A DNA stretch of 64,000 bases from an uncultured Bacteroidota bacterium (GTDB taxonomy: Bacteria; Bacteroidota; Bacteroidia; Bacteroidales; P3): the NCBI GenBank assembly GCA_902762805.1, contig CACWPQ010000014.1, positions 1-64,000 on the forward strand, read 5' to 3'. How positions within the stretch are numbered: position 1 is the first letter of the stretch; every line of letters begins with the position of its first letter. Made by a program: the position numbers and the translations under genes. Below are positions 1-64,000 of the stretch, piece by piece. The notes beneath the pieces were generated by a model that made no database searches, was not told the DNA's origin, and worked only from the letters and a program-made list of their open reading frames with translations.

Positions 1-34
1 CTCGGGCCCGCTGCTTTTCCACACCCTCTACCCA

Positions 35-108
35 CCATTACCCAACGATGGGTAATAATGCGAAAAGGCCTAACTATTCCCCTAGAGAACCCCTACCATT
101 CCCCTACC
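35..108 (+). repeat. dispersed palindromic element, copy 1
   Basis: The 5' half is a hairpin, ATTACCC - AACGAT - GGGTAAT. It is followed by a conserved half with CCTAGAGAACCCC and the direct repeat CCCCTACC-aTT-CCCCTACC. It matches the copies at 21786, 37924, 56712 and 60694 and lies in non-coding DNA. Confidence 0.85.
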
Positions 109-321
109 GAACCCCCTCCGAAATCATAAATCCTCCTCCTCCATCGCGACCCCCAAATTGTGGAAAACCTGTTCATTTCTCCCCCGTTTTGCATGTTCAT
201 TTCTGTTGAAAAGCCCCGTTTCGAGGCAAAAAAATTATGTTAAAATAAAAATATAAACATCTGATTTATAGTACCCCCAAAAGATTTTAAGTTTTTTTAA
301 CATTCAATACGTGTGCAGATG

Positions 322-353
322 TTTGGCCAGTCCGAAAAATGTTTGTACTTTTG
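322..353 (+). promoter_or_regulatory. rpsL (str operon) promoter
   Basis: TTTG at 322-325 and TACTTTTG at 346-353, separated by 20 bp, fit the Bacteroidetes -33/-7 consensus. Transcription would begin near 360, giving a leader of about 70 nt. Confidence 0.8.
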
Positions 354-430
354 CAATCCATTTTTGGGCGGATTGTGCCCGTTAAATAAGTAGAAAACAG
401 AATAATAATAAATACAAACAACAACAAACA

Positions 431-814
431 ATGCCAACAATTCAGCAATTAGTTCGCAAAGGACGTCAGCAGATGGAGTACAAATCCAAGTCTCCCGCCC
501 TCGACAGCTGCCCCCAGCGTCGCGGCGTCTGCACCCGTGTCTACACCACCACCCCCAAAAAGCCCAACTCGGCCATGCGTAAAGTGGCCCGTGTGCGTCT
601 GACCAACGGCAAGGAAGTCAATGCCTATATCCCCGGTGAAGGCCACAACCTGCAGGAGCACTCCATCGTCATGATCCGCGGCGGCCGCGTCAAGGACCTC
701 CCCGGTGTGCGCTACCACATCATCCGCGGTGCCCTCGACACCTCCGGCGTCGACGGCCGTAAGCAGCGCCGCTCCAAGTACGGTGCCAAGCGCCCCAAAC
801 AAGCCGGCAAGTAA
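431..814 (+). CDS. rpsL: 30S ribosomal protein S12
   Basis: S12 lies at the decoding centre of the 30S subunit and controls tRNA selection accuracy. The 127-residue length is typical. The family core [17 protein letters not shown] is intact, as is the second loop [17 protein letters not shown]. The lysines where streptomycin-resistance changes usually arise (PKKPNS and GRVKDL) are wild type. It is the first gene of the str block and has its own promoter; the start follows an A-rich leader without a Shine-Dalgarno sequence. Confidence 0.98.
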
Positions 815-848
815 AGTTGAAAGTTTTTAGTTGAAAGTTTAAAGTTTT
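815..848 (+). repeat. AAAGTTTAAAG-type tract before rpsG
   Basis: The rpsL-rpsG spacer is a tract of imperfect AGTTGAAAGTTT and AAAGTTT units. The same kind of tract lies directly before thiL (30716) and gldD (32826). Confidence 0.7.
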
Positions 849-856
849 CCAGCAAA

Positions 857-1324
857 ATGAGAAAAGCTAAGCCCAAGAAAAGAATCATCCTCCCGGATCC
901 CAAATACAATGACGTCCTCGTCACCAAGTTTGTCAACAACCTCATGATGGGTGGCAAGAAGACCATCGCCTATCGCATTTTCTACGATGCAATCGACGTC
1001 GTCTCCGACCGCACCAAAGAGGATGGCCTCGAGGTGTGGAAGAAAGCCTTGGCCAATGTCACCCCCAGCGTTGAGGTTCGCTCCCGCCGCATCGGTGGCG
1101 CCACCTTCCAAATCCCCACCGAAATCCGCGCCGAGCGCAAGCAGAGCATCGGCATGAAGAACCTCATCGGTTTCTCCCGCAAGCGCAGCGAGAAGACCAT
1201 GGCTCTCAAGCTCGCCGCCGAAATCCAGGCCGCCTATAAGGAAGAAGGTGCCGCTTTCAAGCGCAAGGAGGACATCCACCGCATGGCCGACGCCAACAAG
1301 GCATTCTCGCACTTCAGAGTCTAA
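857..1324 (+). CDS. rpsG: 30S ribosomal protein S7
   Basis: S7 nucleates assembly of the 30S head and contacts tRNA at the E site. The product has 155 residues, close to the usual 156, with the basic N-terminus MRKAKPKKR and the helical core [20 protein letters not shown] intact. It is second in the str block, after rpsL and before fusA. In many bacteria S7 represses its own operon; I see no obvious binding hairpin in the short repeat-filled spacer here. Confidence 0.98.
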
Positions 1325-1386
1325 GTTCACTATTATATATAGTATACATTTAAAATAATTTGTAGCAACACACAGAAACAACATCT

Positions 1387-3474
<2,088 letters not shown>

Positions 3475-3486
3475 AAAATAAAAACA

Positions 3487-3795
3487 ATGAGTCAAAGAAT
3501 CAGAATCAAGCTCAAATCTTACGACCACAACCTCGTCGACAAGTCGGCCGAGAAGATTGTGAAGACCGTTAAGATGACTGGTGCAGTGGTCAATGGCCCC
3601 ATTCCCCTGCCTACCAACAAGAAAATCTTCACCGTCAACCGCTCCACCTTCGTCAACAAGAAGTCGCGCGAGCAGTTCGAGCTCAACACCTACAAGCGTC
3701 TGATGGACATCGAAATCAACGATCGTACCAAGACCATTGACGCTCTCATGAAACTCGAGCTCCCCAGCGGTGTCGAAGTAGAAATCAAAGTGTGA
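3487..3795 (+). CDS. rpsJ: 30S ribosomal protein S10
   Basis: S10 is a 30S head protein and, in many bacteria, the NusE partner of antitermination complexes. It has 102 residues with the signature [20 protein letters not shown] near the N-terminus. It starts the S10 gene order only 12 nt after fusA, so the str and S10 groups look fused into one transcription unit. Confidence 0.97.
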
Positions 3796-3861
3796 ATTTA
3801 ATCAGCCTATGTCATCCAGATAAGCTGAATTGTCTAATCATTAAAGAATCCAAACTAAACA

Positions 3862-4491
3862 ATGTCAGGATTAATCGGAAAGAAAATCGGAATGACCAGT
3901 CTTTTTGATGCCGACGGAAAGCAGGTTCCGTGCACAGTGATTGAAGCTGGTCCTTGTGTCGTTACACAAGTCAGAACCATTGAGAAAGATGGCTATGAGG
4001 CTATCCAGCTCGCCTTTGGTGAAAAGAGCGAAAAGCACACCACCAAGGCTATGCGTGGCCACTTCGCCAAAGCCAACACCACCCCCAAACGCTACCTCGC
4101 TGAGTTCTCCCGCTTCGAGGAAGGCCACAAGAAGAAACACGGTGAAGTGCTCACCGTCGAGGTCTTCCAGGAGGGCGAGTTTGTCGACGTCGTCGGCACC
4201 TCCAAGGGTAAAGGCTTCCAGGGTGTTGTTACCCGTCACGGCTTCGGCGGTGTCGGCGACAAGACCCACGGTCAGCACGACCGTCTGCGCGCCCCCGGTT
4301 CGGTCGGTGCATCCTCCTACCCCTCGCGCGTCTTCAAAGGCATGCGCATGGCTGGTCAGATGGGCAACCACCGCGTCAAGGTCCAGAACCTCCAGGTGGT
4401 CAAAATCATCGCCGAGAAAAACCTCATGCTGGTCAAAGGCTCTGTGCCCGGCCCCAAGGGTTCTATTGTCAAACTTGAAAGATGGAGTTAA
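3862..4491 (+). CDS. rplC: 50S ribosomal protein L3
   Basis: L3 is an early-assembling 50S protein whose extension reaches towards the peptidyl-transferase centre. It has 209 residues, beginning [10 protein letters not shown], with [15 protein letters not shown] and the extension tip around [20 protein letters not shown]. It is followed 6 nt later by rplD. Third-position C is less dominant at its 5' end than in fusA. Confidence 0.97.
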
Positions 4492-4497
4492 TAAGAC

Positions 4498-5130
4498 ATG
4501 GAGTTTAAAGTTTATAACATCAACGGAAACGAAACCGGTAGAACCATCAACCTCGAGGATTCTATCTTCGCCATCGAGCCCAACGACCACGCCATCTACC
4601 TCGATGTCAAACAGTACTTGGCCGACAATCGCCAGGGTACCCACAAGGCCAAAGAGCGCAGCGAGAACGCCCACAGCACCCGCAAACTCAAACGTCAGAA
4701 AGGCACCGGCGGCGCTCGCTCGGGCGATTTGAAGAGCCCCGTCTTCGTCGGTGGTGGCCGCATCTTTGGACCCAAGCCCCGCGACTATCGCTTCAAGCTC
4801 AACATCAAGGTCAAACGTCTCGCCCGCCGCAGTGCCCTTAGCTACAAGGCCAATGGCAACGCCATGACCATTGTTGAAAACTTCACCTTCGAAGGCCCCA
4901 AGACCAAGAAGATGATTGAGGTTCTCAATAATCTGAAATTGAATGACAAAAAGTCGCTTTTTGTGCTTGAAAGTCAAAATAATTTCGTATCTTTGTCTGC
5001 TAGAAACCTCAAGAACGTAAAGGTGGTAAATGTGTCGCAATTAAATACTTACGACATTGTAAACGCCTCCAATATCGTTGTTTGCGAGGGTTCATTGGGC
5101 GAAATCAACCGCGTTTTGGCAACAAAATAA
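4498..5130 (+). CDS. rplD: 50S ribosomal protein L4
   Basis: L4 lines the nascent-peptide exit tunnel. It has 210 residues with the loop [27 protein letters not shown]-type region and the core [13 protein letters not shown]. In proteobacteria L4 represses the S10 operon; no such control is evident here. The last quarter changes to AT-rich codons and contains a sequence matching the Bacteroidetes promoter (4967-4995). Confidence 0.97.
4967..4995 (+). promoter_or_regulatory. possible internal promoter inside rplD
   Basis: TTG at 4967-4969, 18 bp, then TATCTTTG at 4988-4995 within the rplD coding sequence, in an AT-rich patch of an otherwise C-ending gene. If active it would feed rplW and the genes beyond. 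The basis is sequence pattern only. Confidence 0.4.
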
Positions 5131-5166
5131 GGTCTGTGAGTATAACGATTTAAGAAAGTTTAACAA

Positions 5167-5520
5167 ATGATGAACATTATAGTAAAACCGCTGATTAGTG
5201 AAAAGATGACCCGCCTCACCGAGGCTGCGGCCAATCCTGTGCAGACTCGCATCCAGCGTAAGAAGGGTATCGCCGCCCACCCTGCTCACAACCGTTATGG
5301 CTTTGTTGTCGACAAACGCGCCAACAAAATCCAGATAAAGAACGCTGTCGAGCAGTTCTACAACGTGAAGGTCATCGATGTCAACACGATGAATTATGCC
5401 GGTAAGGTCAAGTCGCGCTACACCAAGGCTGGTTTCCTCACTGGGCGCACCAACGCCTTCAAGAAGGCCATCGTGACCCTCGCCGAGGGCGACAGCATCG
5501 ACTTCTACGCCAACATCTAA
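5167..5520 (+). CDS. rplW: 50S ribosomal protein L23
   Basis: L23 sits at the tunnel exit and docks trigger factor and SRP. The family core is clear: IIVKPLISEKMT at the start, RYGFVVDKRANKIQIKNAVE, and INTMNYAGK/SRYTKAG-type C-terminal half. At 117 residues it is longer than the roughly 96 I expect for Bacteroidales, because about 20 residues (around 18-38, basic, containing QRKKG) are inserted in the N-terminal part. Two adjacent ATGs (5167 and 5170) could serve as start. Confidence 0.96.
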   Translation: MMNIIVKPLISEKMTRLTEAAANPVQTRIQRKKGIAAHPAHNRYGFVVDKRANKIQIKNAVEQFYNVKVIDVNTMNYAGKVKSRYTKAGFLTGRTNAFKKAIVTLAEGDSIDFYANI

Positions 5521-5584
5521 TCACACGAAGTAAGTAATAATAGTCAAGGTCCACTGATAAGAGACCAATAAGAATCAAGAAAAA

Positions 5585-6409
5585 ATGGCTTTAAAGAAAA
5601 TTAAACCCACAACACCCGGTCAGCGTCACAAGCTTGTCGTTACCAATGACGACATCACTACCAACAAGCCGGAAAAGAGCCTTGTGTATGGTATCCGCAA
5701 GAGCGGTGGCCGTAACAATCAGGGTAAGATGACCATGCGTTATATCGGCGGTGGTCACAAGAAACTGTATCGTTTTGTTGACTTCAAGCGCACCAAGGAC
5801 GGTGTCCCCGCTGTTGTCAAAACCATCGAGTACGACCCCAACCGTAGCTCCCGTATCGCACTTGTCTCCTATGCTGACGGTGAGAAGAGTTACATCCTCT
5901 GCCCCCAGGGACTCAAGGTCGGCCAGACTGTTATGTCCGGCAAGGGCGCTGCCCCCGAGATCGGCAACACCCTCCTGCTCGCTGAAATCCCCTTCGGTAC
6001 TCTCATCCACAACATTGAGCTCCGCCCAGGCCAGGGAGCCAAGATGGTTCGCTCTGCCGGTGCTTATGCTCAACTGATGTCGCGCGATGACAAGTATGCC
6101 ATCGTCAAAATGCCCAGCGGCGAAATGCGCATGATCCTTCAGGCTTGCCGTGCCACCGTCGGCATCGTCAGCAACCCCGAGCACAACCTCGAAGTTGGTG
6201 GTAAAGCCGGGCGCAATCGTCATCTGGGTCGCCGCCCGCGCAACCGCGGTGTTGTCATGAACCCCGTTGATCACCCCATGGGTGGTGGTGAAGGCCGTCA
6301 GTCTGGCGGACATCCCCGTTCCCGCAAGGGTATCCCCGCTAAGGGCTACAAGACTCGCGCTCCTAAAAAACAGTCGAGCAAGTACATTGTCGAAAGAAGA
6401 AAGAAGTAA
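5585..6409 (+). CDS. rplB: 50S ribosomal protein L2
   Basis: L2 is needed for subunit association and peptidyl-transferase function. It is 274 residues with the conserved C-terminal [17 protein letters not shown] containing the histidine implicated in activity, and the RNA-binding domain around [19 protein letters not shown]. It continues the order rplC-rplD-rplW-rplB-rpsS. Confidence 0.98.
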
Positions 6410-6429
6410 CTCAGTAAAAAGAAGAAACA

Positions 6430-6708
6430 ATGAGTCGTTCATTAAAGAAAGGTCCTTATATTTTCCACAAACTGGAAAAACGCGTTATCGAGGCCCAGCA
6501 GTCCAACAAAAAGGTCACCATCAAGACTTGGTCGAGAGCTTCGATGATTTCGCCCGACTTTGTGGGCCAGACCATTGCCGTGCATAATGGCAACAAGTTC
6601 ATCCCTGTGTACGTCACCGAGAACATGGTGGGTCACAAGCTCGGCGAGTTCGCTCCTACCCGCATCTTCCGCGGCCATGCAGGATCTAAAGACAAAGGTA
6701 AAAAGTAA
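6430..6708 (+). CDS. rpsS: 30S ribosomal protein S19
   Basis: S19 is a head protein that pairs with S13 in the A-site finger bridge. It has 92 residues, starts [11 protein letters not shown] and carries the conserved [17 protein letters not shown]-type strand and [10 protein letters not shown]. The next gene, rplV, starts 13 nt downstream. Confidence 0.97.
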
Positions 6709-6721
6709 ACATTGAAAAGAA

Positions 6722-7159
6722 ATGGGACGTAGAAAACACAATAGTGCAGAAGCACGTAAAGAAGCCAACAAGACCATCTATATGGCCAAGTTGCTGAATA
6801 ATCCGACTTCGCCTCGTAAGACTCGCCTTGTCGCTGATTTGGTTCGTGGTGTCGATGTTGAAAAGGCTCTAGGTATCCTGCAGTACAACCCCAGAGAGTC
6901 TGCCCCCAAAATGCGCAAGCTCCTTCTTTCTGCCATCGCAAACTGGCAGGCAAAGAATGAAGGTGCCCGCATGGAGGATGCCCAGCTTTATGTCAAGCAG
7001 ATTATGGTTGATGAAGGTCGTACGATGAAGCGTATGCGCACTGCCCCCCAGGGGCGCGGCTACCGTATCCGCAAACGCAGTAATCATATCACCGTGATTC
7101 TTGGCAGTCGCCTCGAAGACGCTCCTGTGGCTAAGAAAGAAACAGAAGAAAACAACTAA
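6722..7159 (+). CDS. rplV: 50S ribosomal protein L22
   Basis: L22 has a globular surface domain and a hairpin that forms the tunnel constriction with L4. It has 145 residues. The segment [17 protein letters not shown] and the hairpin region [20 protein letters not shown] are characteristic. A short acidic tail (KKETEENN) follows the core. Confidence 0.96.
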
Positions 7160-7179
7160 TAACAAGAAGAAATCAAACA

Positions 7180-7935
7180 ATGGGACAAAAAACTAACCCA
7201 ATTGGAAACAGACTAGGTATCATCCGTGGATGGGACTCAAGCTGGTTCGGTGGAAGAAAGTTTGAGCAAAAGCTTGTTGAGGATGATAAGATTCGCAAGT
7301 ACCTCAACGCTCGTTTGGCTAAGGCAGGTATCTCAAAAATATATATTGAGAGAACCCTAAAACTCCTCACCGTCACGATTAATGCTGCCCGTCCGGGTCT
7401 GATTATTGGTCGTGCAGGCTCCGAGGTCGACAAACTCCGTGAGGAGCTCAAGAAATTGACCAGCAAGGATGTCCAGATTAACATCAGCGAAGTGAAGCGT
7501 CCTGAGATGGATGCTGTGCTTGTGGCACAGAACATCGCCAAGCAAATTGAGGGTCGTATTCAGTATCGCCGTGCTATCAAGAATGCTATTACCTCCACCA
7601 TGCGTACTGGCGCCGAGGGCATCAAGGTCTCTATCTCTGGTCGCATTGGCGGTGCAGAAATTGCACGCAGCGAGCACTTCAAAGAGGGGCGTACTCCTCT
7701 GCATACCCTCAGGGCAGATATTGACTACTCGAATGCGGAGGCCCATACCACTTATGGTCGTATCGGTATCAAGGTGTGGATTTGCCGTGGCATTATCTAT
7801 GGCAAGCCCGAATTGGTTCCTTCCACCGTTGGTGGTCAGCAGAAGGATCATCGCTTAGGCGGGGTTGGTGGCTCTCGTCGCCCCGAGGGTGCACCTCGTC
7901 GTCGCGTTAGTAACCGTAGTAACAGCAGTAAATAA
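7180..7935 (+). CDS. rpsC: 30S ribosomal protein S3
   Basis: S3 forms part of the mRNA entry channel. It has 251 residues with a KH domain ([19 protein letters not shown]) and the C-terminal domain [14 protein letters not shown]. The basic tail [19 protein letters not shown] is longer than in E. coli. The GC bias is weaker than in the flanking metabolic genes, as in the rest of this central block. Confidence 0.97.
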
Positions 7936-7985
7936 CTGAAGTTTTGCAATCGTTATTTGTGAAACAATAAATAAAAAGAAGAAAA

Positions 7986-8408
7986 ATGTTACAACCTAAA
8001 AAGACAAGATATAGAAAGCAGCAAAAGGGCAAGATTAAGGGTAATGCCTTTCGTGGTCACGAGTTGGCCTTTGGCACATTCGGAATCAAGTCCCTTGAGA
8101 CGTGTTTCATCACGGGGCGTCAGATTGAGGCTGCTCGTCAGGCCGTCACGCGTCATATGAAGCGTGAAGGACAAATTTGGATTCGCATCTTCCCAGACAA
8201 GCCCATTACCAAGAAACCGAATGAGGTTCGTATGGGTAAGGGTAAGGGTGCTCCCGAGTATTTTGTTGCTCGTGTCATGCCGGGTACTATGCTTTTTGAG
8301 TGTGAAGGTGTTCCGATGGACCTCGCCAAAGAGGCTCTCCGCCTTGCTGCACAAAAGCTTCCTATTTCGACCAAGTTTGTCGTGAAAAGAGACTATATTG
8401 AAGAATAA
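7986..8408 (+). CDS. rplP: 50S ribosomal protein L16
   Basis: L16 organises the A-site architecture of the 50S subunit. It has 140 residues, starts [15 protein letters not shown], and carries the conserved [20 protein letters not shown] segment and a lysine-rich C-terminal strand. It is followed 16 nt later by rpmC. Confidence 0.97.
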
Positions 8409-8424
8409 TTAGAAGCCTACAGTC

Positions 8425-8628
8425 ATGAAAAACGAAATAGCAATGAAAGAGCTCTCGACTGCTGAGTTGATGGAGAAACTTGATGCCGAGCGTGCGGGTT
8501 ACCAGAAAATGGTTCTGACCCATGCTGTGTCGCCTCTCGAAAACCCCAATAAAATAAAAGAAAGTAGAAAGAATATTGCCCGCTATCTTACCGAGCTTCG
8601 TGCTCGCGAAATCGCTGACAAGAAGTAA
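8425..8628 (+). CDS. rpmC: 50S ribosomal protein L29
   Basis: L29 lies beside L23 at the tunnel exit. It is a two-helix hairpin of 67 residues with the expected [16 protein letters not shown] and [14 protein letters not shown] segments. It occupies the usual position between rplP and rpsQ. Confidence 0.95.
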
Positions 8629-8659
8629 AGTGGCAAAAAAAGAAAAAACCAATCCTAAA

Positions 8660-8914
8660 ATGGAAAGAAACTTAAGAAAAGAAAGAATCGGTGTTGTAGT
8701 CAGCAACAAGATGGAGAAGTCTATCGTGATTCTTGTCGAGCGAAAGGTTAAGCATCCCAAGTACGGCAAGTTCGTGAAGAAATCCACGAAGTTTATGGCT
8801 CACGATGAGAAAAACGAGGCCAATATCGGAGATACTGTCCGTATTATGGAGACGCGTCCTCTGAGCAGGAACAAATGCTGGCGCTTGGTAGAAGTTATTG
8901 AGAAGGCCAAGTAA
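8660..8914 (+). CDS. rpsQ: 30S ribosomal protein S17
   Basis: S17 is a primary 16S-binding OB-fold protein. I chose ATG 8660, which gives 84 residues beginning [20 protein letters not shown], because Bacteroidetes S17 starts this way. An in-frame GTG at 8630, one base after the rpmC stop, would add ten basic residues and cannot be fully excluded. The core [16 protein letters not shown] and [14 protein letters not shown] are intact. Confidence 0.96.
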
Positions 8915-8944
8915 GTAATTCGTTATAGAAAAAAGAAACAAGAG

Positions 8945-9313
8945 ATGATACAACAAGAAACCAGAATGACAGTTGCCGATAACAGTGGTGCCAAAAGTGC
9001 CCTCTGTATCCGCGTTCTGGGTGGAACCAAGAAACGTTATGCCTCCGTTGGAGACACCGTTGTGGTTGCCATTAAAGACGCCCTGCCCTCCGGCAACGTA
9101 AAGAAAGGTACTGTGTCCAAAGCAGTTGTGGTGCGTACCAAAAAAGAAATTCGTCGCAATGATGGTTCTTACATCCGCTTCGACGACAATGCTTGTGTCC
9201 TGCTGACTGCCTCTGATGAGATGCGTGGTACACGTATTTTTGGCCCGGTGGGTCGTGAGTTGCGTGAGAAACAATTTATGAAAATTGTTTCCCTCGCCCC
9301 CGAAGTGTTATAA
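8945..9313 (+). CDS. rplN: 50S ribosomal protein L14
   Basis: L14 forms an intersubunit bridge and is the docking site for the silencing factor RsfS. It has 122 residues. [17 protein letters not shown] at the N-terminus and FDDNACVLL in the C-terminal half are diagnostic. It begins the spc gene order in this merged operon. Confidence 0.97.
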
Positions 9314-9333
9314 CATAAAAGAAAAAGAAAACA

Positions 9334-9648
9334 ATGAAATTGCACGTTAAGAAAGGGGATATGGTTCAGGTAATCGCCGGCGACGATAAGGGTAAAGTCG
9401 CCAAGGTGCTGAAGGTCTATCCCGAAAAGAACCGCGCCATCGTTGAGGGGGTGAATGTGAATAAAAAACACACAAAACCCAATGCTCGTAATACTCAGGG
9501 AGGTATTGTCGAGCAGGAGGCTCCCATACACATTTCCAACTTGATGGTGGTAGCAGGAAAAACCCCTTCGAGGATTGGTCGTCGTGTGGACGAAAAGTCT
9601 GGAAAAATAGTTCGTTACGCTAAAAAAACTGGGGAGGAAATTAAATAA
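9334..9648 (+). CDS. rplX: 50S ribosomal protein L24
   Basis: L24 is an assembly initiator with a KOW motif ([20 protein letters not shown], residues 5-24). It has 104 residues. Its stop overlaps the rplE start by one base (TAATG), so the two are probably translationally coupled. Confidence 0.97.
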
Positions 9649-10214
9649 TGACATACGTACCCGCACTTAAGACAAAATACAAGGAGGAAATTCTGCCTGC
9701 TCTTATGAAAGAATATGGTTACAAGACTGTTATGCAGGCTCCTCGTCTGAAGAAGATTACCCTTAACCAAGGTCTTGGCAAGGCAGCCATCGCCGACAAA
9801 AAGGTTATCGACAAGGGCATCGAAGAGATGACGGCTATTACTGGTCAGAAGGCTGTTGCCACCAAGTCTCGCAAAGATATCTCTAATTTCAAACTGCGTC
9901 GTGGCATGCCTATCGGTGTCCGCGTAACCCTCCGTGGTGAGCGCATGTATGAGTTCCTCGAGCGTCTCGTAACGGCGTCTATTCCCCGTATCCGTGATTT
10001 CCGTGGTATCAACGACAAGGGTTTCGATGGCAAAGGCAACTACACCTTTGGCATTGCCGAACAGATTATCTTCCCCGAGATTGATATCGACAAGATTGAT
10101 CGTATTCAGGGTATGGATATCACCTTCGTCACCTCGGCCAACACCGACAAAGAAGCCATGTCGCTTCTCAAAGAATTTGGCTTACCTTTCAAAAATCAAC
10201 AAAAACAAGCATAA
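9648..10214 (+). CDS. rplE: 50S ribosomal protein L5
   Basis: L5 binds 5S rRNA in the central protuberance. It has 188 residues with conserved [27 protein letters not shown] and RDFRGI. The one-base TAATG overlap is repeated at its end with rpsN, which continues the coupling chain rplX-rplE-rpsN. Confidence 0.97.
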
Positions 10215-10513
10215 TGGCGAAAGAATCAATTAAGGCAAGAGAGCGCAAAAGAGCCAAAATGGTTGCCAAGTACGCCGCCAAGCGTGCCGCTCTGAAAGAA
10301 AAGGTCCGCACGGGCACCCCGGAGGAGGTAGAGCAGGCTGTCATCGCCCTGCAGAAGCTCCCCAAGAACGCATGCCCCATCCGTCAGCACAATCGTTGTC
10401 AGTTGACGGGTCGTCCGAAGGGTTATATGCGTCAGTTCGGTATTTCTCGTATCAATTTCAGAGAGATGGCCGTCTCTGGTCTCATTCCTGGCGTGAAGAA
10501 AGCTAGTTGGTAA
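10214..10513 (+). CDS. rpsN: 30S ribosomal protein S14, zinc-free form
   Basis: S14 is a late-assembling 30S head protein. The 99-residue length and the absence of paired CxxC knuckles mark the longer zinc-free type. The C-terminal core [21 protein letters not shown] and the end [11 protein letters not shown] are standard. No zinc-type paralog is in the window. Confidence 0.96.
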
Positions 10514-10580
10514 ACAAGTAAATGGTAGCTTTGCAAGTTGGTAAAAACCAATACTACAAAACTTTAAATCAAGAAATAAT

Positions 10581-10982
10581 ATGGTAACAGATCCTATTGC
10601 AGATTACTTGACCCGCATGAGAAACGCCATCAGTGCAAAACACCGTGTGGTCGAGATTCCTGCATCCAAACTGAAGAAAGAGATAACCAAAATTCTCTTT
10701 GAAAAGGGCTATATTCTAAACTATAAGTTTGATAATGAAGGTGCCCACAATCAAACCATCAAAATTGCACTCAAGTATCATCCTCTGACCAAACAGCCTG
10801 CTATTGCTGAGCTCAAGCGTGTATCGAGTCCTGGTCTTCGTAAGTACGTCTCCGTAAACGATATGCCTCGAGTCCTTAACGGTTTGGGTATAGCCATCGT
10901 TTCCACCTCCAAAGGTCTTATGACCGACAAAGAGGCGCGTACTCTCAATGTGGGTGGTGAAGTTTTATGTTATATCAGCTAA
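10581..10982 (+). CDS. rpsH: 30S ribosomal protein S8
   Basis: S8 is a primary 16S rRNA binder and, in proteobacteria, the spc operon repressor. It has 133 residues, starts [16 protein letters not shown], and ends with the conserved [13 protein letters not shown] and GGEVLCYIS. The 67-nt spacer after rpsN is one of the longer gaps in the block. Confidence 0.97.
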
Positions 10983-11000
10983 TCAAGAGAGGAGTTAATT

Positions 11001-11555
11001 ATGTCAAGAATAGGTAAAATGCCCATCCACCTTCCCAAAGGTGTCGAGATTAAGGTTTCCGACGACAATGTCCTGACCGTCAAGGGGCCTCTCGGAGAGC
11101 TCCATCAGAAAGTCAACCCCATGATTGAGATGAAGGTCGAAGACGGTGTTTTGAACTTCAATCGTCCCAATGACGAAAAGACCACCAAGGCCATGCATGG
11201 CCTCTACCGTGCTCTTGCCGCCAACATGGTAAAGGGTGTGAGCGAAGGATTCAAGACCGTTCAGGAGGTCATCGGCGTTGGTTACAAGGTGCAGGCCAAT
11301 GGCAATGTGATGGAGATGGATCTTGGCTATTCGCACAAGATTTTCTTCGAGCTTGCCCCTGAAATCAAGGTTGAAACCGTCACCGAGAAAGGTAAGAACC
11401 CCGTCATCACCATGACCTGCTGTGACAAGCAGATTTTGGGACAGGCCGCCGCCAAGATTCGCTCGCTCCGCAAGCCCGAACCCTATAAGGGCAAGGGTAT
11501 CCGCTTCCAGGGTGAAGAGGTGCGCAAGAAGGCTGGTAAAGCTGCTGCTAAATAA
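11001..11555 (+). CDS. rplF: 50S ribosomal protein L6
   Basis: L6 binds near the sarcin-ricin loop. It has 184 residues and two tandem alpha/beta domains. SRIGKMPIHLPKGVEI starts the first; the second ends with PEPYKGKGIRFQGEEVRKKAGKAAAK, in which the motif EPYKGKGI is the family signature. Confidence 0.97.
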   Translation: MSRIGKMPIHLPKGVEIKVSDDNVLTVKGPLGELHQKVNPMIEMKVEDGVLNFNRPNDEKTTKAMHGLYRALAANMVKGVSEGFKTVQEVIGVGYKVQANGNVMEMDLGYSHKIFFELAPEIKVETVTEKGKNPVITMTCCDKQILGQAAAKIRSLRKPEPYKGKGIRFQGEEVRKKAGKAAAK

Positions 11556-11601
11556 AGTATAACAAGGCTAGAATGGGCTTCAAACCCCCAAAAGAAATAT
11601 C

Positions 11602-11955
11602 ATGGCAACAAAAAAAGATATAAGAAGAACAAAGATTAAGTTCCGCATTCGCCACAAAGTCAGCGGAACGAAGGAAATGCCCCGTCTGTCTGTCTTCAGG
11701 AGCAATAAGGAGATTTATGCTCAGGTGATTGACGATGTGAAAGGCGTAACCCTGACTGCCGCCTCTTCCTTGGAAAAGAGTTTCGAGAAGAGTGGCAACA
11801 AGAGCGAGGTCGCCGCCAAGGTTGGAAAAACCTTGGCCGAGCGTGCCCTTGCTGTTGGTATCAACAACGTAGTGTTCGATCGTAATGGTTACCTCTACCA
11901 CGGCCGCGTGAAGAGCTTGGCCGATGGAGCAAGAGAAGGTGGTTTAAAATTCTAA
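11602..11955 (+). CDS. rplR: 50S ribosomal protein L18
   Basis: L18 binds 5S rRNA together with L5 and L25. It has 117 residues. The basic N-terminus and the core [18 protein letters not shown] are typical, as is the C-terminal [19 protein letters not shown]. rpsE follows 6 nt later. Confidence 0.96.
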
Positions 11956-11961
11956 AAAATC

Positions 11962-12480
11962 ATGGCAGAAGTAAATATCAAAAGAGTAAAGTCAAGCGAG
12001 ATTGAATTCAAGGATCGCCTCGTTGCAATCAATCGCGTCACCAAGGTAACCAAAGGTGGTAGAACCTTCACCTTCGCCGCCATCGTTGTTATCGGTAACG
12101 AAAACGGTGTGGTCGGCTACGGTCTCGGCAAAGCCAAGGAAGTTCAGGCCGCCGTCCAGAAGGGCGTCGATGATGCCAAGAAAAATCTCATCCGTATCCC
12201 CGTGCTGAAGGGTACTATCCCTCACGAACAGTGTGGCAAATACAGTGGTGCCAAGGTCTTCCTGAAGCCTGCAGCTCCTGGTACCGGTGTCATTGCCGGT
12301 GGCGCCATGCGTGCCGTTCTGGAGAGTGTGGGTGTGAAGGACGTGCTTGCCAAGAGCAAGGGTTCCTCTAATCCTCACAGTGTTGTGAAGGCCACTATCA
12401 ATGCCCTCCTCCAGATGAAGGATCCCTACACCGTCTCTCAGCTCCGTGGTATCTCTCTCGACAAAGTGTTTAACGGCTAA
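11962..12480 (+). CDS. rpsE: 30S ribosomal protein S5
   Basis: S5 contributes to mRNA unwinding and decoding fidelity. It has 172 residues. The N-terminal dsRNA-binding-like domain ([20 protein letters not shown]) is followed by the conserved [11 protein letters not shown] and the C-terminal [19 protein letters not shown]. Confidence 0.97.
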
Positions 12481-12497
12481 AAATGGAGATTTAAGAA

Positions 12498-12683
12498 ATG
12501 GCAGAACAGAAACTCAGAATCAAGCAAGTCCGCAGCATCATCGGTCGCCCTGCCCGCCAGAAGCGCACCATGGAAGCTCTCGGTCTGAGAAAGATTAACC
12601 ACGTCCGTGAGGTGGTTGCCACTCCTCAAATCAAAGGTATGATTGAGAAGGTGAAGCACCTCATCGTTGTCGAAGAAATCTAA
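12498..12683 (+). CDS. rpmD: 50S ribosomal protein L30
   Basis: L30 is a small 50S protein of 61 residues. LRIKQVRSIIGRPARQKRTM and GLRKINH are family hallmarks. It lies in the conserved rpsE-rpmD-rplO order. Confidence 0.95.
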   Translation: MAEQKLRIKQVRSIIGRPARQKRTMEALGLRKINHVREVVATPQIKGMIEKVKHLIVVEEI

Positions 12684-12709
12684 CCAGTAATAAGAAAGGA
12701 AACATCATA

Positions 12710-13159
12710 ATGAACTTAAGCAATCTCAAACCCGCAGAAGGTTCCATCAAGCATTCCAAGCGTATCGGCCGTGGTGCCGGCTCTGGCAAAGGTGGCACTT
12801 CCACACGCGGTCACAAGGGTGCCAAGTCCCGCTCGGGCTACCACCAAAAGGTCGGTTTCGAGGGTGGCCAGATGCCCCTCTACCGCCGTGTCCCCAAGTT
12901 CGGTTTCAAGAATATCAACCGTGTTGAGTACGTCGGTATCAACATCGACACTCTGAACACCCTCGCCGAGTCCAAGAATATCACCGACTTCAGCGTCGAT
13001 GTTCTGAAGCAGAATGGTCTTATCTCCGGCAAGGACCGCGTCAAGATTCTTGGCCGTGGCGAACTTTCCAAGACCGTCAACGTCACCGCCCACGCTTTCT
13101 CGGCTACCGCCAAGAAGGCCATCGAAGACAAGGGTGGCGTAGCTACTGTTATTGAATAA
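12710..13159 (+). CDS. rplO: 50S ribosomal protein L15
   Basis: L15 is a late 50S assembly protein with a long glycine- and arginine-rich N-terminal extension, here around SKRIGRGAGSGKGGTSTRGH. It has 149 residues. FEGGQMPLYRRVPKFGF follows, then the globular domain with a C-terminal KKAIEDKGGVATVIE. secY starts 18 nt downstream. Confidence 0.97.
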   Translation: MNLSNLKPAEGSIKHSKRIGRGAGSGKGGTSTRGHKGAKSRSGYHQKVGFEGGQMPLYRRVPKFGFKNINRVEYVGINIDTLNTLAESKNITDFSVDVLKQNGLISGKDRVKILGRGELSKTVNVTAHAFSATAKKAIEDKGGVATVIE

Positions 13160-13177
13160 ACAAGTCATCAATTACCA

Positions 13178-14533
13178 ATGAAGCGTTTTATACAGACACT
13201 TAAAAACATCTGGTCGATAGAAGACCTGCGCAAGAGGATTCTCTACACCCTCGGACTGGTTCTCATCTATCGCATTGGCTCCTATGTCGTGCTGCCAGGT
13301 GTTGACCCCTCTCAGCTCGGTGCGCTGCGTCAGCAGGGTTCCGAAGGTCTGATGGGCCTTCTCAACATGTTCTCGGGTGGTGCATTCTCCAATGCCTCTG
13401 TCTTTGCATTGGGTATCATGCCCTACATCACGGCCTCCATCGTCATCCAGCTCCTGGTGATGGTGGTCCCCAGATTCCAGAAGATGCAGAGGGAAGGTGA
13501 AAGTGGCCGTAGAAAGATGAATCAAATCACGCGAGGCCTCACCGTCCTCGTCACCGGTCTGCAGGCGCCGGCCTACATCACCAACATGATGTACCAGCTC
13601 AACGCCTCGTCCACTGCTCTGCATCCCTTCGACGGCAGCGGACCCTCGCTGTTTTTCTGGGTGAGCAGTATCATCATCCTCATCTGTGGCACTCTCTTTG
13701 TCATGTGGCTTGGCGAGCGCATCACCGACAAGGGTGTTGGCAACGGTATCTCGCTTCTGATTATGATTGGTATCATCGCCCGTCTACCCTTCGCCCTGTC
13801 GGCCGAGTTCGCCTCGCGTCTGACCGAAGGTGGCGGATTGGTGATGTTCTTGTTCGAACTGGTGGTGCTGCTGGCAGTCATCTTGCTGGTCATCCTGCTC
13901 GTGCAGGGCACCCGCCGTATCCCCGTCCAGTATGCCAAACGCATCGTCGGCAACAAGCAGTATGGTGGTGTGCGCCAGTACATCCCCATCAAGGTCAACG
14001 CCGCCGGCGTCATGCCCATCATCTTCGCTCAGGCCATCATGTTCCTGCCCATCACCTTCCTGGGCTTCAACAACGACAGCCCCTCGAAGTTCTGGATGGC
14101 ATTCGCTGACTACAACAGCTTCTGGTACAATGTCGTCTTCGGCATCCTCGTGGTGATTTTCACCTACTTCTACACCGCCATTGCCATCAACCCCAATCAG
14201 ATGGCTGAGGACATGAAGAAGAATGGTGGCTTCATCCCCGGTGTCAAACCCGGCAAGAAGACCGCCGAGTACCTCGAGGGCATCCTCTCGAAGATCACCC
14301 TCCCGGGCTCCATCTTCCTGGCCGTCGTGGCCGTGTTGCCCGCTGTTGTGCGCCTGTTCGGTGTGAACACCCAGTTCGCTCAGTTCTATGGCGGCACCTC
14401 GCTGCTCATCCTCGTCGGTGTCGTACTCGACACCCTGCAGCAGATTGAGAGCCACCTCCTTATGCGCCACTACGATGGTCTGACCAAGACGGGTCGCATC
14501 AAGGGTCGCTCCTCCATGTCCATCCAAGCCTAA
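13178..14533 (+). CDS. secY: protein translocase subunit SecY
   Basis: SecY is the channel of the general secretion pathway in the inner membrane. At 451 residues it has the expected ten hydrophobic segments. Visible signatures are GIMPYITASIVIQLL, the segment around AKRIVGNKQYGGVRQYIPIKVNAAGVMPIIFAQ, and the cytoplasmic C-terminal loop before the last two helices. Its place between rplO and map is standard for the spc operon. secE and secG are not in the window. Confidence 0.97.
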   Translation: MKRFIQTLKNIWSIEDLRKRILYTLGLVLIYRIGSYVVLPGVDPSQLGALRQQGSEGLMGLLNMFSGGAFSNASVFALGIMPYITASIVIQLLVMVVPRFQKMQREGESGRRKMNQITRGLTVLVTGLQAPAYITNMMYQLNASSTALHPFDGSGPSLFFWVSSIIILICGTLFVMWLGERITDKGVGNGISLLIMIGIIARLPFALSAEFASRLTEGGGLVMFLFELVVLLAVILLVILLVQGTRRIPVQYAKRIVGNKQYGGVRQYIPIKVNAAGVMPIIFAQAIMFLPITFLGFNNDSPSKFWMAFADYNSFWYNVVFGILVVIFTYFYTAIAINPNQMAEDMKKNGGFIPGVKPGKKTAEYLEGILSKITLPGSIFLAVVAVLPAVVRLFGVNTQFAQFYGGTSLLILVGVVLDTLQQIESHLLMRHYDGLTKTGRIKGRSSMSIQA

Positions 14534-14548
14534 AATCAAGCGCAGACA

Positions 14549-15316
14549 ATGATTCTCCTTAAGACCAAAGAAGAAATAGCGCTCATACGTGACGCCGCCC
14601 TCCTCCTCGGGAAAACCCTCGCGGAGGTGGGCCGTCATATACACCCGGGTGTAACCACCGCCTTCCTCAATCAGATTGGCGAGCAGTACATCCGCGACCA
14701 CGGCGCCATTCCTCTTTGCAAGGGCTACGAGGGGTTCCCGTCGGCATTCTGCATCTCGGTCAATGATGTGGTGGTGCACGGCATCCCCGGCGAGCGCTTC
14801 ATTAAGGAGGGTGACAATGTCTCGCTCGACTGTGTCATCTCGCTCAACGGCTATGTGGCCGACTCTGCCTACACTTTCGGGGTGGGGGAGGTGTCGCCCG
14901 AGGTCAGTCGGCTGATGAAGGTGACCAAGGAGGCACTCTATATCGGACTGGACAAGTGCAAGGCCGGCAACCGCGTGGGTGACATCAGCCACGCCATCCA
15001 GATGCATTGCGAGAAGAACGGCTACTCCGTCGTCCGCGAGCTTTGCGGCCATGGCGTGGGGCTCAAGATGCACGAATCGCCCAACGTGCCCAACTACGGC
15101 ACCCCCGGCACCGGTCCCCTGCTCAAGGAAGGCATGGTCATCGCCGTGGAGCCGATGGTCTGCATGGGCTCGAAGAATGTCAAGTTCTCCAAGTCCGACG
15201 GCTGGACCTGCAGCACCAAGGACGGCAAGCCCGCGGCTCACTTCGAGCACACCGTCGCCATCACCGCCAACGGCCCCGACATCCTGACAACCTTCGATTT
15301 TATAGAGAACAAATAA
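14549..15316 (+). CDS. map: methionine aminopeptidase, type I
   Basis: This enzyme removes the initiator methionine from nascent proteins with a dinuclear metal centre. It has 255 residues. The metal ligands can be placed: Asp in SLDCVISLNG and in VADSAYTF, His in GHGVGLKMHE, Glu in VEPMVCMG and Glu in FEHTVAITANG. The substrate-contact stretch CISVNDVVVHGIPGER is also present. It follows secY by 15 nt, as in many spc operons. Confidence 0.97.
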   Translation: MILLKTKEEIALIRDAALLLGKTLAEVGRHIHPGVTTAFLNQIGEQYIRDHGAIPLCKGYEGFPSAFCISVNDVVVHGIPGERFIKEGDNVSLDCVISLNGYVADSAYTFGVGEVSPEVSRLMKVTKEALYIGLDKCKAGNRVGDISHAIQMHCEKNGYSVVRELCGHGVGLKMHESPNVPNYGTPGTGPLLKEGMVIAVEPMVCMGSKNVKFSKSDGWTCSTKDGKPAAHFEHTVAITANGPDILTTFDFIENK

Positions 15317-15350
15317 GAATAATAAAAGCACACACGGTAAGTAAAACAGA

Positions 15351-15569
15351 ATGGCAAAACAGGCATCCATACAACTGGACGGCACCGTCCTCGAGTCCCT
15401 CGGCAACGCCATGTTCCGCGTCGAACTTGAAAACGGGCATCAGATTATTGCACACATCTCCGGCAAGATGCGCATGCACTACATCAAGATTCTCCCCGGA
15501 GACAAGGTGCAAATCGAAATGTCGCCCTACGACCTCTCCAAAGGCCGTATCACTTACCGCCACAAATAA
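15351..15569 (+). CDS. infA: translation initiation factor IF-1
   Basis: IF-1 is a single OB-fold protein of 72 residues that blocks the A site during initiation. [20 protein letters not shown] and [19 protein letters not shown] are the conserved strands. It sits between map and rpmJ, the usual neighbourhood. Confidence 0.97.
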
Positions 15570-15607
15570 GAGAAGAAGTACAAACAAGATTAATAATTAC
15601 ACACATC

Positions 15608-15724
15608 ATGAAAGTAAGAGTCTCCGTAAAGAAAAGATCGCCCGAGTGCAAAGTGGTGCGCCGCCACGGGGTGGTCTATGTCATCAACAAGAAAAATCCT
15701 AAATTCAAACAAAGACAAGGATAA
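15608..15724 (+). CDS. rpmJ: 50S ribosomal protein L36, zinc-free form
   Basis: The 38-codon gene starts [19 protein letters not shown] and ends in [10 protein letters not shown]. Classical L36 binds zinc with three Cys and one His. Only one of these Cys (residue 14) remains, so this is the zinc-free form known from Bacteroidetes. It lies 38 nt after infA and 23 nt before rpsM, exactly where L36 is expected. Confidence 0.95.
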
Positions 15725-15747
15725 TTAAAAAACAATAAAAACGATTT

Positions 15748-16125
15748 ATGGCACGTATTGCAGGTATTGACTTACCCAAGAACAAAAGAGGAGAGATAGG
15801 CTTGACCTATATCTACGGTATCGGACGCAGCACCGCCAAAGAGATCCTGGCCAAGGCCGGCATCGACGAAGGCAAGAAGGTGCAGGACTGGACCGACGAC
15901 GAGCAGAACGCCCTCCGCACCATCATCAACGATGAGTACAAGGTCGAAGGCGCCCTCCGCTCCGAGGTGCAGATGAACATCAAGCGACTGATGGACATCG
16001 GTTGCTATCGTGGTGTCCGCCACCGTATCGGTCTGCCCCTCCGTGGCCAGAGCACCAAGAACAATGCTCGCACTCGCAAGGGTAAGAAGAAAACTATCGC
16101 TAACAAGAAGAAAGCTACCAAGTAA
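15748..16125 (+). CDS. rpsM: 30S ribosomal protein S13
   Basis: S13 connects the 30S head to the 50S central protuberance and P-site tRNA. It has 125 residues, starts [20 protein letters not shown] and carries [19 protein letters not shown]. It opens the alpha gene order rpsM-rpsK-rpsD-rpoA-rplQ. Confidence 0.97.
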
Positions 16126-16220
16126 GAAGTAATGGTTGTAGCGCCCCAGCCGCGGATTAGATTATAGGACATATAGGAGCGGTTGGCAGTAAAGAAACAA
16201 AGTAAATCAAGCAAAAACAA

Positions 16221-16610
16221 ATGGCAAAAACTTCCAAACCGACCAAAAGAAGAGTCGTAAAAGTTGAACCTCAGGGAAGAGCATGCATCTTTGCATCCTT
16301 CAACAACGTCATCATCTCGCTGACGAACAACGCCGGTCAAGTGATTTCTTGGTCCTCTGCTGGAAAAATGGGCTTCCGCGGATCGAAGAAAAACACTCCG
16401 TATGCCGCACAGATGGCTGCGGAAGATTGCGGCAAAGTTGCTTATGATTTGGGCCTAAGAAAAGTCAAGGTCTTTGTAAAAGGACCCGGTCAAGGACGTG
16501 AATCTGCAATCCGCGCAATCAACACCTGCGGCATCGAAGTGATGGAAATCACCGACGTCACCCCCCTGCCCCACAATGGTTGCCGCCCCCCCAAGCGTCG
16601 TCGTGTGTAA
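16221..16610 (+). CDS. rpsK: 30S ribosomal protein S11
   Basis: S11 lies on the 30S platform near the mRNA exit. It has 129 residues with [21 protein letters not shown]-type strands and the conserved end [18 protein letters not shown]. The 95-nt spacer after rpsM is longer than most in the block; I see no clear promoter in it. Confidence 0.97.
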
Positions 16611-16641
16611 TTATTAATCTTTTAAAAGAACAACTCAAAAA

Positions 16642-17247
16642 ATGGCAAGATACACAGGTCCCAAGACCAAAATCGCACGCAAGTTCCACGAGCCCATCTA
16701 CGGCCCGGACAAGAATTACGAGAAGCGCCCCTATGCTCCCGGCATGCACGGCCAGAACCGTCGCCGCGGCAAACTCTCCGAGTACGGCGTACAGCTGCAG
16801 GAGAAGCAGAAGGCCAAATACACCTACGGCATCCTCGAGCGCCAGTTCCGCAAACTCTACGCCGAAGCCTCCCGTCGCGGCGGCATCACCGGTGAGGAAC
16901 TGATGAAACTCATCGAGGCCCGCCTCGACAACGTCGTCTACCGCCTCGGCCTCGCCCGCAGCCGCGCACAGGCCCGCCAGCTCGTCTCCCACCGCCACAT
17001 CGCCGTCAACGGCAACGTGGTCAACATCCCTTCCTATTCTTTGAAAGAGGGCGATGTCGTTTCGGTTCGCGAGCGCAGCAAATCGCTCGAAATCATCACC
17101 GACTCCCTCGCCTCGCGCGCCAACAACTATCCTTGGCTCGAATGGGACGGCAACGCCATGAGCGGCAAATTCGTCAGCTTCCCCCAGCGCGCCGACATCC
17201 CCGAGAACATCAACGAGCAGCTCATCGTCGAGCTCTACTCCAAGTAA
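16642..17247 (+). CDS. rpsD: 30S ribosomal protein S4
   Basis: S4 initiates 30S assembly and, in proteobacteria, represses the alpha operon. It has 201 residues. The S4 RNA-binding domain is [20 protein letters not shown] followed by [19 protein letters not shown]. The N-terminus lacks the cysteine zinc knuckle found in some orthologs. Confidence 0.97.
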
Positions 17248-17320
17248 TGGTCTTGGCACATAAAGCCTGATGCCCGCGCAACTCAGGCACGAGTAAAAAC
17301 AAAGAAAGAAAGGATATAAA

Positions 17321-18313
17321 ATGGCAATACTATCATTCCAAAAGCCCGACAAGGTGGTCATGCTCGAAGCTGACGACTTCCGCGGTACCTTCGAATTCCG
17401 TCCGCTGGAGCCCGGCTACGGCACTACCATCGGCAACGCCCTGCGTCGCGTCCTTCTCTCTTCGCTCGAAGGCTATGCTATCACTTCCGTCCAAATCAAA
17501 GGCGTCGACCACGAATTCTCCTCGCTCCCCGGCGTGGTGGAAGACATGACCGACATCATCCTGCGACTGAAGCAGATACGCTTCCGCCAACAGCTGGAGG
17601 ATACCGACCACGAGAAACTCTCCTTCACGGTCAAAAACCAGACCGTCTTCAAGGCCGGCGACCTCAACAACTACCTCAACGGATTCCAAGTGCTCAACCC
17701 CGAACTCGAAATCTGCCACATGGAAGCCCAGACCGAGCTCGAAGTCAGCCTCTCCATCGACAAGGGTCGTGGCTACGTCCCCGCCGACGAGAACAAGCGC
17801 CCCACCGACCCCATCGGTGTCATCGCCATCGACTCCATCCACACCCCCATCAAAAAAGTCATGTACGCCGTCGACGACTACCGCGTCGAACAGCGCACCG
17901 ACTACGAGAAGCTCACCTTCGACATCGAGACCGACGGCTCCATCCACCCCAAAGAGGCCCTCAAAGAAGCCGCTGCCATCCTCATCCAGCACTTCCTCCT
18001 CTTCTCCGACGAGCGCATCACCCTCGAGGTCGAAACCAAGCCCGTGCAGGAAGACTTCGACGAAAGCACCAACCACATGCGCCAGCTCCTCAAAACCAAA
18101 CTCATCGACCTCGACCTCTCCGTCCGCGCACTCAACTGCCTCAAGGCCGCCGAAGTCGACACCCTGGGCGAGCTCGTAGCCTTCAACAAATCCGACCTGC
18201 TGAAATTCCGCAACTTCGGCAAAAAATCCCTCACCGAACTCGAAAACCTGGTAGCCTCCAAAAACCTCGAATTCGGCATGAACGTTGCAAAGTATAAACT
18301 TGATAAAGAATAA
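17321..18313 (+). CDS. rpoA: RNA polymerase alpha subunit
   Basis: Alpha dimerises to start RNA polymerase assembly, and its C-terminal domain contacts UP elements and activators. It has 330 residues. The N-terminal domain includes [21 protein letters not shown]; the C-terminal domain carries [20 protein letters not shown] and [13 protein letters not shown]. The position between rpsD and rplQ is universal. Confidence 0.98.
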
Positions 18314-18322
18314 GAAAACAAT

Positions 18323-18838
18323 ATGAGACACGGTTGCAAAGTAAATCATCTGTCAAGAACCCACGCCCATCGCGTCGCCATGCTCTCCAACATGGCCACC
18401 TCGCTCATCATGCACAAACGCATCGAGACCACCGTGGCCAAAGCCAAGGCGCTCCGCGTGTACGTCGAGCCCATCATCAACCGCTCCAAAGAGGACTCCA
18501 CCCACAACCGCCGCATCGTCTTCAGCTACCTCCACAGCAAAGAGGCCGTCAACGAACTCTTCCGCGAAGTCTCGCAGAAAGTCGCCCAGCGCCCCGGTGG
18601 CTACACCCGCATCCTGAAGACCGGCATCCGCCACGGTGACAACTCCGAGATGTGCATCATCGAGCTCGTCGACTACAACGAGAACATGCTCCGCGAGCCC
18701 AAGGCCAAGAAAGCCAAGACCACCCGCCGCTCCCGCGCCAAGAAGGCCGACGCCGCTCCCGCTGCCGAAGCCCCTGTCGCCGAGGCTCCCGTGGTCGACA
18801 CTCCCGCTGCCGAGGCCGAAGCCCCCAAGGCCGAGTAA
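18323..18838 (+). CDS. rplQ: 50S ribosomal protein L17 with Ala/Pro-rich tail
   Basis: L17 lies near the tunnel exit. The core is standard ([20 protein letters not shown], and [19 protein letters not shown]). The protein is 171 residues, longer than the 116-130 of most orthologs, because a tail of about 40 residues rich in Ala, Pro, Glu and Lys follows the core. It is the last gene of the ribosomal block; terminator-like hairpins follow. Confidence 0.96.
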
Positions 18839-18868
18839 ACCTCAACGGACAACAACGACAAATCCCAA

Positions 18869-18902
18869 GGGAAGCACATGCACGTGCTTCCCTTTTCTCT
18901 TT
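18869..18902 (+). terminator. terminator of the ribosomal block
   Basis: Perfect 9-bp stem GGGAAGCAC/GTGCTTCCC (18869-18892) with a 6-nt loop, followed by TTTTCTCTTT, 30 nt after the rplQ stop. Confidence 0.85.
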
Positions 18903-18947
18903 CACGGCAATGGTTTTACGACAACACTGACAACAGGGACAACTTTT

Positions 18948-18970
18948 GGAAAGCACAACATGTGCTTTCC
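18948..18970 (+). terminator. second, related hairpin after rplQ
   Basis: A 10-bp stem GGAAAGCACA/TGTGCTTTCC with an ACA loop. Its sequence resembles the first hairpin (GGGAAGCAC/GTGCTTCCC), but the T-run is poor (TATTG). It may be a back-up terminator or a decayed duplicate. Confidence 0.5.
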
Positions 18971-19011
18971 TATTGCTGACCACTTGCATGGATCCCCAGT
19001 GAAAAATATTT

Positions 19012-19043
19012 TTTGCCGTATGCGGAAAATATTCGTACTTTTG
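19012..19043 (+). promoter_or_regulatory. promoter of the 58-residue gene
   Basis: TTTG at 19012-19015, 20 bp, TACTTTTG at 19036-19043. The start codon is at 19072. Confidence 0.75.
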
Positions 19044-19071
19044 CAGCCGCAAACATACCCCAGATTGCAAG

Positions 19072-19248
19072 ATGAAAAAAGGAGACACGGTAAAGATATC
19101 GCCCGACCTGACCAACCGACCGGGCTGGATTGACGGCAAAGTGATAGAGGTGGAAGACAACTCGTTTGTCGGCACGGTCATCGTGGCCCAGACTGCCGAA
19201 GGCTTGATATTCTTTGGCCCGCTGAACCGTTTCAAACCTTATTGCTGA
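19072..19248 (+). CDS. small conserved-looking protein, unknown function
   Basis: A 58-residue reading frame starts MKKGDTVKISPDLTNRPGWI and ends PLNRFKPYC. It is too short for routine gene calling but has a good promoter 36 nt upstream. The alternation of short hydrophobic strands (DTVKIS, GKVIEVE, GTVIVAQ, GLIFFG) suggests a small beta-barrel of SH3 or KOW type. I recall similar short proteins in Bacteroidales but cannot name a family. It stands alone between the ribosomal block terminators and the leader RNA. Confidence 0.7.
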   Translation: MKKGDTVKISPDLTNRPGWIDGKVIEVEDNSFVGTVIVAQTAEGLIFFGPLNRFKPYC

Positions 19249-19353
19249 ACTGCCATGTACGCCATCAGCGACTAGATTCTGGTCTCCACAGTCTGCTCGC
19301 CAACGAGAGCTCTGTTTCCCGGCAACCTAAACTGTTGTCGGGGAAAATATTTT

Positions 19354-19384
19354 TTTGCCATGTCGCGAAAAGTTTGTAAATTTG
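19354..19384 (+). promoter_or_regulatory. promoter of leader RNA copy B
   Basis: TTTG at 19354-19357, 19 bp, TAAATTTG at 19377-19384. Transcription would start near 19390 and run about 316 nt before the first codon of the downstream gene. Confidence 0.75.
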
Positions 19385-19389
19385 CACCC

Positions 19390-19705
19390 GATTTCCGGCG
19401 CGAGTTCCATTGCCGGAGGATGCAAGAAAAGCATTGCTTTTATTGTCCTTTAACAGAAATTTTGGCAAAACTTCAAGAAGGAGGACGGAGCATTATTTGC
19501 TTTCGCTTGGTTGTGTATGCTGCTCACTTCTGCATACCGGCAGGCGTGAGATAAGTTCCTTCGACCGTTCCTTCCAAGGTTAGCCAAAGCCTCTGTTAAG
19601 ACGGACATGAGCACATAAGTCTCATGCCTTTCTTATTTGTGCAACACCCCAACAAAGGAACCCGCCTCACTGGAGGCTTGGAGGCGGAAAACAAAAAACT
19701 CAATC
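19390..19705 (+). ncRNA. long structured 5' leader, copy B
   Basis: This non-coding leader of about 316 nt is homologous to the leader at 43755-44068 (minus strand). Shared blocks are TGCAAGAAAAGCATTGCTTT (19421-19440), GGCGTGAGA (19543-19551) and CTCATGCCTTTCTTATTT (19621-19638). Hairpins visible: CCGGC/GCCGG around a GCGAG loop just after the start, CTCAC/GTGAG around 19523-19550, and CCGCCTC/GAGGCGG directly before the coding region (about 19660-19688). A 64-codon open frame overlapping its 5' part starts upstream of the promoter -7 box and is not credible. Whether it is a cis-regulatory leader or an independent RNA cannot be told from sequence. Confidence 0.75.
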
Positions 19706-21700
19706 ATGAAGAAGACACGGTTCTTATTGATGCTCTTGACGGCGCTTTGCTTGGTCGGTGTGAACGGCAGAGCCCAGTCTAACGCGTTCCACACCATGAC
19801 ATTCATCAACGAAGGTGGCGGCTACTTCTCGTTCAGCCGCTCCACGCCTGACGGCCAAAGTGTCGACACTATGGATTACACTTTTAGGAGGTCTTCCACC
19901 GAGACGCTACAGGTGCAGGAGGGGAGTTCCGTCTATATCGGCCTCTCGTCGGAGCGGCGCGGTTCATTCTTCTATGGAGAGATACGATATGAAGGAGGCT
20001 TTCCGCGATTGCTTCATTTCTATGTGGACAACCGGGAGGTACCCCTCGACAGCATCTACTCTTTCTACGACGAGGAGAGCTTCTATTACTGGTATTCCTA
20101 CACCCTCGCCAACATCACCTCCGACCACACTTTCCGCGCCGTCTTCGGAGAGTGGGAGGAGGACATCAACCCTACGCCGCGACCCACGCACACTATTACC
20201 TTCATCAAACAAGGCAATGGCAGCATGTACGGTGGGGGTAGTGGTGGCAGCATGAGTTTATATGATAGAGATACTCTTCGTTTGACGGAGGAAGAAGGTT
20301 TGTACTTTAGTGTTGAGATTGAGGGTATCAGGCCAGATTCCAGATATTGGTATTCAAATCTGGACCGAGAACTACAACCTCTCCACCTGTACGTGGACGA
20401 TGTGGAAATTCCGCTCGACAGCATCACGAGAAGATTCGATTGCTTCACCTTGGAATACGGGTATTACTACAGACAGGTAGTTACCTCCGACCATGAGGTC
20501 CGTGTTGTATTCGGGCCTGTGGACACCACCCAGCTGCCGCCGCTGCATACCATAGAGGTTGTGAACGAGGGTGGTGGAAACATCGATTATGGTAGTCTCT
20601 CTTCGTACCTCGGAATTGTGATTGATGGTGGGTGGGGTTTTGTACTACTACCCGACACCATGCTGTTCCAAGCCGAGGAGGGAATGGCTGTAAATATTGT
20701 GATGCATTCGTTGAGACCTGAATCCGGGCGATATGAGGATTACTCCAATCCCCGCCTTCTCCACTTCTATATCGACGGCGTCGAAATTCCGCTCGACAGC
20801 ATTTTTGAGGGTTATTACATCGATAGGTATTTCTATAAGTACCCCCTTCCCAACATCACGTCCAGCCACACCGTCCGCGCCGTGTTCGGCCAGTGGGACA
20901 CCCTCCCTTCCATCCACACCATGACCATTGTCAATCAGGGTGGCGGAAAAATCCATTCGCCTCGGTCCAAGGCACACGATGCCATACGAATGTTATTGGT
21001 CTCCGAGGGCGACCCGTTCACCGTCAGGATGGATTCCTACCGCCCCGGCAGCCCCCACTACGGCGACTACGCCAACCCGAAGCTCCTCCACTTCTATGTG
21101 GACGATGTCGAAGTGCCCCTTGGCAGCATCTTCAGCGGCTACGACGCCGCGACGCAGACCCTGCACTACGTCTACACGGATTCCAATGTTACTGCCAACC
21201 ACGTCTTCCGCGTCGAATTTGGTCCTTGGAGCGATGACGTGTACGTGCTGACGCTCGAGGCCAACGACCCGGCCATGGGCAGCGTCTTTGGCGGCGGCAC
21301 ATACGAGGCTGGCACCGAGGCCACCCTCACGGCCACGCCCAACGAGGGCTACCGCTTCGTCGGCTGGCAGGACGGCAACACCGACAATCCGCGCACCGTC
21401 ATCGTCACGGCGGACGCCACCTATATCGCCACCTTCGAGGCCGAGGTGGGCATCAATGAGGTGGACGGCGCCGACGGCATCACTCTCCACCCCAACCCTG
21501 CCTGCACCAAGGTCACCATATTTGGACTTGAGCAGGGTAGCAAGGTATCGGTTGTGGACCTCAACGGTCGTGAGGTCTCCTCGCTCCTCACTCCTGACTC
21601 CTCACTGACGATTGATGTCAGCGGACTGGCCCAAGGCGCCTACTTCGTCCGCATCGTTGGTAAGCACCAGCAGGCTATCCGCAAGCTGATAGTAAAGTAG
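19706..21700 (+). CDS. secreted repeat protein with T9SS sorting domain
   Basis: A 664-residue exported protein. The start at 19706 gives a classic signal peptide (MKKTRFLLMLLTALCLVGVN, cut after about residue 24). Four repeats of roughly 110-130 residues follow, starting at about 29, 162, 281 and 404. Each opens with HT[MI]x and xxNxGGG, contains LHFYVDxxEVPLDSI, and ends TSxHxxRxxFGxW. Residues 513-580 form one InlB-B/Flg_new-like repeat (GYRFVGWQDG, ATYIATFEAE). The last 80 residues (from about 582) are a T9SS type A sorting domain: LHPNPA, VSVVDLNGREV, LAQGAYFVRIV, KLIVK. It is probably displayed on or released from the cell surface. The function of the four repeats is unknown to me. It sits behind leader RNA B and ends in a strong terminator. 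Confidence 0.88.
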   Translation: MKKTRFLLMLLTALCLVGVNGRAQSNAFHTMTFINEGGGYFSFSRSTPDGQSVDTMDYTFRRSSTETLQVQEGSSVYIGLSSERRGSFFYGEIRYEGGFPRLLHFYVDNREVPLDSIYSFYDEESFYYWYSYTLANITSDHTFRAVFGEWEEDINPTPRPTHTITFIKQGNGSMYGGGSGGSMSLYDRDTLRLTEEEGLYFSVEIEGIRPDSRYWYSNLDRELQPLHLYVDDVEIPLDSITRRFDCFTLEYGYYYRQVVTSDHEVRVVFGPVDTTQLPPLHTIEVVNEGGGNIDYGSLSSYLGIVIDGGWGFVLLPDTMLFQAEEGMAVNIVMHSLRPESGRYEDYSNPRLLHFYIDGVEIPLDSIFEGYYIDRYFYKYPLPNITSSHTVRAVFGQWDTLPSIHTMTIVNQGGGKIHSPRSKAHDAIRMLLVSEGDPFTVRMDSYRPGSPHYGDYANPKLLHFYVDDVEVPLGSIFSGYDAATQTLHYVYTDSNVTANHVFRVEFGPWSDDVYVLTLEANDPAMGSVFGGGTYEAGTEATLTATPNEGYRFVGWQDGNTDNPRTVIVTADATYIATFEAEVGINEVDGADGITLHPNPACTKVTIFGLEQGSKVSVVDLNGREVSSLLTPDSSLTIDVSGLAQGAYFVRIVGKHQQAIRKLIVK

Positions 21701-21726
21701 CAGAGGAGGACAACACCAACACTACC

Positions 21727-21770
21727 GCGGTTCCGAGCAGGTATTATGCCCGGAACCGCTACCTTTTTTT
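21727..21770 (+). terminator. terminator after the T9SS cargo gene
   Basis: Stem GCGGTTCCG/CGGAACCGC (21727-21759) with a 15-nt loop, followed by TACC and seven T. Confidence 0.85.
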
Positions 21771-21785
21771 CGACCAAAGTATCCA

Positions 21786-21858
21786 CCATTACCCAACGAT
21801 GGGTAATAATGCGAAAAGGCCTATCTATTACCCTAGAGAGCCCCTACCATTCCCCTAC
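21786..21858 (+). repeat. dispersed palindromic element, copy 2
   Basis: Closest to copy 1: hairpin ATTACCC-AACGAT-GGGTAAT, then ATTACCCTAGAGAGCCCCTACC and a second CCCCTAC. GGGTAAT could pair with either the upstream or the downstream ATTACCC. It lies between a terminator and the eno promoter. Confidence 0.85.
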
Positions 21859-21913
21859 ACTCCCCTCCCCACTTTTTTTTGCATTTCTATCACTCCATTT
21901 CCTCTTTTTTTCG

Positions 21914-21921
21914 TATCTTTG
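21914..21921 (+). promoter_or_regulatory. eno promoter (-7 element)
   Basis: TATCTTTG 38 nt before the eno start codon; no good -33 TTTG at the expected distance, although the upstream region is T-rich. Confidence 0.7.
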
Positions 21922-21952
21922 CACTCTCGAAAAAGGTAACAATAAAACATAA

Positions 21953-24170
<2,218 letters not shown>

Positions 24171-24183
24171 CGTTTTCGGGCTG

Positions 24184-24191
24184 CAAAATTA
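24184..24191 (-). promoter_or_regulatory. rsgA promoter (-7 element)
   Basis: TAATTTTG on the minus strand, back to back with the plus-strand promoter at 24202-24230. The rsgA start is only 14 nt downstream, so its leader is very short. Confidence 0.65.
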
Positions 24192-24201
24192 CGAAATTTT
24201 C

Positions 24202-24230
24202 TTGAATTTTAAACTTTTTTCGTATCTTTG
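24202..24230 (+). promoter_or_regulatory. promoter of the GT2-GH2 pair
   Basis: TTG at 24202-24204, 18 bp, TATCTTTG at 24223-24230; start codon at 24257. Confidence 0.75.
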
Positions 24231-24256
24231 CACCCTCAAATTCAACCGCACCGAAC

Positions 24257-25132
24257 ATGGATACACCCTTCTCTATCATCATTCCAAGCTGGAACAACCT
24301 GCCATTCCTGCAACTCTGTGTAGACAGCATTCGAAAGAATTCCGCTATGCGACACCAAATTATTGTCCATGTCAACGAGGGCTCCGACGGCACCCTCGAG
24401 TGGGTGCGCAGCCAGGGGTTGGACTACACTTTCTCGGAGCGCAACATCGGTGTCTGCATGGCGTGCAATATGATGCGCACCAAGGTGGCAACTGACTTTA
24501 TCTTCTACGTCAACGACGACATGTACCTCCTCCCCGGTTGGGATACGGTGCTCGCTGCCGAGGTAGCCTCGCTGCCCGACAACCGCTTCTTCCTCTCCTC
24601 CACCATGATCCAGCCCCACAATCACCTTGATGGAGGTATCACTGCCAATTATGGCGATAGCCTTGAAAGCTTCGACGAGTCACGCCTGTTGCGCGACTAT
24701 ATGTCGCACGAACATCGTGACTGGCGTGGCGCCACCTGCCCCCCCAACCTCATGCATCGCGACATTTGGGACCTCATCGGTGGTTACAGCATCGAATACA
24801 CCCCCGGCATGGGCAGCGACCCCGACCTGACGGCCAAGCTATGGATGGCCGGTGTGCGCCACTTCAAGGGGCTATCGGCTTCGCGTGCCTACCACTTCGA
24901 GACCCGTAGCACTGGACGAGTCAGACGCAACAATGGACGCATACAATTTATGCTGAAGTGGGGCGTCAACAATTCGGCGGTACGTCGCCACCTGGTGCAT
25001 CAAGGTGAGCCTTGGGGTACATGCTCCGCACGCGAAGGACTCTCCGCATCAGACCATCGGTTGACCCGCCTGAAGGCCATTTGGGCCTTACTTACGGGAT
25101 GTCAGCTCGGCCCTATTGACCCCATCCAATAG
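24257..25132 (+). CDS. family 2 glycosyltransferase
   Basis: A GT-A fold glycosyltransferase of 291 residues. The N-terminal strand FSIIIPSWNNLPFLQLCVDS binds the nucleotide sugar. VNEGSDGT and the metal-binding FYVNDDMYL (DxD-like NDD) follow, and a GYSIEYTPGMGSDPDLTAKLW acceptor-side segment is also typical. There is no transmembrane segment. Donor and acceptor cannot be inferred. The next gene starts one nucleotide after its stop, so the GH2-like protein is surely co-expressed. Confidence 0.88.
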   Translation: MDTPFSIIIPSWNNLPFLQLCVDSIRKNSAMRHQIIVHVNEGSDGTLEWVRSQGLDYTFSERNIGVCMACNMMRTKVATDFIFYVNDDMYLLPGWDTVLAAEVASLPDNRFFLSSTMIQPHNHLDGGITANYGDSLESFDESRLLRDYMSHEHRDWRGATCPPNLMHRDIWDLIGGYSIEYTPGMGSDPDLTAKLWMAGVRHFKGLSASRAYHFETRSTGRVRRNNGRIQFMLKWGVNNSAVRRHLVHQGEPWGTCSAREGLSASDHRLTRLKAIWALLTGCQLGPIDPIQ

Positions 25133-25133
25133 C

Positions 25134-26648
25134 ATGCGACTCTTCTTTCTCCTCCTCACCACTTTCCTCTTCCCACTTTCGGCTAGTGCACAGCATTGGC
25201 GCGATACTGCCTCCTATCGACTCAATAAGATGCAGCCACACGACTGTGTCGTACCCGAGGGTGACTGGCAGCGCTCGCTGGATGGACAATGGATTGCACC
25301 TGGTGGCGACTCTGTTACACTTCCCATGCACCAGCCATTCGCAGACTCAATCCTCGTCCTGCAGCGCAATTTCACCCTGCCCGACCACTGGATTGGTCGT
25401 CGCACGGTGGTCAGCTTTGCTGCTGCTGGACCTGCATTCTATCTCTACGTCAACGGACGACAGGTGGGCTACAGCGAAGACTCTAAAACCCCAGCCGAGT
25501 GGGACATCACACGATACCTCCGTCCGAGTGTAAACCTTATGGAGATACGCCTTCTATGCAATTCCACCGGCAACCTCCTTGAGGATAACATTCCCATTGG
25601 AGGTATCACCAGGTCGATTACCCTTTACTCCCTGCCCTCAATCTATATATCCGACCTCCGCATCGATGCCACACTCGACACGAGCGACTACCTCACCGGC
25701 AGGCTTGATATTATGGTTGACCTCAGTCGAGAGGTACAAGGCGGCAGCGTAGAGGTGGAAATACTTGGCCGCAGTACGCGTAAGGCGCTACGTCCGGGCG
25801 ACTGGTTTGTAAGCCTTGGACCCGAAGTGGGATTGGTCGAGCCGTGGAGCGATACCTCTCCGTCGCTTTATTCACTCACTGTGCGTCTAATAGATGCTAC
25901 TGGGCGCGAAACACATCGCCTTGTCAAGTACATTGGCTTCCGCCGCGTCGAAATCTGCCAGGGACAGCTTCGGCTCAATGGGCACCCCCTTGAGATACGC
26001 GGACTCAACCGCATTGAACAAGCGCCCCTCGGCGGACAGCATGTATCACGAGATGAGATGCGGCGTACTGCGACGATTTTCAAGCAGCTAGGGTTTAACG
26101 CAGTGCGTACCCTCCGCCACCCGCCTGACGACTATTGGGTGCACCTCTGCGACTCGCTTGGCATACTGCTCTGTCTCCAACCAACACTTTGCCCCTCGGA
26201 CGCCACTCTGCTTGACGATTCGCGGTGGCTCAACCCCGTGCTCGACCGCGTTGTCAACCTCTACCGGCGCTATCGTAACCACCCATCGGTAGTAGTCTGG
26301 TGCCTCGCTGCCGATGGTCTAACAGGTCGTTGCCTCGACGATGCTTACCGTTTCTTGCGTTCCAAGGATCCTTCGCGTCCTATTCTTGCCCCTTCCTTGT
26401 GGTCGCCACGCGCCACCGATATCGCTTCGCCACCCAATCCCTCCCCAGCGCTCCTGCGCCGCTACCTTAAGAATATCCCAGCCCATTTGCCCTGCCTTCC
26501 TGTCATGCTCACCCCCACTGCGGGATCGCTGGACGACTTCTGGCAGCTTGTGCGCGATGAACCACGCCTTTCTGGAGCCTTCCTCTCCGATTTCCAGCTC
26601 AACGAGATGGCTCCGATACTCCCCTCATTTAAGCAGCATGAAAATTAA
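25134..26648 (+). CDS. secreted GH2/LacZ-like protein lacking catalytic residues
   Basis: A 504-residue protein with signal peptide MRLFFLLLTTFLFPLSASAQ. The ATG at 25134 is preferred to the ORF start 18 nt upstream. The fold follows LacZ-type GH2: a jelly-roll sugar-binding domain (FYLYVNGRQVGYSEDSKTPAEWDI), an immunoglobulin-like domain, and a barrel starting LEIRGLNRIEQAPLGG. NHPSVVVWCLAADG aligns with the acid/base motif NHPS-WSLGNES, but the Asn-Glu pair is Ala-Asp (393-394). The nucleophile region CEYAHAMGN is replaced by LTPTAG, although the flanking FWQLVRDEPRLSGAF still aligns with LacZ. The C-terminal LacZ domains are absent. It is probably a carbohydrate-binding pseudoenzyme. Confidence 0.8.
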   Translation: MRLFFLLLTTFLFPLSASAQHWRDTASYRLNKMQPHDCVVPEGDWQRSLDGQWIAPGGDSVTLPMHQPFADSILVLQRNFTLPDHWIGRRTVVSFAAAGPAFYLYVNGRQVGYSEDSKTPAEWDITRYLRPSVNLMEIRLLCNSTGNLLEDNIPIGGITRSITLYSLPSIYISDLRIDATLDTSDYLTGRLDIMVDLSREVQGGSVEVEILGRSTRKALRPGDWFVSLGPEVGLVEPWSDTSPSLYSLTVRLIDATGRETHRLVKYIGFRRVEICQGQLRLNGHPLEIRGLNRIEQAPLGGQHVSRDEMRRTATIFKQLGFNAVRTLRHPPDDYWVHLCDSLGILLCLQPTLCPSDATLLDDSRWLNPVLDRVVNLYRRYRNHPSVVVWCLAADGLTGRCLDDAYRFLRSKDPSRPILAPSLWSPRATDIASPPNPSPALLRRYLKNIPAHLPCLPVMLTPTAGSLDDFWQLVRDEPRLSGAFLSDFQLNEMAPILPSFKQHEN

Positions 26649-26650
26649 TT

Positions 26651-26682
26651 TTTGGCCACCTCGCAAAACCTTCGTATCTTTG
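26651..26682 (+). promoter_or_regulatory. promoter of the CNNM/CBS gene
   Basis: TTTG at 26651-26654, 20 bp, TATCTTTG at 26675-26682, starting within three bases of the previous stop codon. Confidence 0.75.
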
Positions 26683-26705
26683 CACCGCAATATATCAATG
26701 ATGAA

Positions 26706-27761
26706 ATGACGCTACTGCTTGTATTTCTGTTAGGTGCGATGTTTGTATCGTTCCTATGTTCCATTTTGGAATCGGTTCTTATGTCCACCCCGCTCTCCTA
26801 TATCACCATGCGCGAAGACGAGGGCTACAAGGCTGCCACCCTGTTCAAAAAATACAAGCAGGACAACGCCCAGGCCATAGCCGCCATCCTCTCGCTCAAC
26901 ACCATCGCCCACACCATCGGCGCCGCCGGCGTTGGCATGCAAGCCACCGAGGTGTTCGGCTCTGAGTGGTTCGGTGTTGTCTCTGTCGTCACCACTATCC
27001 TCATCCTCGTATTCACCGAGATTATCCCCAAAACCATCGGCACCAGCCAGTGGCGACGCCTCATGGGCTTCACCGCCCTCACTATCCGTGTCCTCATCTT
27101 CATCCTCTATCCTGTCGTCATACTCGTCCAGTGGTTCACCCGTCTCATAGCCCCACACGACGACGACGAGACCGCCGTCAGCCGCGAGGAAGTCGCCGCC
27201 ATGGCCGACATGGGCGAGGATGAAGGCGTTATCGACAGCGACGAAAACAAAATCATCCAGAACGTCATCAAGCTCTCCTCCATCAAGGCCTACGACGTCA
27301 TGACCCCGCGCGTTGTCGCCGCCACCGCACCCGAGAGTATGACCCTCCGCGACTTCTACCGCCAGGCCGAGTACTCCCACTTCTCGCGCATACCCGTCTA
27401 TGCCGACGAGGAGGACTTTATTACTGGCTACGTCCTTCGGAGCGAGGCTCTTGAGGAGCTGGCCGAGGACCACTTCGCCACCACCCTCGGCCAGATCAAA
27501 CGCACCATACCCCTCTTCAACGAAGAAATGTCCGTGGCCGAAATTTGGGACAACCTTCTCCGCCACAAGGAGCAAATCGCCGGCATCATCGACGAATTCG
27601 GCGCCTTCCAGGGCATCATCACACTCGAGGATATCATCGAGACCATCTTCGGCCTTGAGATAATAGATGAGTCCGACCAAGTGGCCGACATGCAGCAGTA
27701 TGCCCGCGAGCGCTGGCAGCAGCGACAGCGGCGCTTCAAAGAAATCAACCTCCCCGAGTAA
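26706..27761 (+). CDS. CNNM (DUF21) membrane protein with CBS pair
   Basis: An inner-membrane protein of 351 residues. Residues 1-145 are a CNNM/DUF21 transmembrane domain (ESVLMSTPLSYI, LSLNTIAHTIGAAGVG, FTEIIPKTIGTSQW). A CBS-domain pair follows (IKAYDVMTPRV..., SRIPVYADEED and GIIDEFGAFQGIITLEDIIETIFG). The C-terminal CorC/HlyC domain of the larger TlyC/GldE-type proteins is missing. Family members are linked to magnesium or sodium transport; substrate here is not determinable. I chose ATG 26706, since the upstream reading frame crosses the promoter. Confidence 0.9.
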   Translation: MTLLLVFLLGAMFVSFLCSILESVLMSTPLSYITMREDEGYKAATLFKKYKQDNAQAIAAILSLNTIAHTIGAAGVGMQATEVFGSEWFGVVSVVTTILILVFTEIIPKTIGTSQWRRLMGFTALTIRVLIFILYPVVILVQWFTRLIAPHDDDETAVSREEVAAMADMGEDEGVIDSDENKIIQNVIKLSSIKAYDVMTPRVVAATAPESMTLRDFYRQAEYSHFSRIPVYADEEDFITGYVLRSEALEELAEDHFATTLGQIKRTIPLFNEEMSVAEIWDNLLRHKEQIAGIIDEFGAFQGIITLEDIIETIFGLEIIDESDQVADMQQYARERWQQRQRRFKEINLPE

Positions 27762-27780
27762 TCCGCCAACTAAAACAGAA

Positions 27781-27817
27781 GCGACCGTCATCGAAGGATG
27801 ACGGTCGCTTTGCTTTG
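27781..27817. terminator. bidirectional terminator between CNNM gene and rpsT
   Basis: A perfect 12-bp stem GCGACCGTCATC/GATGACGGTCGC with a GAAG loop (27781-27808). T-rich sequence follows on the plus strand (TTTGCTTTG) and CTTCTGTTTT on the minus strand, which serves the two convergent genes. Confidence 0.9.
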
Positions 27818-27836
27818 TATCCGCTCAAGAGTTGAA

Positions 27837-28088
27837 TTACATGGCGTTGACTTTGCGCATGAGTTTCGATTTGAGGTTGGAAGCCTTGTTCTTGTGGATG
27901 ACCGAACGCTTGGCCAGCTTGTCGATGATGGAGAGCATCTTGGGCAGACGCTCGGTGGCAGCGGCCTTGTCCTCCAGAGCGCGGAAGTCGCGCAGGGCGT
28001 TGCGCATGGTTTTGGCATAGTAACGGTTCTCAACTCTCTTCTTCTCGTTGGAACGAATTCTCTTTTTTGCAGACTTGTGGTGTGCCAT
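27837..28088 (-). CDS. rpsT: 30S ribosomal protein S20
   Basis: S20 is a three-helix primary 16S binder of 83 residues: MAHHKSAKKRIRSNEKKRVE at the start, then KRSVIHKNKASNLKSKLMRKV at the end. It lies 38 nt downstream of tRNA-Glu on the same strand without a promoter of its own in between, so both probably come from one transcript. Confidence 0.96.
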   Translation of the reverse strand: MAHHKSAKKRIRSNEKKRVENRYYAKTMRNALRDFRALEDKAAATERLPKMLSIIDKLAKRSVIHKNKASNLKSKLMRKVNAM

Positions 28089-28126
28089 AAATTGTTACTT
28101 GTTCTGTTCTTTTATATATTATATTG

Positions 28127-28201
28127 TACCGCGTGCGGGATTCGAACCCGCGATTTTAAGAATGAAAATCTTACGTCCTGGGCCAACTAGACGAACGCGG
28201 C
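28127..28201 (-). tRNA. tRNA-Glu (anticodon TTC)
   Basis: A 75-nt cloverleaf. The acceptor stem is GCCGCGT/ACGCGGT with a G-T closing pair and discriminator A. The D arm resembles bacterial tRNA-Glu (TCGTCTAGTTGGCCCAGGAC). The anticodon arm is TAAGA-TTTTCAT-TCTTA, and the T arm is CGCGG-GTTCGAA-CCCGC-like. CCA is not encoded. Confidence 0.95.
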
Positions 28202-28245
28202 ATTGCGGTGGTTTTTCACCTGCTTTTTTCTTTCAAAAGCGGGTG

Positions 28246-28276
28246 CAAAATTACGAACATTTTCCGACATGGCAAA
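28246..28276 (-). promoter_or_regulatory. promoter of tRNA-Glu and rpsT
   Basis: On the minus strand, TTTG (28276-28273), 19 bp, TAATTTTG (28253-28246). The tRNA begins 44 nt downstream. Confidence 0.75.
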
Positions 28277-28313
28277 ATTTTTTTCACCATCGGCTGTTGA
28301 CAACCTTTCTGGA

Positions 28314-28988
28314 TTATTCGTTATCTGCCTGAAAACGAAAGCCTAAGCGCTTGCCGGTGACCAGCATTTTTTTGTCAAAATTGGTGCGCATTTCACCCAC
28401 CGAGACCAGCTTGATTTCGTCATACGGGGGAGTCAAAAGGTCAAAATTGGTGGTGTACTCGATGGCCGATTCGATAATTCCTTGCACGGACTCGGGCGTC
28501 ACCGTCGAAGTGTTGAAATTCGTGTACAGCATCCCCAACTCGCGCTTGCCCTCGATGAAATAATGCTTCTCGAGGTTCACGAAGACACGCCCGATCATGT
28601 ATCCGAGGTCGTTCTCGCGCTGGTAGGCGAAGCTGTCGGCCAGGAAGTTATATATGTGGATTACACCGCAATACGAGCGTTGCGGGTCCTCGCGCACGTA
28701 GGGCGTTTTCATCACCTGGTGGTCGCGCGAAAACTCGAACACATTGCTGTGCATCATGAAAATCAGTATGTCGCCGCCGAACTTCACCTCGAACTCGAAG
28801 TCGCCGCGGTCAGTGAATTCGAAGGCCACATGCTTGCCTTCCTCGCGGCATGCTTGCTGGAATTGCTGGATGAGTTCGCGGGTGGTGGTGCGGAAGAGTT
28901 CGAAGGCGTCTTTGGTGGAGTTGAAGACGGTTTGTTTGAGTTGGCTTTTGTTGAAAACCAAGTCTTTCAGTTCGGGTTTGAGTTGCAT
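28314..28988 (-). CDS. conserved-looking protein of unknown function
   Basis: A soluble-looking protein of 224 residues starting MQLKPELKDLVFNKSQLKQT. The open frame runs 270 nt further upstream, but that part is proline-rich and overlaps an 11-bp repeat tract, so I take the ATG at 28988. Recognisable segments are FEFEVKFGGDILIFMMHSN and YCGVIHIYNFLADSFAYQREND, suggesting a globular alpha/beta protein. I do not recognise a family or active site. There is no signal peptide or membrane segment. Confidence 0.75.
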   Translation of the reverse strand: MQLKPELKDLVFNKSQLKQTVFNSTKDAFELFRTTTRELIQQFQQACREEGKHVAFEFTDRGDFEFEVKFGGDILIFMMHSNVFEFSRDHQVMKTPYVREDPQRSYCGVIHIYNFLADSFAYQRENDLGYMIGRVFVNLEKHYFIEGKRELGMLYTNFNTSTVTPESVQGIIESAIEYTTNFDLLTPPYDEIKLVSVGEMRTNFDKKMLVTGKRLGFRFQADNE

Positions 28989-29266
28989 GGGTTTGCGTTT
29001 CTGGTTGATAATGTTTGGGGTGATAACGCTTGCGTGGGGAAAATAGTATGCCTGCGGGGCAGTTTTTCTTCTTGTCGTCCTGTGCGGTGGATGGGTAGGG
29101 GATGGGCAGGGGTTTTGTGGGGGGATGGTAGGGCTGTTCTTCGTCTGTTCTTCGGTTGTTCTTCGTCTGGCATAGGTGGGGGAGGTGGGGTTGGGCGACA
29201 GACATGTCGAGAACGCACAATATACGAAAAGATTGTGGGAAGTTTGCATTTTTAACATTTTTTTTC
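28989..29266. other. intergenic region with an 11-bp repeat
   Basis: This stretch separates the minus-strand gene at 28314-28988 from the ECF sigma gene. It is G/T-rich on the plus strand and holds three 11-bp units (29135-29167). A weak minus-strand -7-like sequence, TATATTG (29224-29218), may be the promoter of the minus gene. I see no other structure. Confidence 0.5.
29135..29167 (-). repeat. 11-bp tandem repeat, three units
   Basis: Units TGTTCTTCGTC, TGTTCTTCGGT and TGTTCTTCGTC on the plus strand. The middle unit is the exact reverse complement of ACCGAAGAACA, which is repeated three times at 44271-44303. Relative to the downstream gene both tracts have the same orientation. Confidence 0.85.
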
Positions 29267-29295
29267 TTGCATAAAAAAAATAATGTGTATCTTTG
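29267..29295 (+). promoter_or_regulatory. promoter of the ECF sigma gene
   Basis: TTG at 29267-29269, 18 bp, TATCTTTG at 29288-29295, which is the housekeeping consensus. The leader is about 70 nt. Confidence 0.75.
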
Positions 29296-29372
29296 CAGCC
29301 GAATTAAGTGGAACGAACAACTATTGAATGAAGCAAGGGTATCAGTTTTAACCCCCTAAAAATTAGAGGAAT

Positions 29373-29966
29373 ATGACGGACGTAAAGACCCGACAACTGT
29401 CAGACAATGAACTGATCATTCGCTACCAAGATGGCGACGCATCCTGTTTTGAGGCACTCCTCGAGCGCTATCAAGCCAAGGTGTATGGCTATATTTTCTC
29501 CGTCGTCAAGGACAAGGAGACGGCCGACGACATCTTCCAGGACACGTTCTACAAGGTCATCGTCACCATCAACTCCGGCCAGTACAAGGATGAGAACAAG
29601 TTCGTGCACTGGGTGATGCGCATTGCGCACAACCTCATTGTCGACCACTTCCGCCGCAACAACAAGATGCCCATGGTGCCCAACAAGCCCGAGGGCGATG
29701 TGGTGGACACCCTCAAGGCCCAGGACGACAATGTGGAGCACATGATGATGAAGAAGCAGACCAGCCAGAACATCCGCAAGTTGGTGCGCATGCTTCCGCC
29801 CGAGCAGCGCCGCGTGGTCATCCTGCGCCACTACGGCAAGTGTGACTTCAAGGACATTGCCGCCCGCACCGGCGTCAGCATCAATACCGCCCTCGGCCGC
29901 ATGCGCTACGCCATCATCAACCTCCGCCGCCTGGCCCAGGAGCATAATATGTATGTGGAGTTATAG
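29373..29966 (+). CDS. ECF-type RNA polymerase sigma factor
   Basis: A sigma-70 family protein of 197 residues with only regions 2 and 4, hence ECF type. Region 2 includes YQAKVYGYIFSVVKDKETADDIFQDTFYKV and WVMRIAHNLIVDHFRR. Region 4 is LPPEQRRVVILRHYGKCDFKDIAARTGVSINTALGRM. No anti-sigma factor gene is adjacent; the next gene, a SpoU methylase 15 nt downstream, is unlikely to be its regulator. Target promoters cannot be predicted. Confidence 0.93.
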   Translation: MTDVKTRQLSDNELIIRYQDGDASCFEALLERYQAKVYGYIFSVVKDKETADDIFQDTFYKVIVTINSGQYKDENKFVHWVMRIAHNLIVDHFRRNNKMPMVPNKPEGDVVDTLKAQDDNVEHMMMKKQTSQNIRKLVRMLPPEQRRVVILRHYGKCDFKDIAARTGVSINTALGRMRYAIINLRRLAQEHNMYVEL

Positions 29967-29981
29967 ATCAGACCGTGGTCA

Positions 29982-30716
29982 GTGATTAGCAAGAACAGAC
30001 TCAAGGAATTGGCCGCCTACCGCCAGCAGAAACGATGCGACGAGGAGGCGGTTTTTGTTGTCGAGGGGCCCAAGATGGCCGCCGAGGCGATGGCGTCGGG
30101 CTTTGGCATCCGTGTGGTGTGCGCCACGGCGGACTATGCTATGCCCGCCATCGATGGCGAGTGCTACGAGGTGTCGCAAGCCGAGCTCGAGCGCCTCTCG
30201 CTGATGAAGAGCCCCAACCGCGTGTGGATGCTCGTGGAGAGGCCGGTGGCCGGTGGCCGGTGGCCGGTGGTCAGTGGCCAGGACGCGGTGACGCTTGTGC
30301 TGGACCGCATCCAGGATCCCGGCAATCTGGGCACCATGCTGCGCACGGCCGACTGGTTCGGCATCCGCCGGGTGGTCTGCAGCCGCGACACGGTGGGCTG
30401 CTACAACCCCAAGGTCGTACAGGCCTCGATGGGTGCCGTCTTTCGCACGCAGGTGGAATATGTCGACCTCCCCAACTGGCTGAACGAGAGTGGCATGCCC
30501 GTCTATGGTGCCTCGCTCCAGGGCCAGCCCTTTGCCAAACAGGGCCGCCCCGTCGGGGCGGCCGCGCTGGTCATCGGCAATGAGTCAGCCGGCATCAGTC
30601 TCGATGTCATGCAATGCGTATCCCACCCCGTCCTCATCCCCAACATCGGCGGCACCGCCGAGAGCCTCAACGCCAGCGTCGCCGCCGGCATACTGATGGG
30701 GTGGATGTGTTTGTAG
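29982..30716 (+). CDS. SpoU/TrmH-family 2'-O-ribose RNA methyltransferase
   Basis: A SPOUT-class methyltransferase of 244 residues starting at GTG 29982. The N-terminal substrate-binding domain (LKELAAYRQQKRCDEEAVFVVEGPK) is followed by the knotted domain: LVLDRIQDPGNLGTMLRTADW, GAALVIGNESAGIS, and IPNIGGTAESLNASVAAGI. These are the three SpoU motifs, with the motif 3 Asn and Ser intact. The target (23S rRNA or tRNA) is not clear. The interdomain linker contains a run of 7-bp GGCCGGT repeats encoding GGRWPVVSG. The same GTGGTCAGTG decamer overlaps the start codon. Confidence 0.92.
   Translation: MISKNRLKELAAYRQQKRCDEEAVFVVEGPKMAAEAMASGFGIRVVCATADYAMPAIDGECYEVSQAELERLSLMKSPNRVWMLVERPVAGGRWPVVSGQDAVTLVLDRIQDPGNLGTMLRTADWFGIRRVVCSRDTVGCYNPKVVQASMGAVFRTQVEYVDLPNWLNESGMPVYGASLQGQPFAKQGRPVGAAALVIGNESAGISLDVMQCVSHPVLIPNIGGTAESLNASVAAGILMGWMCL
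30241..30280 (+). repeat. 7-bp tandem repeat inside the SpoU methylase gene
   Basis: Four perfect GGCCGGT units, then GGTCAGT and GGCCAGG, read in frame through the linker between the two domains. The decamer GTGGTCAGTG (30267-30276) also occurs at 29975-29984 over the start codon of the same gene. Confidence 0.85.
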
Positions 30717-30749
30717 TTTACAGTTTAAGGTTTAAAGTTTAAAGTTTTG
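30716..30749 (+). repeat. AAAGTTTAAAG-type tract ending in the thiL start codon
   Basis: Imperfect GTTTAAAGTTTAAAG units fill the whole gap between the methylase stop and thiL. The tract ends AAAGTTTTG, whose last three bases are the apparent thiL start codon. Confidence 0.8.
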
Positions 30750-31778
30750 GAACAATTACAGTATCACGAAGGTAGAACCGAAATCAGCCAGCTGGGCAAG
30801 GTGGCTCTCATCGAGCGCCTGACGCAAGGCACCGCCTGCATGGGCGACGACTGTGCCGTGCTGGGTGTGGGCGACGTGAGGACACTCGTCAACGTGCAGA
30901 CTCTCGTCGAGGGGGTCGACTTCGACATGATGTACACCCCCCTGCGCCACCTTGGCTACAAGGCCATCTCCATCGCCGTCAGCAACATCGCCGCCATGAA
31001 CGGCACCGCCCGCCAGGTGCTTGTCTCCCTTGCCGTCAGCAATCGCTATTCGGTCGAAGCGCTCGACGAACTCTATGCCGGCATGCACCTCTGCTGCCGC
31101 CGCTACGATGTGCAGCTCGTCGGAGGCGACACCTCCAGCACCCGCGCCGGCATGGTGATCAGCGTCACCGCCATCGGCGACGTGGAGCAGTCGAAGCTGA
31201 CCCTCCGCCGCGGCGCCCGCCACAACGACCTCATCTGCTGCAGCGGCGACCTCGGCAGCGCCTACGCAGGCCTGCTCGTCCTCGAGCGCGAGAAGGTCAC
31301 CTACCAGGCCGACCCCAACTTCCAGCCCGACCTCGACGGCTTCGACTACGTCCTCGAGCGTTTCCTCAAACCCGAACCCCGCACCGACATCGTCCAGGCA
31401 CTGGCCGAGCGCAGCGTGGTGCCCACCGCCATGACCGATGTCAGCGAAGGCTTGGCCGACAGCCTCTTGCACCTCTGCCGCGCCGCCGGCGTGGGCTGCG
31501 AGGTCTACGAGGAGCGCCTCCCAATCGACTACCAGACCTCGCGCGTTTGCTCCGAGATGAGCAAGAACATGCTCCCCGTCAGCTGCGCCCTCAACGGTGG
31601 CAAGGACTATGAGCTCCTCTTCACCGTCAGCCAGGCCGACTATGAGAAAGTCAAGGAAATGGAAGGCATCAACATCATAGGCTACATCACCGAGCAGGGC
31701 ATGCCTGCCGTCATGGTTACGCCGCAGAACACCACCATCGAACTGCGTGCCCAAGGATTTCAAGGAGTAGAGGAGTGA
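30747..31778 (+). CDS. thiL: thiamine-monophosphate kinase
   Basis: ThiL phosphorylates thiamine monophosphate to the diphosphate cofactor. It has 343 residues. TEISQLGKVALIERL, the Mg-ATP loop MGDDCAVL, and VNVQTLVEGVDFD with DVQLVGGDTSS are family signatures. SGDLGSAYAGL and LNGGKDYELLFTV occur in the C-terminal half. No ATG precedes the conserved N-terminus, so TTG 30747 is the likely start. The last four bases overlap pcm (GTGA). Confidence 0.95.
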   Translation: MEQLQYHEGRTEISQLGKVALIERLTQGTACMGDDCAVLGVGDVRTLVNVQTLVEGVDFDMMYTPLRHLGYKAISIAVSNIAAMNGTARQVLVSLAVSNRYSVEALDELYAGMHLCCRRYDVQLVGGDTSSTRAGMVISVTAIGDVEQSKLTLRRGARHNDLICCSGDLGSAYAGLLVLEREKVTYQADPNFQPDLDGFDYVLERFLKPEPRTDIVQALAERSVVPTAMTDVSEGLADSLLHLCRAAGVGCEVYEERLPIDYQTSRVCSEMSKNMLPVSCALNGGKDYELLFTVSQADYEKVKEMEGINIIGYITEQGMPAVMVTPQNTTIELRAQGFQGVEE

Positions 31779-32440
31779 AGCGCGAAGACACATACAGGCA
31801 TCAGGGACAGCGTCGCCAGATGTGCGAACTGCTTAAGCAGCAAGGTATCACCGACGACGCAGTGCTCAAGGCGATGGGCGCGGTGCGACGCCACTGGTTC
31901 CTCGACAGCGCCCTCGACGCCCTGGCTTACGAGGACCGAGCCCTCAAGATAGGCGCCGACCAGACCATCTCGCGCCCCTCCACCGTGGCCATGCAGAGCC
32001 AGTTGCTGTGCGTCGAGTCCGGCATGAAAGTGCTTGAGATTGGAACCGGCAGCGGCTACCAGGCCGCTGTGCTCTCCAAGATGGGCGCCAAGGTGTTCAG
32101 CATCGAGCGTCAGAAGGAGCTCTTCGACCACACCCGTCCGTTGCTGGCCGAACTGGGCTGCCGCGTCCGCTGCTTCCTCGGCGACGGCTACCAAGGCCTG
32201 ACCGAGGTCGACCAAGCTCCCTTCGACCGCATCATCGTCACCTGCGGGGCTCGCGAGATGCCCGAGGCACTGATGGCACAGCTCAAAGTGGGTGGCATCA
32301 TGGTCATCCCCATCGGCGGCGACGACACGCAGGAGATGCTCCGTTTCACCAAGACGGGCGAGGGTAGGGGAGAGTGGGAAAAAGAAGAGTTTGGCCGCTA
32401 CAGCTTCGTGCCGATGCTCGACGGACGCCAGATGCACTAG
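31775..32440 (+). CDS. pcm: protein-L-isoaspartate O-methyltransferase
   Basis: Pcm methylates isoaspartyl residues so that damaged proteins can be repaired. It has 221 residues. The segment DQTISRPSTVAMQSQLL and the SAM-binding VLEIGTGSGYQAAVLS, followed by DRIIVTCGARE and GGIMVIPIG, define the family. The start is GTG, overlapping the thiL stop, which implies translational coupling. Confidence 0.95.
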   Translation: MKREDTYRHQGQRRQMCELLKQQGITDDAVLKAMGAVRRHWFLDSALDALAYEDRALKIGADQTISRPSTVAMQSQLLCVESGMKVLEIGTGSGYQAAVLSKMGAKVFSIERQKELFDHTRPLLAELGCRVRCFLGDGYQGLTEVDQAPFDRIIVTCGAREMPEALMAQLKVGGIMVIPIGGDDTQEMLRFTKTGEGRGEWEKEEFGRYSFVPMLDGRQMH

Positions 32441-32805
32441 CGCAGCAGGAAGTGCTGCTTCGTCAGCCGCGGGCTGGCAATGGCAATACCGACCGTGTAG
32501 AGGTCGAGAGTAACTTGATAATGCGAACCATCCACAATCTGGCGCCACCGCTCCGCCTCGCGGTGCGGATGGTCGACCACGAGGAAGTCGCCATCGGCGG
32601 TGTTCAGTGTGGCATTGCCCCCCAGCCGCAGGGCTTGCACCCCATAGTGGTGTTCGAGCCGCCAGAGAATGGACTGATAGTCACGCCCCTGCGGCGCCCC
32701 GGCCGGTGGACGCGAGAAGAGCACTTCGGTGTAGAGCTTGTACACGAAGGGCGAGTGCAAATTATACTGCGTCTTGGCGAGCAGGAAGTGTTTAATGCGG
32801 TTCAC
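32437..32805 (-). CDS. shortened methyltransferase-like protein
   Basis: A 122-residue protein starting at GTG 32805. The N-terminal LLAKTQYNLHSPFVYKLYTEVLF and the C-terminal VTLDLYTVGIAIA...TKQHFLLR resemble the two ends of a Bacteroidetes family of class I methyltransferases of about 240-260 residues, as far as I recall it. The central SAM-binding glycine motif is missing, so this looks like an internally deleted, inactive derivative. The promoter -7 box ends four bases before the start codon, which implies a leaderless message. Its 3' end overlaps the convergent pcm by 4 bp. Confidence 0.65.
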   Translation of the reverse strand: MNRIKHFLLAKTQYNLHSPFVYKLYTEVLFSRPPAGAPQGRDYQSILWRLEHHYGVQALRLGGNATLNTADGDFLVVDHPHREAERWRQIVDGSHYQVTLDLYTVGIAIASPRLTKQHFLLR

Positions 32806-32809
32806 GGTG

Positions 32810-32817
32810 CAAAGATA
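32810..32817 (-). promoter_or_regulatory. -7 element abutting a GTG start
   Basis: TATCTTTG on the minus strand, with CACC then the GTG start codon at 32805. With the usual distance to the transcription start there would be no 5' leader. No -33 TTTG is visible because the region upstream is the AAAGTTT tract. Confidence 0.6.
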
Positions 32818-32825
32818 CGAAAAAT

Positions 32826-32860
32826 AGTTTAAAGTTTAAAGTTTAAAGTTCAAAGTTTTG
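32826..32860 (+). repeat. AAAGTTTAAAG-type tract ending in the gldD start codon
   Basis: Imperfect AGTTTAAAGTTTAAAG units end AAAGTTCAAAGTTTTG. The final TTG is the apparent start codon of gldD, as at thiL. Confidence 0.8.
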
Positions 32861-33514
32861 AAAATCAAATACATATTATGCGCCTTTGTGGCGATTGCGC
32901 TGCTTGCGGGCTGCGGCGGTGGCGACTATTCGCCCAAACCCCAGGCCTACCTCCGCATCGACATGCCGGAGCACGAGTACTTCCTGCTGGACACCATGCG
33001 CTCCAACCCCGGTGACACGATAGTCTTCCCCAATGGCGACACCGCCATTGCCCTCACGGGCTCTATCAACACCTTCCCCTTCGTCTTCGAAGCCAACACC
33101 TGCATCGAGTGGACGGAGAAGGATGCCCCCAAGGGGGAGCGGTGGGTGGACCTGATGTACCCGCAGTGGGACGGCGTGGTGTTCCTCACCTACAAACGCC
33201 TCTCCGGCCCCGACGACCTGCGCGGCCAAATCGACACCTCCTCGCGCCTGTTGGAGAAGCACTACCAGTTCGCCTCCGGCATCGACGAGCAGGGCTACGA
33301 CGACCACGACCGCCATGTGCACAGCACCGTCTGGCGCCTGCGCGGGCGCAACGTGGCCTCCACCTACCAGTTCTTCGCCACCGACTCGCTCCACCACTTC
33401 CTCCGTGGCGCACTCTACATCAACCGCACCCCCAACAACGACTCCCTCGCGCCGGTCCTGGAGTACATACAGGCCGACCTCGACCACCTCATCGAAACCC
33501 TCCGCTGGCGTTGA
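32858..33514 (+). CDS. gldD: GldD-type T9SS-associated lipoprotein
   Basis: GldD is an outer-envelope lipoprotein required with the T9SS and gliding machinery. It has 218 residues. A lipoprotein signal ending LLAGC (Cys 19) is followed by YSPKPQAYLRIDMPEHEY, which matches the conserved GldD N-terminus. FFATDSLHHFLRGALYINRTPNNDSL near the C-terminus is the family's most conserved stretch. The start must be TTG 32858 because no in-frame ATG precedes the lipobox. It precedes mrdA by 71 nt rather than lying next to gldE. Confidence 0.88.
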   Translation: MKIKYILCAFVAIALLAGCGGGDYSPKPQAYLRIDMPEHEYFLLDTMRSNPGDTIVFPNGDTAIALTGSINTFPFVFEANTCIEWTEKDAPKGERWVDLMYPQWDGVVFLTYKRLSGPDDLRGQIDTSSRLLEKHYQFASGIDEQGYDDHDRHVHSTVWRLRGRNVASTYQFFATDSLHHFLRGALYINRTPNNDSLAPVLEYIQADLDHLIETLRWR

Positions 33515-33585
33515 CAATCGGTTGTTAATAAATATCCGTGCGCACGGCACAATAATAAGCGCCCTCCTGCGTTAGAGGGTGAATT

Positions 33586-35442
33586 ATGTCGAACAAGTAT
33601 GCCGATCGCAGCCATGTGGTGAGGATTATCTTCATCGTCATCGCCGTCCTCTTTGTGGGGAGGTTGGCTGTGTTGCAGCTGTTCAACCCCAAGTATAAGG
33701 AGCTGGCCGAGATGCAGTCGCTGCGCAACGTGACGCAGTATCCGGCCCGCGGCTTCATCTACGACCGCCACGGCGAGCTGCTGGTCCACAACGAGGCCGT
33801 CTACGACCTCATGGTCATTCCCCGCATGCTGAAAAATCTCGACACCGCCTACTTTTGCCGCACCCTCGGCATCACGCGCGAAGACTTCGACGAGCGCATG
33901 AAAAAGGCCCGCAAGTATTCGCCCTACACCGCCTCTATCTTCATGAAGCAAATCTCGAAAGAGGAGTATGCCAAGTTCGAGAACAAGATGTTCCGATTCA
34001 AGGGTTTCTACATCTCGCAGCGCACCCTCCGCATCTACGACCGCCCCATCGCGGCGCAGGTGCTGGGCTATGTGGGCGAGGTGGACCAGGCCGACCTCGA
34101 CCGCGACCCCTACTACAAGCGCGGCGACTACATCGGCAAGAGCGGCCTCGAGAAAAGCTACGAGGAGGTCATCCGCGGCATCAAGGGCAAGAAGGTGATG
34201 CATGTCGATGCCTACAACCGCGAGATAGGCCCCTATCAAGGCGGAGCCTTCGACACCCTGCCCATTGAGGGGGCCAACCTCTACACCACCCTCGACGCCA
34301 ACCTGCAGCAGTATGCCGAGGAGTTGATGGCCAACAAGCGCGGCTGCGTGGTCGCCATCGAACCCTCCACCGGCGAGGTGCTGGCCATGGTCTCCGCCCC
34401 CACCTACGACCCCAACCTCCTCGTGGGACGCATCCGCGGACAGAACTACACCGAGCTCAACAAAGACCTCGCCAAGCCCATGCTCAACCGCGCCCTCATG
34501 GGACAGTACCCCCCGGGCTCGATCTTCAAGATTGCGCAGTCGGTGGTGGCGCTCGACCTCGGCGTCATCAGTCCCAACACGGGCTTCGCCTGCGACAAAA
34601 GCCTCGTCGGCTGCCACGGCCACCCCAGCGCCACCTGCGTCCGCGAGGCCATCAAGATGAGTTGCAATCCCTACTACTACCACGTCTACCGCCGCGTCAT
34701 CCAGCAGGGCAAGTACCGCTCGCCGCAGAAAGACTCGCAGTACGGCCTCACCGTCTGGCGCGACTATATGCTCCGCATGGGCTTCGGGCAGAAACTGCCC
34801 ATCGACCTGCCCCGCGCCGGCATGTCGAAGGGCAACATCCCCGACACCGCCTTCTACAACAAGTGGTATGGCCGCGAGCGCTGGTCGTTCTCCACCATCT
34901 ACTCCAACTCCATCGGCCAGGGCGAGGTCACCGTGGTGCCGCTGCAGATGGCCAACCTGGCCGCCACCGTGGCCAACCGCGGCTATTACATCACCCCCCA
35001 CATGGTGCGCTTCTACGGCCCCGACTCCACGCGCAACGAGGAGTACTACACACGCCACGAGACCGGCATCGACCGCCGCTATTTCGACATCGCCGCCGAC
35101 GGCATGTACGACGTGGTCCATGTGGCCGGCGGCACCGGACGCCGCGCCAAGGTCGACGGCCTCGACGTCTGCGGCAAGACCGGCACCGCCGAGAACTACG
35201 GCAACGACCACTCCGTCTTCATCGCCTTCGCGCCCAAAGACAACCCCAAGATAGCCCTCGCCGTGTATGTGGAGAACGCACAGGGCGGCGGCGGCACATG
35301 GGCCGCGCCCATCGCCGGCCTCATCATCGAGAAATATATCAACGGCGAGGTGGCCCGCAAGGAGGTCGAAAAGCAATACCGCGAAGTCAACCCCTGCCAG
35401 AAGCTCCCGCTGACCCGCCGCGTGAAAAAGAAGAAGAGATAG
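33586..35442 (+). CDS. mrdA: penicillin-binding protein 2 (elongation transpeptidase)
   Basis: A class B PBP of 618 residues that cross-links peptidoglycan during side-wall elongation together with RodA. There is one N-terminal membrane anchor (IIFIVIAVLFVGRLAVLQLF), then the pedestal domain with PARGFIYDRHGELLVHN. Active-site motifs are SIFK (Ser 312), SCN (359-361) and KTG (531-533). The C-terminal RRVKKKKR tail is very basic. rodA starts three bases downstream. Confidence 0.95.
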   Translation: MSNKYADRSHVVRIIFIVIAVLFVGRLAVLQLFNPKYKELAEMQSLRNVTQYPARGFIYDRHGELLVHNEAVYDLMVIPRMLKNLDTAYFCRTLGITREDFDERMKKARKYSPYTASIFMKQISKEEYAKFENKMFRFKGFYISQRTLRIYDRPIAAQVLGYVGEVDQADLDRDPYYKRGDYIGKSGLEKSYEEVIRGIKGKKVMHVDAYNREIGPYQGGAFDTLPIEGANLYTTLDANLQQYAEELMANKRGCVVAIEPSTGEVLAMVSAPTYDPNLLVGRIRGQNYTELNKDLAKPMLNRALMGQYPPGSIFKIAQSVVALDLGVISPNTGFACDKSLVGCHGHPSATCVREAIKMSCNPYYYHVYRRVIQQGKYRSPQKDSQYGLTVWRDYMLRMGFGQKLPIDLPRAGMSKGNIPDTAFYNKWYGRERWSFSTIYSNSIGQGEVTVVPLQMANLAATVANRGYYITPHMVRFYGPDSTRNEEYYTRHETGIDRRYFDIAADGMYDVVHVAGGTGRRAKVDGLDVCGKTGTAENYGNDHSVFIAFAPKDNPKIALAVYVENAQGGGGTWAAPIAGLIIEKYINGEVARKEVEKQYREVNPCQKLPLTRRVKKKKR

Positions 35443-35445
35443 CAC

Positions 35446-36702
35446 ATGTACCAAGAACGCCTCAAAATAGACTGGATCACCGTAGCCCTCTACGCCGTCA
35501 TCATGCTCTTCGGGTGGATGAACATCTACTCGGCGTGCTACGACGAGGCCCATGCCGCCGTCTTCGACTTCAGCCGCTTCCATGGCAAGCAGCTCGTGTG
35601 GATGGGCGCTGCGGTGCTCACGGCCGCCTTCATCCTGCTCACCGAGCCGCGCGTCTTCTCCAACACCGCCTATGCCATCTATGGCGGCGTGCTCGTGCTC
35701 CTGCTGCTGACCCTCTTCCTGGCCGTCACCGTCAACGGCGGCAAATCGTGGATCGAGCTAGGCGGCTTCCGGTTGCAACCCTCCGAATTCGCCAAGTTCG
35801 CCACAGCGCTGGCGCTAGCCAAGTACCTCTCTGCCATCGACATGGACATGCGCGACCTCCGCACCAAGCTCTCCTGCCTGGCCATCATCGCCGTGCCGGC
35901 CGCGCTGGTCTTCCTCCAGCACGACACCGGCACCGCACTCGTCTTCCTCAGCTTCATCTTCCCCCTCTTCCGCGAAGGCCTCTCCGGCGCCTTCCTCGTC
36001 GTCGGCCTGGCGGCCATCGCACTCTTTGTCCTCGCCCTGTTGGTCAACAAGTACATCCTCCTCGGCGCGCTCCTCCTCCTGGCCCTCTTCTACCTCTTCG
36101 GCTGGCTCAACAAGCGCTCCTCGCGCGACTACTGGCGCGCGGCCGGCATCCTGCTCCTCTGCGCCGCCTTCGTCTTCTCGGTCGACTTCGTTTTCAACCA
36201 CGTCCTCGAGTCCCACCAGCGCGAGCGCATCGAGGTGCTCCTCGGCCAGAGCGACGACCTCCAGGGCTCCGGCTACAACGTCCACCAGTCCAAAATAGCC
36301 ATCGGCTCCGGCGGCTTCTTCGGCAAGGGCTTCCTCCGCGGCACCGTCACCAAAGCCAACTTCGTGCCCGAAAAGCACACCGACTTCATCTTCTGCACCG
36401 TGGGCGAGGAGTGGGGCTTCCTCGGCTGCACCATCCTTTTGATCCTCTACGGCTGGCTGCTGCAGCGCCTCGTCACCATGGCCGAGCGACAGCGGTCCCC
36501 CTTCGCCCGCGTCTACGGCTACTGTGTGGCCAGCATCCTCTTCATGCACCTCTTTGTCAATGTAGGCATGGTCATCGGCCTTGTGCCCGTCATCGGCATC
36601 CCGCTGCCGTTCTTCTCCTATGGCGGCTCGTCGCTCATCGCCTTCACCATCCTCCTTTTCATATTCATCAGGCAAGACGCCTCTAAAAACCAACTGTTGT
36701 AA
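35446..36702 (+). CDS. rodA: rod-shape SEDS glycosyltransferase RodA
   Basis: RodA polymerises glycan strands from lipid II in complex with PBP2. It has 418 residues and about ten transmembrane segments. Family motifs are GGKSWIELGGFRLQPSEFAK, GDDLQGSGYNVHQSKIAIG with the conserved region around GKGFLRGT, and ISLPFFSYGG-like IPLPFFSYGGSSLIAFT. mreBCD are not adjacent. clpX starts immediately after the stop codon with no gap. Confidence 0.95.
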   Translation: MYQERLKIDWITVALYAVIMLFGWMNIYSACYDEAHAAVFDFSRFHGKQLVWMGAAVLTAAFILLTEPRVFSNTAYAIYGGVLVLLLLTLFLAVTVNGGKSWIELGGFRLQPSEFAKFATALALAKYLSAIDMDMRDLRTKLSCLAIIAVPAALVFLQHDTGTALVFLSFIFPLFREGLSGAFLVVGLAAIALFVLALLVNKYILLGALLLLALFYLFGWLNKRSSRDYWRAAGILLLCAAFVFSVDFVFNHVLESHQRERIEVLLGQSDDLQGSGYNVHQSKIAIGSGGFFGKGFLRGTVTKANFVPEKHTDFIFCTVGEEWGFLGCTILLILYGWLLQRLVTMAERQRSPFARVYGYCVASILFMHLFVNVGMVIGLVPVIGIPLPFFSYGGSSLIAFTILLFIFIRQDASKNQLL

Positions 36703-37923
36703 ATGTCCAAGAAACCCACCCACGAAGAACACTGCTCCTTCTGCGGACGCCCCACCTCGCAGGCCGGCATGCTCCTGGCAGGCATGGACGGATTTATCTG
36801 TCACGACTGCAACGACCAAGCCCTCAAAATCTTCCGCGAACAGGGCCTGACCACTCAGAATTCAGAATTCAAAATCCAAAGTTCCGACATCCCGCGCCCG
36901 CAGGAAATCAAGGACTTCCTCGACCTGTATGTCATCGGACAGGACGACGCCAAGCGTGTCCTCTCCGTCGCCGTCTACAACCACTACAAGCGCCTGAAAT
37001 ACAACTCCGAGCACGGCGACAAAAACGATGTCGAAATCGAAAAGTCCAACATCATCCTCGTCGGCGAGACTGGCACCGGCAAGACCCTCCTCGCACGCAC
37101 CATCGCACGCCTGCTCAAGGTCCCCTTCTGCATCGCCGACGCCACCACCCTGACCGAAGCCGGCTACGTGGGCGACGACGTCGAGAACGTCCTCGTCCGC
37201 CTCCTCCAGGCCGCCGACTACGACGTCGCCGCCGCGCAACGCGGCATCGTCTTCATCGACGAAATCGACAAAATCGCCCGCAAGAGCGAGAACACCTCCA
37301 TCACCCGCGACGTCAGCGGCGAAGGTGTCCAGCAGGCCCTCCTCAAGCTCCTCGAGGGCGCCGAGGTCTCCGTCCCGCCAGAAGGCGGCCGCAAACACCC
37401 CGAACAGAAACTCATCACCGTCAACACCCGCAACATCCTCTTCATCTGCGGCGGCGCCTTCGACGGCGTCGAGCGCTCCATCGCCGCCCGCGTCGGCACC
37501 AGCCAGATCGGCTTCAAGGACGACGACACACGCCGCCAGATCGACCGCCGCAACCTCCTGCAGTACGTCCAGCCCATGGACCTCAAAAAGTTCGGCCTCA
37601 TCCCCGAGCTCGTCGGACGCTTCCCCGTGCTGACCCACCTCCAGCCCCTTGACCGCGACGCCCTCCGGCGCATACTCACCGAGCCCAAGAACGCACTCGT
37701 CAAGCAGTATCAGGAACTCTTCCGCATGGACGGCGTCGAACTCGTCATCCCCGACGAGACCCTCGACCTCGTCGTCGACCGCGCCGTCGAGTTCAAACTC
37801 GGCGCCCGCGGCCTCCGCTCCATCATGGAAGGCGTCATGACCGACATCATGTTCGACCTCCCCTCCCAGCCCAAAGGCTCCACCTTCACCCTCACCCCCG
37901 ACATGGTCAAACAAAAAAAGTAA
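36703..37923 (+). CDS. clpX: ATP-dependent Clp protease ATP-binding subunit ClpX
   Basis: ClpX unfolds proteins and feeds them to ClpP. It has 406 residues. The zinc-binding domain has Cys 11, 14, 33 and 36. The AAA+ domain has Walker A GETGTGKT (121-128) and Walker B FIDEIDK (Asp 186, Glu 187), then the sensor and [23 protein letters not shown] pore-loop region. clpP is not in the window. The linker at residues 50-62 ([13 protein letters not shown]) is encoded by an AT-rich repeat-like stretch, CAGAATTCAGAATTCAAAAT, quite unlike the surrounding GC-rich codons. Confidence 0.96.
36857..36881 (+). repeat. AATTC-rich repeat-like insert in the clpX linker
   Basis: Contains CAGAATTCAGAATTCAAAAT in tandem AGAATTC form within otherwise GC-rich coding sequence; resembles the simple AT-rich repeats seen between genes. 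It reads through in frame. Confidence 0.6.
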
Positions 37924-38000
37924 CCCTATTTTCCCAACGATGGGAAAATAGGGGAAAGGGCCGAACTATTACCCTAGAGAACCCCTACCGTTCCCCTACC
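37924..38000 (+). repeat. dispersed palindromic element, copy 3
   Basis: The hairpin here is a perfect 12-bp stem CCCTATTTTCCC/GGGAAAATAGGG with the same AACGAT loop as copies 1 and 2, but different stem bases. The conserved half (CCCTAGAGAACCCC, CCCCTACCGTTCCCCTACC) follows. It begins one base after the clpX stop codon. Confidence 0.9.
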
Positions 38001-38047
38001 ATCCTCGGCGCTTTCGGGGCCGAAATGGAGGTCGATGGAAGAAAAAT

Positions 38048-38078
38048 TTTGCCGGTTTCGGAAAAAGTTGTAATTTAG
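38048..38078 (+). promoter_or_regulatory. probable promoter of the PorE-like gene
   Basis: TTTG at 38048-38051, 19 bp, TAATTTAG at 38071-38078. The -7 deviates from TAnnTTTG at one base. The leader is about 90 nt. Confidence 0.45.
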
Positions 38079-38173
38079 CATTTTGAACCACCGCGTCCAT
38101 CGGCCTCCTAAAGGCCGTGCAACGCGCTGGTGCACATATAAATATACACATTCGAAACAACAGACTCATATAT

Positions 38174-40924
38174 ATGAAAACACTCAAAAAAGGACTTCTC
38201 CTGCTCGTGGCAGCCCTCTTCGTGGCCTCCGCCGCACAGGCGCAAAAGAGCCTCGCCGCCAAGGCCGACAACCTCTTTGACCAGAACCGCTTCATCGAGG
38301 CCGTCCGCGAGTACGAGGATGCCTACGAGAAAATCAAGGGCAACAAGGCCGAAAAAAACCGCATCTACTTCCAAATCGGCGAGTGCTACCGCCTCACCTA
38401 CAACTACAGCCGCGCCATCCGCATCTACAAGCGCCTGGCCGACGAGGAATACTACAACCAGGAACGCAAGCTCTACTTCAACCTCGCCGAGATGCTTCGC
38501 TTCGAAGAACAGTTCGACGAGGCCGACCAGTACTACGACAAATACCTCGCCCTCGAACCCTCCGACTCCTACGCCCGCAAGCGCAAGCAGTCCCTCATCT
38601 TCGCCAACCAACTCTACAACAACCGCACACGCCACACCCTCAGCCGCATGGACGGCTGGTGCTCCGACTACAACGACTTCGCGCCACGCTTCCTCGGCGC
38701 CGACACCAACAAGGTGGTCTTCACCTCCGCACGCTTCGCCGAGGGCGAGGGCAACGACAAAGACCCCTGGACCGACCAGGCCTTCTCCGACATCTACTTC
38801 GTCTACCAGGACCGCAACGGCCAGTGGTCCTCCGCCCCCGAACCCTGGGACAAGAGCGGCCGCATCAACACCGCCGTCAACGAGGGTGAACCCTCCTTCT
38901 CGCCCGACGGCAACACCGTCTACTTCACCCGCTGCGACGTCCGTGCCAACGAGACCGTCCACTGCCGCATCTACACCTCCAGCCGCACCCCCGAAACCCT
39001 CGACAAGAAGAAAAAAACCAAGAAAAAGACCCCCGCCAAGAAGAAGAAAGCCAAGAAAAAGAAAGACGCCGAGGCTGAAGAGCCCGAAGAACCCACCGCC
39101 GAGGCCCCCGCACCCGGCGAGTGGTCCGAAGCCGTCTACATCCACCTTGGCGACACCGCCTACAGCTACCTCTACCCAGCCATCAGCAGCGACGGCCTCA
39201 CCCTCTACTTCTCCTCCGACCTCCCCGGCGGCTTCGGCGGCTACGACCTCTGGCGCGCCACCCGCAAGTCCGTCGCCGACGACTTCGGCCGCCCCACCAA
39301 CCTCTCCTCCATCATCAACACCCCAGGCAAGGAAATCTTCCCCCTGCTCCGCAACGACTCCCTCCTCTACTTCTCCTCCGACGGCCACCCCGGCGTCGGC
39401 GGCCAGGACCTCTTCTTCGCCAACCTCAACCCCAACGGCAAGTGGTCCACCCCCCAGAACCTCGGCATCCCCGTCAATTCGTCCTACGACGAACTCTCCA
39501 TCGTCTTCTACCCCGAAGGCTCCAAGCAGAACATCCTCGAGCGCGGCTACTTCTCCTCCAACCGCCCCTATCTCGACCCCCACAACCGCGCCGTCCGCAA
39601 CGAGAACCGCTCCACCATCAACTCCGCACCCATCAACGACGACATCTTCTACTTCGAACTCCCCGGCCTCAACTATGCCATCCAGGGCACCGTCCGCGAC
39701 GAGAAGTCCATGCAGCTTATGAACGACGTCCGCATCCGCCTCGTCGGCTCCGACGGCGCCACCGCCGAGACCACCACCGACAAGAAGGGCTTCTACAAGT
39801 TCGACTCCACCCTCATCCGCCGCGACGTGGTCTACAAGCTCTACCTCTCCAAGCAGAGTTACTACAGCCTCGAAGGCAGCGAAAGCACCCGCGGCTACAA
39901 CACCAACAAGACCATCGTCCGCGACTTCCGCATGGAGCCCGTCCCGCGCCGCCCCATCGTCCTGCCCGAAATCCGCTTCGACCTCGGCAAGACCGACCTC
40001 CTCTCCCAGTTCATGGACTCGCTCATGGACCTCTACATCATCATGGAAAACAACCCCAACCTCGTGGTTGAAATACGCGCCCACACCGACTGCCAGCCCT
40101 ATGTCGGCCTCACCAACGACACCCTCTCCCAGCGCCGCGCCCAGAGCGTGGTCGACTACCTTGTCAGCCGTGGCATCGAGCGCCAACGCCTAGTAGCCAA
40201 GGGCTACGCCGAACGAGTGCCGCGCACCCTCGACGAGGATGCCGTGGTCAACTACAACGGCAAAGACTACATCTTCACCGCCGGCTCGGTCATGGAGTGC
40301 GACTACATCAACACCCTCAAGGGCGACCACCAGCAGGCAGCCCACTCCCTCAACCGTCGCATCGAATTCCTCGTCCTCCGCGAGGACTACGTCCCCCGCA
40401 GCCTGGTCGACAACATGACCTCGCCCGACCCCACCGTCAAGCTCGACAGCAACGGCCGCGTCATCAACCTCGTCAACCGCGACGCCAACGAAGACCAGGA
40501 CGACCTCCTCCCCACCATCGTCCACGACGAAAGCACCGTCCACGTCACCATGATCAACGCCACCCGCGGCGAGATGACCTGCATCGCCAACGGCTTCCAA
40601 ATCCCCATGCTCATCGACGAACGCTACGCCGAACCCATCGCCATTTCGTGGGAAGAAGCCATGAGCCTCCTCTATCAGCAGCGACTCTCCAAAGAAGACT
40701 TCCCCCTGCGCGACCTCTCCTTCGACCCCGAAGGCAACATCCTCGACCGCGCCACCATCGTCTTCAAAGAGATGAAGATTGGCGAGCAGCGCCGCACCAA
40801 CGTCGAAGTCGTCGTCGTCAAAGGCATCGACTACAAGTTCATCATCAACCGCACCGGCCTCCAGCAGTTCGGCAACTACGAGTTCGACAAACAGCGCTCG
40901 CGCCTCATTTTCCTCGATGAGTAG
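38174..40924 (+). CDS. PorE-like TPR/propeller/OmpA protein with retropepsin-like tail
   Basis: A 916-residue exported protein, signal peptide MKTLKKGLLLLVAALFVASA. Order of domains: TPR repeats (about 25-150), PD40/WD40-type beta-propeller (about 155-490), carboxypeptidase regulatory-like domain (about 501-590, IQGTVRDEKSMQLMNDVRI), and OmpA peptidoglycan-binding domain (about 593-740, RFDLGKTDLL, VEIRAHTDCQ, NRRIEFLV). This order is that of PorE, which links the T9SS to peptidoglycan. The propeller is interrupted by a Lys-rich then Glu/Pro-rich insert (about 273-316). About 110 residues at the C-terminus resemble retropepsin-like aspartic proteases, but the DTG triad is DER (Asp 815). The miaA start overlaps its last 8 bases. 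Paralogs of this architecture are common, so PorE identity is tentative. Confidence 0.75.
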   Translation: MKTLKKGLLLLVAALFVASAAQAQKSLAAKADNLFDQNRFIEAVREYEDAYEKIKGNKAEKNRIYFQIGECYRLTYNYSRAIRIYKRLADEEYYNQERKLYFNLAEMLRFEEQFDEADQYYDKYLALEPSDSYARKRKQSLIFANQLYNNRTRHTLSRMDGWCSDYNDFAPRFLGADTNKVVFTSARFAEGEGNDKDPWTDQAFSDIYFVYQDRNGQWSSAPEPWDKSGRINTAVNEGEPSFSPDGNTVYFTRCDVRANETVHCRIYTSSRTPETLDKKKKTKKKTPAKKKKAKKKKDAEAEEPEEPTAEAPAPGEWSEAVYIHLGDTAYSYLYPAISSDGLTLYFSSDLPGGFGGYDLWRATRKSVADDFGRPTNLSSIINTPGKEIFPLLRNDSLLYFSSDGHPGVGGQDLFFANLNPNGKWSTPQNLGIPVNSSYDELSIVFYPEGSKQNILERGYFSSNRPYLDPHNRAVRNENRSTINSAPINDDIFYFELPGLNYAIQGTVRDEKSMQLMNDVRIRLVGSDGATAETTTDKKGFYKFDSTLIRRDVVYKLYLSKQSYYSLEGSESTRGYNTNKTIVRDFRMEPVPRRPIVLPEIRFDLGKTDLLSQFMDSLMDLYIIMENNPNLVVEIRAHTDCQPYVGLTNDTLSQRRAQSVVDYLVSRGIERQRLVAKGYAERVPRTLDEDAVVNYNGKDYIFTAGSVMECDYINTLKGDHQQAAHSLNRRIEFLVLREDYVPRSLVDNMTSPDPTVKLDSNGRVINLVNRDANEDQDDLLPTIVHDESTVHVTMINATRGEMTCIANGFQIPMLIDERYAEPIAISWEEAMSLLYQQRLSKEDFPLRDLSFDPEGNILDRATIVFKEMKIGEQRRTNVEVVVVKGIDYKFIINRTGLQQFGNYEFDKQRSRLIFLDE

Positions 40925-41873
40925 CAACCTGCTCATCACCATCCTCGGCCCCACCGCCACAGGCAAGACCGCCCTCGCCGCCGAGGTGGCCTTCCGCCTG
41001 CAGGGCGAAATCATCAGTGCCGACTCGCGCCAGGTCTTCCGCGGCATGGACATCGGCACAGGCAAAGACCTGGCCGACTACCACATCCACGGTGTCGACA
41101 TCCCCTACCACCTCATCGACATCTGCAACCCCGGCGAGGAATACAACGCCTACCGCTTCCTCAACGACTTCATACCCGCCTACGAGGGCATCCTCCGGCG
41201 CGGCCGCCAGCCCATCCTCTGCGGCGGCACAGGCCTCTATATCGACGCCGTCGTCCGCGCCTACCAGCTCTCCGACGCCCCCGTCGACCCCGACTTCCGC
41301 CGCTCGCTCGAACCCTACACCGACGAGCAGCTCACCGCCCGCCTGGCCTCGCTCGTCAAGCTCCACAACCACACCGACACCGAGACCCGCGACCGCCTCG
41401 TCCGCGCCCTCGAGATACAGGAATTCGCCCGCCGCCACCCCGAATCCTACACCCACCTGCCCCCCATGCGCCACAAGGTCTTCGGCCTTATGCTGCCGCG
41501 CCAGGAGGTGATCGACCGCATCGAACGCCGCCTCCGCGCACGTATCGAAGAGGGCATGACCGACGAAGTACAGCGCCTGCTCGACAGCGGCGTCAGCCCC
41601 GAACGTCTGATGCGCTACGGCCTCGAGTACCGCCACGTCACGCGTCACCTCCTGGGCCAGTGCACCCAGGAAGAGCTCTTCCGCGACCTCTTCACCGACA
41701 TACGCCGCTTCGCCAAGCGCCAGATGACCTGGTTCCGCCGCATGGAGCGCAACGGAGTGGAAATCCGCTGGATCGACGGCCTCCTACCCCTCCCCGACAA
41801 AGCCGCCATCATCGCATCCACAGTAACTGGAATTCAGGTTCAGGAACTGCCTCGATTATCCCAAAATGGCTAG
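40917..41873 (+). CDS. miaA: tRNA dimethylallyltransferase
   Basis: MiaA prenylates A37 of tRNAs that read codons beginning with U. It has 318 residues starting MSSNLLITIL, with P-loop GPTATGKT (11-18), DSRQVFRGMDIGTGK and GGTGLYIDAV. RFAKRQMTWFRR near the C-terminus is diagnostic. The start at 40917 lies inside the end of the preceding gene (8-nt overlap). Its stop overlaps the last gene of the convergent small-membrane-protein operon by 4 bp. Confidence 0.96.
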   Translation: MSSNLLITILGPTATGKTALAAEVAFRLQGEIISADSRQVFRGMDIGTGKDLADYHIHGVDIPYHLIDICNPGEEYNAYRFLNDFIPAYEGILRRGRQPILCGGTGLYIDAVVRAYQLSDAPVDPDFRRSLEPYTDEQLTARLASLVKLHNHTDTETRDRLVRALEIQEFARRHPESYTHLPPMRHKVFGLMLPRQEVIDRIERRLRARIEEGMTDEVQRLLDSGVSPERLMRYGLEYRHVTRHLLGQCTQEELFRDLFTDIRRFAKRQMTWFRRMERNGVEIRWIDGLLPLPDKAAIIASTVTGIQVQELPRLSQNG

Positions 41874-42064
41874 CTGCGCCTCCAGTCGTCGCGTTTTTCT
41901 TGCTCCTCTTTCTTCCTCTTGGCGCGGTGGATGAGGTAGGCTCCTAGCACGATGAAAGCAATACCACCTCCAGCATTGCCACTCCTACCGTTGGCTGCGG
42001 CGGCAATCGCACCTAGCAGACTTATGCATCCCAGCACAATCAAGATGATGCCCCACGTTTTCAT
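41870..42064 (-). CDS. small membrane protein (fifth gene of J-domain operon)
   Basis: A 64-residue protein with two hydrophobic segments (IILIVLGCISLLGAIAAA and GGGIAFIVLGAYLI) and a charged cytosolic tail RAKRKKEEQEKRDDWRRS. Its ATG overlaps the stop of the preceding gene by four bases (ATGA), so it is translationally coupled. I recognise no family. Confidence 0.75.
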   Translation of the reverse strand: MKTWGIILIVLGCISLLGAIAAAANGRSGNAGGGIAFIVLGAYLIHRAKRKKEEQEKRDDWRRS

Positions 42065-42267
42065 TGCTGGCCTCCAGTGCTGGACATATCATCGAACTCG
42101 GGCTTGTTGTTTTTCTTACTGCATAAGATGATAATCCAGCCAATAAGGCCAAGGATGGCTCCTATGGCGAATGACCAGCCGCCACCGATTTTGCGATTTC
42201 GTCCAATGAGGTAGCCTCCGCCACCCATCAGGATGATTCTGAGAATAAAGACAAATGCTTGATCCAT
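42061..42267 (-). CDS. small membrane protein (fourth gene of J-domain operon)
   Basis: A 68-residue protein with two transmembrane segments: FVFILRIILMGGGGYLIG, then FAIGAILGLIGWIIILCS. The polar tail KKNNKPEFDDMSSTGGQQ follows. The segment GRNRKIGGGWSFAIGAILGLIGWIIIL has the Gly-rich look of small membrane proteins in many bacteria, and no function can be given. It starts 12 nt after the J-domain gene. Confidence 0.75.
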   Translation of the reverse strand: MDQAFVFILRIILMGGGGYLIGRNRKIGGGWSFAIGAILGLIGWIIILCSKKNNKPEFDDMSSTGGQQ

Positions 42268-42279
42268 AATTGTATTGTT

Positions 42280-42681
42280 TTAAAGGTTAATATTGAGTTT
42301 GGTTTTTGCTTCTTCTTTCAGGTTTTGGAGCGCGCGCAGGTCGCGCCTGCTTTGTGTGATGCGGGTGGAGAGATTGTTGGCCAGCTCCATTTTCTCCTTG
42401 TCTGGTGCAAAACGATCAGGGTGGCATTTTCGGATAAGTTCCGTGTACAATGCTTCTGCATGGAACGGACTGGCGATGATATTCCCAAAATCTATTTCTC
42501 CTTCTTTCAATACCTCGCGTTTTGCTCGCGCTTTTGCGTCATCGCTCTTGCCTCTCGAAAGCAACAGCACGAGGATGACAATGAATTCCACCACTGCAAT
42601 AATCATCCATACATTGGGGCCCGCCTCTGTTGTTGGCATTGCAACTGTCAGACTGTCGATGGTGTTTTGTATTGTGTCCAT
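42280..42681 (-). CDS. membrane-anchored J-domain-like protein
   Basis: A 133-residue protein. A short N-terminal segment precedes one transmembrane helix (VWMIIAVVEFIVILVLLL, 24-41). A cytosolic region follows with a J-domain-like core: YTELIRKCHPDRFAPDKEKM carries the HPD motif (87-89) that stimulates Hsp70 ATPase, then a helix ending SRRDLRALQNLKEEA. The J domain is short compared with DnaJ (about 70 residues). It would recruit DnaK to the inner membrane. No Hsp70 gene is nearby. It shares its helix motif with the first gene of the operon. Confidence 0.75.
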   Translation of the reverse strand: MDTIQNTIDSLTVAMPTTEAGPNVWMIIAVVEFIVILVLLLSRGKSDDAKARAKREVLKEGEIDFGNIIASPFHAEALYTELIRKCHPDRFAPDKEKMELANNLSTRITQSRRDLRALQNLKEEAKTKLNINL

Positions 42682-42692
42682 ACGTTAGATGT

Positions 42693-43091
42693 TTAAGAGT
42701 TTCCAATTCGGATAAGGTCGAACAGTCGCCACTGGCAACCATAGTTGCCCACGTCGCAGTGGATTTGCAATGTATCCCAACCCAGCACCACCATGCGCCG
42801 CACAAGCACATCGTTGGCCAAAATGGTTTCGCCGATGATTTTGATCTCCTGCTTTGAAAGCTGCCGACCGGCAAAAGCTTTGATACGGAAGCCACTATCG
42901 AACATCTTCGAATACATGTGGCGATAACTGGGATCGCCCCTTACGATACTGGCTTCCAACATCACAGGCACCACGCCTGCTACGAAGGCTTCCTTCGCCG
43001 AGCGGTTGAATCCGCGGACCAATTCTGCCCGCGATTGTCTGTCCTCGAACCATTCCAAGATTCGGTTCCATAAATTCTGTATTATTGCCAT
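42693..43091 (-). CDS. soluble protein, unknown (second gene of J-domain operon)
   Basis: A 132-residue protein without signal or membrane segment. Characteristic stretches are ELVRGFNRSAKEAFVAGVVP, GFRIKAFAGRQLSKQEI and RRMVVLGWDTLQIH. They look conserved, and I recall similar Bacteroidales proteins without a function. It lies 12 nt after the first gene and 11 nt before the J-domain gene. Confidence 0.75.
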   Translation of the reverse strand: MAIIQNLWNRILEWFEDRQSRAELVRGFNRSAKEAFVAGVVPVMLEASIVRGDPSYRHMYSKMFDSGFRIKAFAGRQLSKQEIKIIGETILANDVLVRRMVVLGWDTLQIHCDVGNYGCQWRLFDLIRIGNS

Positions 43092-43103
43092 AGGATTTTT
43101 GTT

Positions 43104-43754
43104 TTATAGTTTTCCAAAAGACACAGCGATTATTATGATAACTATCAAAGCCAAAAGGACTATGCCACTGGTAATATCCTCTTTTTTTCTCTTCTCAGCT
43201 TCTTCCTTTTTCTCTAATTTCCTCCTCTCGGCCTCTTTCTTTTCCTCTAATTCTCTCCTCTCGGCTTCTTCCAGTTCTTCTGTATTTTTTCTGGCGATGA
43301 ATGCCTGAGCCTCCTGCTCCAGTTGCTCCAAAGCACGGATGTCGCGCCGGTCTTCATTCAGCCGGTTGTAGTACTGCTCGGCCTGTGCTACGCGGGCTGC
43401 ATCATACGGCTGCATGGCGATGTAGATTTTGGGGTCGATGTATTTGAGCAAATAGTCGTATTTCTTTTTCGTGGAAAAATGAATTCTCAACTCATCGATG
43501 GCCCGGTTGCGCAAGTCTGTCAGTTCCTCATCTTTCGCCACCCCTCGCTGCTTGAGCTCTCCATAGATTGAATTGACCACCTCGAAGCGCTTCCTATCGT
43601 AGCCCGCATTGAGAAAAAGTTCCGGATTGCACTTCTCCTCCAGTTCTTCTAAAAGACTGATATATACCTTGTCGTCCACTTGCTTCACCTTGTTGAAATC
43701 AAAGCTAGGCAGTGTGTTCATGGATTCAAAATTGATGTTTTCTTCTTCCTGCAT
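43104..43754 (-). CDS. tail-anchored protein with two degenerate J-like motifs
   Basis: A 216-residue protein; the ATG at 43754 is chosen because the frame upstream lies in the conserved leader RNA. Two segments resemble the J core of the third gene: EELEEKCNPELF (38-47, HPD replaced by NPE), and YDYLLKYIDPKIY (99-111, replaced by IDPK). The second is followed by DRRDIRALEQLEQEA, matching SRRDLRALQNLKEEA there. Residues 155-192 are a highly charged Glu/Lys/Arg coiled coil. One C-terminal transmembrane helix (SGIVLLALIVIIIIAVSF) anchors it. The base composition is more AT-rich than that of neighbours. Confidence 0.75.
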   Translation of the reverse strand: MQEEENINFESMNTLPSFDFNKVKQVDDKVYISLLEELEEKCNPELFLNAGYDRKRFEVVNSIYGELKQRGVAKDEELTDLRNRAIDELRIHFSTKKKYDYLLKYIDPKIYIAMQPYDAARVAQAEQYYNRLNEDRRDIRALEQLEQEAQAFIARKNTEELEEAERRELEEKKEAERRKLEKKEEAEKRKKEDITSGIVLLALIVIIIIAVSFGKL

Positions 43755-44068
43755 TTTCTTTTTTTCCGTACCGCCCCCCTCCAACGGAATGTTTGTTATT
43801 GTTAAAAAATAAGAAAGGCATGAGGGTATGTACTCTTGCCCATTTGTTCTAAGGTATCGCCAAACACCTTCAAGGGAATGGTTATCAAGGATTTTTCTCT
43901 CACGCCAACCGATATGTAGTCGGCGTGTATTATGCGCCTGCTCCATACAGGTACAAGCCAAGAGCATCCGCTCTTCCTCCCTTGATAATCTTTTGGCGAA
44001 ATTTTAGAACAAGGACTAAAGCAATGCTTTTCTTGCAGTTAATGATTACTTTCGTCTCGCGTAATCGG
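43755..44068 (-). ncRNA. long structured 5' leader, copy A
   Basis: This leader of about 314 nt precedes the J-domain operon and is homologous to the leader at 19390-19705. The shared TGCAAGAAAAGCATTGCTTT is at 44037-44018, GGCGTGAGA at 43906-43898 and CTCATGCCTTTCTTATTT at 43824-43807. Stems: ATTAC/GTAAT around GCGAG, CACGCC/GGCGTG (about 43925-43899), AAGGT/ACCTT, GGG/CCC around GAGTACATA, and CCGT/ACGG just before the coding region. Although an open frame passes through part of it, the shared RNA-like features argue against coding. Confidence 0.75.
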
Positions 44069-44071
44069 CTG

Positions 44072-44102
44072 CAAAAATACAAATTGTTTCCCACCCGACA
44101 AA
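44072..44102 (-). promoter_or_regulatory. promoter of leader RNA A and the J-domain operon
   Basis: On the minus strand TTTG (44102-44099), 19 bp, TATTTTTG (44079-44072). The spacing is identical to the promoter of leader copy B. Confidence 0.8.
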
Positions 44103-44141
44103 ATAAATTTCTCCCTTCGCCACATTTTTTTTCACCGCCGC

Positions 44142-44172
44142 TTGCAAATGTCCGCGGGGTTTCGTATCTTTG
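44142..44172 (+). promoter_or_regulatory. promoter of the gene at 44367
   Basis: TTG at 44142-44144, 20 bp, TATCTTTG at 44165-44172. The leader is about 190 nt, GC-rich, and contains the 11-bp repeat. It is divergent from the leader A promoter. Confidence 0.75.
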
Positions 44173-44270
44173 CAAAAACGTTTCCGACCGGAGTTTTCTT
44201 GCAACGTTTTGATTGTGTGGCATCGGCACTGTTCCCCCGGCCGCCGGCGCGCCGGCAGGGCGGTGTGGCG

Positions 44271-44303
44271 ACCGAAGAACAACCGAAGAACAACCGAAGA
44301 ACA
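44271..44303 (+). repeat. 11-bp tandem repeat, three perfect units
   Basis: Three units of ACCGAAGAACA within the leader of the gene at 44367. The unit is related in sequence and gene orientation to the tract at 29135-29167. Confidence 0.9.
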
Positions 44304-44366
44304 GACCTAGTTGATACGACGTGAATATGTACCAGAGTCGGAGGGAACACATAGCAAACACTGGAT

Positions 44367-45116
44367 ATGGCAATCATCGAAAACAACCCCCTGGATTTGA
44401 AGGCCCGCTTGGCTGCGGCCGGCATCACCCTCTATATCAAGAACGGCAAGACCGTGCTGCGCCCTGCCACCAGCCGGCAGCCCGAGCGCCGCACGCGTGC
44501 CCAGTTCGTCACGCGTCAGCGCATAGCCCACAACAACCACCTTTGGCGCCTGCTGCGCTCGGCCGGCGACCCGCGTTTCGAGGGCGGCTCCTCGCCCTAC
44601 CATCGCTTTTGCAGCCTGATGACATCCTGCACGGTGCCCTTCCTCACCCGCGACCAGCATCTCCTCGGCGCCTCGCTCCTGCTTCCCGGCATGGTGGTCA
44701 GCGACGGGCCGCTGGAGGAAATCGGCTACTCCCTCGGCACCGCCGACGGCGCGCCGGCCCTCGTGACCGACCTCGACCCCCGTGCGCCGCGCGGCGAACG
44801 CTACCGGCTCTACTCCCTGCGCCAGGAGGATCAGCAGGGCATTCCGCGGCTGAGCATCGCGGCCCGCGAGTTCGCACTCAAAGACCTGTCCGCCGCTCCC
44901 GACGCGTCGGGCCTCCGCCTGCTGGCCGCGGGCGGCGGCGTGGCCCTGGCGGGCAGCGTGTTTGCCGACCCGATGTGCGGCTTTGCCCTCGTGCGCCTGC
45001 GTGGCGGCGAGGCCTCGTCGCAGCGCGTCGTCACCGGCTGCGACCTCTATCGCCGTTTCGCCACCGACGAGGCCCTCCTCGCCGCCGCCGCGACCTACGG
45101 CGGGCTGACGCGCTGA
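44367..45116 (+). CDS. protein of unknown function
   Basis: A 249-residue protein without a signal peptide. It is rich in Ala, Arg and Leu. The N-terminal part (AAAGITLYIKNGKTVLRPATS, then RRTRAQFVTRQRIAHNNHLWR) is basic. A middle part has GASLLLPGMVVSDGPLEEIGY, and a C-terminal beta-rich part follows. The start fits the promoter and leader. I do not recognise a family. It is convergent with the propeller-peptidase gene, 15 nt away, with no obvious terminator between. Confidence 0.65.
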   Translation: MAIIENNPLDLKARLAAAGITLYIKNGKTVLRPATSRQPERRTRAQFVTRQRIAHNNHLWRLLRSAGDPRFEGGSSPYHRFCSLMTSCTVPFLTRDQHLLGASLLLPGMVVSDGPLEEIGYSLGTADGAPALVTDLDPRAPRGERYRLYSLRQEDQQGIPRLSIAAREFALKDLSAAPDASGLRLLAAGGGVALAGSVFADPMCGFALVRLRGGEASSQRVVTGCDLYRRFATDEALLAAAATYGGLTR

Positions 45117-45131
45117 CGGCCCTCACCGCCC

Positions 45132-47519
45132 TCACCGCCCTGTCACCACCCGGTGCAGCTGCGGCGAGCGGCTGAGGTCGGTCGGGTTGGTGCCGGGCAC
45201 CCCTTCGGGCACCGGCATGCCGAGTTTCTTGAAGTGCTCCTGCCAGTACTGCGGCAGGTTCCCCTCCTTGTCGCGCCAGTTCATGGGATTGGCCTCTATG
45301 AGGTGCTTGCCTTTGTCGCTGCAGTCGTCGAGGAAGATTTCGTAGACCAGCTCCGAGCAGTAGAGCGCGCCGTTGTCGGGCAGGAAGGCGTTGTCGTAGG
45401 GTTGTCCGATGAACGAGCGGGCGCGGGCAATGACAGAGTCGATGGAGAAGCAGCCGTACTTAAAGCGGTAGACATCGGGGAAGTCGCTGCTGCCATACTT
45501 TATTGTGAGCGGCCGGCGGCTGACGCCGTAGCGCTGCGTGGCGTCGATGATCCACACCGTGTCGTCCACGCTCTCCACCAGCGCCACGTGGGTGTACTCG
45601 CCCGTGCTCTCGCGCACGGCGCTGCCCATGCCCGTGGTGTCGCTGAAGAAGAGCAGGTCGCCCGGCCGCAGGTCGAAGAGGCTGTTGTTGTTCAGGAAGC
45701 GGCGGTGCATCATGTCCTCCGGCATCATGGGCCGTAGGGCCTGCCACAGCGTGGGCTGGTAGGTGACGAAGCTCTCGCTTCCGCCAGCGACTTTCATTGG
45801 CAGCATCCAGGGAAAGTACTCGCCGCAGTCGGCATCGCTGTTGCCGTTGACCCGCAGGGTGTCGCCCTGGCGGTTGGTGAAGATGATACGGTAGCCGCTG
45901 TAGCTGGTGCAGCCGCCGTCATGTGCTAATGCTTTGTGCAGGTCCACCTCGCCCTCCTGCAGGCCGAAGTCCGATGGGGTGGGGAAGAGGCTGTAGACCT
46001 CGCCCAGGCGCCGCAGGGCACGCTCCAGCGTGTCGGCGGGGAAGTGGCGCTGGATCCATCGGTTACTGTCCACGGTGTTCTCTGTCTCGCGCAGGCGGTC
46101 GCCGTTGCGGGTGTAGGCGATGGTTTGCTCCTCGTAGTGGAAGCAGCCGCCCACGTAGGTCTGTATCTCCACGCTCTGCAGGCCGCTCTCGAGGAAGCGG
46201 GCCAGCGGCTGGCGGTAGGTGTAGGGTCCGTGGCGGCCGGCGGTGTCGACGCTGTAGTTCATGTCGTCGCCGCGCAGGATGACGACGCGGTCCTCGCGGT
46301 CGGGGTCGGGGTGCATCTCCCAGACGACAAGGGGCTTGGCCACACGGTACCACCCCAGGGCATCCTGCAGGTAGATGCTCGTGCCGTCGGTGCGCCACAG
46401 GCGGCCGCCGTGGCTGAAGGTGGGTAGATACTCAGCTGCATACTTGCCGTATTTGGCCGTCTTTTCGTCGAACACCTCGTCGAGGGTCTTCTCTTCGGTG
46501 TAAAAGCCGCAGGTGTCCATGCGGCCGGCAGTGTCGATGGCCACGATGCCCCACTCCGTCAGACAGTAGGCGCGCCCTTGGTGTATGCCTGCAATCTGCT
46601 CGGCCTGCAGGTCGAAGGTCTTCCACCGCTGCGGGCTGAAGAAGACCGCCACGTGATCCATGCTGTCGCGTGCCCAGAGGTGTCCGGCGGCGGTGTCCAC
46701 CTCGAAGTCGGGCTGCAGGTTGAAGGGTGTGCGCTGCCAGTGCAGCTTTTCGCCCATGGGGGTGATGAAACTCCAGTAGGCCTCGTGCACCAGCAGGAGG
46801 TTTTGCCGGAAAGTATTGGTTCGCTCCCTATCGGTCGCGTTCCACGTCCGCACGCGGTTCACCCAGTATTGGTCGTGCGGGTCGGTGACGGAGTAGAGTT
46901 TCTGGTCCAGCGGCGTGGCCCAGCGACGCACGGTGCGCCAGTTGTCGGTGGTGGAATAGATGCGGTTGCCATGTCCGGCAATCCATCCGCTGTCGGCGCT
47001 GAGCATGTAGATGTCGTCGATGCCTTGCTTGCGCTCGAAGGCGGTATCGCGCAGGGTGGTGAAGGTGTGTCCGCTGTCGGCGCTGAAGAGCAGCAGGCCG
47101 TCCTGCGAGCCTGCCCACATCCTGCCCCCCTCTCCGTGCCATCCGGGATGGAACCACTCCTGCCCCTTCTGGCTCTTGTAGGGGATGCGCTCCCATACGG
47201 TGTCGCCCGTCGAGGTGCGCAGCAGGTATTCCTTGAAGCCCATGGTTACGGCGATGTTGCGGTCGAAGGGCACCACACATTCCAGATGGATGTCGCTCCA
47301 GATGTCTTTCTTCTTCATCAGCGTTCGCCACGAGGTGCCGATGCCGTCGGCCTTGTAGACGTCGCCGCACTTGGTGCAGATCCAAATCGAACCGTCGGGC
47401 GCCACCGAGGCGCTGCGTCCGCATTCAATGGTCAGGTCCACGCGCCGGTCGCGTTGCTGGGCCTGCAGCTGGACTGCGGCGGTCAGGATGGCGATGATAG
47501 TCAGGATGGTCTTCCTCAT
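45132..47519 (-). CDS. secreted propeller plus papain-like peptidase (intact active site)
   Basis: A 795-residue exported protein; signal peptide MRKTILTIIAILTAAVQLQA. The N-terminal half is a BNR/Ycf48-type beta-propeller (repeats such as GSIWICTKCGDVYKA, GRMWAGSQDGLLLFSADSGHTF, DIYMLSADSGWIAGHGN). The C-terminal part is a YiiX-like permuted NlpC/P60 peptidase: LRPGDLLFFS, YTHVALVES with His 644, and ALYCSELVYEIF with Cys 721. Such enzymes cleave peptidoglycan peptides or lipids, but the substrate here is unknown. It lies 4 nt downstream of its paralog, so both are in one operon. Confidence 0.85.
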   Translation of the reverse strand: MRKTILTIIAILTAAVQLQAQQRDRRVDLTIECGRSASVAPDGSIWICTKCGDVYKADGIGTSWRTLMKKKDIWSDIHLECVVPFDRNIAVTMGFKEYLLRTSTGDTVWERIPYKSQKGQEWFHPGWHGEGGRMWAGSQDGLLLFSADSGHTFTTLRDTAFERKQGIDDIYMLSADSGWIAGHGNRIYSTTDNWRTVRRWATPLDQKLYSVTDPHDQYWVNRVRTWNATDRERTNTFRQNLLLVHEAYWSFITPMGEKLHWQRTPFNLQPDFEVDTAAGHLWARDSMDHVAVFFSPQRWKTFDLQAEQIAGIHQGRAYCLTEWGIVAIDTAGRMDTCGFYTEEKTLDEVFDEKTAKYGKYAAEYLPTFSHGGRLWRTDGTSIYLQDALGWYRVAKPLVVWEMHPDPDREDRVVILRGDDMNYSVDTAGRHGPYTYRQPLARFLESGLQSVEIQTYVGGCFHYEEQTIAYTRNGDRLRETENTVDSNRWIQRHFPADTLERALRRLGEVYSLFPTPSDFGLQEGEVDLHKALAHDGGCTSYSGYRIIFTNRQGDTLRVNGNSDADCGEYFPWMLPMKVAGGSESFVTYQPTLWQALRPMMPEDMMHRRFLNNNSLFDLRPGDLLFFSDTTGMGSAVRESTGEYTHVALVESVDDTVWIIDATQRYGVSRRPLTIKYGSSDFPDVYRFKYGCFSIDSVIARARSFIGQPYDNAFLPDNGALYCSELVYEIFLDDCSDKGKHLIEANPMNWRDKEGNLPQYWQEHFKKLGMPVPEGVPGTNPTDLSRSPQLHRVVTGR

Positions 47520-47523
47520 ATCT

Positions 47524-49875
47524 TTAATAATGGTTAATTGTCCTTAGAAGTTTCGACTGCGAGAGGGTTGTGGTGGTGGTGCCCATGACGCCTTCGGGCA
47601 CCGGCATGCCGAGTTTCTCGAAATGCTCCTGCCAGTACTGCGGCACGCGGTTCTCCTTGTCGCGCCATCGCATGGGTGCCGAAGGGAAGAGGTCGCCGAA
47701 GGCCACCTGAAGGAGCTCTGAATTGTAGTAGGCATCGTTGTCGGGCAAGAAAGCGTTGTCGTAGGGCTTGCCGACAAGACTTTTGGCTCTGGCAATGACC
47801 GCTGCGGTGTCGAACGCTGTGGTGAGCCGGTAGACGTCGAACCCCGTCAGGAAAAATATCCGCTCGAAATCGCCGTATGGTATGCGCTGCACCCCATTGT
47901 CGGGCGTGGATTCGATAATCCATATCGCTTTGCCGTCGCGTTCTACCAAAGCCACGTGTGTATACTTCCATCCGATGGCAGTGAGGGCTCCGGTCTTCCA
48001 AGGGTCGCTGAGAAACAGCAAGTCGCCGCTCTGCAGTGTGTCTTCGGGGCGCAGAGTGCTGTTGTCGAGGTATTTGCGCAGCTGCATGTTGTCGGGCATG
48101 GCCTCGCGCAGGGTCTGCCACAGTGTGGGTTGGTGGGTGGTGAACATGGCTCCGCGCCACTGCACCGTCATCGGCAGAAGCCATGGGAAGCGTGTGCTGC
48201 CCCCGAGGTCACAATAGGCCGAGGTGTTGCCGCTGGCTGTGAGGGTGTCGCCTGCATGGTTGACGAGGGTGATGGTGTAGCCGTAACCGTTGCTGCTGCT
48301 GATGTTTCTTTTTGTGTAGACCTTGTGCAGGTCGAGCGCGGTGTCTTCCAAGCCGAAGTCCTGCGGGGTGGGGTAGTCGTTGTAGCGTTCGCCGAGTCGC
48401 CGCAGGGCCTTCTCGACCACTTCTGCCGGCAGCTGGAGCATGACGGTGTCCGTCAGGGCCTCGGTCTCTGTCGTGGGGCCGTTGTCCAAGTGTGGGTCAT
48501 AGTTTTCGTGGGTCTTCGTGTGTGTGGTTTGCGTCAGCGATTTGCCGTTTCGGGCATAGCAGATTGTTTCGTTCCGGACATGGGTGCCGAAAGTGATGTA
48601 GGTCGTTATCTCCATGCTTGCCAGCCCCGGCTTCGCGAAGGCTGCCAGCGGCTGGCGGTAGGTGTAGGGTTCCATGCGTCCGGCGATGTCGATGCTGAAG
48701 GTCCCTGCCTCTCTCCATCCGAATTCATCTTCCTGCTTTACGACGATGACTCGGTCCTTGCGGTCGGGGTCGGGCGTGAGGCCTGCTATGTCGACTGGCC
48801 GTGCCACGCGGTACCAGCCCTGCTTGTCCTTGATGTAGACGCTCTTCTCGTCGTAGCCCCACAGCCGGCCCCCGTGCCGGAGGGTATGCTCGAGTTCGGC
48901 CATGGGTTGCTCGTCGGTGAGGAGCGGACAGCGGTCCACCGTCCCGTCGGCACCCACGCGTATCACGCCGGCCTCGGTCCGGCAGTATAGGTGTCCATCA
49001 TGCAGGCCGATGGTGAACAGCGCGCGTACCCCCATCGGGCGCCAGCGCTCCAGGCTCTCCATCAATATCACCTGCCGGCTTTCGTCTATCGCCCACATCA
49101 TGCCCGTGGCGGTATCCACCTCGAAGCCTCTAATCCTCACTGGTGTGTGCTGCCAGCGAAGGCTGTCGCCCAGCGGAGCATAGTAGCTTCCGCCGCCCAT
49201 GGCCACCAGCCCACCCCGCCAGGGGCGCACCCGGTTCACCTTCTTCCCCATCGGCGTGGGCCAGCGGTGCCAGCTCCGCCAGTTGTCGCTGGTGCTGTAT
49301 ATGCCTTTGCCGCAGGCTATCCATCCACTGTCGGCGCTGAGCATGTAGATGTCGTCGATGCCGGCTTTCACGTCGAAGGCGGTGTCGCGCAGGGCGGAGA
49401 AGGTGCGCCCGCTGTCGGCGCTGAAGGCCAGATAGCCGTCCTGCGACCCTGCCCACATGCATCCGCCCGCTCCGCGCCAGGCGTGGTGGAACCACTCATA
49501 GTGATATCGCCGGGTGGTGTAGCGGATGTTTTTCCATGTGCGTCCGCCGTCGGTGGTGCGTTTGATGAAGACGCCGTTGCCCACGATGACAGCCGTATTG
49601 CTATCGAAGGCAATGATATCTTCATAGGAATCAATGGAACTTCTGAAAAATTCCCCTTTTTGCAGAGTGCGCCACGGCGAGTGTATGTCGTTGGCGCGGA
49701 ATATCTCCCCGCAGTGGGTGGCCATCCACAACGTCCCGTCGGGCGCAACGGAGGTAAAGGTGACGGCCTCGTTGCGGCAAAGCACCTCGAGCTCCGCCAG
49801 TCGGTCGCGCTGCTGGGCCTGGGCGATGGTGGCCAGCAGAAGGAGGGCTAATGCCAATAGGAAGGGTCTTTTCAT
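47524..49875 (-). CDS. secreted propeller plus papain-like domain, active-site Cys lost
   Basis: A 783-residue tandem paralog of the gene that follows it. Signal peptide KRPFLLALALLLLATIAQAQ and the propeller repeats match (GTLWMATHCGEIFRA, GCMWAGSQDGYLAFSADSGRTF). In the peptidase-like part LQSGDLLFLS and YTHVALVER are kept. The nucleophile position reads AYYNSELLQVAF, so Cys is replaced by Asn 718. It is probably catalytically dead while keeping the fold. Being first in the operon, it is expressed at least as much as the intact copy. Confidence 0.85.
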   Translation of the reverse strand: MKRPFLLALALLLLATIAQAQQRDRLAELEVLCRNEAVTFTSVAPDGTLWMATHCGEIFRANDIHSPWRTLQKGEFFRSSIDSYEDIIAFDSNTAVIVGNGVFIKRTTDGGRTWKNIRYTTRRYHYEWFHHAWRGAGGCMWAGSQDGYLAFSADSGRTFSALRDTAFDVKAGIDDIYMLSADSGWIACGKGIYSTSDNWRSWHRWPTPMGKKVNRVRPWRGGLVAMGGGSYYAPLGDSLRWQHTPVRIRGFEVDTATGMMWAIDESRQVILMESLERWRPMGVRALFTIGLHDGHLYCRTEAGVIRVGADGTVDRCPLLTDEQPMAELEHTLRHGGRLWGYDEKSVYIKDKQGWYRVARPVDIAGLTPDPDRKDRVIVVKQEDEFGWREAGTFSIDIAGRMEPYTYRQPLAAFAKPGLASMEITTYITFGTHVRNETICYARNGKSLTQTTHTKTHENYDPHLDNGPTTETEALTDTVMLQLPAEVVEKALRRLGERYNDYPTPQDFGLEDTALDLHKVYTKRNISSSNGYGYTITLVNHAGDTLTASGNTSAYCDLGGSTRFPWLLPMTVQWRGAMFTTHQPTLWQTLREAMPDNMQLRKYLDNSTLRPEDTLQSGDLLFLSDPWKTGALTAIGWKYTHVALVERDGKAIWIIESTPDNGVQRIPYGDFERIFFLTGFDVYRLTTAFDTAAVIARAKSLVGKPYDNAFLPDNDAYYNSELLQVAFGDLFPSAPMRWRDKENRVPQYWQEHFEKLGMPVPEGVMGTTTTTLSQSKLLRTINHY

Positions 49876-49897
49876 TATTTGTGTTGTTTTGTGGGTG

Positions 49898-49905
49898 CAA
49901 AGGTA
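49898..49905 (-). promoter_or_regulatory. promoter of the propeller-peptidase pair (-7 element)
   Basis: TACCTTTG on the minus strand, 22 bp from the start codon. It is back to back with the ABC exporter promoter (49938-49945), so their -33 regions overlap. Confidence 0.65.
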
Positions 49906-49937
49906 CGAAATAAATCCTACATGTCATAAAAAATGTG

Positions 49938-49945
49938 TACTTTTG
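49938..49945 (+). promoter_or_regulatory. ABC exporter promoter (-7 element)
   Basis: TACTTTTG with the start codon at 49956. The predicted leader is only about 5 nt. Confidence 0.65.
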
Positions 49946-49955
49946 CAGCCGCAAT

Positions 49956-51827
49956 ATGGAGAACAACAACACCTCAAAAATGGGTATCGGAGGGCTGCTG
50001 CGGCGGTTGCTCCCCTTCGTGACGCCCTACCGCTGGCTGCTCGTGGCCACGCTGGTGCTGACCTTCGTGGGGTCGCTCATGGCGCAGGTCAACGCCGTGG
50101 TGCTCGACCGCACGGTGGACCGCATCAACGCCCTGCTCCACCTCGACGGGGGCTTCCAGTGGGCCGAGGCGGCACGCATCCTGCTCGTCATCAGCGCCGT
50201 GCTGCTCGGCAAGGAGGTGCTGGCGGCGCTGGTCACCTTCGGCCAGCGCATCTTCGGCGAGAAGATACGCATCAACGTCAGCCGCGACCTTTCGCTCCGG
50301 GTGGTGGACCGCATACTGACCTTCCGCATGGCCTTCTTCAGCCAGGAGGGCAACGAGCCTGGCAAGCTGCAGACCCGCATCGACCGCGGCATCATGAGCC
50401 TCAGCAACACGGTGAAGAACTTCTTCATCGACATACTGCCCCTCTTCACCAGCGCCGTGCTGGCCCTGGTGCTGATGTACGCCGCCAACGTCTATGTGGG
50501 CCTGGTGGCCACGGCCATCATCCCGGTCTACTTCTGGATCACCGCCGTGCAGGGCCGCCGCATGAAAGGCTGGCGCCACCGCGTCTTCGGCACCCACCAG
50601 CAGCTGAGCCACGGCATACTGAACATCATCGAGAGCATGGGCGTCATCAAGTCGTTCAACCGCGAGCGCGTGGAGGCCGCCAAGCAGGCCGCCCTGCAGG
50701 AGCAGAGCACCGACCAGCAGATGCAGACGCGCCGCATCTCGTTCCTCTACGAGGGCCTCAAGACCTTCGTGGAGCAAATCGGCACCGTGCTCATCATCAT
50801 CCTCACCGCCTACCTGGTGCTCATCGACTACCCCGGCATGTCGATCGGCAAGATTATGTACCACGTCATGCTCTTCGCCAACGTCAGCGCCCCCATCCGC
50901 CAGCTGCACCGCATCTACGACGACCTCAACGACGCCCTGGTCTACGCCGAGGGCTTCTTCGGCATCCTCGGTGCCGACCAGGAGGTGGAGGAGAGCGGAA
51001 GCTACAATGGTACGCAGGCTTCCAGCCTGCGACCGACCGCAGGCAAGATGCCTGCGTACCAGGTCCAGGGGCGCTTCGAGCTGCGCAACGTGGAGTTCAC
51101 CTATCCCAACGGCACCCACGCCCTGCGCGACCTCACCATGACCATTGAGCCGGGCCGCACCACCGCCCTCGTCGGTCTCAGCGGCGCCGGCAAGAGCACC
51201 ATCGTCAACCTGCTGGACAAGTTCTACGCCCCCGACAGCGGCACCATCACCCTCGACGGCATCCCCCTGGCCGAGTGGGATACCCAGGCCCTGCGCGAGC
51301 AGATAGGCCTTGTGCTGCAGAAGAACCACATCTTCAGCGGCACCATCGAGGAGAACATACGCTACGGCCGCCCCGACGCCACCCGCGACGAGGTGCTCGA
51401 GGCCGCACGCAAAGCCTGTATCTACGACCAGGTCGCCGCCCTGCCCGATGGATTCAACTCCAACGCCCTCCAGCTCAGCGGCGGCCAGCAGCAGCGCATC
51501 GCCATCGCGCGCATGTTCCTCAAGGACCCGCCCATCATCTTCCTCGACGAGCCCACCGCCAGCCTCGACGCCATCGCCACCGAGCAAATCAAAAACTCCA
51601 TCGACGCCATCAAGCAGGGCCGCACCGTCATCGTCATCAGCCACAACATAGGCCAGATTATCGACAGCGACCACCTCTACGTGCTCGACAGCGGCCACTG
51701 CGTGCAGAGCGGCTCGCCCGACGAGGTCTACCGTCAGGGCGGGCTCTACAAGGACATCTTCGACGCCTCGGCCCGCAGCATGAATGCCGACAAGATTGCC
51801 GAAACCCTCGAGGAGGCCATGCGATGA
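49956..51827 (+). CDS. ABC exporter, fused membrane and ATPase domains
   Basis: A half-size ABC exporter of 623 residues. Six transmembrane helices (residues about 20-320) are followed by the ATPase with Walker A GLSGAGKST, signature LSGGQQQR, Walker B IIFLDEPTAS and the H-loop ISHNI. The start at 49956 fits the promoter; an upstream ATG lies inside the -7 box region. The linker between the two domains (about 352-371, NGTQASSLRPTAGKMPAY) is encoded by a palindromic repeat inserted in frame. The substrate is unknown. The next gene (Y-family polymerase) overlaps its stop by ATGA. Confidence 0.92.
   Translation: MENNNTSKMGIGGLLRRLLPFVTPYRWLLVATLVLTFVGSLMAQVNAVVLDRTVDRINALLHLDGGFQWAEAARILLVISAVLLGKEVLAALVTFGQRIFGEKIRINVSRDLSLRVVDRILTFRMAFFSQEGNEPGKLQTRIDRGIMSLSNTVKNFFIDILPLFTSAVLALVLMYAANVYVGLVATAIIPVYFWITAVQGRRMKGWRHRVFGTHQQLSHGILNIIESMGVIKSFNRERVEAAKQAALQEQSTDQQMQTRRISFLYEGLKTFVEQIGTVLIIILTAYLVLIDYPGMSIGKIMYHVMLFANVSAPIRQLHRIYDDLNDALVYAEGFFGILGADQEVEESGSYNGTQASSLRPTAGKMPAYQVQGRFELRNVEFTYPNGTHALRDLTMTIEPGRTTALVGLSGAGKSTIVNLLDKFYAPDSGTITLDGIPLAEWDTQALREQIGLVLQKNHIFSGTIEENIRYGRPDATRDEVLEAARKACIYDQVAALPDGFNSNALQLSGGQQQRIAIARMFLKDPPIIFLDEPTASLDAIATEQIKNSIDAIKQGRTVIVISHNIGQIIDSDHLYVLDSGHCVQSGSPDEVYRQGGLYKDIFDASARSMNADKIAETLEEAMR
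51009..51060 (+). repeat. palindromic element inside the ABC exporter gene
   Basis: GGTACGCAGGC (51009-51019) and GCCTGCGTACC (51050-51060) are exact 11-bp inverted repeats. Each arm is itself a hairpin: CAGGC-TTCCA-GCCTG-like and CGCAGGC-AAGAT-GCCTGCG. It reads through in frame in the interdomain linker. Confidence 0.88.
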
Positions 51828-53329
51828 ATACCGAAGGGCGCACATATATCGCCATCGACCTCAAGTCGTTCTACGCCTCGGTGGAGTGCGTCGACCGCGG
51901 CCTCGACCCGCTGGACACCAACCTCGTCGTGGCCGACGTCAGCCGCACCGAGAAGACCATCTGCCTCGCCGTCACACCCGCCCTGAAGCAGTACGGCATC
52001 GGCGGACGCGCGCGCCTCTTCGAGGTGGTGCAGACGCTGCGCGAGGTGAACTACACGCGCCTCAGCCAGTCGGCCGACGGCATCTTCCACGGCCGCTCGG
52101 CCCGCGACTCCGACCTGCAGGCCCACCCCGACTGGGAGGTTGATTACATCGCCGCCCCGCCTCGCATGGCACACTACATCCAAATGAGCGCCCGCATCTA
52201 CGACATCTACCTCAAATACATCGCCCCGGAGGACATCCATATCTACTCCATCGACGAGGTGTTCATGGACGTCACCGCCTACCTCGACTCCTACCGCATG
52301 ACGGCCCACGAGCTGGCCATGACCATCATCCGCGACGTGCTGCGCCAGACCGGAATCACCGCCACCGCCGGCATCGGCTCCAACATGTACCTCTGCAAGG
52401 TCGCCATGGACATCGTGGCCAAGAAAATGCCCGCCGACCGCGACGGCGTCCGCATCGCCGAGCTTGACGAGCAGTCCTACCGCCGCCAGCTTTGGGACCA
52501 CCGCCCGCTGACCTCCTTCTGGCGCGTGGGCCGCGGCATCGCTCGCCGCCTCAACGCCCTCGGCATCGAGACCATGGGCCAGCTGGCTCGCCGCTCACTC
52601 TCCGACGAGGACCTCCTCTACAAAACCTTCGGCGTCAACGCCGAGCTGCTCATCGACCACGCCTGGGGCTACGAGCCCTGCACCATTGACCTCGTCAAGG
52701 CCTACCGCCCGGAGTCCAACTCCTTCTCCAACAGCCAGGTGCTCGCTGAGCCCTACCCCTTCGGCAAGGCCCGCGTTGTGGCCCTCGAGATGGCCGACAA
52801 CATGGCGCTCAAGCTCGTGGCCAAGGGTTTGGTGGCCACCCAGATGGTCTTCAGCGTCGACTACGACGCGGAGAACCTCCAGCGCGCCGGGCAGCGCAAC
52901 CAGCTGCAGCTCGAGGTGGTCAGCGACTTCTACGGCCGCCAGGTGCCCAAGGGCGCCCACGGGTCGACCCACCTCCCACAGCCCACCTCCTCCTCGCGCC
53001 TCATCTCCCAGGCCGTCGCCGAGATATTCGACAGTGTGGTCAACCCCGACCTCCTCGTCCGTCGCCTCACCGTCGTCGCCGCCCACGTGGTGCCCGAGTC
53101 ATCGGTGCAGGCCGCCTCGCGACAGCTCTCGCTCTTCGACGACGCCGCTGCGGTGCGGCAGGAGGAACAGGCCGCCGCCGACGCCCTCGAGCGCGAGCGC
53201 CGCCTGCAGCAGGTGCAGGTGCAGCTCCGCGAGCGCTTCGGCAACAACGCCATCCTCAAAGGGCTCAATTTCGAACAAGGCGCCACCGCCAAGCAGCGCA
53301 ACCAACAAATTGGAGGACACAAGGCGTGA
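51824..53329 (+). CDS. Y-family DNA polymerase (UmuC/DinB type)
   Basis: A translesion polymerase of 501 residues, longer than Pol IV (about 350). Catalytic carboxylates: Asp 12 in YIAIDLKSFYASVEC, and Asp 144-Glu 145 in IYSIDEVFMDV. HhH-type region WRVGRGIARRLNALGIETMGQLA follows, then a little-finger domain and a Glu/Gln-rich C-terminal helix. It resembles the long Y-family proteins of Firmicutes and Bacteroidetes that are paired with a small downstream gene. No umuD or LexA box is visible. ATGA overlap with the ABC exporter implies coupled translation. Confidence 0.9.
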   Translation: MNTEGRTYIAIDLKSFYASVECVDRGLDPLDTNLVVADVSRTEKTICLAVTPALKQYGIGGRARLFEVVQTLREVNYTRLSQSADGIFHGRSARDSDLQAHPDWEVDYIAAPPRMAHYIQMSARIYDIYLKYIAPEDIHIYSIDEVFMDVTAYLDSYRMTAHELAMTIIRDVLRQTGITATAGIGSNMYLCKVAMDIVAKKMPADRDGVRIAELDEQSYRRQLWDHRPLTSFWRVGRGIARRLNALGIETMGQLARRSLSDEDLLYKTFGVNAELLIDHAWGYEPCTIDLVKAYRPESNSFSNSQVLAEPYPFGKARVVALEMADNMALKLVAKGLVATQMVFSVDYDAENLQRAGQRNQLQLEVVSDFYGRQVPKGAHGSTHLPQPTSSSRLISQAVAEIFDSVVNPDLLVRRLTVVAAHVVPESSVQAASRQLSLFDDAAAVRQEEQAAADALERERRLQQVQVQLRERFGNNAILKGLNFEQGATAKQRNQQIGGHKA

Positions 53330-53526
53330 TGGAAGAATACGAAGATATCATCAACCTGCCGCACTGGAACCCCCAGCGCCATCCGCGCATGCCGCGCGAG
53401 AACCGCGCCGCACAGTTCGCACCCTTCGCCGCTGTCACCGGCCTCGACGATGCCGCCGCCGACACCGCCCTCCAGCACATCGCCATGGTCGACCTCGAAG
53501 CCGACGACGACGTGTGGCTGAAATAG
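53329..53526 (+). CDS. small partner protein of the Y-family polymerase
   Basis: A 65-residue protein: MEEYEDIINLPHWNPQRHPR, then RENRAAQFAPFAAVTGLDD. I recall very similar small proteins (DIINLPHH...RAAQFSPFAALTGYD) directly downstream of long Y-family polymerases. Function unknown, possibly a regulatory subunit. ATG 53329 shares one base with the polymerase stop (TGATG); a GTG at 53326 is the alternative. Confidence 0.8.
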   Translation: MEEYEDIINLPHWNPQRHPRMPRENRAAQFAPFAAVTGLDDAAADTALQHIAMVDLEADDDVWLK

Positions 53527-53530
53527 AAAA

Positions 53531-53565
53531 GGAGCCGCCTCGATGGGCAGCTCCCTTTTCTTGTT
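53531..53565. terminator. bidirectional terminator
   Basis: Stem GGAGC.../GCTCC with inner GCC/GGGC pairs around a TCGAT loop; TTTTCTTGTTTC on the plus strand and TTTTCTATTT on the minus strand. It separates the convergent polymerase operon and ferredoxin gene. Confidence 0.75.
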
Positions 53566-53583
53566 TCACTCTGTGTCGCGAGT

Positions 53584-53751
53584 TCAGCCGGCCACGATGG
53601 CGCCGGTGGGGCAGGCGTCCACGCAGGTACCGCAGTCGACGCAAGCGTTCTCGTCGATTTTGTAGATGTCGCCTTCGCTGATAGCGCCGACGGGGCACTC
53701 GTTGATGCAGCTGCCGCAGGCAACGCAGATGTCAGTGATTTTGTGAGCCAT
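53584..53751 (-). CDS. 2[4Fe-4S] ferredoxin
   Basis: A small electron carrier of 55 residues. Two CxxCxxCxxxCP motifs are intact: CVACGSCINECP and CVDCGTCVDACP. The start MAHKITDICVACG fits the clostridial-type ferredoxin length. It has its own promoter at 53808-53838. It implies anaerobic redox metabolism (for example pyruvate:ferredoxin oxidoreductase), although no partner is adjacent. Confidence 0.96.
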   Translation of the reverse strand: MAHKITDICVACGSCINECPVGAISEGDIYKIDENACVDCGTCVDACPTGAIVAG

Positions 53752-53807
53752 TTTGTTTCTGTTTTTTTGGATTAATATTGCAATATTCTCTGCTTTGAAA
53801 AGCGGTG

Positions 53808-53838
53808 CAAAAGTACACACTTTTTCACACATGGCAAA
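53808..53838 (-). promoter_or_regulatory. ferredoxin promoter
   Basis: Minus strand TTTG (53838-53835), 19 bp, TACTTTTG (53815-53808). Confidence 0.8.
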
Positions 53839-53985
53839 AAAATTTCACTAATTTTGGTGAGAAAAAAGCACAACAGCCTATATTGTAGATTGTTGCACTC
53901 TATTGTCGTTGTTGTTTTTATTCGTCGAAAACTACCAAATGCATCCTGCTTTTGGTGTCTTTACGAGGATTTGGATGGGCGACCT

Positions 53986-54273
53986 CTAGTCTTCGCGGTG
54001 GCCGGGCCCTTTGGGGAACCAGCCCTTCTCCACGCGCCCGTGCTGGTGCAGCAGCTCGTGGATGCCCCAGAGGCTGCTGAAGCCCACCACCCCGAGCACG
54101 ATGCTCCACACGCCGCCGCAGAAGAGCGAGCCCGCGATGCAGCCCAGCCCCAGCACCAGGAACAGCCACCAGCAGCGCTTGCCGAGGTGGTATTCCGCCT
54201 TGATCACCAGCGGGTGGAACGCCCCGATGGTCAGGAACGTCGCCGCCCCAATCACTATGCCCGTAAAGTCCAC
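53986..54273 (-). CDS. DUF4491-type membrane protein
   Basis: A 95-residue integral membrane protein starting at GTG 54273. Two to three hydrophobic segments: GIVIGAATFLTIGAFHPLVI, WWLFLVLGLGCIAGSLF, SIVLGVVGFSSLWGIHELL. The conserved end RVEKGWFPKGPG matches what I remember of DUF4491 in Bacteroidales. Function unknown. It lies downstream of the Gate-domain gene, with an AT-rich TAATTCC repeat in the 44-nt gap. Confidence 0.8.
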   Translation of the reverse strand: MDFTGIVIGAATFLTIGAFHPLVIKAEYHLGKRCWWLFLVLGLGCIAGSLFCGGVWSIVLGVVGFSSLWGIHELLHQHGRVEKGWFPKGPGHRED

Positions 54274-54289
54274 AACAGAACTATCATCT

Positions 54290-54315
54290 TAATTCCTAAT
54301 TCCTAATTCCTCACT
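54290..54315 (-). repeat. TAATTCC simple repeat between genes
   Basis: TAATTCCTAATTCCTAATTCC followed by TCACTCCC on the plus strand, a simple 7-bp repeat filling the short gap between two minus-strand membrane-protein genes. Confidence 0.8.
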
Positions 54316-54317
54316 CC

Positions 54318-55571
54318 CTAAAAGATAAGCCCCAGCAGCACCCACAGCCAGTGTGCAGCCACGCCGGCGCAGAGGCCGCCCACGGTGTGGGCGCCGATGG
54401 CCTTGCCAATCAGCTTGCGGTAGCCCAGCGAGTCGAGCATGGCCGTGTGGGTGCTCAGGTAGCCGCTCCAGCACATGCCCATGGCGGTGAATACGGCGAT
54501 GGCGTTGCCGTCGATGATACCTTCGCTGGCGAAGCGGGGCACCAGGCCTATGGCGGCGCCCACGGCGCCCAGCGCCGTGATGGGGAAGCTCACCAGCGCG
54601 CCGCTCTCGAAGCCGAAGAGCCAGTAGAAGATGAAGTTCACCTTGTCGGCCAGCCATGTGATGACCGGCACGCCCTCGTAGGCCACGCCCGTGTACTGTC
54701 CCCCTTCGCCCGCGGGGCCGAAGGTGAGCATCATCACGATGGTGGAGATGCAGAGCACGCCCGGGATGATGGCCACGCCGATGCCGACGCCGCTCTTGCC
54801 GCCGTCGAGCATCGCGTTGAGGAAGCGCTGGAAGGCGTTGCCCTCGCTCTTGAACGATATGTTCTGCTCGGTGCCCTCCTCTTCGGTCACCGGGGTGTCC
54901 ATTTCGGGATAGCTCTTCAGGGTGGAGCGCTGCATGATGCGGGTGCTTACGATGCTGCCCACCACGGCGCCCAGCAGGCCCACCACGGCCCCTTTGCCGA
55001 AGCCCAGGCCCGTCATGAAGGCAATCACCACCAGCCCCATGCCGAAGGCGGTGCCGAAGTTGGTGAGCGACACCAATTGGTATTTCTTGAAGTAGCGCGC
55101 GAAGTTGTTGTCCTTGGCCAGCGAGATGATGGCGGGGTTGTCGCTGAGGAAGGTCATCACCGCCCCCAGTGCCGCCACGCCCGGCAGGTTGTAGAGCGGC
55201 TTCATCAGCGGCCGCAGTATGTTCTCCATCAGGCGCACCACGCCGAACTCGGTCAGCAGCTTGCTTATCGCGCCCATCAGCACGCAGATGGCCATGATGT
55301 AGAACACCGTCTCCAGCAGCAGGTGGTAGGCCGTCTGCATGAAGGTGTTGAGCATCATCGGCAGGGTCATCTTGTAGGCCAGGAAGCCGAAGAAGCCGAA
55401 GAAGCACACCAGGAATATCAGTGCCTCGAAGCTGCGCTTGGTGGTGAACTGGAAGCGGCTCGGTTTGCCCGACTTGCGGCTCGCGACGTCGCCTGTCTCG
55501 TGGTGTTTGAATACTTCAAACGGATTGAACACGCTCAGCAGGCTGTGCCTCTTGTTGTTATGCTCGTCCAT
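54318..55571 (-). CDS. nucleoside-recognition (Gate) domain membrane protein
   Basis: An inner-membrane protein of 417 residues, with start ATG 55571. A TTG 15 bases upstream, inside an AT-rich repeat, is the other option. About eight to ten transmembrane segments include LMGAISKLLTEFGVVRLMENILRPLMKPLYNLPG and GVGIGVAIIPGVLCISTIVMML. The two halves carry the Gate/nucleoside-recognition pattern seen in spore-maturation-type and related transporters. The substrate is unknown. It precedes the DUF4491 gene and follows the porin gene. Confidence 0.8.
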   Translation of the reverse strand: MDEHNNKRHSLLSVFNPFEVFKHHETGDVASRKSGKPSRFQFTTKRSFEALIFLVCFFGFFGFLAYKMTLPMMLNTFMQTAYHLLLETVFYIMAICVLMGAISKLLTEFGVVRLMENILRPLMKPLYNLPGVAALGAVMTFLSDNPAIISLAKDNNFARYFKKYQLVSLTNFGTAFGMGLVVIAFMTGLGFGKGAVVGLLGAVVGSIVSTRIMQRSTLKSYPEMDTPVTEEEGTEQNISFKSEGNAFQRFLNAMLDGGKSGVGIGVAIIPGVLCISTIVMMLTFGPAGEGGQYTGVAYEGVPVITWLADKVNFIFYWLFGFESGALVSFPITALGAVGAAIGLVPRFASEGIIDGNAIAVFTAMGMCWSGYLSTHTAMLDSLGYRKLIGKAIGAHTVGGLCAGVAAHWLWVLLGLIF

Positions 55572-55579
55572 GGTTTCAA

Positions 55580-55608
55580 TTTTCAATTTTTAATTTTCAA
55601 TTTTGTGA
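55580..55608 (-). repeat. AATTGAAA-type repeat across the porin stop codon
   Basis: On the minus strand, AAAATTGAAAATTAAAAATTGAAAATTG-like units span the last codons and stop of the porin and run to 10 nt before the next start. The tract supplies both the porin's last residues and a possible TTG start for the next gene. Confidence 0.75.
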
Positions 55609-56644
55609 AGTCCATCGTCCACGTGGCGCCCACGTTGAAGTTCCACGTGGCGTCGGTCACGTCCTTGCCGCCCTCGGTGTAGCTCTCGGTCATGCGGCAG
55701 CCGTAGATGTGCAGGCGCACGTTCTTGGCCTTGGTGGGGAACCACTCGAACCCCAGCCCGTAGCGGGCGTAGGTGTGGCCGGCGCGCAGCAGGTGGTCCA
55801 GCGCCACGGCCGAGTTGAGGTCCACCTCCGACTTGTTCTGCTCGTACATCCCCTTGACGAAGATGTTGAACTGCGGCGTGAAGTAGTAGTTGGCGCAGCT
55901 GACGAAGCCGAAGTTCTTGCCCCAGTCGTCGGTGGCCAGCGCGTGGTGCATCAGGTCGACGTAGATGTCCCACTTGTCGTACACCAGCTTGTTGCCGATC
56001 ATCGTCAGGTTCATGAACTTGTTGCGCTCTCGCTCGATCATGCTCGTGCTCCAGATGGTCTGCCAGTGCCCCACCTGGCCGTACCAGCACAGGTTGTACG
56101 ACACTAGGCCGGCGTCGTAGCTCAGGCCCGTCGAGTTGATATAGGGCGAGTTGGTCACCTGCGCCACCAGCGTGTGGTTGCCGTCGTCGGTGATATAGGC
56201 GCCGCTCGCGCCCAGCTGGAAGCAGTAGATGTTGTTCCACAGCGTGGTGGGGAAGTAGACGTCGATAGGCGACGCGTCGTACTCGAAGCCGCCCATGGCC
56301 ATGGCGTCCTTGCCGAAGCGCAGGCGCCAGTTCTGCGTCGGGCGGTAGTCGAGGTAGAGGAAGTCCGTGTTGTCGAAGAAAGTCACCGACCCCGCGTTGG
56401 CCACAATGCGCTGCTTGAAGTAGTAGGAAAAGTGCTCGCCCAGGTCTCCGCCCAGCATCAGGTTGAAGTACTTGCCGTGGAAGCCGAAGTTGGGAGTCGA
56501 GTCGGTGGTGAAGAGCTCGCCGTCGGCGCGCGCCTCCAGTTTGAAGCGGCTGAAAGCCTCGCTCCACGACAGTTGGGCCGCGGCCTGCATCGCAATGCCC
56601 AGCAAAAGGGCGGTCAGGGTGGTCTTTAGTATGTTTGTTTTCAA
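55583..56644 (-). CDS. outer-membrane porin (phosphate-selective porin O/P-like)
   Basis: A 353-residue beta-barrel protein. No ATG fits, and TTG 56644 gives a signal peptide MKTNILKTTLTALLLGIAMQ with cut after QAAA. Alternating strands such as HFSYYFKQRIVANAGSV, WRLRFGKDAMAMGGFEYD and YARYGLGFEWFP are typical of OprO/P-like barrels. The natural C-terminal strand appears to end TWTMDF, with the terminal Phe expected for outer-membrane insertion. Seven extra residues (TKLKIKN) follow, encoded by an AT-rich repeat. Confidence 0.82.
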   Translation of the reverse strand: MKTNILKTTLTALLLGIAMQAAAQLSWSEAFSRFKLEARADGELFTTDSTPNFGFHGKYFNLMLGGDLGEHFSYYFKQRIVANAGSVTFFDNTDFLYLDYRPTQNWRLRFGKDAMAMGGFEYDASPIDVYFPTTLWNNIYCFQLGASGAYITDDGNHTLVAQVTNSPYINSTGLSYDAGLVSYNLCWYGQVGHWQTIWSTSMIERERNKFMNLTMIGNKLVYDKWDIYVDLMHHALATDDWGKNFGFVSCANYYFTPQFNIFVKGMYEQNKSEVDLNSAVALDHLLRAGHTYARYGLGFEWFPTKAKNVRLHIYGCRMTESYTEGGKDVTDATWNFNVGATWTMDFTKLKIKN

Positions 56645-56680
56645 AGCGTTAGGTGTTTTTAAGTTCGTAATTTCGATTTG

Positions 56681-56688
56681 CAAATATA
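56681..56688 (-). promoter_or_regulatory. porin promoter (-7 element)
   Basis: TATATTTG on the minus strand, 36 nt before the TTG start. The dispersed palindromic element (56712-56807) begins just upstream of where the -33 box should lie. Confidence 0.6.
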
Positions 56689-56711
56689 CAAATAAAATCA
56701 ATACCACGCTC

Positions 56712-56807
56712 AAAAGTATCCCTATTTTCCCATCAGTGGGTAATAATGGGAAAGGGCCGAACAATTACCCTAGAGAACCCCTACCGTTCCCCTACCGTCT
56801 CCCTGCC
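56712..56807 (+). repeat. dispersed palindromic element, copy 4
   Basis: Identical over 96 bp to copy 5 (60694-60789). The left arm CCCTATTTTCCC matches copy 3, but the right arm GGGTAATAATGG matches copies 1-2, so the main hairpin is broken and GGGTAAT can pair only with the downstream ATTACCC. It ends 28 bp past the stop codon of the large secreted protein (minus strand). Confidence 0.92.
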
Positions 56808-56835
56808 CAAATCCGCCGCTCCGCCCCCCTTTGGG

Positions 56836-59800
56836 TCAGGGGGTGCGCACGGCACGGATGGGGAAGCCGTAGTGGCGGCTCTCGCCGTTGCTGCCGCTGT
56901 AGAAGTTGGCCGAGGAGGTGGTGATGTAGACGTCCACCGCGTTGTTGTTGGTGCTCGAGCTGAGGGTCGAGGACCAGAAGTAGGTATTGCCGCCGGCGCT
57001 AGAGGTGCCGGTGCCGGTCTTGTAGCCGGTGAAGGGCACGAAGAAGGAGTTGCCGTTGATTTTGCTGGTGAACCTGCGCCCGGCAACGCCGTTCAGGGTC
57101 TCGTTGGCAACGGTGGTGTTGCTGAGCAGCTCCTGCCATTCGGCCATGGTCGGTATGTGTGCGTCGCCGCCGAGGGTGATGGTGGCGATATCGTCCTCGG
57201 GCTGCAGGGTGGTCAGGCCGTCGGTGCTGTTGTACTTGGTGTAGGCCGAGCCGCTGTAGTAGGCGGTGGTGGCGTTGGTGTAGTTGGCCTTGTTGGGGGT
57301 GATGTCGGCCCAGGCGTAGTAGTCGCCGTAGTCCGAGGGCTGGTCGGCACCCAGGTTGACCTCAGTCCACAGCAGGCCGCTGGGCAGTCCCAGGTCGACC
57401 CATCCGATTACGCTCTCCTCGAACTCGGCCGTGTAGGTAACATCGCCGCGCACGGTGACGGAGCGGGGGTTGCTGGTGTTGCCGTCGCTCCAGCGCGTGA
57501 AGCGGTGCCCATTGTTGGCGTTGGCGCGGATGCTGATTACGCTCTCCGCCAGGTAGGTGCCGCCGCCCTCCACGGTACCCATCGTGGGGTCGGCGGACGT
57601 TACGGTGATGGTGAAGGTGGGGGTTACCTCGAACTCGGCGGTAAAGGTGGCGTTGCGGCTCACCGTTACGTTGCGGGGGTTGCTGGTGTTGCCGTCGGAC
57701 CACTGCTTGAACCAGTGCCCGCTGGCGGCGGTGGCGCGGAGCAGGATGTCCGTATTGGCCGGGTAGGTGCCGCCGCCCGACACACTGCCCATCGCGGCAT
57801 TGTTGGGCACAGCGGTGATGATGTAGGTGTTGTTGTCTTCGCCGATAATCACCTGGGTGTTGCCCGACACCTTGCCCATGTTGCCGCCGCCGTAGATGTT
57901 TTCGCGGACGGTGGTGGTGCCGAAGATGTTGACGTTGGTGTTGCCGTTGATGACGGCCGTGGTGCCGAGGCCGCCGCCGTAGACGGAGCCTTTGATTTCA
58001 CCGTTCCAGGTGGTTACGCGGAAGGTCTTGCCTTCGGAATTGTAGGGGGCTTTGAAGCCGCCGCCGTAGACGTTGCTGTGGATGACGGGGTCGTTCACGT
58101 GGGGGCGCTTGGACAACGCGCTGCCGATGGCGACGGAGACGCTGCCCTGCACCGAGGTATTCTCGCCATAGCCGCACCCGAAGACGCAGCCCAGCGTGTC
58201 GGCGCAGTCGGGATAGCCCACGGTGCCGCCCTGGATGTTCACGTTGACCGGTCCCTGGATGGCGCCGCTGATGTTGGAGCCGCCGTAGACGCCGCCTTTC
58301 ACCTGGCCGCCGCGCATCACGATGTCCACCTGCTTGCCCATCTGCTGGTTGGCGCCGCCGAAGACCTTGCCCTCCACGGTGCCGCCCAGGATGTAGACCC
58401 GGGCACCGGTGCCGACCACGCCGCCGAAGTGGCCGCCGCCGTAGACGTTGCGCGAGATGTAGCAACTGTCGGCGATGACCACGGTGGAGTTCTTCACCTT
58501 GCCCGTGGTGGCGGTGGTGCTGGTGGCATCGGGGTGGCCGCAGCCGGCACCGAAGACATTGCCGCCATACGCGGCGCCGATCTTGGGGTCGGCGGCCGAA
58601 TGCTCTACGCGGGCACGACCGCCTACATACACGTAGGTGTCGCCGTTCACCTCGCCGGCCGTGGTGTTGGTGCCGTTGGCGCCGCCGGCTATCCAGCCGT
58701 TGACGGTGCCGCCGGTTACGACGATGCGTTTCTTGCCGCCGGACTCCACGTACTCGCCACCGCCGTAGATATGTCCCCGCAGGTGGCCGCCGTAGACGCG
58801 TATCCATATATTGGTGTCGGTCAGGTCGACGTAGGTCCATTGGTATTGAATGCCATTCTCATTCATCGAGCAGTCCATGCCGCCGGCAATGCCCTGCAGC
58901 AGGCCGCCCTCGACGTAGATGCAGCGGTGCCCCATGTAGCCGGTGTAGTAGCCCACGCCGCCCAGGTAGAACGCGGTGGCGCCGCCCTGCCCATAGTCGA
59001 AGCGCCCGGGCAGGAAGTCGCCGCTCTTGACGTACCAGTTGTATTGGTCCACCCCGGTGGTGGCAGGGTCCTGGTTCTCATACCAGGAGTAGGAACCGAA
59101 GATGTAGTTGGTGATTTTCAGCTGGTTGTGCTGGTTGATGCTGCGGTCGTAGTCGCTGCCGAAGGTGGAATGCGAGATTTTGATGAAGGGGTTGCCCCAC
59201 GAGCCACCGTAGATGCCAGGCTGGTTCGACTCTCCAACAACGCCCGGGGTCCAGTACCAGTCGCTGTTGAGGCCCGATGGGGAGATGCCGCACCAGTGGG
59301 GCAGCACGTCCTTGTACTGGCCGCTCTCTATACGGGTGAAGAAAGCCGACTCGAAGTCGTATTCATCGTATGCATCCTTCAAGGCCATGCTGTAGACCGT
59401 CTGGATGTCGGTGGTGTCGTAGATGGTGGTGTCGGGGTTGGTCTGCACGATGGTGTCGATGGTGTAGACGATGCGGCTCGTGCGATAAGGCGTAACACTG
59501 CTCATGCCCACGACGCGGCGCAGGCTCTGGCCTCCGTTCTGGTTCACGCAGCGGCGGCCGATGGTCATGTTGAAGTCGTTGCCGGCGAAGGTCTTGGCCG
59601 GGCCGTTAATCCAGATGTACTCGAACTTGGTGTCGGCCATGCAGAAATAGTGCTGGTTGAGGAACACGCTGCTCGGCACCGCGGTGAGGCGGGTGCTGTT
59701 GCTGCCGTTGGTGCCGTCGGGATACACGCCCATGATGGTCGAGGGGTGCATGCTGTAGGCCAGCACGGTCTCGCTGCCGCTGGTGATGGTGCCGATGTTC

Positions 59801-60528
59801 GAGGGCGTGATGACCACGAAGTTGCGCTCGTGGGCGTTGGGGCCGGTAGCGTACTGCGCCGTCGTGAGGCCGATGGCGTTGATGCCCGTGGCCGCCTCGG
59901 TGGCGGTGAACACGAAGGCGCGCGCCCAGATGGCCTCCAGGTCAATCTCCATGCCGTACTCCGCCGCCGGGGCGAGCCACAGCAGCTGCTCGGGGTCGAC
60001 ATAGCCGCCCACCGCCACGCTCTGCGTCTTGGCCATGTCGGTGTAGATGGCGCCGCCCACCAGGCGTTTCACCCTCCAGCGGTAGAAACCGCGCCAGCGC
60101 GTGTCGCCGCTGCCGTGGGTGGGGCGGATGCTGAACGGGTTGGGGATGACGCGGTACTTGCAGGGGCCAGTCGCGGCGGCCTTGCTCGTCGCCGTCGTGC
60201 CTCCGCGGCGCTCCAGGGTCTTGAGGTAGACATAGGTGTTCTTGCCGGGGGCGTCGATGCCGATACCCACCTGCGAGGCCGCCACGTTCACGTCGGGATT
60301 GCCCGAGGGCGTGGCCGCGTTGCTGCTGTACATCGTGTTGGTACCGTAGCCGTAGTAGGTAATCTTCACATCGGCCGGGTTCAGGCTGCGCACGGGGTTG
60401 GCGGGGTCGCTGTAGTAGCTCCACGAATGGTTCTCGCGGTCGTCGAGGTACACCTCGTTGGCTGCGCCCTGCGACATCGCTGCGCCGCATGCCAGCATCG
60501 CCAACAAAAAGAAGCACATTTTCCTCAT
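56836..60528 (-). CDS. very large secreted Gly-rich protein with FISUMP domain
   Basis: A 1230-residue exported protein; start at 60528 gives signal MRKMCFFLLAMLACGAAMSQ. After about 500 residues of unknown beta-rich sequence, the middle (about 520-900) is made of Gly-rich GG.V.G.VYGGG repeats (VYGGGHFGGVVG, VFGGANQQMGKQVDIVM, VYGGGFKAPYNS), which suggests a beta-helix or solenoid. Two InlB-B/Flg_new-like repeats follow (GHWFKQWSDGNTSNPR and GHRFTRWSDGNTSNPR). The C-terminus is a FISUMP-type domain (WVDLGLPSGLLWTEVNLGA, HIPTMAEWQELL, GRRFTSKINGNSFFVPFTGY, YGFPIRAVR). No T9SS sorting domain is seen. Role unknown, perhaps a surface adhesin. Paralog of the next gene. Confidence 0.85.
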   Translation of the reverse strand: MRKMCFFLLAMLACGAAMSQGAANEVYLDDRENHSWSYYSDPANPVRSLNPADVKITYYGYGTNTMYSSNAATPSGNPDVNVAASQVGIGIDAPGKNTYVYLKTLERRGGTTATSKAAATGPCKYRVIPNPFSIRPTHGSGDTRWRGFYRWRVKRLVGGAIYTDMAKTQSVAVGGYVDPEQLLWLAPAAEYGMEIDLEAIWARAFVFTATEAATGINAIGLTTAQYATGPNAHERNFVVITPSNIGTITSGSETVLAYSMHPSTIMGVYPDGTNGSNSTRLTAVPSSVFLNQHYFCMADTKFEYIWINGPAKTFAGNDFNMTIGRRCVNQNGGQSLRRVVGMSSVTPYRTSRIVYTIDTIVQTNPDTTIYDTTDIQTVYSMALKDAYDEYDFESAFFTRIESGQYKDVLPHWCGISPSGLNSDWYWTPGVVGESNQPGIYGGSWGNPFIKISHSTFGSDYDRSINQHNQLKITNYIFGSYSWYENQDPATTGVDQYNWYVKSGDFLPGRFDYGQGGATAFYLGGVGYYTGYMGHRCIYVEGGLLQGIAGGMDCSMNENGIQYQWTYVDLTDTNIWIRVYGGHLRGHIYGGGEYVESGGKKRIVVTGGTVNGWIAGGANGTNTTAGEVNGDTYVYVGGRARVEHSAADPKIGAAYGGNVFGAGCGHPDATSTTATTGKVKNSTVVIADSCYISRNVYGGGHFGGVVGTGARVYILGGTVEGKVFGGANQQMGKQVDIVMRGGQVKGGVYGGSNISGAIQGPVNVNIQGGTVGYPDCADTLGCVFGCGYGENTSVQGSVSVAIGSALSKRPHVNDPVIHSNVYGGGFKAPYNSEGKTFRVTTWNGEIKGSVYGGGLGTTAVINGNTNVNIFGTTTVRENIYGGGNMGKVSGNTQVIIGEDNNTYIITAVPNNAAMGSVSGGGTYPANTDILLRATAASGHWFKQWSDGNTSNPRNVTVSRNATFTAEFEVTPTFTITVTSADPTMGTVEGGGTYLAESVISIRANANNGHRFTRWSDGNTSNPRSVTVRGDVTYTAEFEESVIGWVDLGLPSGLLWTEVNLGADQPSDYGDYYAWADITPNKANYTNATTAYYSGSAYTKYNSTDGLTTLQPEDDIATITLGGDAHIPTMAEWQELLSNTTVANETLNGVAGRRFTSKINGNSFFVPFTGYKTGTGTSSAGGNTYFWSSTLSSSTNNNAVDVYITTSSANFYSGSNGESRHYGFPIRAVRTP

Positions 60529-60627
60529 ACTGTAATGTTTTTTGCGGCCGTCGTCATCCAGTGAGGGGTTGATAATAGCTTCATAATCAATATGATACAA
60601 TAGTGTTTAAAGGTGTATTCAATTCTG

Positions 60628-60635
60628 CAAAGATA
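60628..60635 (-). promoter_or_regulatory. promoter of the first FISUMP gene (-7 element)
   Basis: TATCTTTG on the minus strand with the start codon at 60528, giving a leader of about 95 nt. The paralog upstream is therefore not its only source of transcription. Confidence 0.7.
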
Positions 60636-60693
60636 CACTTTTTCCGAAATATTGTGAAAAAAATAATAGGCACGCCAATGCCGTCCACCGACA

Positions 60694-60789
60694 AAAAGTA
60701 TCCCTATTTTCCCATCAGTGGGTAATAATGGGAAAGGGCCGAACAATTACCCTAGAGAACCCCTACCGTTCCCCTACCGTCTCCCTGCC
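60694..60789 (+). repeat. dispersed palindromic element, copy 5
   Basis: 96 bp identical to copy 4, again just past the stop codon of a FISUMP paralog (stop at 60801). Composed of a copy-3-type left arm and a copy-1/2-type right arm. Confidence 0.92.
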
Positions 60790-60800
60790 GCGCGGCCACC

Positions 60801-63800
60801 CTACTGGCGCACCGCGCGGATCGGGAAGCCGTAGTAGCGGCCCTCGCCGTTGCTGCCGTCATAGAGGTCTGCGTAGGTGTCGTCGATGTAGATGTCGACT
60901 GCATTGCCCACGTAGGATGGGCTCACGGTCGAGGTCCAGAAGTAGGTGCACGTCCCGGAGCTGGCGGTGCTCGAACCGGTCTTGTAGCCGGTATAGGGCA
61001 CGAAGAACGACTTGCCGTTGACCGTGCTGGTAAAGCGGCGGCCGGCCACCCCGTTCAGCGTCTCGTTGGTCACGGTGGTGTATGCAAGCAGTTCGAGCCA
61101 CTCTGTCATCGTTGGTATATGCGCTTCGGGGCCAAGAAGCTGTGTCGCCACATCGTCCTCGGGCTGCAGTGTGGTCAGTTCGTCGCTGGGTACATACTTG
61201 GTCATATGCAGCGCGCCCTCGACGTAGGTATGGTACTTATAGCTGTCCCAATTGTAGGTGCTCTTTGTCGTAGTCTCGCCCCAGGCATAGTAGTTGCCAT
61301 ACTGCTCCGGTGCAGTGGCGCCCAGGTTGCACTCGGTCCACAGCAGGCCGCTCGGCAGCCCCAGGTCCACCCAGCCCGCTGGTATGGCTTCGAACACCGC
61401 CGTGTAGGCGGCCGCTCCGGTAACGATGACGGTGCGCGGATTGTCGGTCGAGCCGTCGTTCCAGCGCAGGAAGCGATAGCCCTCGTTGGCCGTGGCGCTG
61501 AGGCTGATCGCCTGATTGGCCGGGTAGCTGCCGCCACCGCTCACCGTGCCCATCGTGCCGTCATTGGCCGTCGCGGTGATGGTGTAGTTGATGATGGCCT
61601 CGAACTGTGCGGTATAGGTCTCGTTGCCGGTCACCGTCACGGTGCGCGGATTTTCTATATTGCCGTCGCTCCACTGCCGGAACCAGTGGCCGCTCGCCGG
61701 CGTGGCGCTGATGCGCACCTCGCTGCCCGCCAGGTAGTCGCCACCGCCTTCCACAGCGCCCATCGTCGTGTTGTTGCTCTCCACCGTGAGGGTGTACGTG
61801 CGGCCGTCTTCTCCGATGACCACATTGGCATTGCCGCTGATCTTACCCATATTGCCACCACCGTAGACATTGCCCCGCACTGTCGTGGTGCCGAACACGC
61901 CCACGCGCGTGTCGCCCTTGATGACAGCCGTCGTGCCCAGGCCGCCGCCGAAGATGCTGCCCTTCACTTCGCCGTTCCACGTCGTCACGTGGTAGTTGTT
62001 GCCCACCGAATTATAGGGCGCCGCATAGCCACCTCCGTAGACGTTGCTGTAGATGGTGGGATTGTCCACGTGGGGACGGCGCGCGTTCTTGTTGCCGACG
62101 ACCACCTCCACGCTGCCCATCACGCGCGTCTGCTCGCCATAGCCCGAGCCGAAAACATTGCCCAGCGAGTCGGGGCACCCTTCGTAGCCCACCGTGCCGC
62201 CTTCCACGCGCACACTCACCGGGCCGCTCACGTGGCCCAGCAGGTTCGAGCCGCCATAGACGCCTCCCTTCACTACGCCACTGCGCATCACGATGTCTAC
62301 CCGCTTGCCCATCTGCTGGTTGGCGCCGCCGAACACCTTGCCTTCCACCGTGCCGCCCAGGAGATATATCTTCGAGCCGCCGCCGATGACGCCGCCGTAG
62401 TTGCCGCCGCCATACACGTTGCGCGCTATATAGCAGCTGTCGGCGATGACCACGTACGAGTTGTTCACCTTGCCCACTGTGGCGGTGGTACCCGCGGCAC
62501 CGCTGTTGCCGCTGCCGGCACCGTAGACGTTGCCGCCCTTGGAGGAATTGATGAACGGGTCGGCCGCCGAGGGCACCAACTGTGCCTTGCCACCAATGTA
62601 GACGTAGGCGTCGCCGTTGAGGTCGCCACCGTCGGTGCGGCTGCCGTTGCAGCCGCCGGCCACCCAGCCGTTGATGGTGCCGCCGGTGATGACGATGCGT
62701 CTACCGCCTTTGGCCGCGGCATATTCGCCTGCGCCGTGGATGATGCTGCGGATGTGGCCACCGCGGACGCGTATCCATATGTTGGTGTCGGCCGGGTCGA
62801 CATAGTTTCCCGTCGACCAGTCCTGGCCGCCCGAGATGCCCGGCACCATACCGCCTTCCACATCAATCTTTCGACGGCTGGCATAGCTCCAATAGGCCGT
62901 GCCTACACTGCTGATGTAGAAGGTCGTAGTGCCGCCTTGCCCGTAGCCTATACGACCGGGGAGGAAGTTGCCGCTCTTCACCACCCAGTTGTACTGATCG
63001 ACACCCACGGAGCGGTCCATTCGGTTGAGCCAGCCGCCGTAGGATCCCTGCAGGTAGTTGGTTACGGTCAGCTGATAGTTGTCGCCCACGCTGCGGTCGT
63101 AGTCGCTGCCGAAGATGGCATAGTTGGTGTAGAGTGACATAGCACCATAGTTGTCGTATATGGTGGGTTGGTTGCCTGTGCCTGGCTCCGCCGTGTTGGC
63201 ATTGGAGGTCCAGTCGCTGTTCAGGTAGTTGGGGAAAACTCCTCCATAGAGTGGCATCACGTCTTTATAGGTTCCGCTTTCGATGCGGATCACAAAGCGG
63301 GCGTCACGGTTGTTGTATTGAGAGGAGGCGCTGACATGCTCTATGCGGTAAACGCGCCACGAGTCGACCGTGTCGTAGACGGGTTTCTTGGCGATGGTAT
63401 AGGATGTGTGGTCGGAGTTCCATGTGGTGTCGGTGGTTTCCACATAGGTGGTATCGATTTTGTATTGGATGGTAAAGGTTCTCTGTGGAATGGTAGCACT
63501 CAGTCCCGCCAGCATACGGACGCATTGGTGCGTCGTGCTGCGTATGCCGCGTCCCATGGCGATATTGTAGCCGTTGCCTGCAAAGGCTTTGGCAGTGGAG
63601 TTGATGAAGATATACTCGAACTTGGTGTCCGCCATGCATAAGAAGTGCTGGTTCAGCGCCACGCCGGCGGGAACAGCGGTGAGGAGCGTGCTGCTCGTGC
63701 CGTCGGTGCCGTCGGGGTAGACGGCGGTGATGGTGAGGGGTTCCATGTTGTAGGCCAGCGTGGTCTCGCTGCCGTTGGTGATGCTGGCGATGTCGTCCGC

Positions 63801-64000
63801 GGTGAGCACCAAGAAGTTGCGCTCATAGGCGTTGGTGCCCGTGGCGCGCATGGCGTCGGTCACCAGCGTGTCGTTGATGCCCTCCATCGGCCCCGTTGGT
63901 GGGAAGAGGAAGGCACGAGCCCAAATGGCCTCGAACTCCACCTCCATGCCGTACTCCGCCGCCGGCGAAATCCATATCTCCTGGTCGGCGTCCACCATCT
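60801..64000 (-). CDS. second large secreted Gly-rich FISUMP protein (5' end outside window)
   Basis: At least 1065 residues are visible; the start lies beyond base 64000. It aligns with the previous gene over the whole visible length: PAAEYGMEVEFEAIWARAF, CMADTKFEYIFIN, VFGGANQQMGKRVDIVM, NVYGGGNMGKISGNANVVIG. Two InlB-B-like repeats (GHWFRQWSDGNIENPR and GYRFLRWNDGSTDNPR) are present. The same FISUMP-type end follows (WVDLGLPSGLLWTECNLGA ... YYGFPIRAVRQ). Coding sequences have diverged clearly while their 3' elements (copies 4 and 5) are identical. No T9SS sorting domain is present. Confidence 0.85.
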   Translation of the reverse strand, partial: MVDADQEIWISPAAEYGMEVEFEAIWARAFLFPPTGPMEGINDTLVTDAMRATGTNAYERNFLVLTADDIASITNGSETTLAYNMEPLTITAVYPDGTDGTSSTLLTAVPAGVALNQHFLCMADTKFEYIFINSTAKAFAGNGYNIAMGRGIRSTTHQCVRMLAGLSATIPQRTFTIQYKIDTTYVETTDTTWNSDHTSYTIAKKPVYDTVDSWRVYRIEHVSASSQYNNRDARFVIRIESGTYKDVMPLYGGVFPNYLNSDWTSNANTAEPGTGNQPTIYDNYGAMSLYTNYAIFGSDYDRSVGDNYQLTVTNYLQGSYGGWLNRMDRSVGVDQYNWVVKSGNFLPGRIGYGQGGTTTFYISSVGTAYWSYASRRKIDVEGGMVPGISGGQDWSTGNYVDPADTNIWIRVRGGHIRSIIHGAGEYAAAKGGRRIVITGGTINGWVAGGCNGSRTDGGDLNGDAYVYIGGKAQLVPSAADPFINSSKGGNVYGAGSGNSGAAGTTATVGKVNNSYVVIADSCYIARNVYGGGNYGGVIGGGSKIYLLGGTVEGKVFGGANQQMGKRVDIVMRSGVVKGGVYGGSNLLGHVSGPVSVRVEGGTVGYEGCPDSLGNVFGSGYGEQTRVMGSVEVVVGNKNARRPHVDNPTIYSNVYGGGYAAPYNSVGNNYHVTTWNGEVKGSIFGGGLGTTAVIKGDTRVGVFGTTTVRGNVYGGGNMGKISGNANVVIGEDGRTYTLTVESNNTTMGAVEGGGDYLAGSEVRISATPASGHWFRQWSDGNIENPRTVTVTGNETYTAQFEAIINYTITATANDGTMGTVSGGGSYPANQAISLSATANEGYRFLRWNDGSTDNPRTVIVTGAAAYTAVFEAIPAGWVDLGLPSGLLWTECNLGATAPEQYGNYYAWGETTTKSTYNWDSYKYHTYVEGALHMTKYVPSDELTTLQPEDDVATQLLGPEAHIPTMTEWLELLAYTTVTNETLNGVAGRRFTSTVNGKSFFVPYTGYKTGSSTASSGTCTYFWTSTVSPSYVGNAVDIYIDDTYADLYDGSNGEGRYYGFPIRAVRQ

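Follow-up and report, generated by a model that had tools for sequence, protein, structure and literature searches.

Two leaders of one RNA family

The question raised by this locus is why two similar and apparently structured leaders stand in front of unrelated genes within one window of 64,000 nucleotides (the whole stretch of DNA analyzed here, from an uncultured Bacteroidota bacterium), and what such leaders might do. A preliminary description had taken them for homologous structured RNAs, and our results bear this out. Leader A (class 1; 19389-19638, + strand) runs from a 5' hairpin to a U-tract, has a covariance-model match of 248.9 bits, and folds better than 200 of 200 dinucleotide shuffles (z -4.1), and leader B (43804-44067, - strand, through its U-tract), a divergent class-1 member, matches with 220.3 bits at 43807-44067 and also outfolds 200 of 200 shuffles (z -6.1). 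Equal promoter spacing had been claimed as well, and the Bacteroidota promoters (TTTG/TAnnTTTG) recognizable in the sequence are indeed equally far from both leaders, at 19350-19384 (+) for A (TTTTTTTG at 19350-19357, TAAATTTG at 19377-19384) and at 44072-44103 (-) for B (TTTTG at 44099-44103, TATTTTTG at 44072-44079). The two exact blocks of 20 nt (TGCAAGAAAAGCATTGCTTT) and 18 nt (CTCATGCCTTTCTTATTT) are present in the same order in A and B, together with a third one of 9 nt (GGCGTGAGA). Behind leader A lies a gene (19706-21700, +) for a secreted protein with an InlB-like repeat and the expected T9SS sorting domain (Pfam Flg_new_2 and Por_Secre_tail). The J-domain label given to the operon behind leader B was not confirmed, since DnaJ did not match any of the three leading genes at E<=0.01; the first of these (43104-43754, -) has only a weak DUF6548/DUF6584 match below the cutoff.

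The 16-nt conserved block GCAAGAAAAGCATTGC of leader A (19422-19437, +), of which the majority of class-1 members carry the version GC(A/G)AGAAAAGCATTGC, led to two extra full-length copies in the source genome (C8:49300-49539 and C10:68109-68348) and is kept in all four class-1 copies of that genome. A covariance model built on these four copies (R1), which scores each of them at 220-253 bits, revealed a divergent fifth copy (C13:22238) and many homologs outside the source genome, with matches in 60 of 99 relatives and best E-values down to about 1e-61. These hits and the extra copies within the same genome establish that the likeness of the leaders is not due to chance. Most genomes of the genus carry 1-11 copies, falling into score bands of 140-250 bits (class 1) and 40-80 bits (class 2), and R1 also matches, more weakly, several single genomes in other families of the order. 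The exact 19-nt core string occurs in at least 118 stretches, and the carriers named among the matches listed include Bacteroides acidifaciens, Butyricimonas synergistica, Prevotella sp., Chryseobacterium, Epilithonimonas, and Reichenbachiella. A second model (R2), made from compact members (class 3; alignment A9 without row L200), received an automatic structure of local hairpins only and so acts mostly as a sequence profile; within the Bacteroidales it matched 83 of 247 genomes, belonging to 64 of 174 genera and scoring no more than 11 copies each, and across the phylum it matched 28 of 395 genomes, these genome counts being lower bounds obtained with strict filters. Similar DNA was found in viral contigs and was not found in plasmid and phage collections. 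The core string, and with it the family architecture, was also seen in a few metagenome-assembled genomes labeled Ignavibacteria, Kiritimatiellae, and Lentisphaerae (L200, L207, and L226), which may reflect real spread outside the Bacteroidota or binning errors. A clustering of copies at contig ends looked suggestive but is compatible with fragmented assemblies, and a comparison for concerted evolution of leaders within genomes showed only a slight difference (identity 0.772 versus 0.757).

Whether a known RNA family already covers these leaders had been left undecided. In Rfam 15, cmscan gave no match to either leader, or to any other, at or above the gathering cutoff, and lenient searches returned chance matches only; the sole hit to Flavo-1 (RF01705), at L230:674-761 (-), falls outside the leader. 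Flavo-1, Bacteroidales-1, Bacteroides-1, and Bacteroid-trp are Bacteroidota RNA motifs of Rfam (PMC2864571) which, like the present family, were found computationally, but no Rfam family matches any leader. In the literature, the conserved sequences matched unrelated primers only, and the main text of PMC8040213 held no match, although unannotated earlier predictions of the leader RNA in supplementary tables cannot be excluded.

Covarying stems, a pseudoknot, and a switch-like 3' part

That the leaders are structured as RNA is demonstrated by compensatory change. In an alignment of 63 class-1 sequences, 95.8% of the cells are paired and 25 pairs are changed on both sides, with a covariation score of 0.284; shuffling lowered it to 0.111, and sliding the partners gave no more than 0.054. 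Lack of homologs outside the genome, lack of covariation, and a conserved protein frame had been named beforehand as grounds for giving up the idea of a conserved RNA, and none of the three holds: outside homologs are many (see above), the covariation is very strong, and no conserved reading frame runs through the leader, which is open in only 2 of 63 sequences, as expected by chance, with block spacings that span all three phases. Hairpins that differ in their bases but occupy equivalent sites in A and B, such as CCGGC...GCCGG at 19395-19416 (+) in A, do exist, but the main covarying stems are long-range ones and not these hairpins: TTTAACAG/CTGTTAAG in A corresponds to TTGTTCTA/TAGAACAA in B, and GAAGGA/TCCTTC in A to AAGGGA/TCCCTT in B, with a further pairing TTTTGGC/GCCAAAG.

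P2 is the clearest helix (19449-19456 with 19593-19600 in A; TTGTTCTA at 44005-44012 with TAGAACAA at 43844-43851 in B), 8 of its 9 pairs being changed on both sides. A test that needs no alignment, applied to 104 non-redundant sequences, agreed with this: complementarity reached 19.3 for own versus 8.6 for swapped partners in P2 (sd 0.34) and 17.2 versus 10.5 in P4 (sd 0.41), a stem that covaries and is formed in A by GAAGGA (19477-19482) and TCCTTC (19569-19574). Within the core AGGY-TTTGGCGA-RCCT, the variable Y and R covary perfectly (T-A 63, C-G 42, T-G 3, and C-A 0; n = 108). The partner of the core loop is TCGCCAAA, which lies some 75-140 nt further upstream and is present in 108 of the core-string matches listed (at least 118 in all); because the pairing takes place inside the AGG/CCT hairpin, the fold is a pseudoknot, which a comparison limited to A and B could not have revealed. 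In leader A, this helix, P3, joins 19460-19466 to the hairpin loop at 19583-19589, and in leader B it joins TTTCGCC (43995-44001) to the loop of the core AAGGTGTTTGGCGATACCT (43852-43870); 4 of its 7 pairs show changes on both sides in the 63-sequence alignment.

Because the core string AAGGYGTTTGGCGATRCCT itself selects for the P3 sequence, an architecture scan meant to remove this bias fixed only P2, the A-rich linker, P3, and the AGG/CCT hairpin and left the helix sequences free. It returned 137 distinct cases in 2.4 Mb versus 3 in reversed sequence. Next to TCGCCAAA, P3 occurs as CGTCGGAA, CGTAGGAA, CCTGAGAA, TCTGGAC, CTTGGAC, or TCTCGCA, and each variant has P3b and P2 strands that fit it, as well as a promoter, S1/T' (see below), and a U-tract; a few of the non-TCGCCA cases, e.g. 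L231 and L267 (in coding sequence) and L145 (minus strand, in a repeat), look like chance matches. The variants added leaders to the source genome (C15, C30, and C24), in which the TCTGGAC-like group alone has seven copies (C9, C11, C12, C16, C18, C22, and C27); the T' string of this group occurs in 24 genomes, all of the same genus as the source. The leaders are part of a wider superfamily that keeps its architecture but exchanges its helix sequences, and the 2.5 Mb of the source genome, searched piecewise, hold about 15 copies or more, different P3 sequence groups included.

The 3' part has the makings of a switch. A strand T' (AAGTCTCATGCC, 19617-19628 in A; ACCCTCATGCC, 43817-43827 in B) is followed by a U-rich stretch (TTTCTTATTT, 19629-19638 in A; 43804-43816 in B), with a mean of 6.45 T in the next 8 nt across 104 sequences of all classes. 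In all classes, T' is complementary to an upstream strand S1 (GGCGTGAGA, 19543-19551 in A and 43898-43906 in B), with values of 22.5 for own versus 17.7 for swapped partners (sd 0.33) and, as examples by class, GGCGTGAG:CTCATGCC, GCATAGGA:TTCTATGC, and CGTGGGCTTT:AAAGCCCACG; the swapped background is high because the classes share these sequences. In the covariation alignment, S1 is held in the P5 arm (19499-19551 in A), where its 5' part pairs with a strand C1 (CGCTTGG, 19504-19510). T' can also pair with a local strand S2 (GGACATGAG, 19603-19611 in A; 12.3 own versus 9.3 swapped), a covarying terminator-like hairpin found in class 1, class 2, and the Ignavibacteria copy and not evident in the class-3 copies inspected. 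The GAC/GTC hairpin of leader A reported earlier exists, but it belongs to this larger hairpin, GGACATGAG..CTCATGCC-UUU. A weaker complementarity (14.4 own versus 12.7 swapped, sd 0.25) links T' to a strand E about 15-45 nt upstream of the ATG; in leader A this is GAGGCTT (19673-19679), complementary to AAGTCTC of T' and 27 nt from the ATG, and in leader B it is GGAGGGGGG (43774-43782), complementary to CCCTC of T'.

Helices that exclude one another, one of them beside a U-tract, are one criterion for a transcription attenuator, regulated premature termination being another, and the leaders satisfy the first by complementarity above swapped controls; that the chain C1-S1-T'-E actually switches, as its resemblance to attenuators suggests, is an inference from sequence. 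We consider it fairly probable that each leader is a cis-acting attenuator or riboswitch-like 5' untranslated RNA of the next gene and belongs to an undescribed Bacteroidota superfamily. Comparative evidence shows the leader's own promoter, the long nested stems P2-P3-P4-P5, with P3 joining an upstream strand to the loop within the AGG/CCT hairpin, and the 3' strand T' beside the U-tract. T' can pair with S1 (part of P5, and then crossing P2-P4), with the local S2 in the classes that have it, or with E near the start codon; that these pairings are mutually exclusive is inferred. According to this model, depending on whether S1 is kept in P5 or released, a terminator would form at the U-tract or RNA polymerase would read on, after which T':E may cover or expose the start region. 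The likely sensor would be the P2-P4 pseudoknot domain; attenuation and this sensor role are both inferred, and the ligand, the signal (metabolite, second messenger, protein, or temperature), and the sign of the response remain unidentified. Exclusive pairings and a U-tract in a 5' leader are shared with attenuators and riboswitches that have terminator and antiterminator strands (e.g. the 1:2, 2:3, and 3:4 pairings of the trp type), but here S1:T' crosses long-range stems and there is no leader peptide, known ligand, or common pathway. Regulatory leaders in Bacteroidota include the tetQ type of Bacteroides conjugative transposons, which class-1 members recall in that they hold ATG AGC ACA TAA in the terminator loop. 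Neither leader B nor class 2 has this mini-ORF (ATGAGCACATAA), and therefore control by a leader peptide is not a feature of the family. Against attenuation, it must be said that no data on transcript ends, read-through, or ligands stand behind it and that termination in class 3 would need S1:T' to act across the pseudoknot, which would be unusual. The lack of a shared pathway among the genes and the high swapped background of S1:T' also weigh against it, as does the position of E downstream of the U-tract, where T':E could have no part in termination and may instead hint at control of translation.

A narrower possibility, unlikely in our judgment and without binding data, is a true ligand-binding riboswitch, in which the P2-P4 pseudoknot would be the binding site of a single small molecule or second messenger and would thereby control a regulon of accessory genes. 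Riboswitches for second messengers occur in many copies per genome ahead of unrelated genes, and the present leaders share this distribution, with exported proteins enriched downstream, as well as a complex conserved pseudoknot and a 3' part like an expression platform. On the other hand, subfamilies differ entirely in the sequence of the P3 helix (CGTCGGAA, TCTGGAC, or TCTCGCA for TCGCCAAA), few unpaired bases are conserved (the A-rich linker and AGG/CCT), leaving little room for a specific pocket, and the downstream genes show no metabolic theme. We are no less doubtful of a leader to which a protein or another RNA binds and which would act mainly on translation or mRNA stability through T':E, with a U-tract that is not a working terminator. 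The complementarity of T':E exceeds chance, E lies close to the start codon, and the class-1 U-tract is broken by C and A. However, the U-rich stretch follows T' in every class, and class 2 and the Ignavibacteria copy have the terminator-like S2:T' hairpin.

Position in cis and downstream genes

The attenuator reading further assumes that the leaders act in cis, and their genomic setting demonstrates this position: compensatory changes mark a structured RNA, a co-oriented gene follows directly on its 3' side, and the RNA has its own promoter upstream, as required of a cis-leader. The downstream neighbor is co-oriented with the leader in 77 of 83 cases (77 versus 6), whereas the upstream neighbor is split 41 versus 42; the median distance to the ATG is 59 nt; and a promoter -7 element, typically 60-80 nt upstream of P3a, is found at a fixed distance in 89 of 102 members versus 16 of 102 in the reversed control. 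Such a bias, at short distance, is not expected if the RNA were a free-standing trans-acting sRNA with its own promoter and terminator and the adjoining gene a bystander. We regard this alternative as improbable, although the leaders do have a promoter, a terminator-like end, and many copies, and their sequence does not follow the downstream gene family (identity 0.777 versus 0.766 overall). Multicopy sRNAs are known in Bacteroides: FopS and GibS of Bacteroides thetaiotaomicron are paralogous and resemble the leaders in copy number, canonical Bacteroides promoters, and a terminator-like 3' end (PMC11697453). FopS, however, acts in trans through a single-stranded 5' seed, has one terminator hairpin, and is mostly intergenic or antisense (PMC11697453), whereas the leaders are 170-260 nt long, have several covarying stems, and lie in cis before genes, so that they do not qualify as members of FopS/GibS.

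In integron attC sites, each cassette is flanked by paired inverted core sites. A DNA-level element of this or a recombinational kind, with inverted repeats extruded as cruciforms, is very improbable here: the genes are accessory, some lie on prophage or viral contigs, and a second conserved element (AGTTGYGCCCGACAC) separates the leader from the ATG or precedes genes in tandem, but no inverted partner of it was seen (by eye only; GTTGYGC lacks a nearby inverted R'' partner), tandem occurrences fall also within operons, and RNA is favored by a promoter fixed to one strand, by compensatory pairs that tolerate G-U, and by the terminator-like end.

The genes placed behind the putative attenuators are diverse and mostly accessory, with BspA leucine-rich-repeat (LRR), BACON, WG, Sel1, MORN, CD225, FHA, and Band_7 domains; 99 downstream proteins matched 60 Pfam families versus 104 families in 57 control genes, and no pathway or metabolic theme emerged among them that would name a ligand. 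By a simple heuristic, signal peptide-like starts are enriched (89 of 177 versus 13 of 57; Fisher p 3.6e-4), reaching 32 of 50 in class 3 and 32 of 44 in group III and only 17 of 63 in class 1. PADLOC gave no ground for claiming an enrichment of defense genes (42 families in 99 case proteins versus 21 in 57 controls) and only single cases, such as the complete type II Zorya operon (ZorA2, ZorB2, and ZorE2) directly after a class-1 leader (L092:5304-8350), of which L077 has a similar layout.

Several further arrangements were observed. In ten loci (L074, L087, L104, L106, L108, L114, L121, L049, L054, and L064), the leader is followed on the same strand by a small unrelated gene without a signal peptide and then by a large secreted protein, often BspA-like LRR. 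The second gene after a class-2 leader encodes a large tubulin-like protein (Pfam Tubulin_2; L051:1273-4428), which the N terminus GIGGTGMRCIES of L047:7151-8752 resembles by eye, and short proteins of the type MxKKYKxxYxPPKVxxVxFRVExGMQ, possibly small exported or precursor peptides, follow class-1 leaders (L095-L097, L067, and L100). A conserved element AGTTGYGCCCGACACGNATNAGGG lies about 8-14 nt upstream of the ATG, either about 45 nt past the leader RNA or alone (L164:6102 (-), L165:1505 (-), L071, L080, L079, L082, L113, L116, L122, and L124), and sometimes ahead of each gene in a tandem row (L161 and L160). Group III leaders (L361, L364, L376, L378, L383, and L384) show a conserved (C)TAACAGCGATGCGCCGATGCTATATAACCGGCA between the leader and a lipoprotein gene.

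Implications for gene control in Bacteroidota

Taken as a whole, the family may, as a tentative conjecture, represent one common RNA switch, defined by its pseudoknot architecture and not by its sequence, that responds to an unknown shared signal through a pseudoknotted terminator and governs accessory, surface, and some defense genes throughout the Bacteroidota, reaching 15 or more copies in a genome of 2.5 Mb. RNA-based gene control is poorly mapped in this phylum, and the superfamily, absent from Rfam 15, occurs in no fewer than a third of the Bacteroidales genomes sampled and stands ahead of many genes for surface, secreted, and accessory functions, most of them unnamed. It would provide an RNA class whose architecture persists while its helix sequences change. 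From a regulatory point of view, it makes the control of accessory and surface genes in Bacteroidota testable, and a signal found for one leader would apply regulon-wide.
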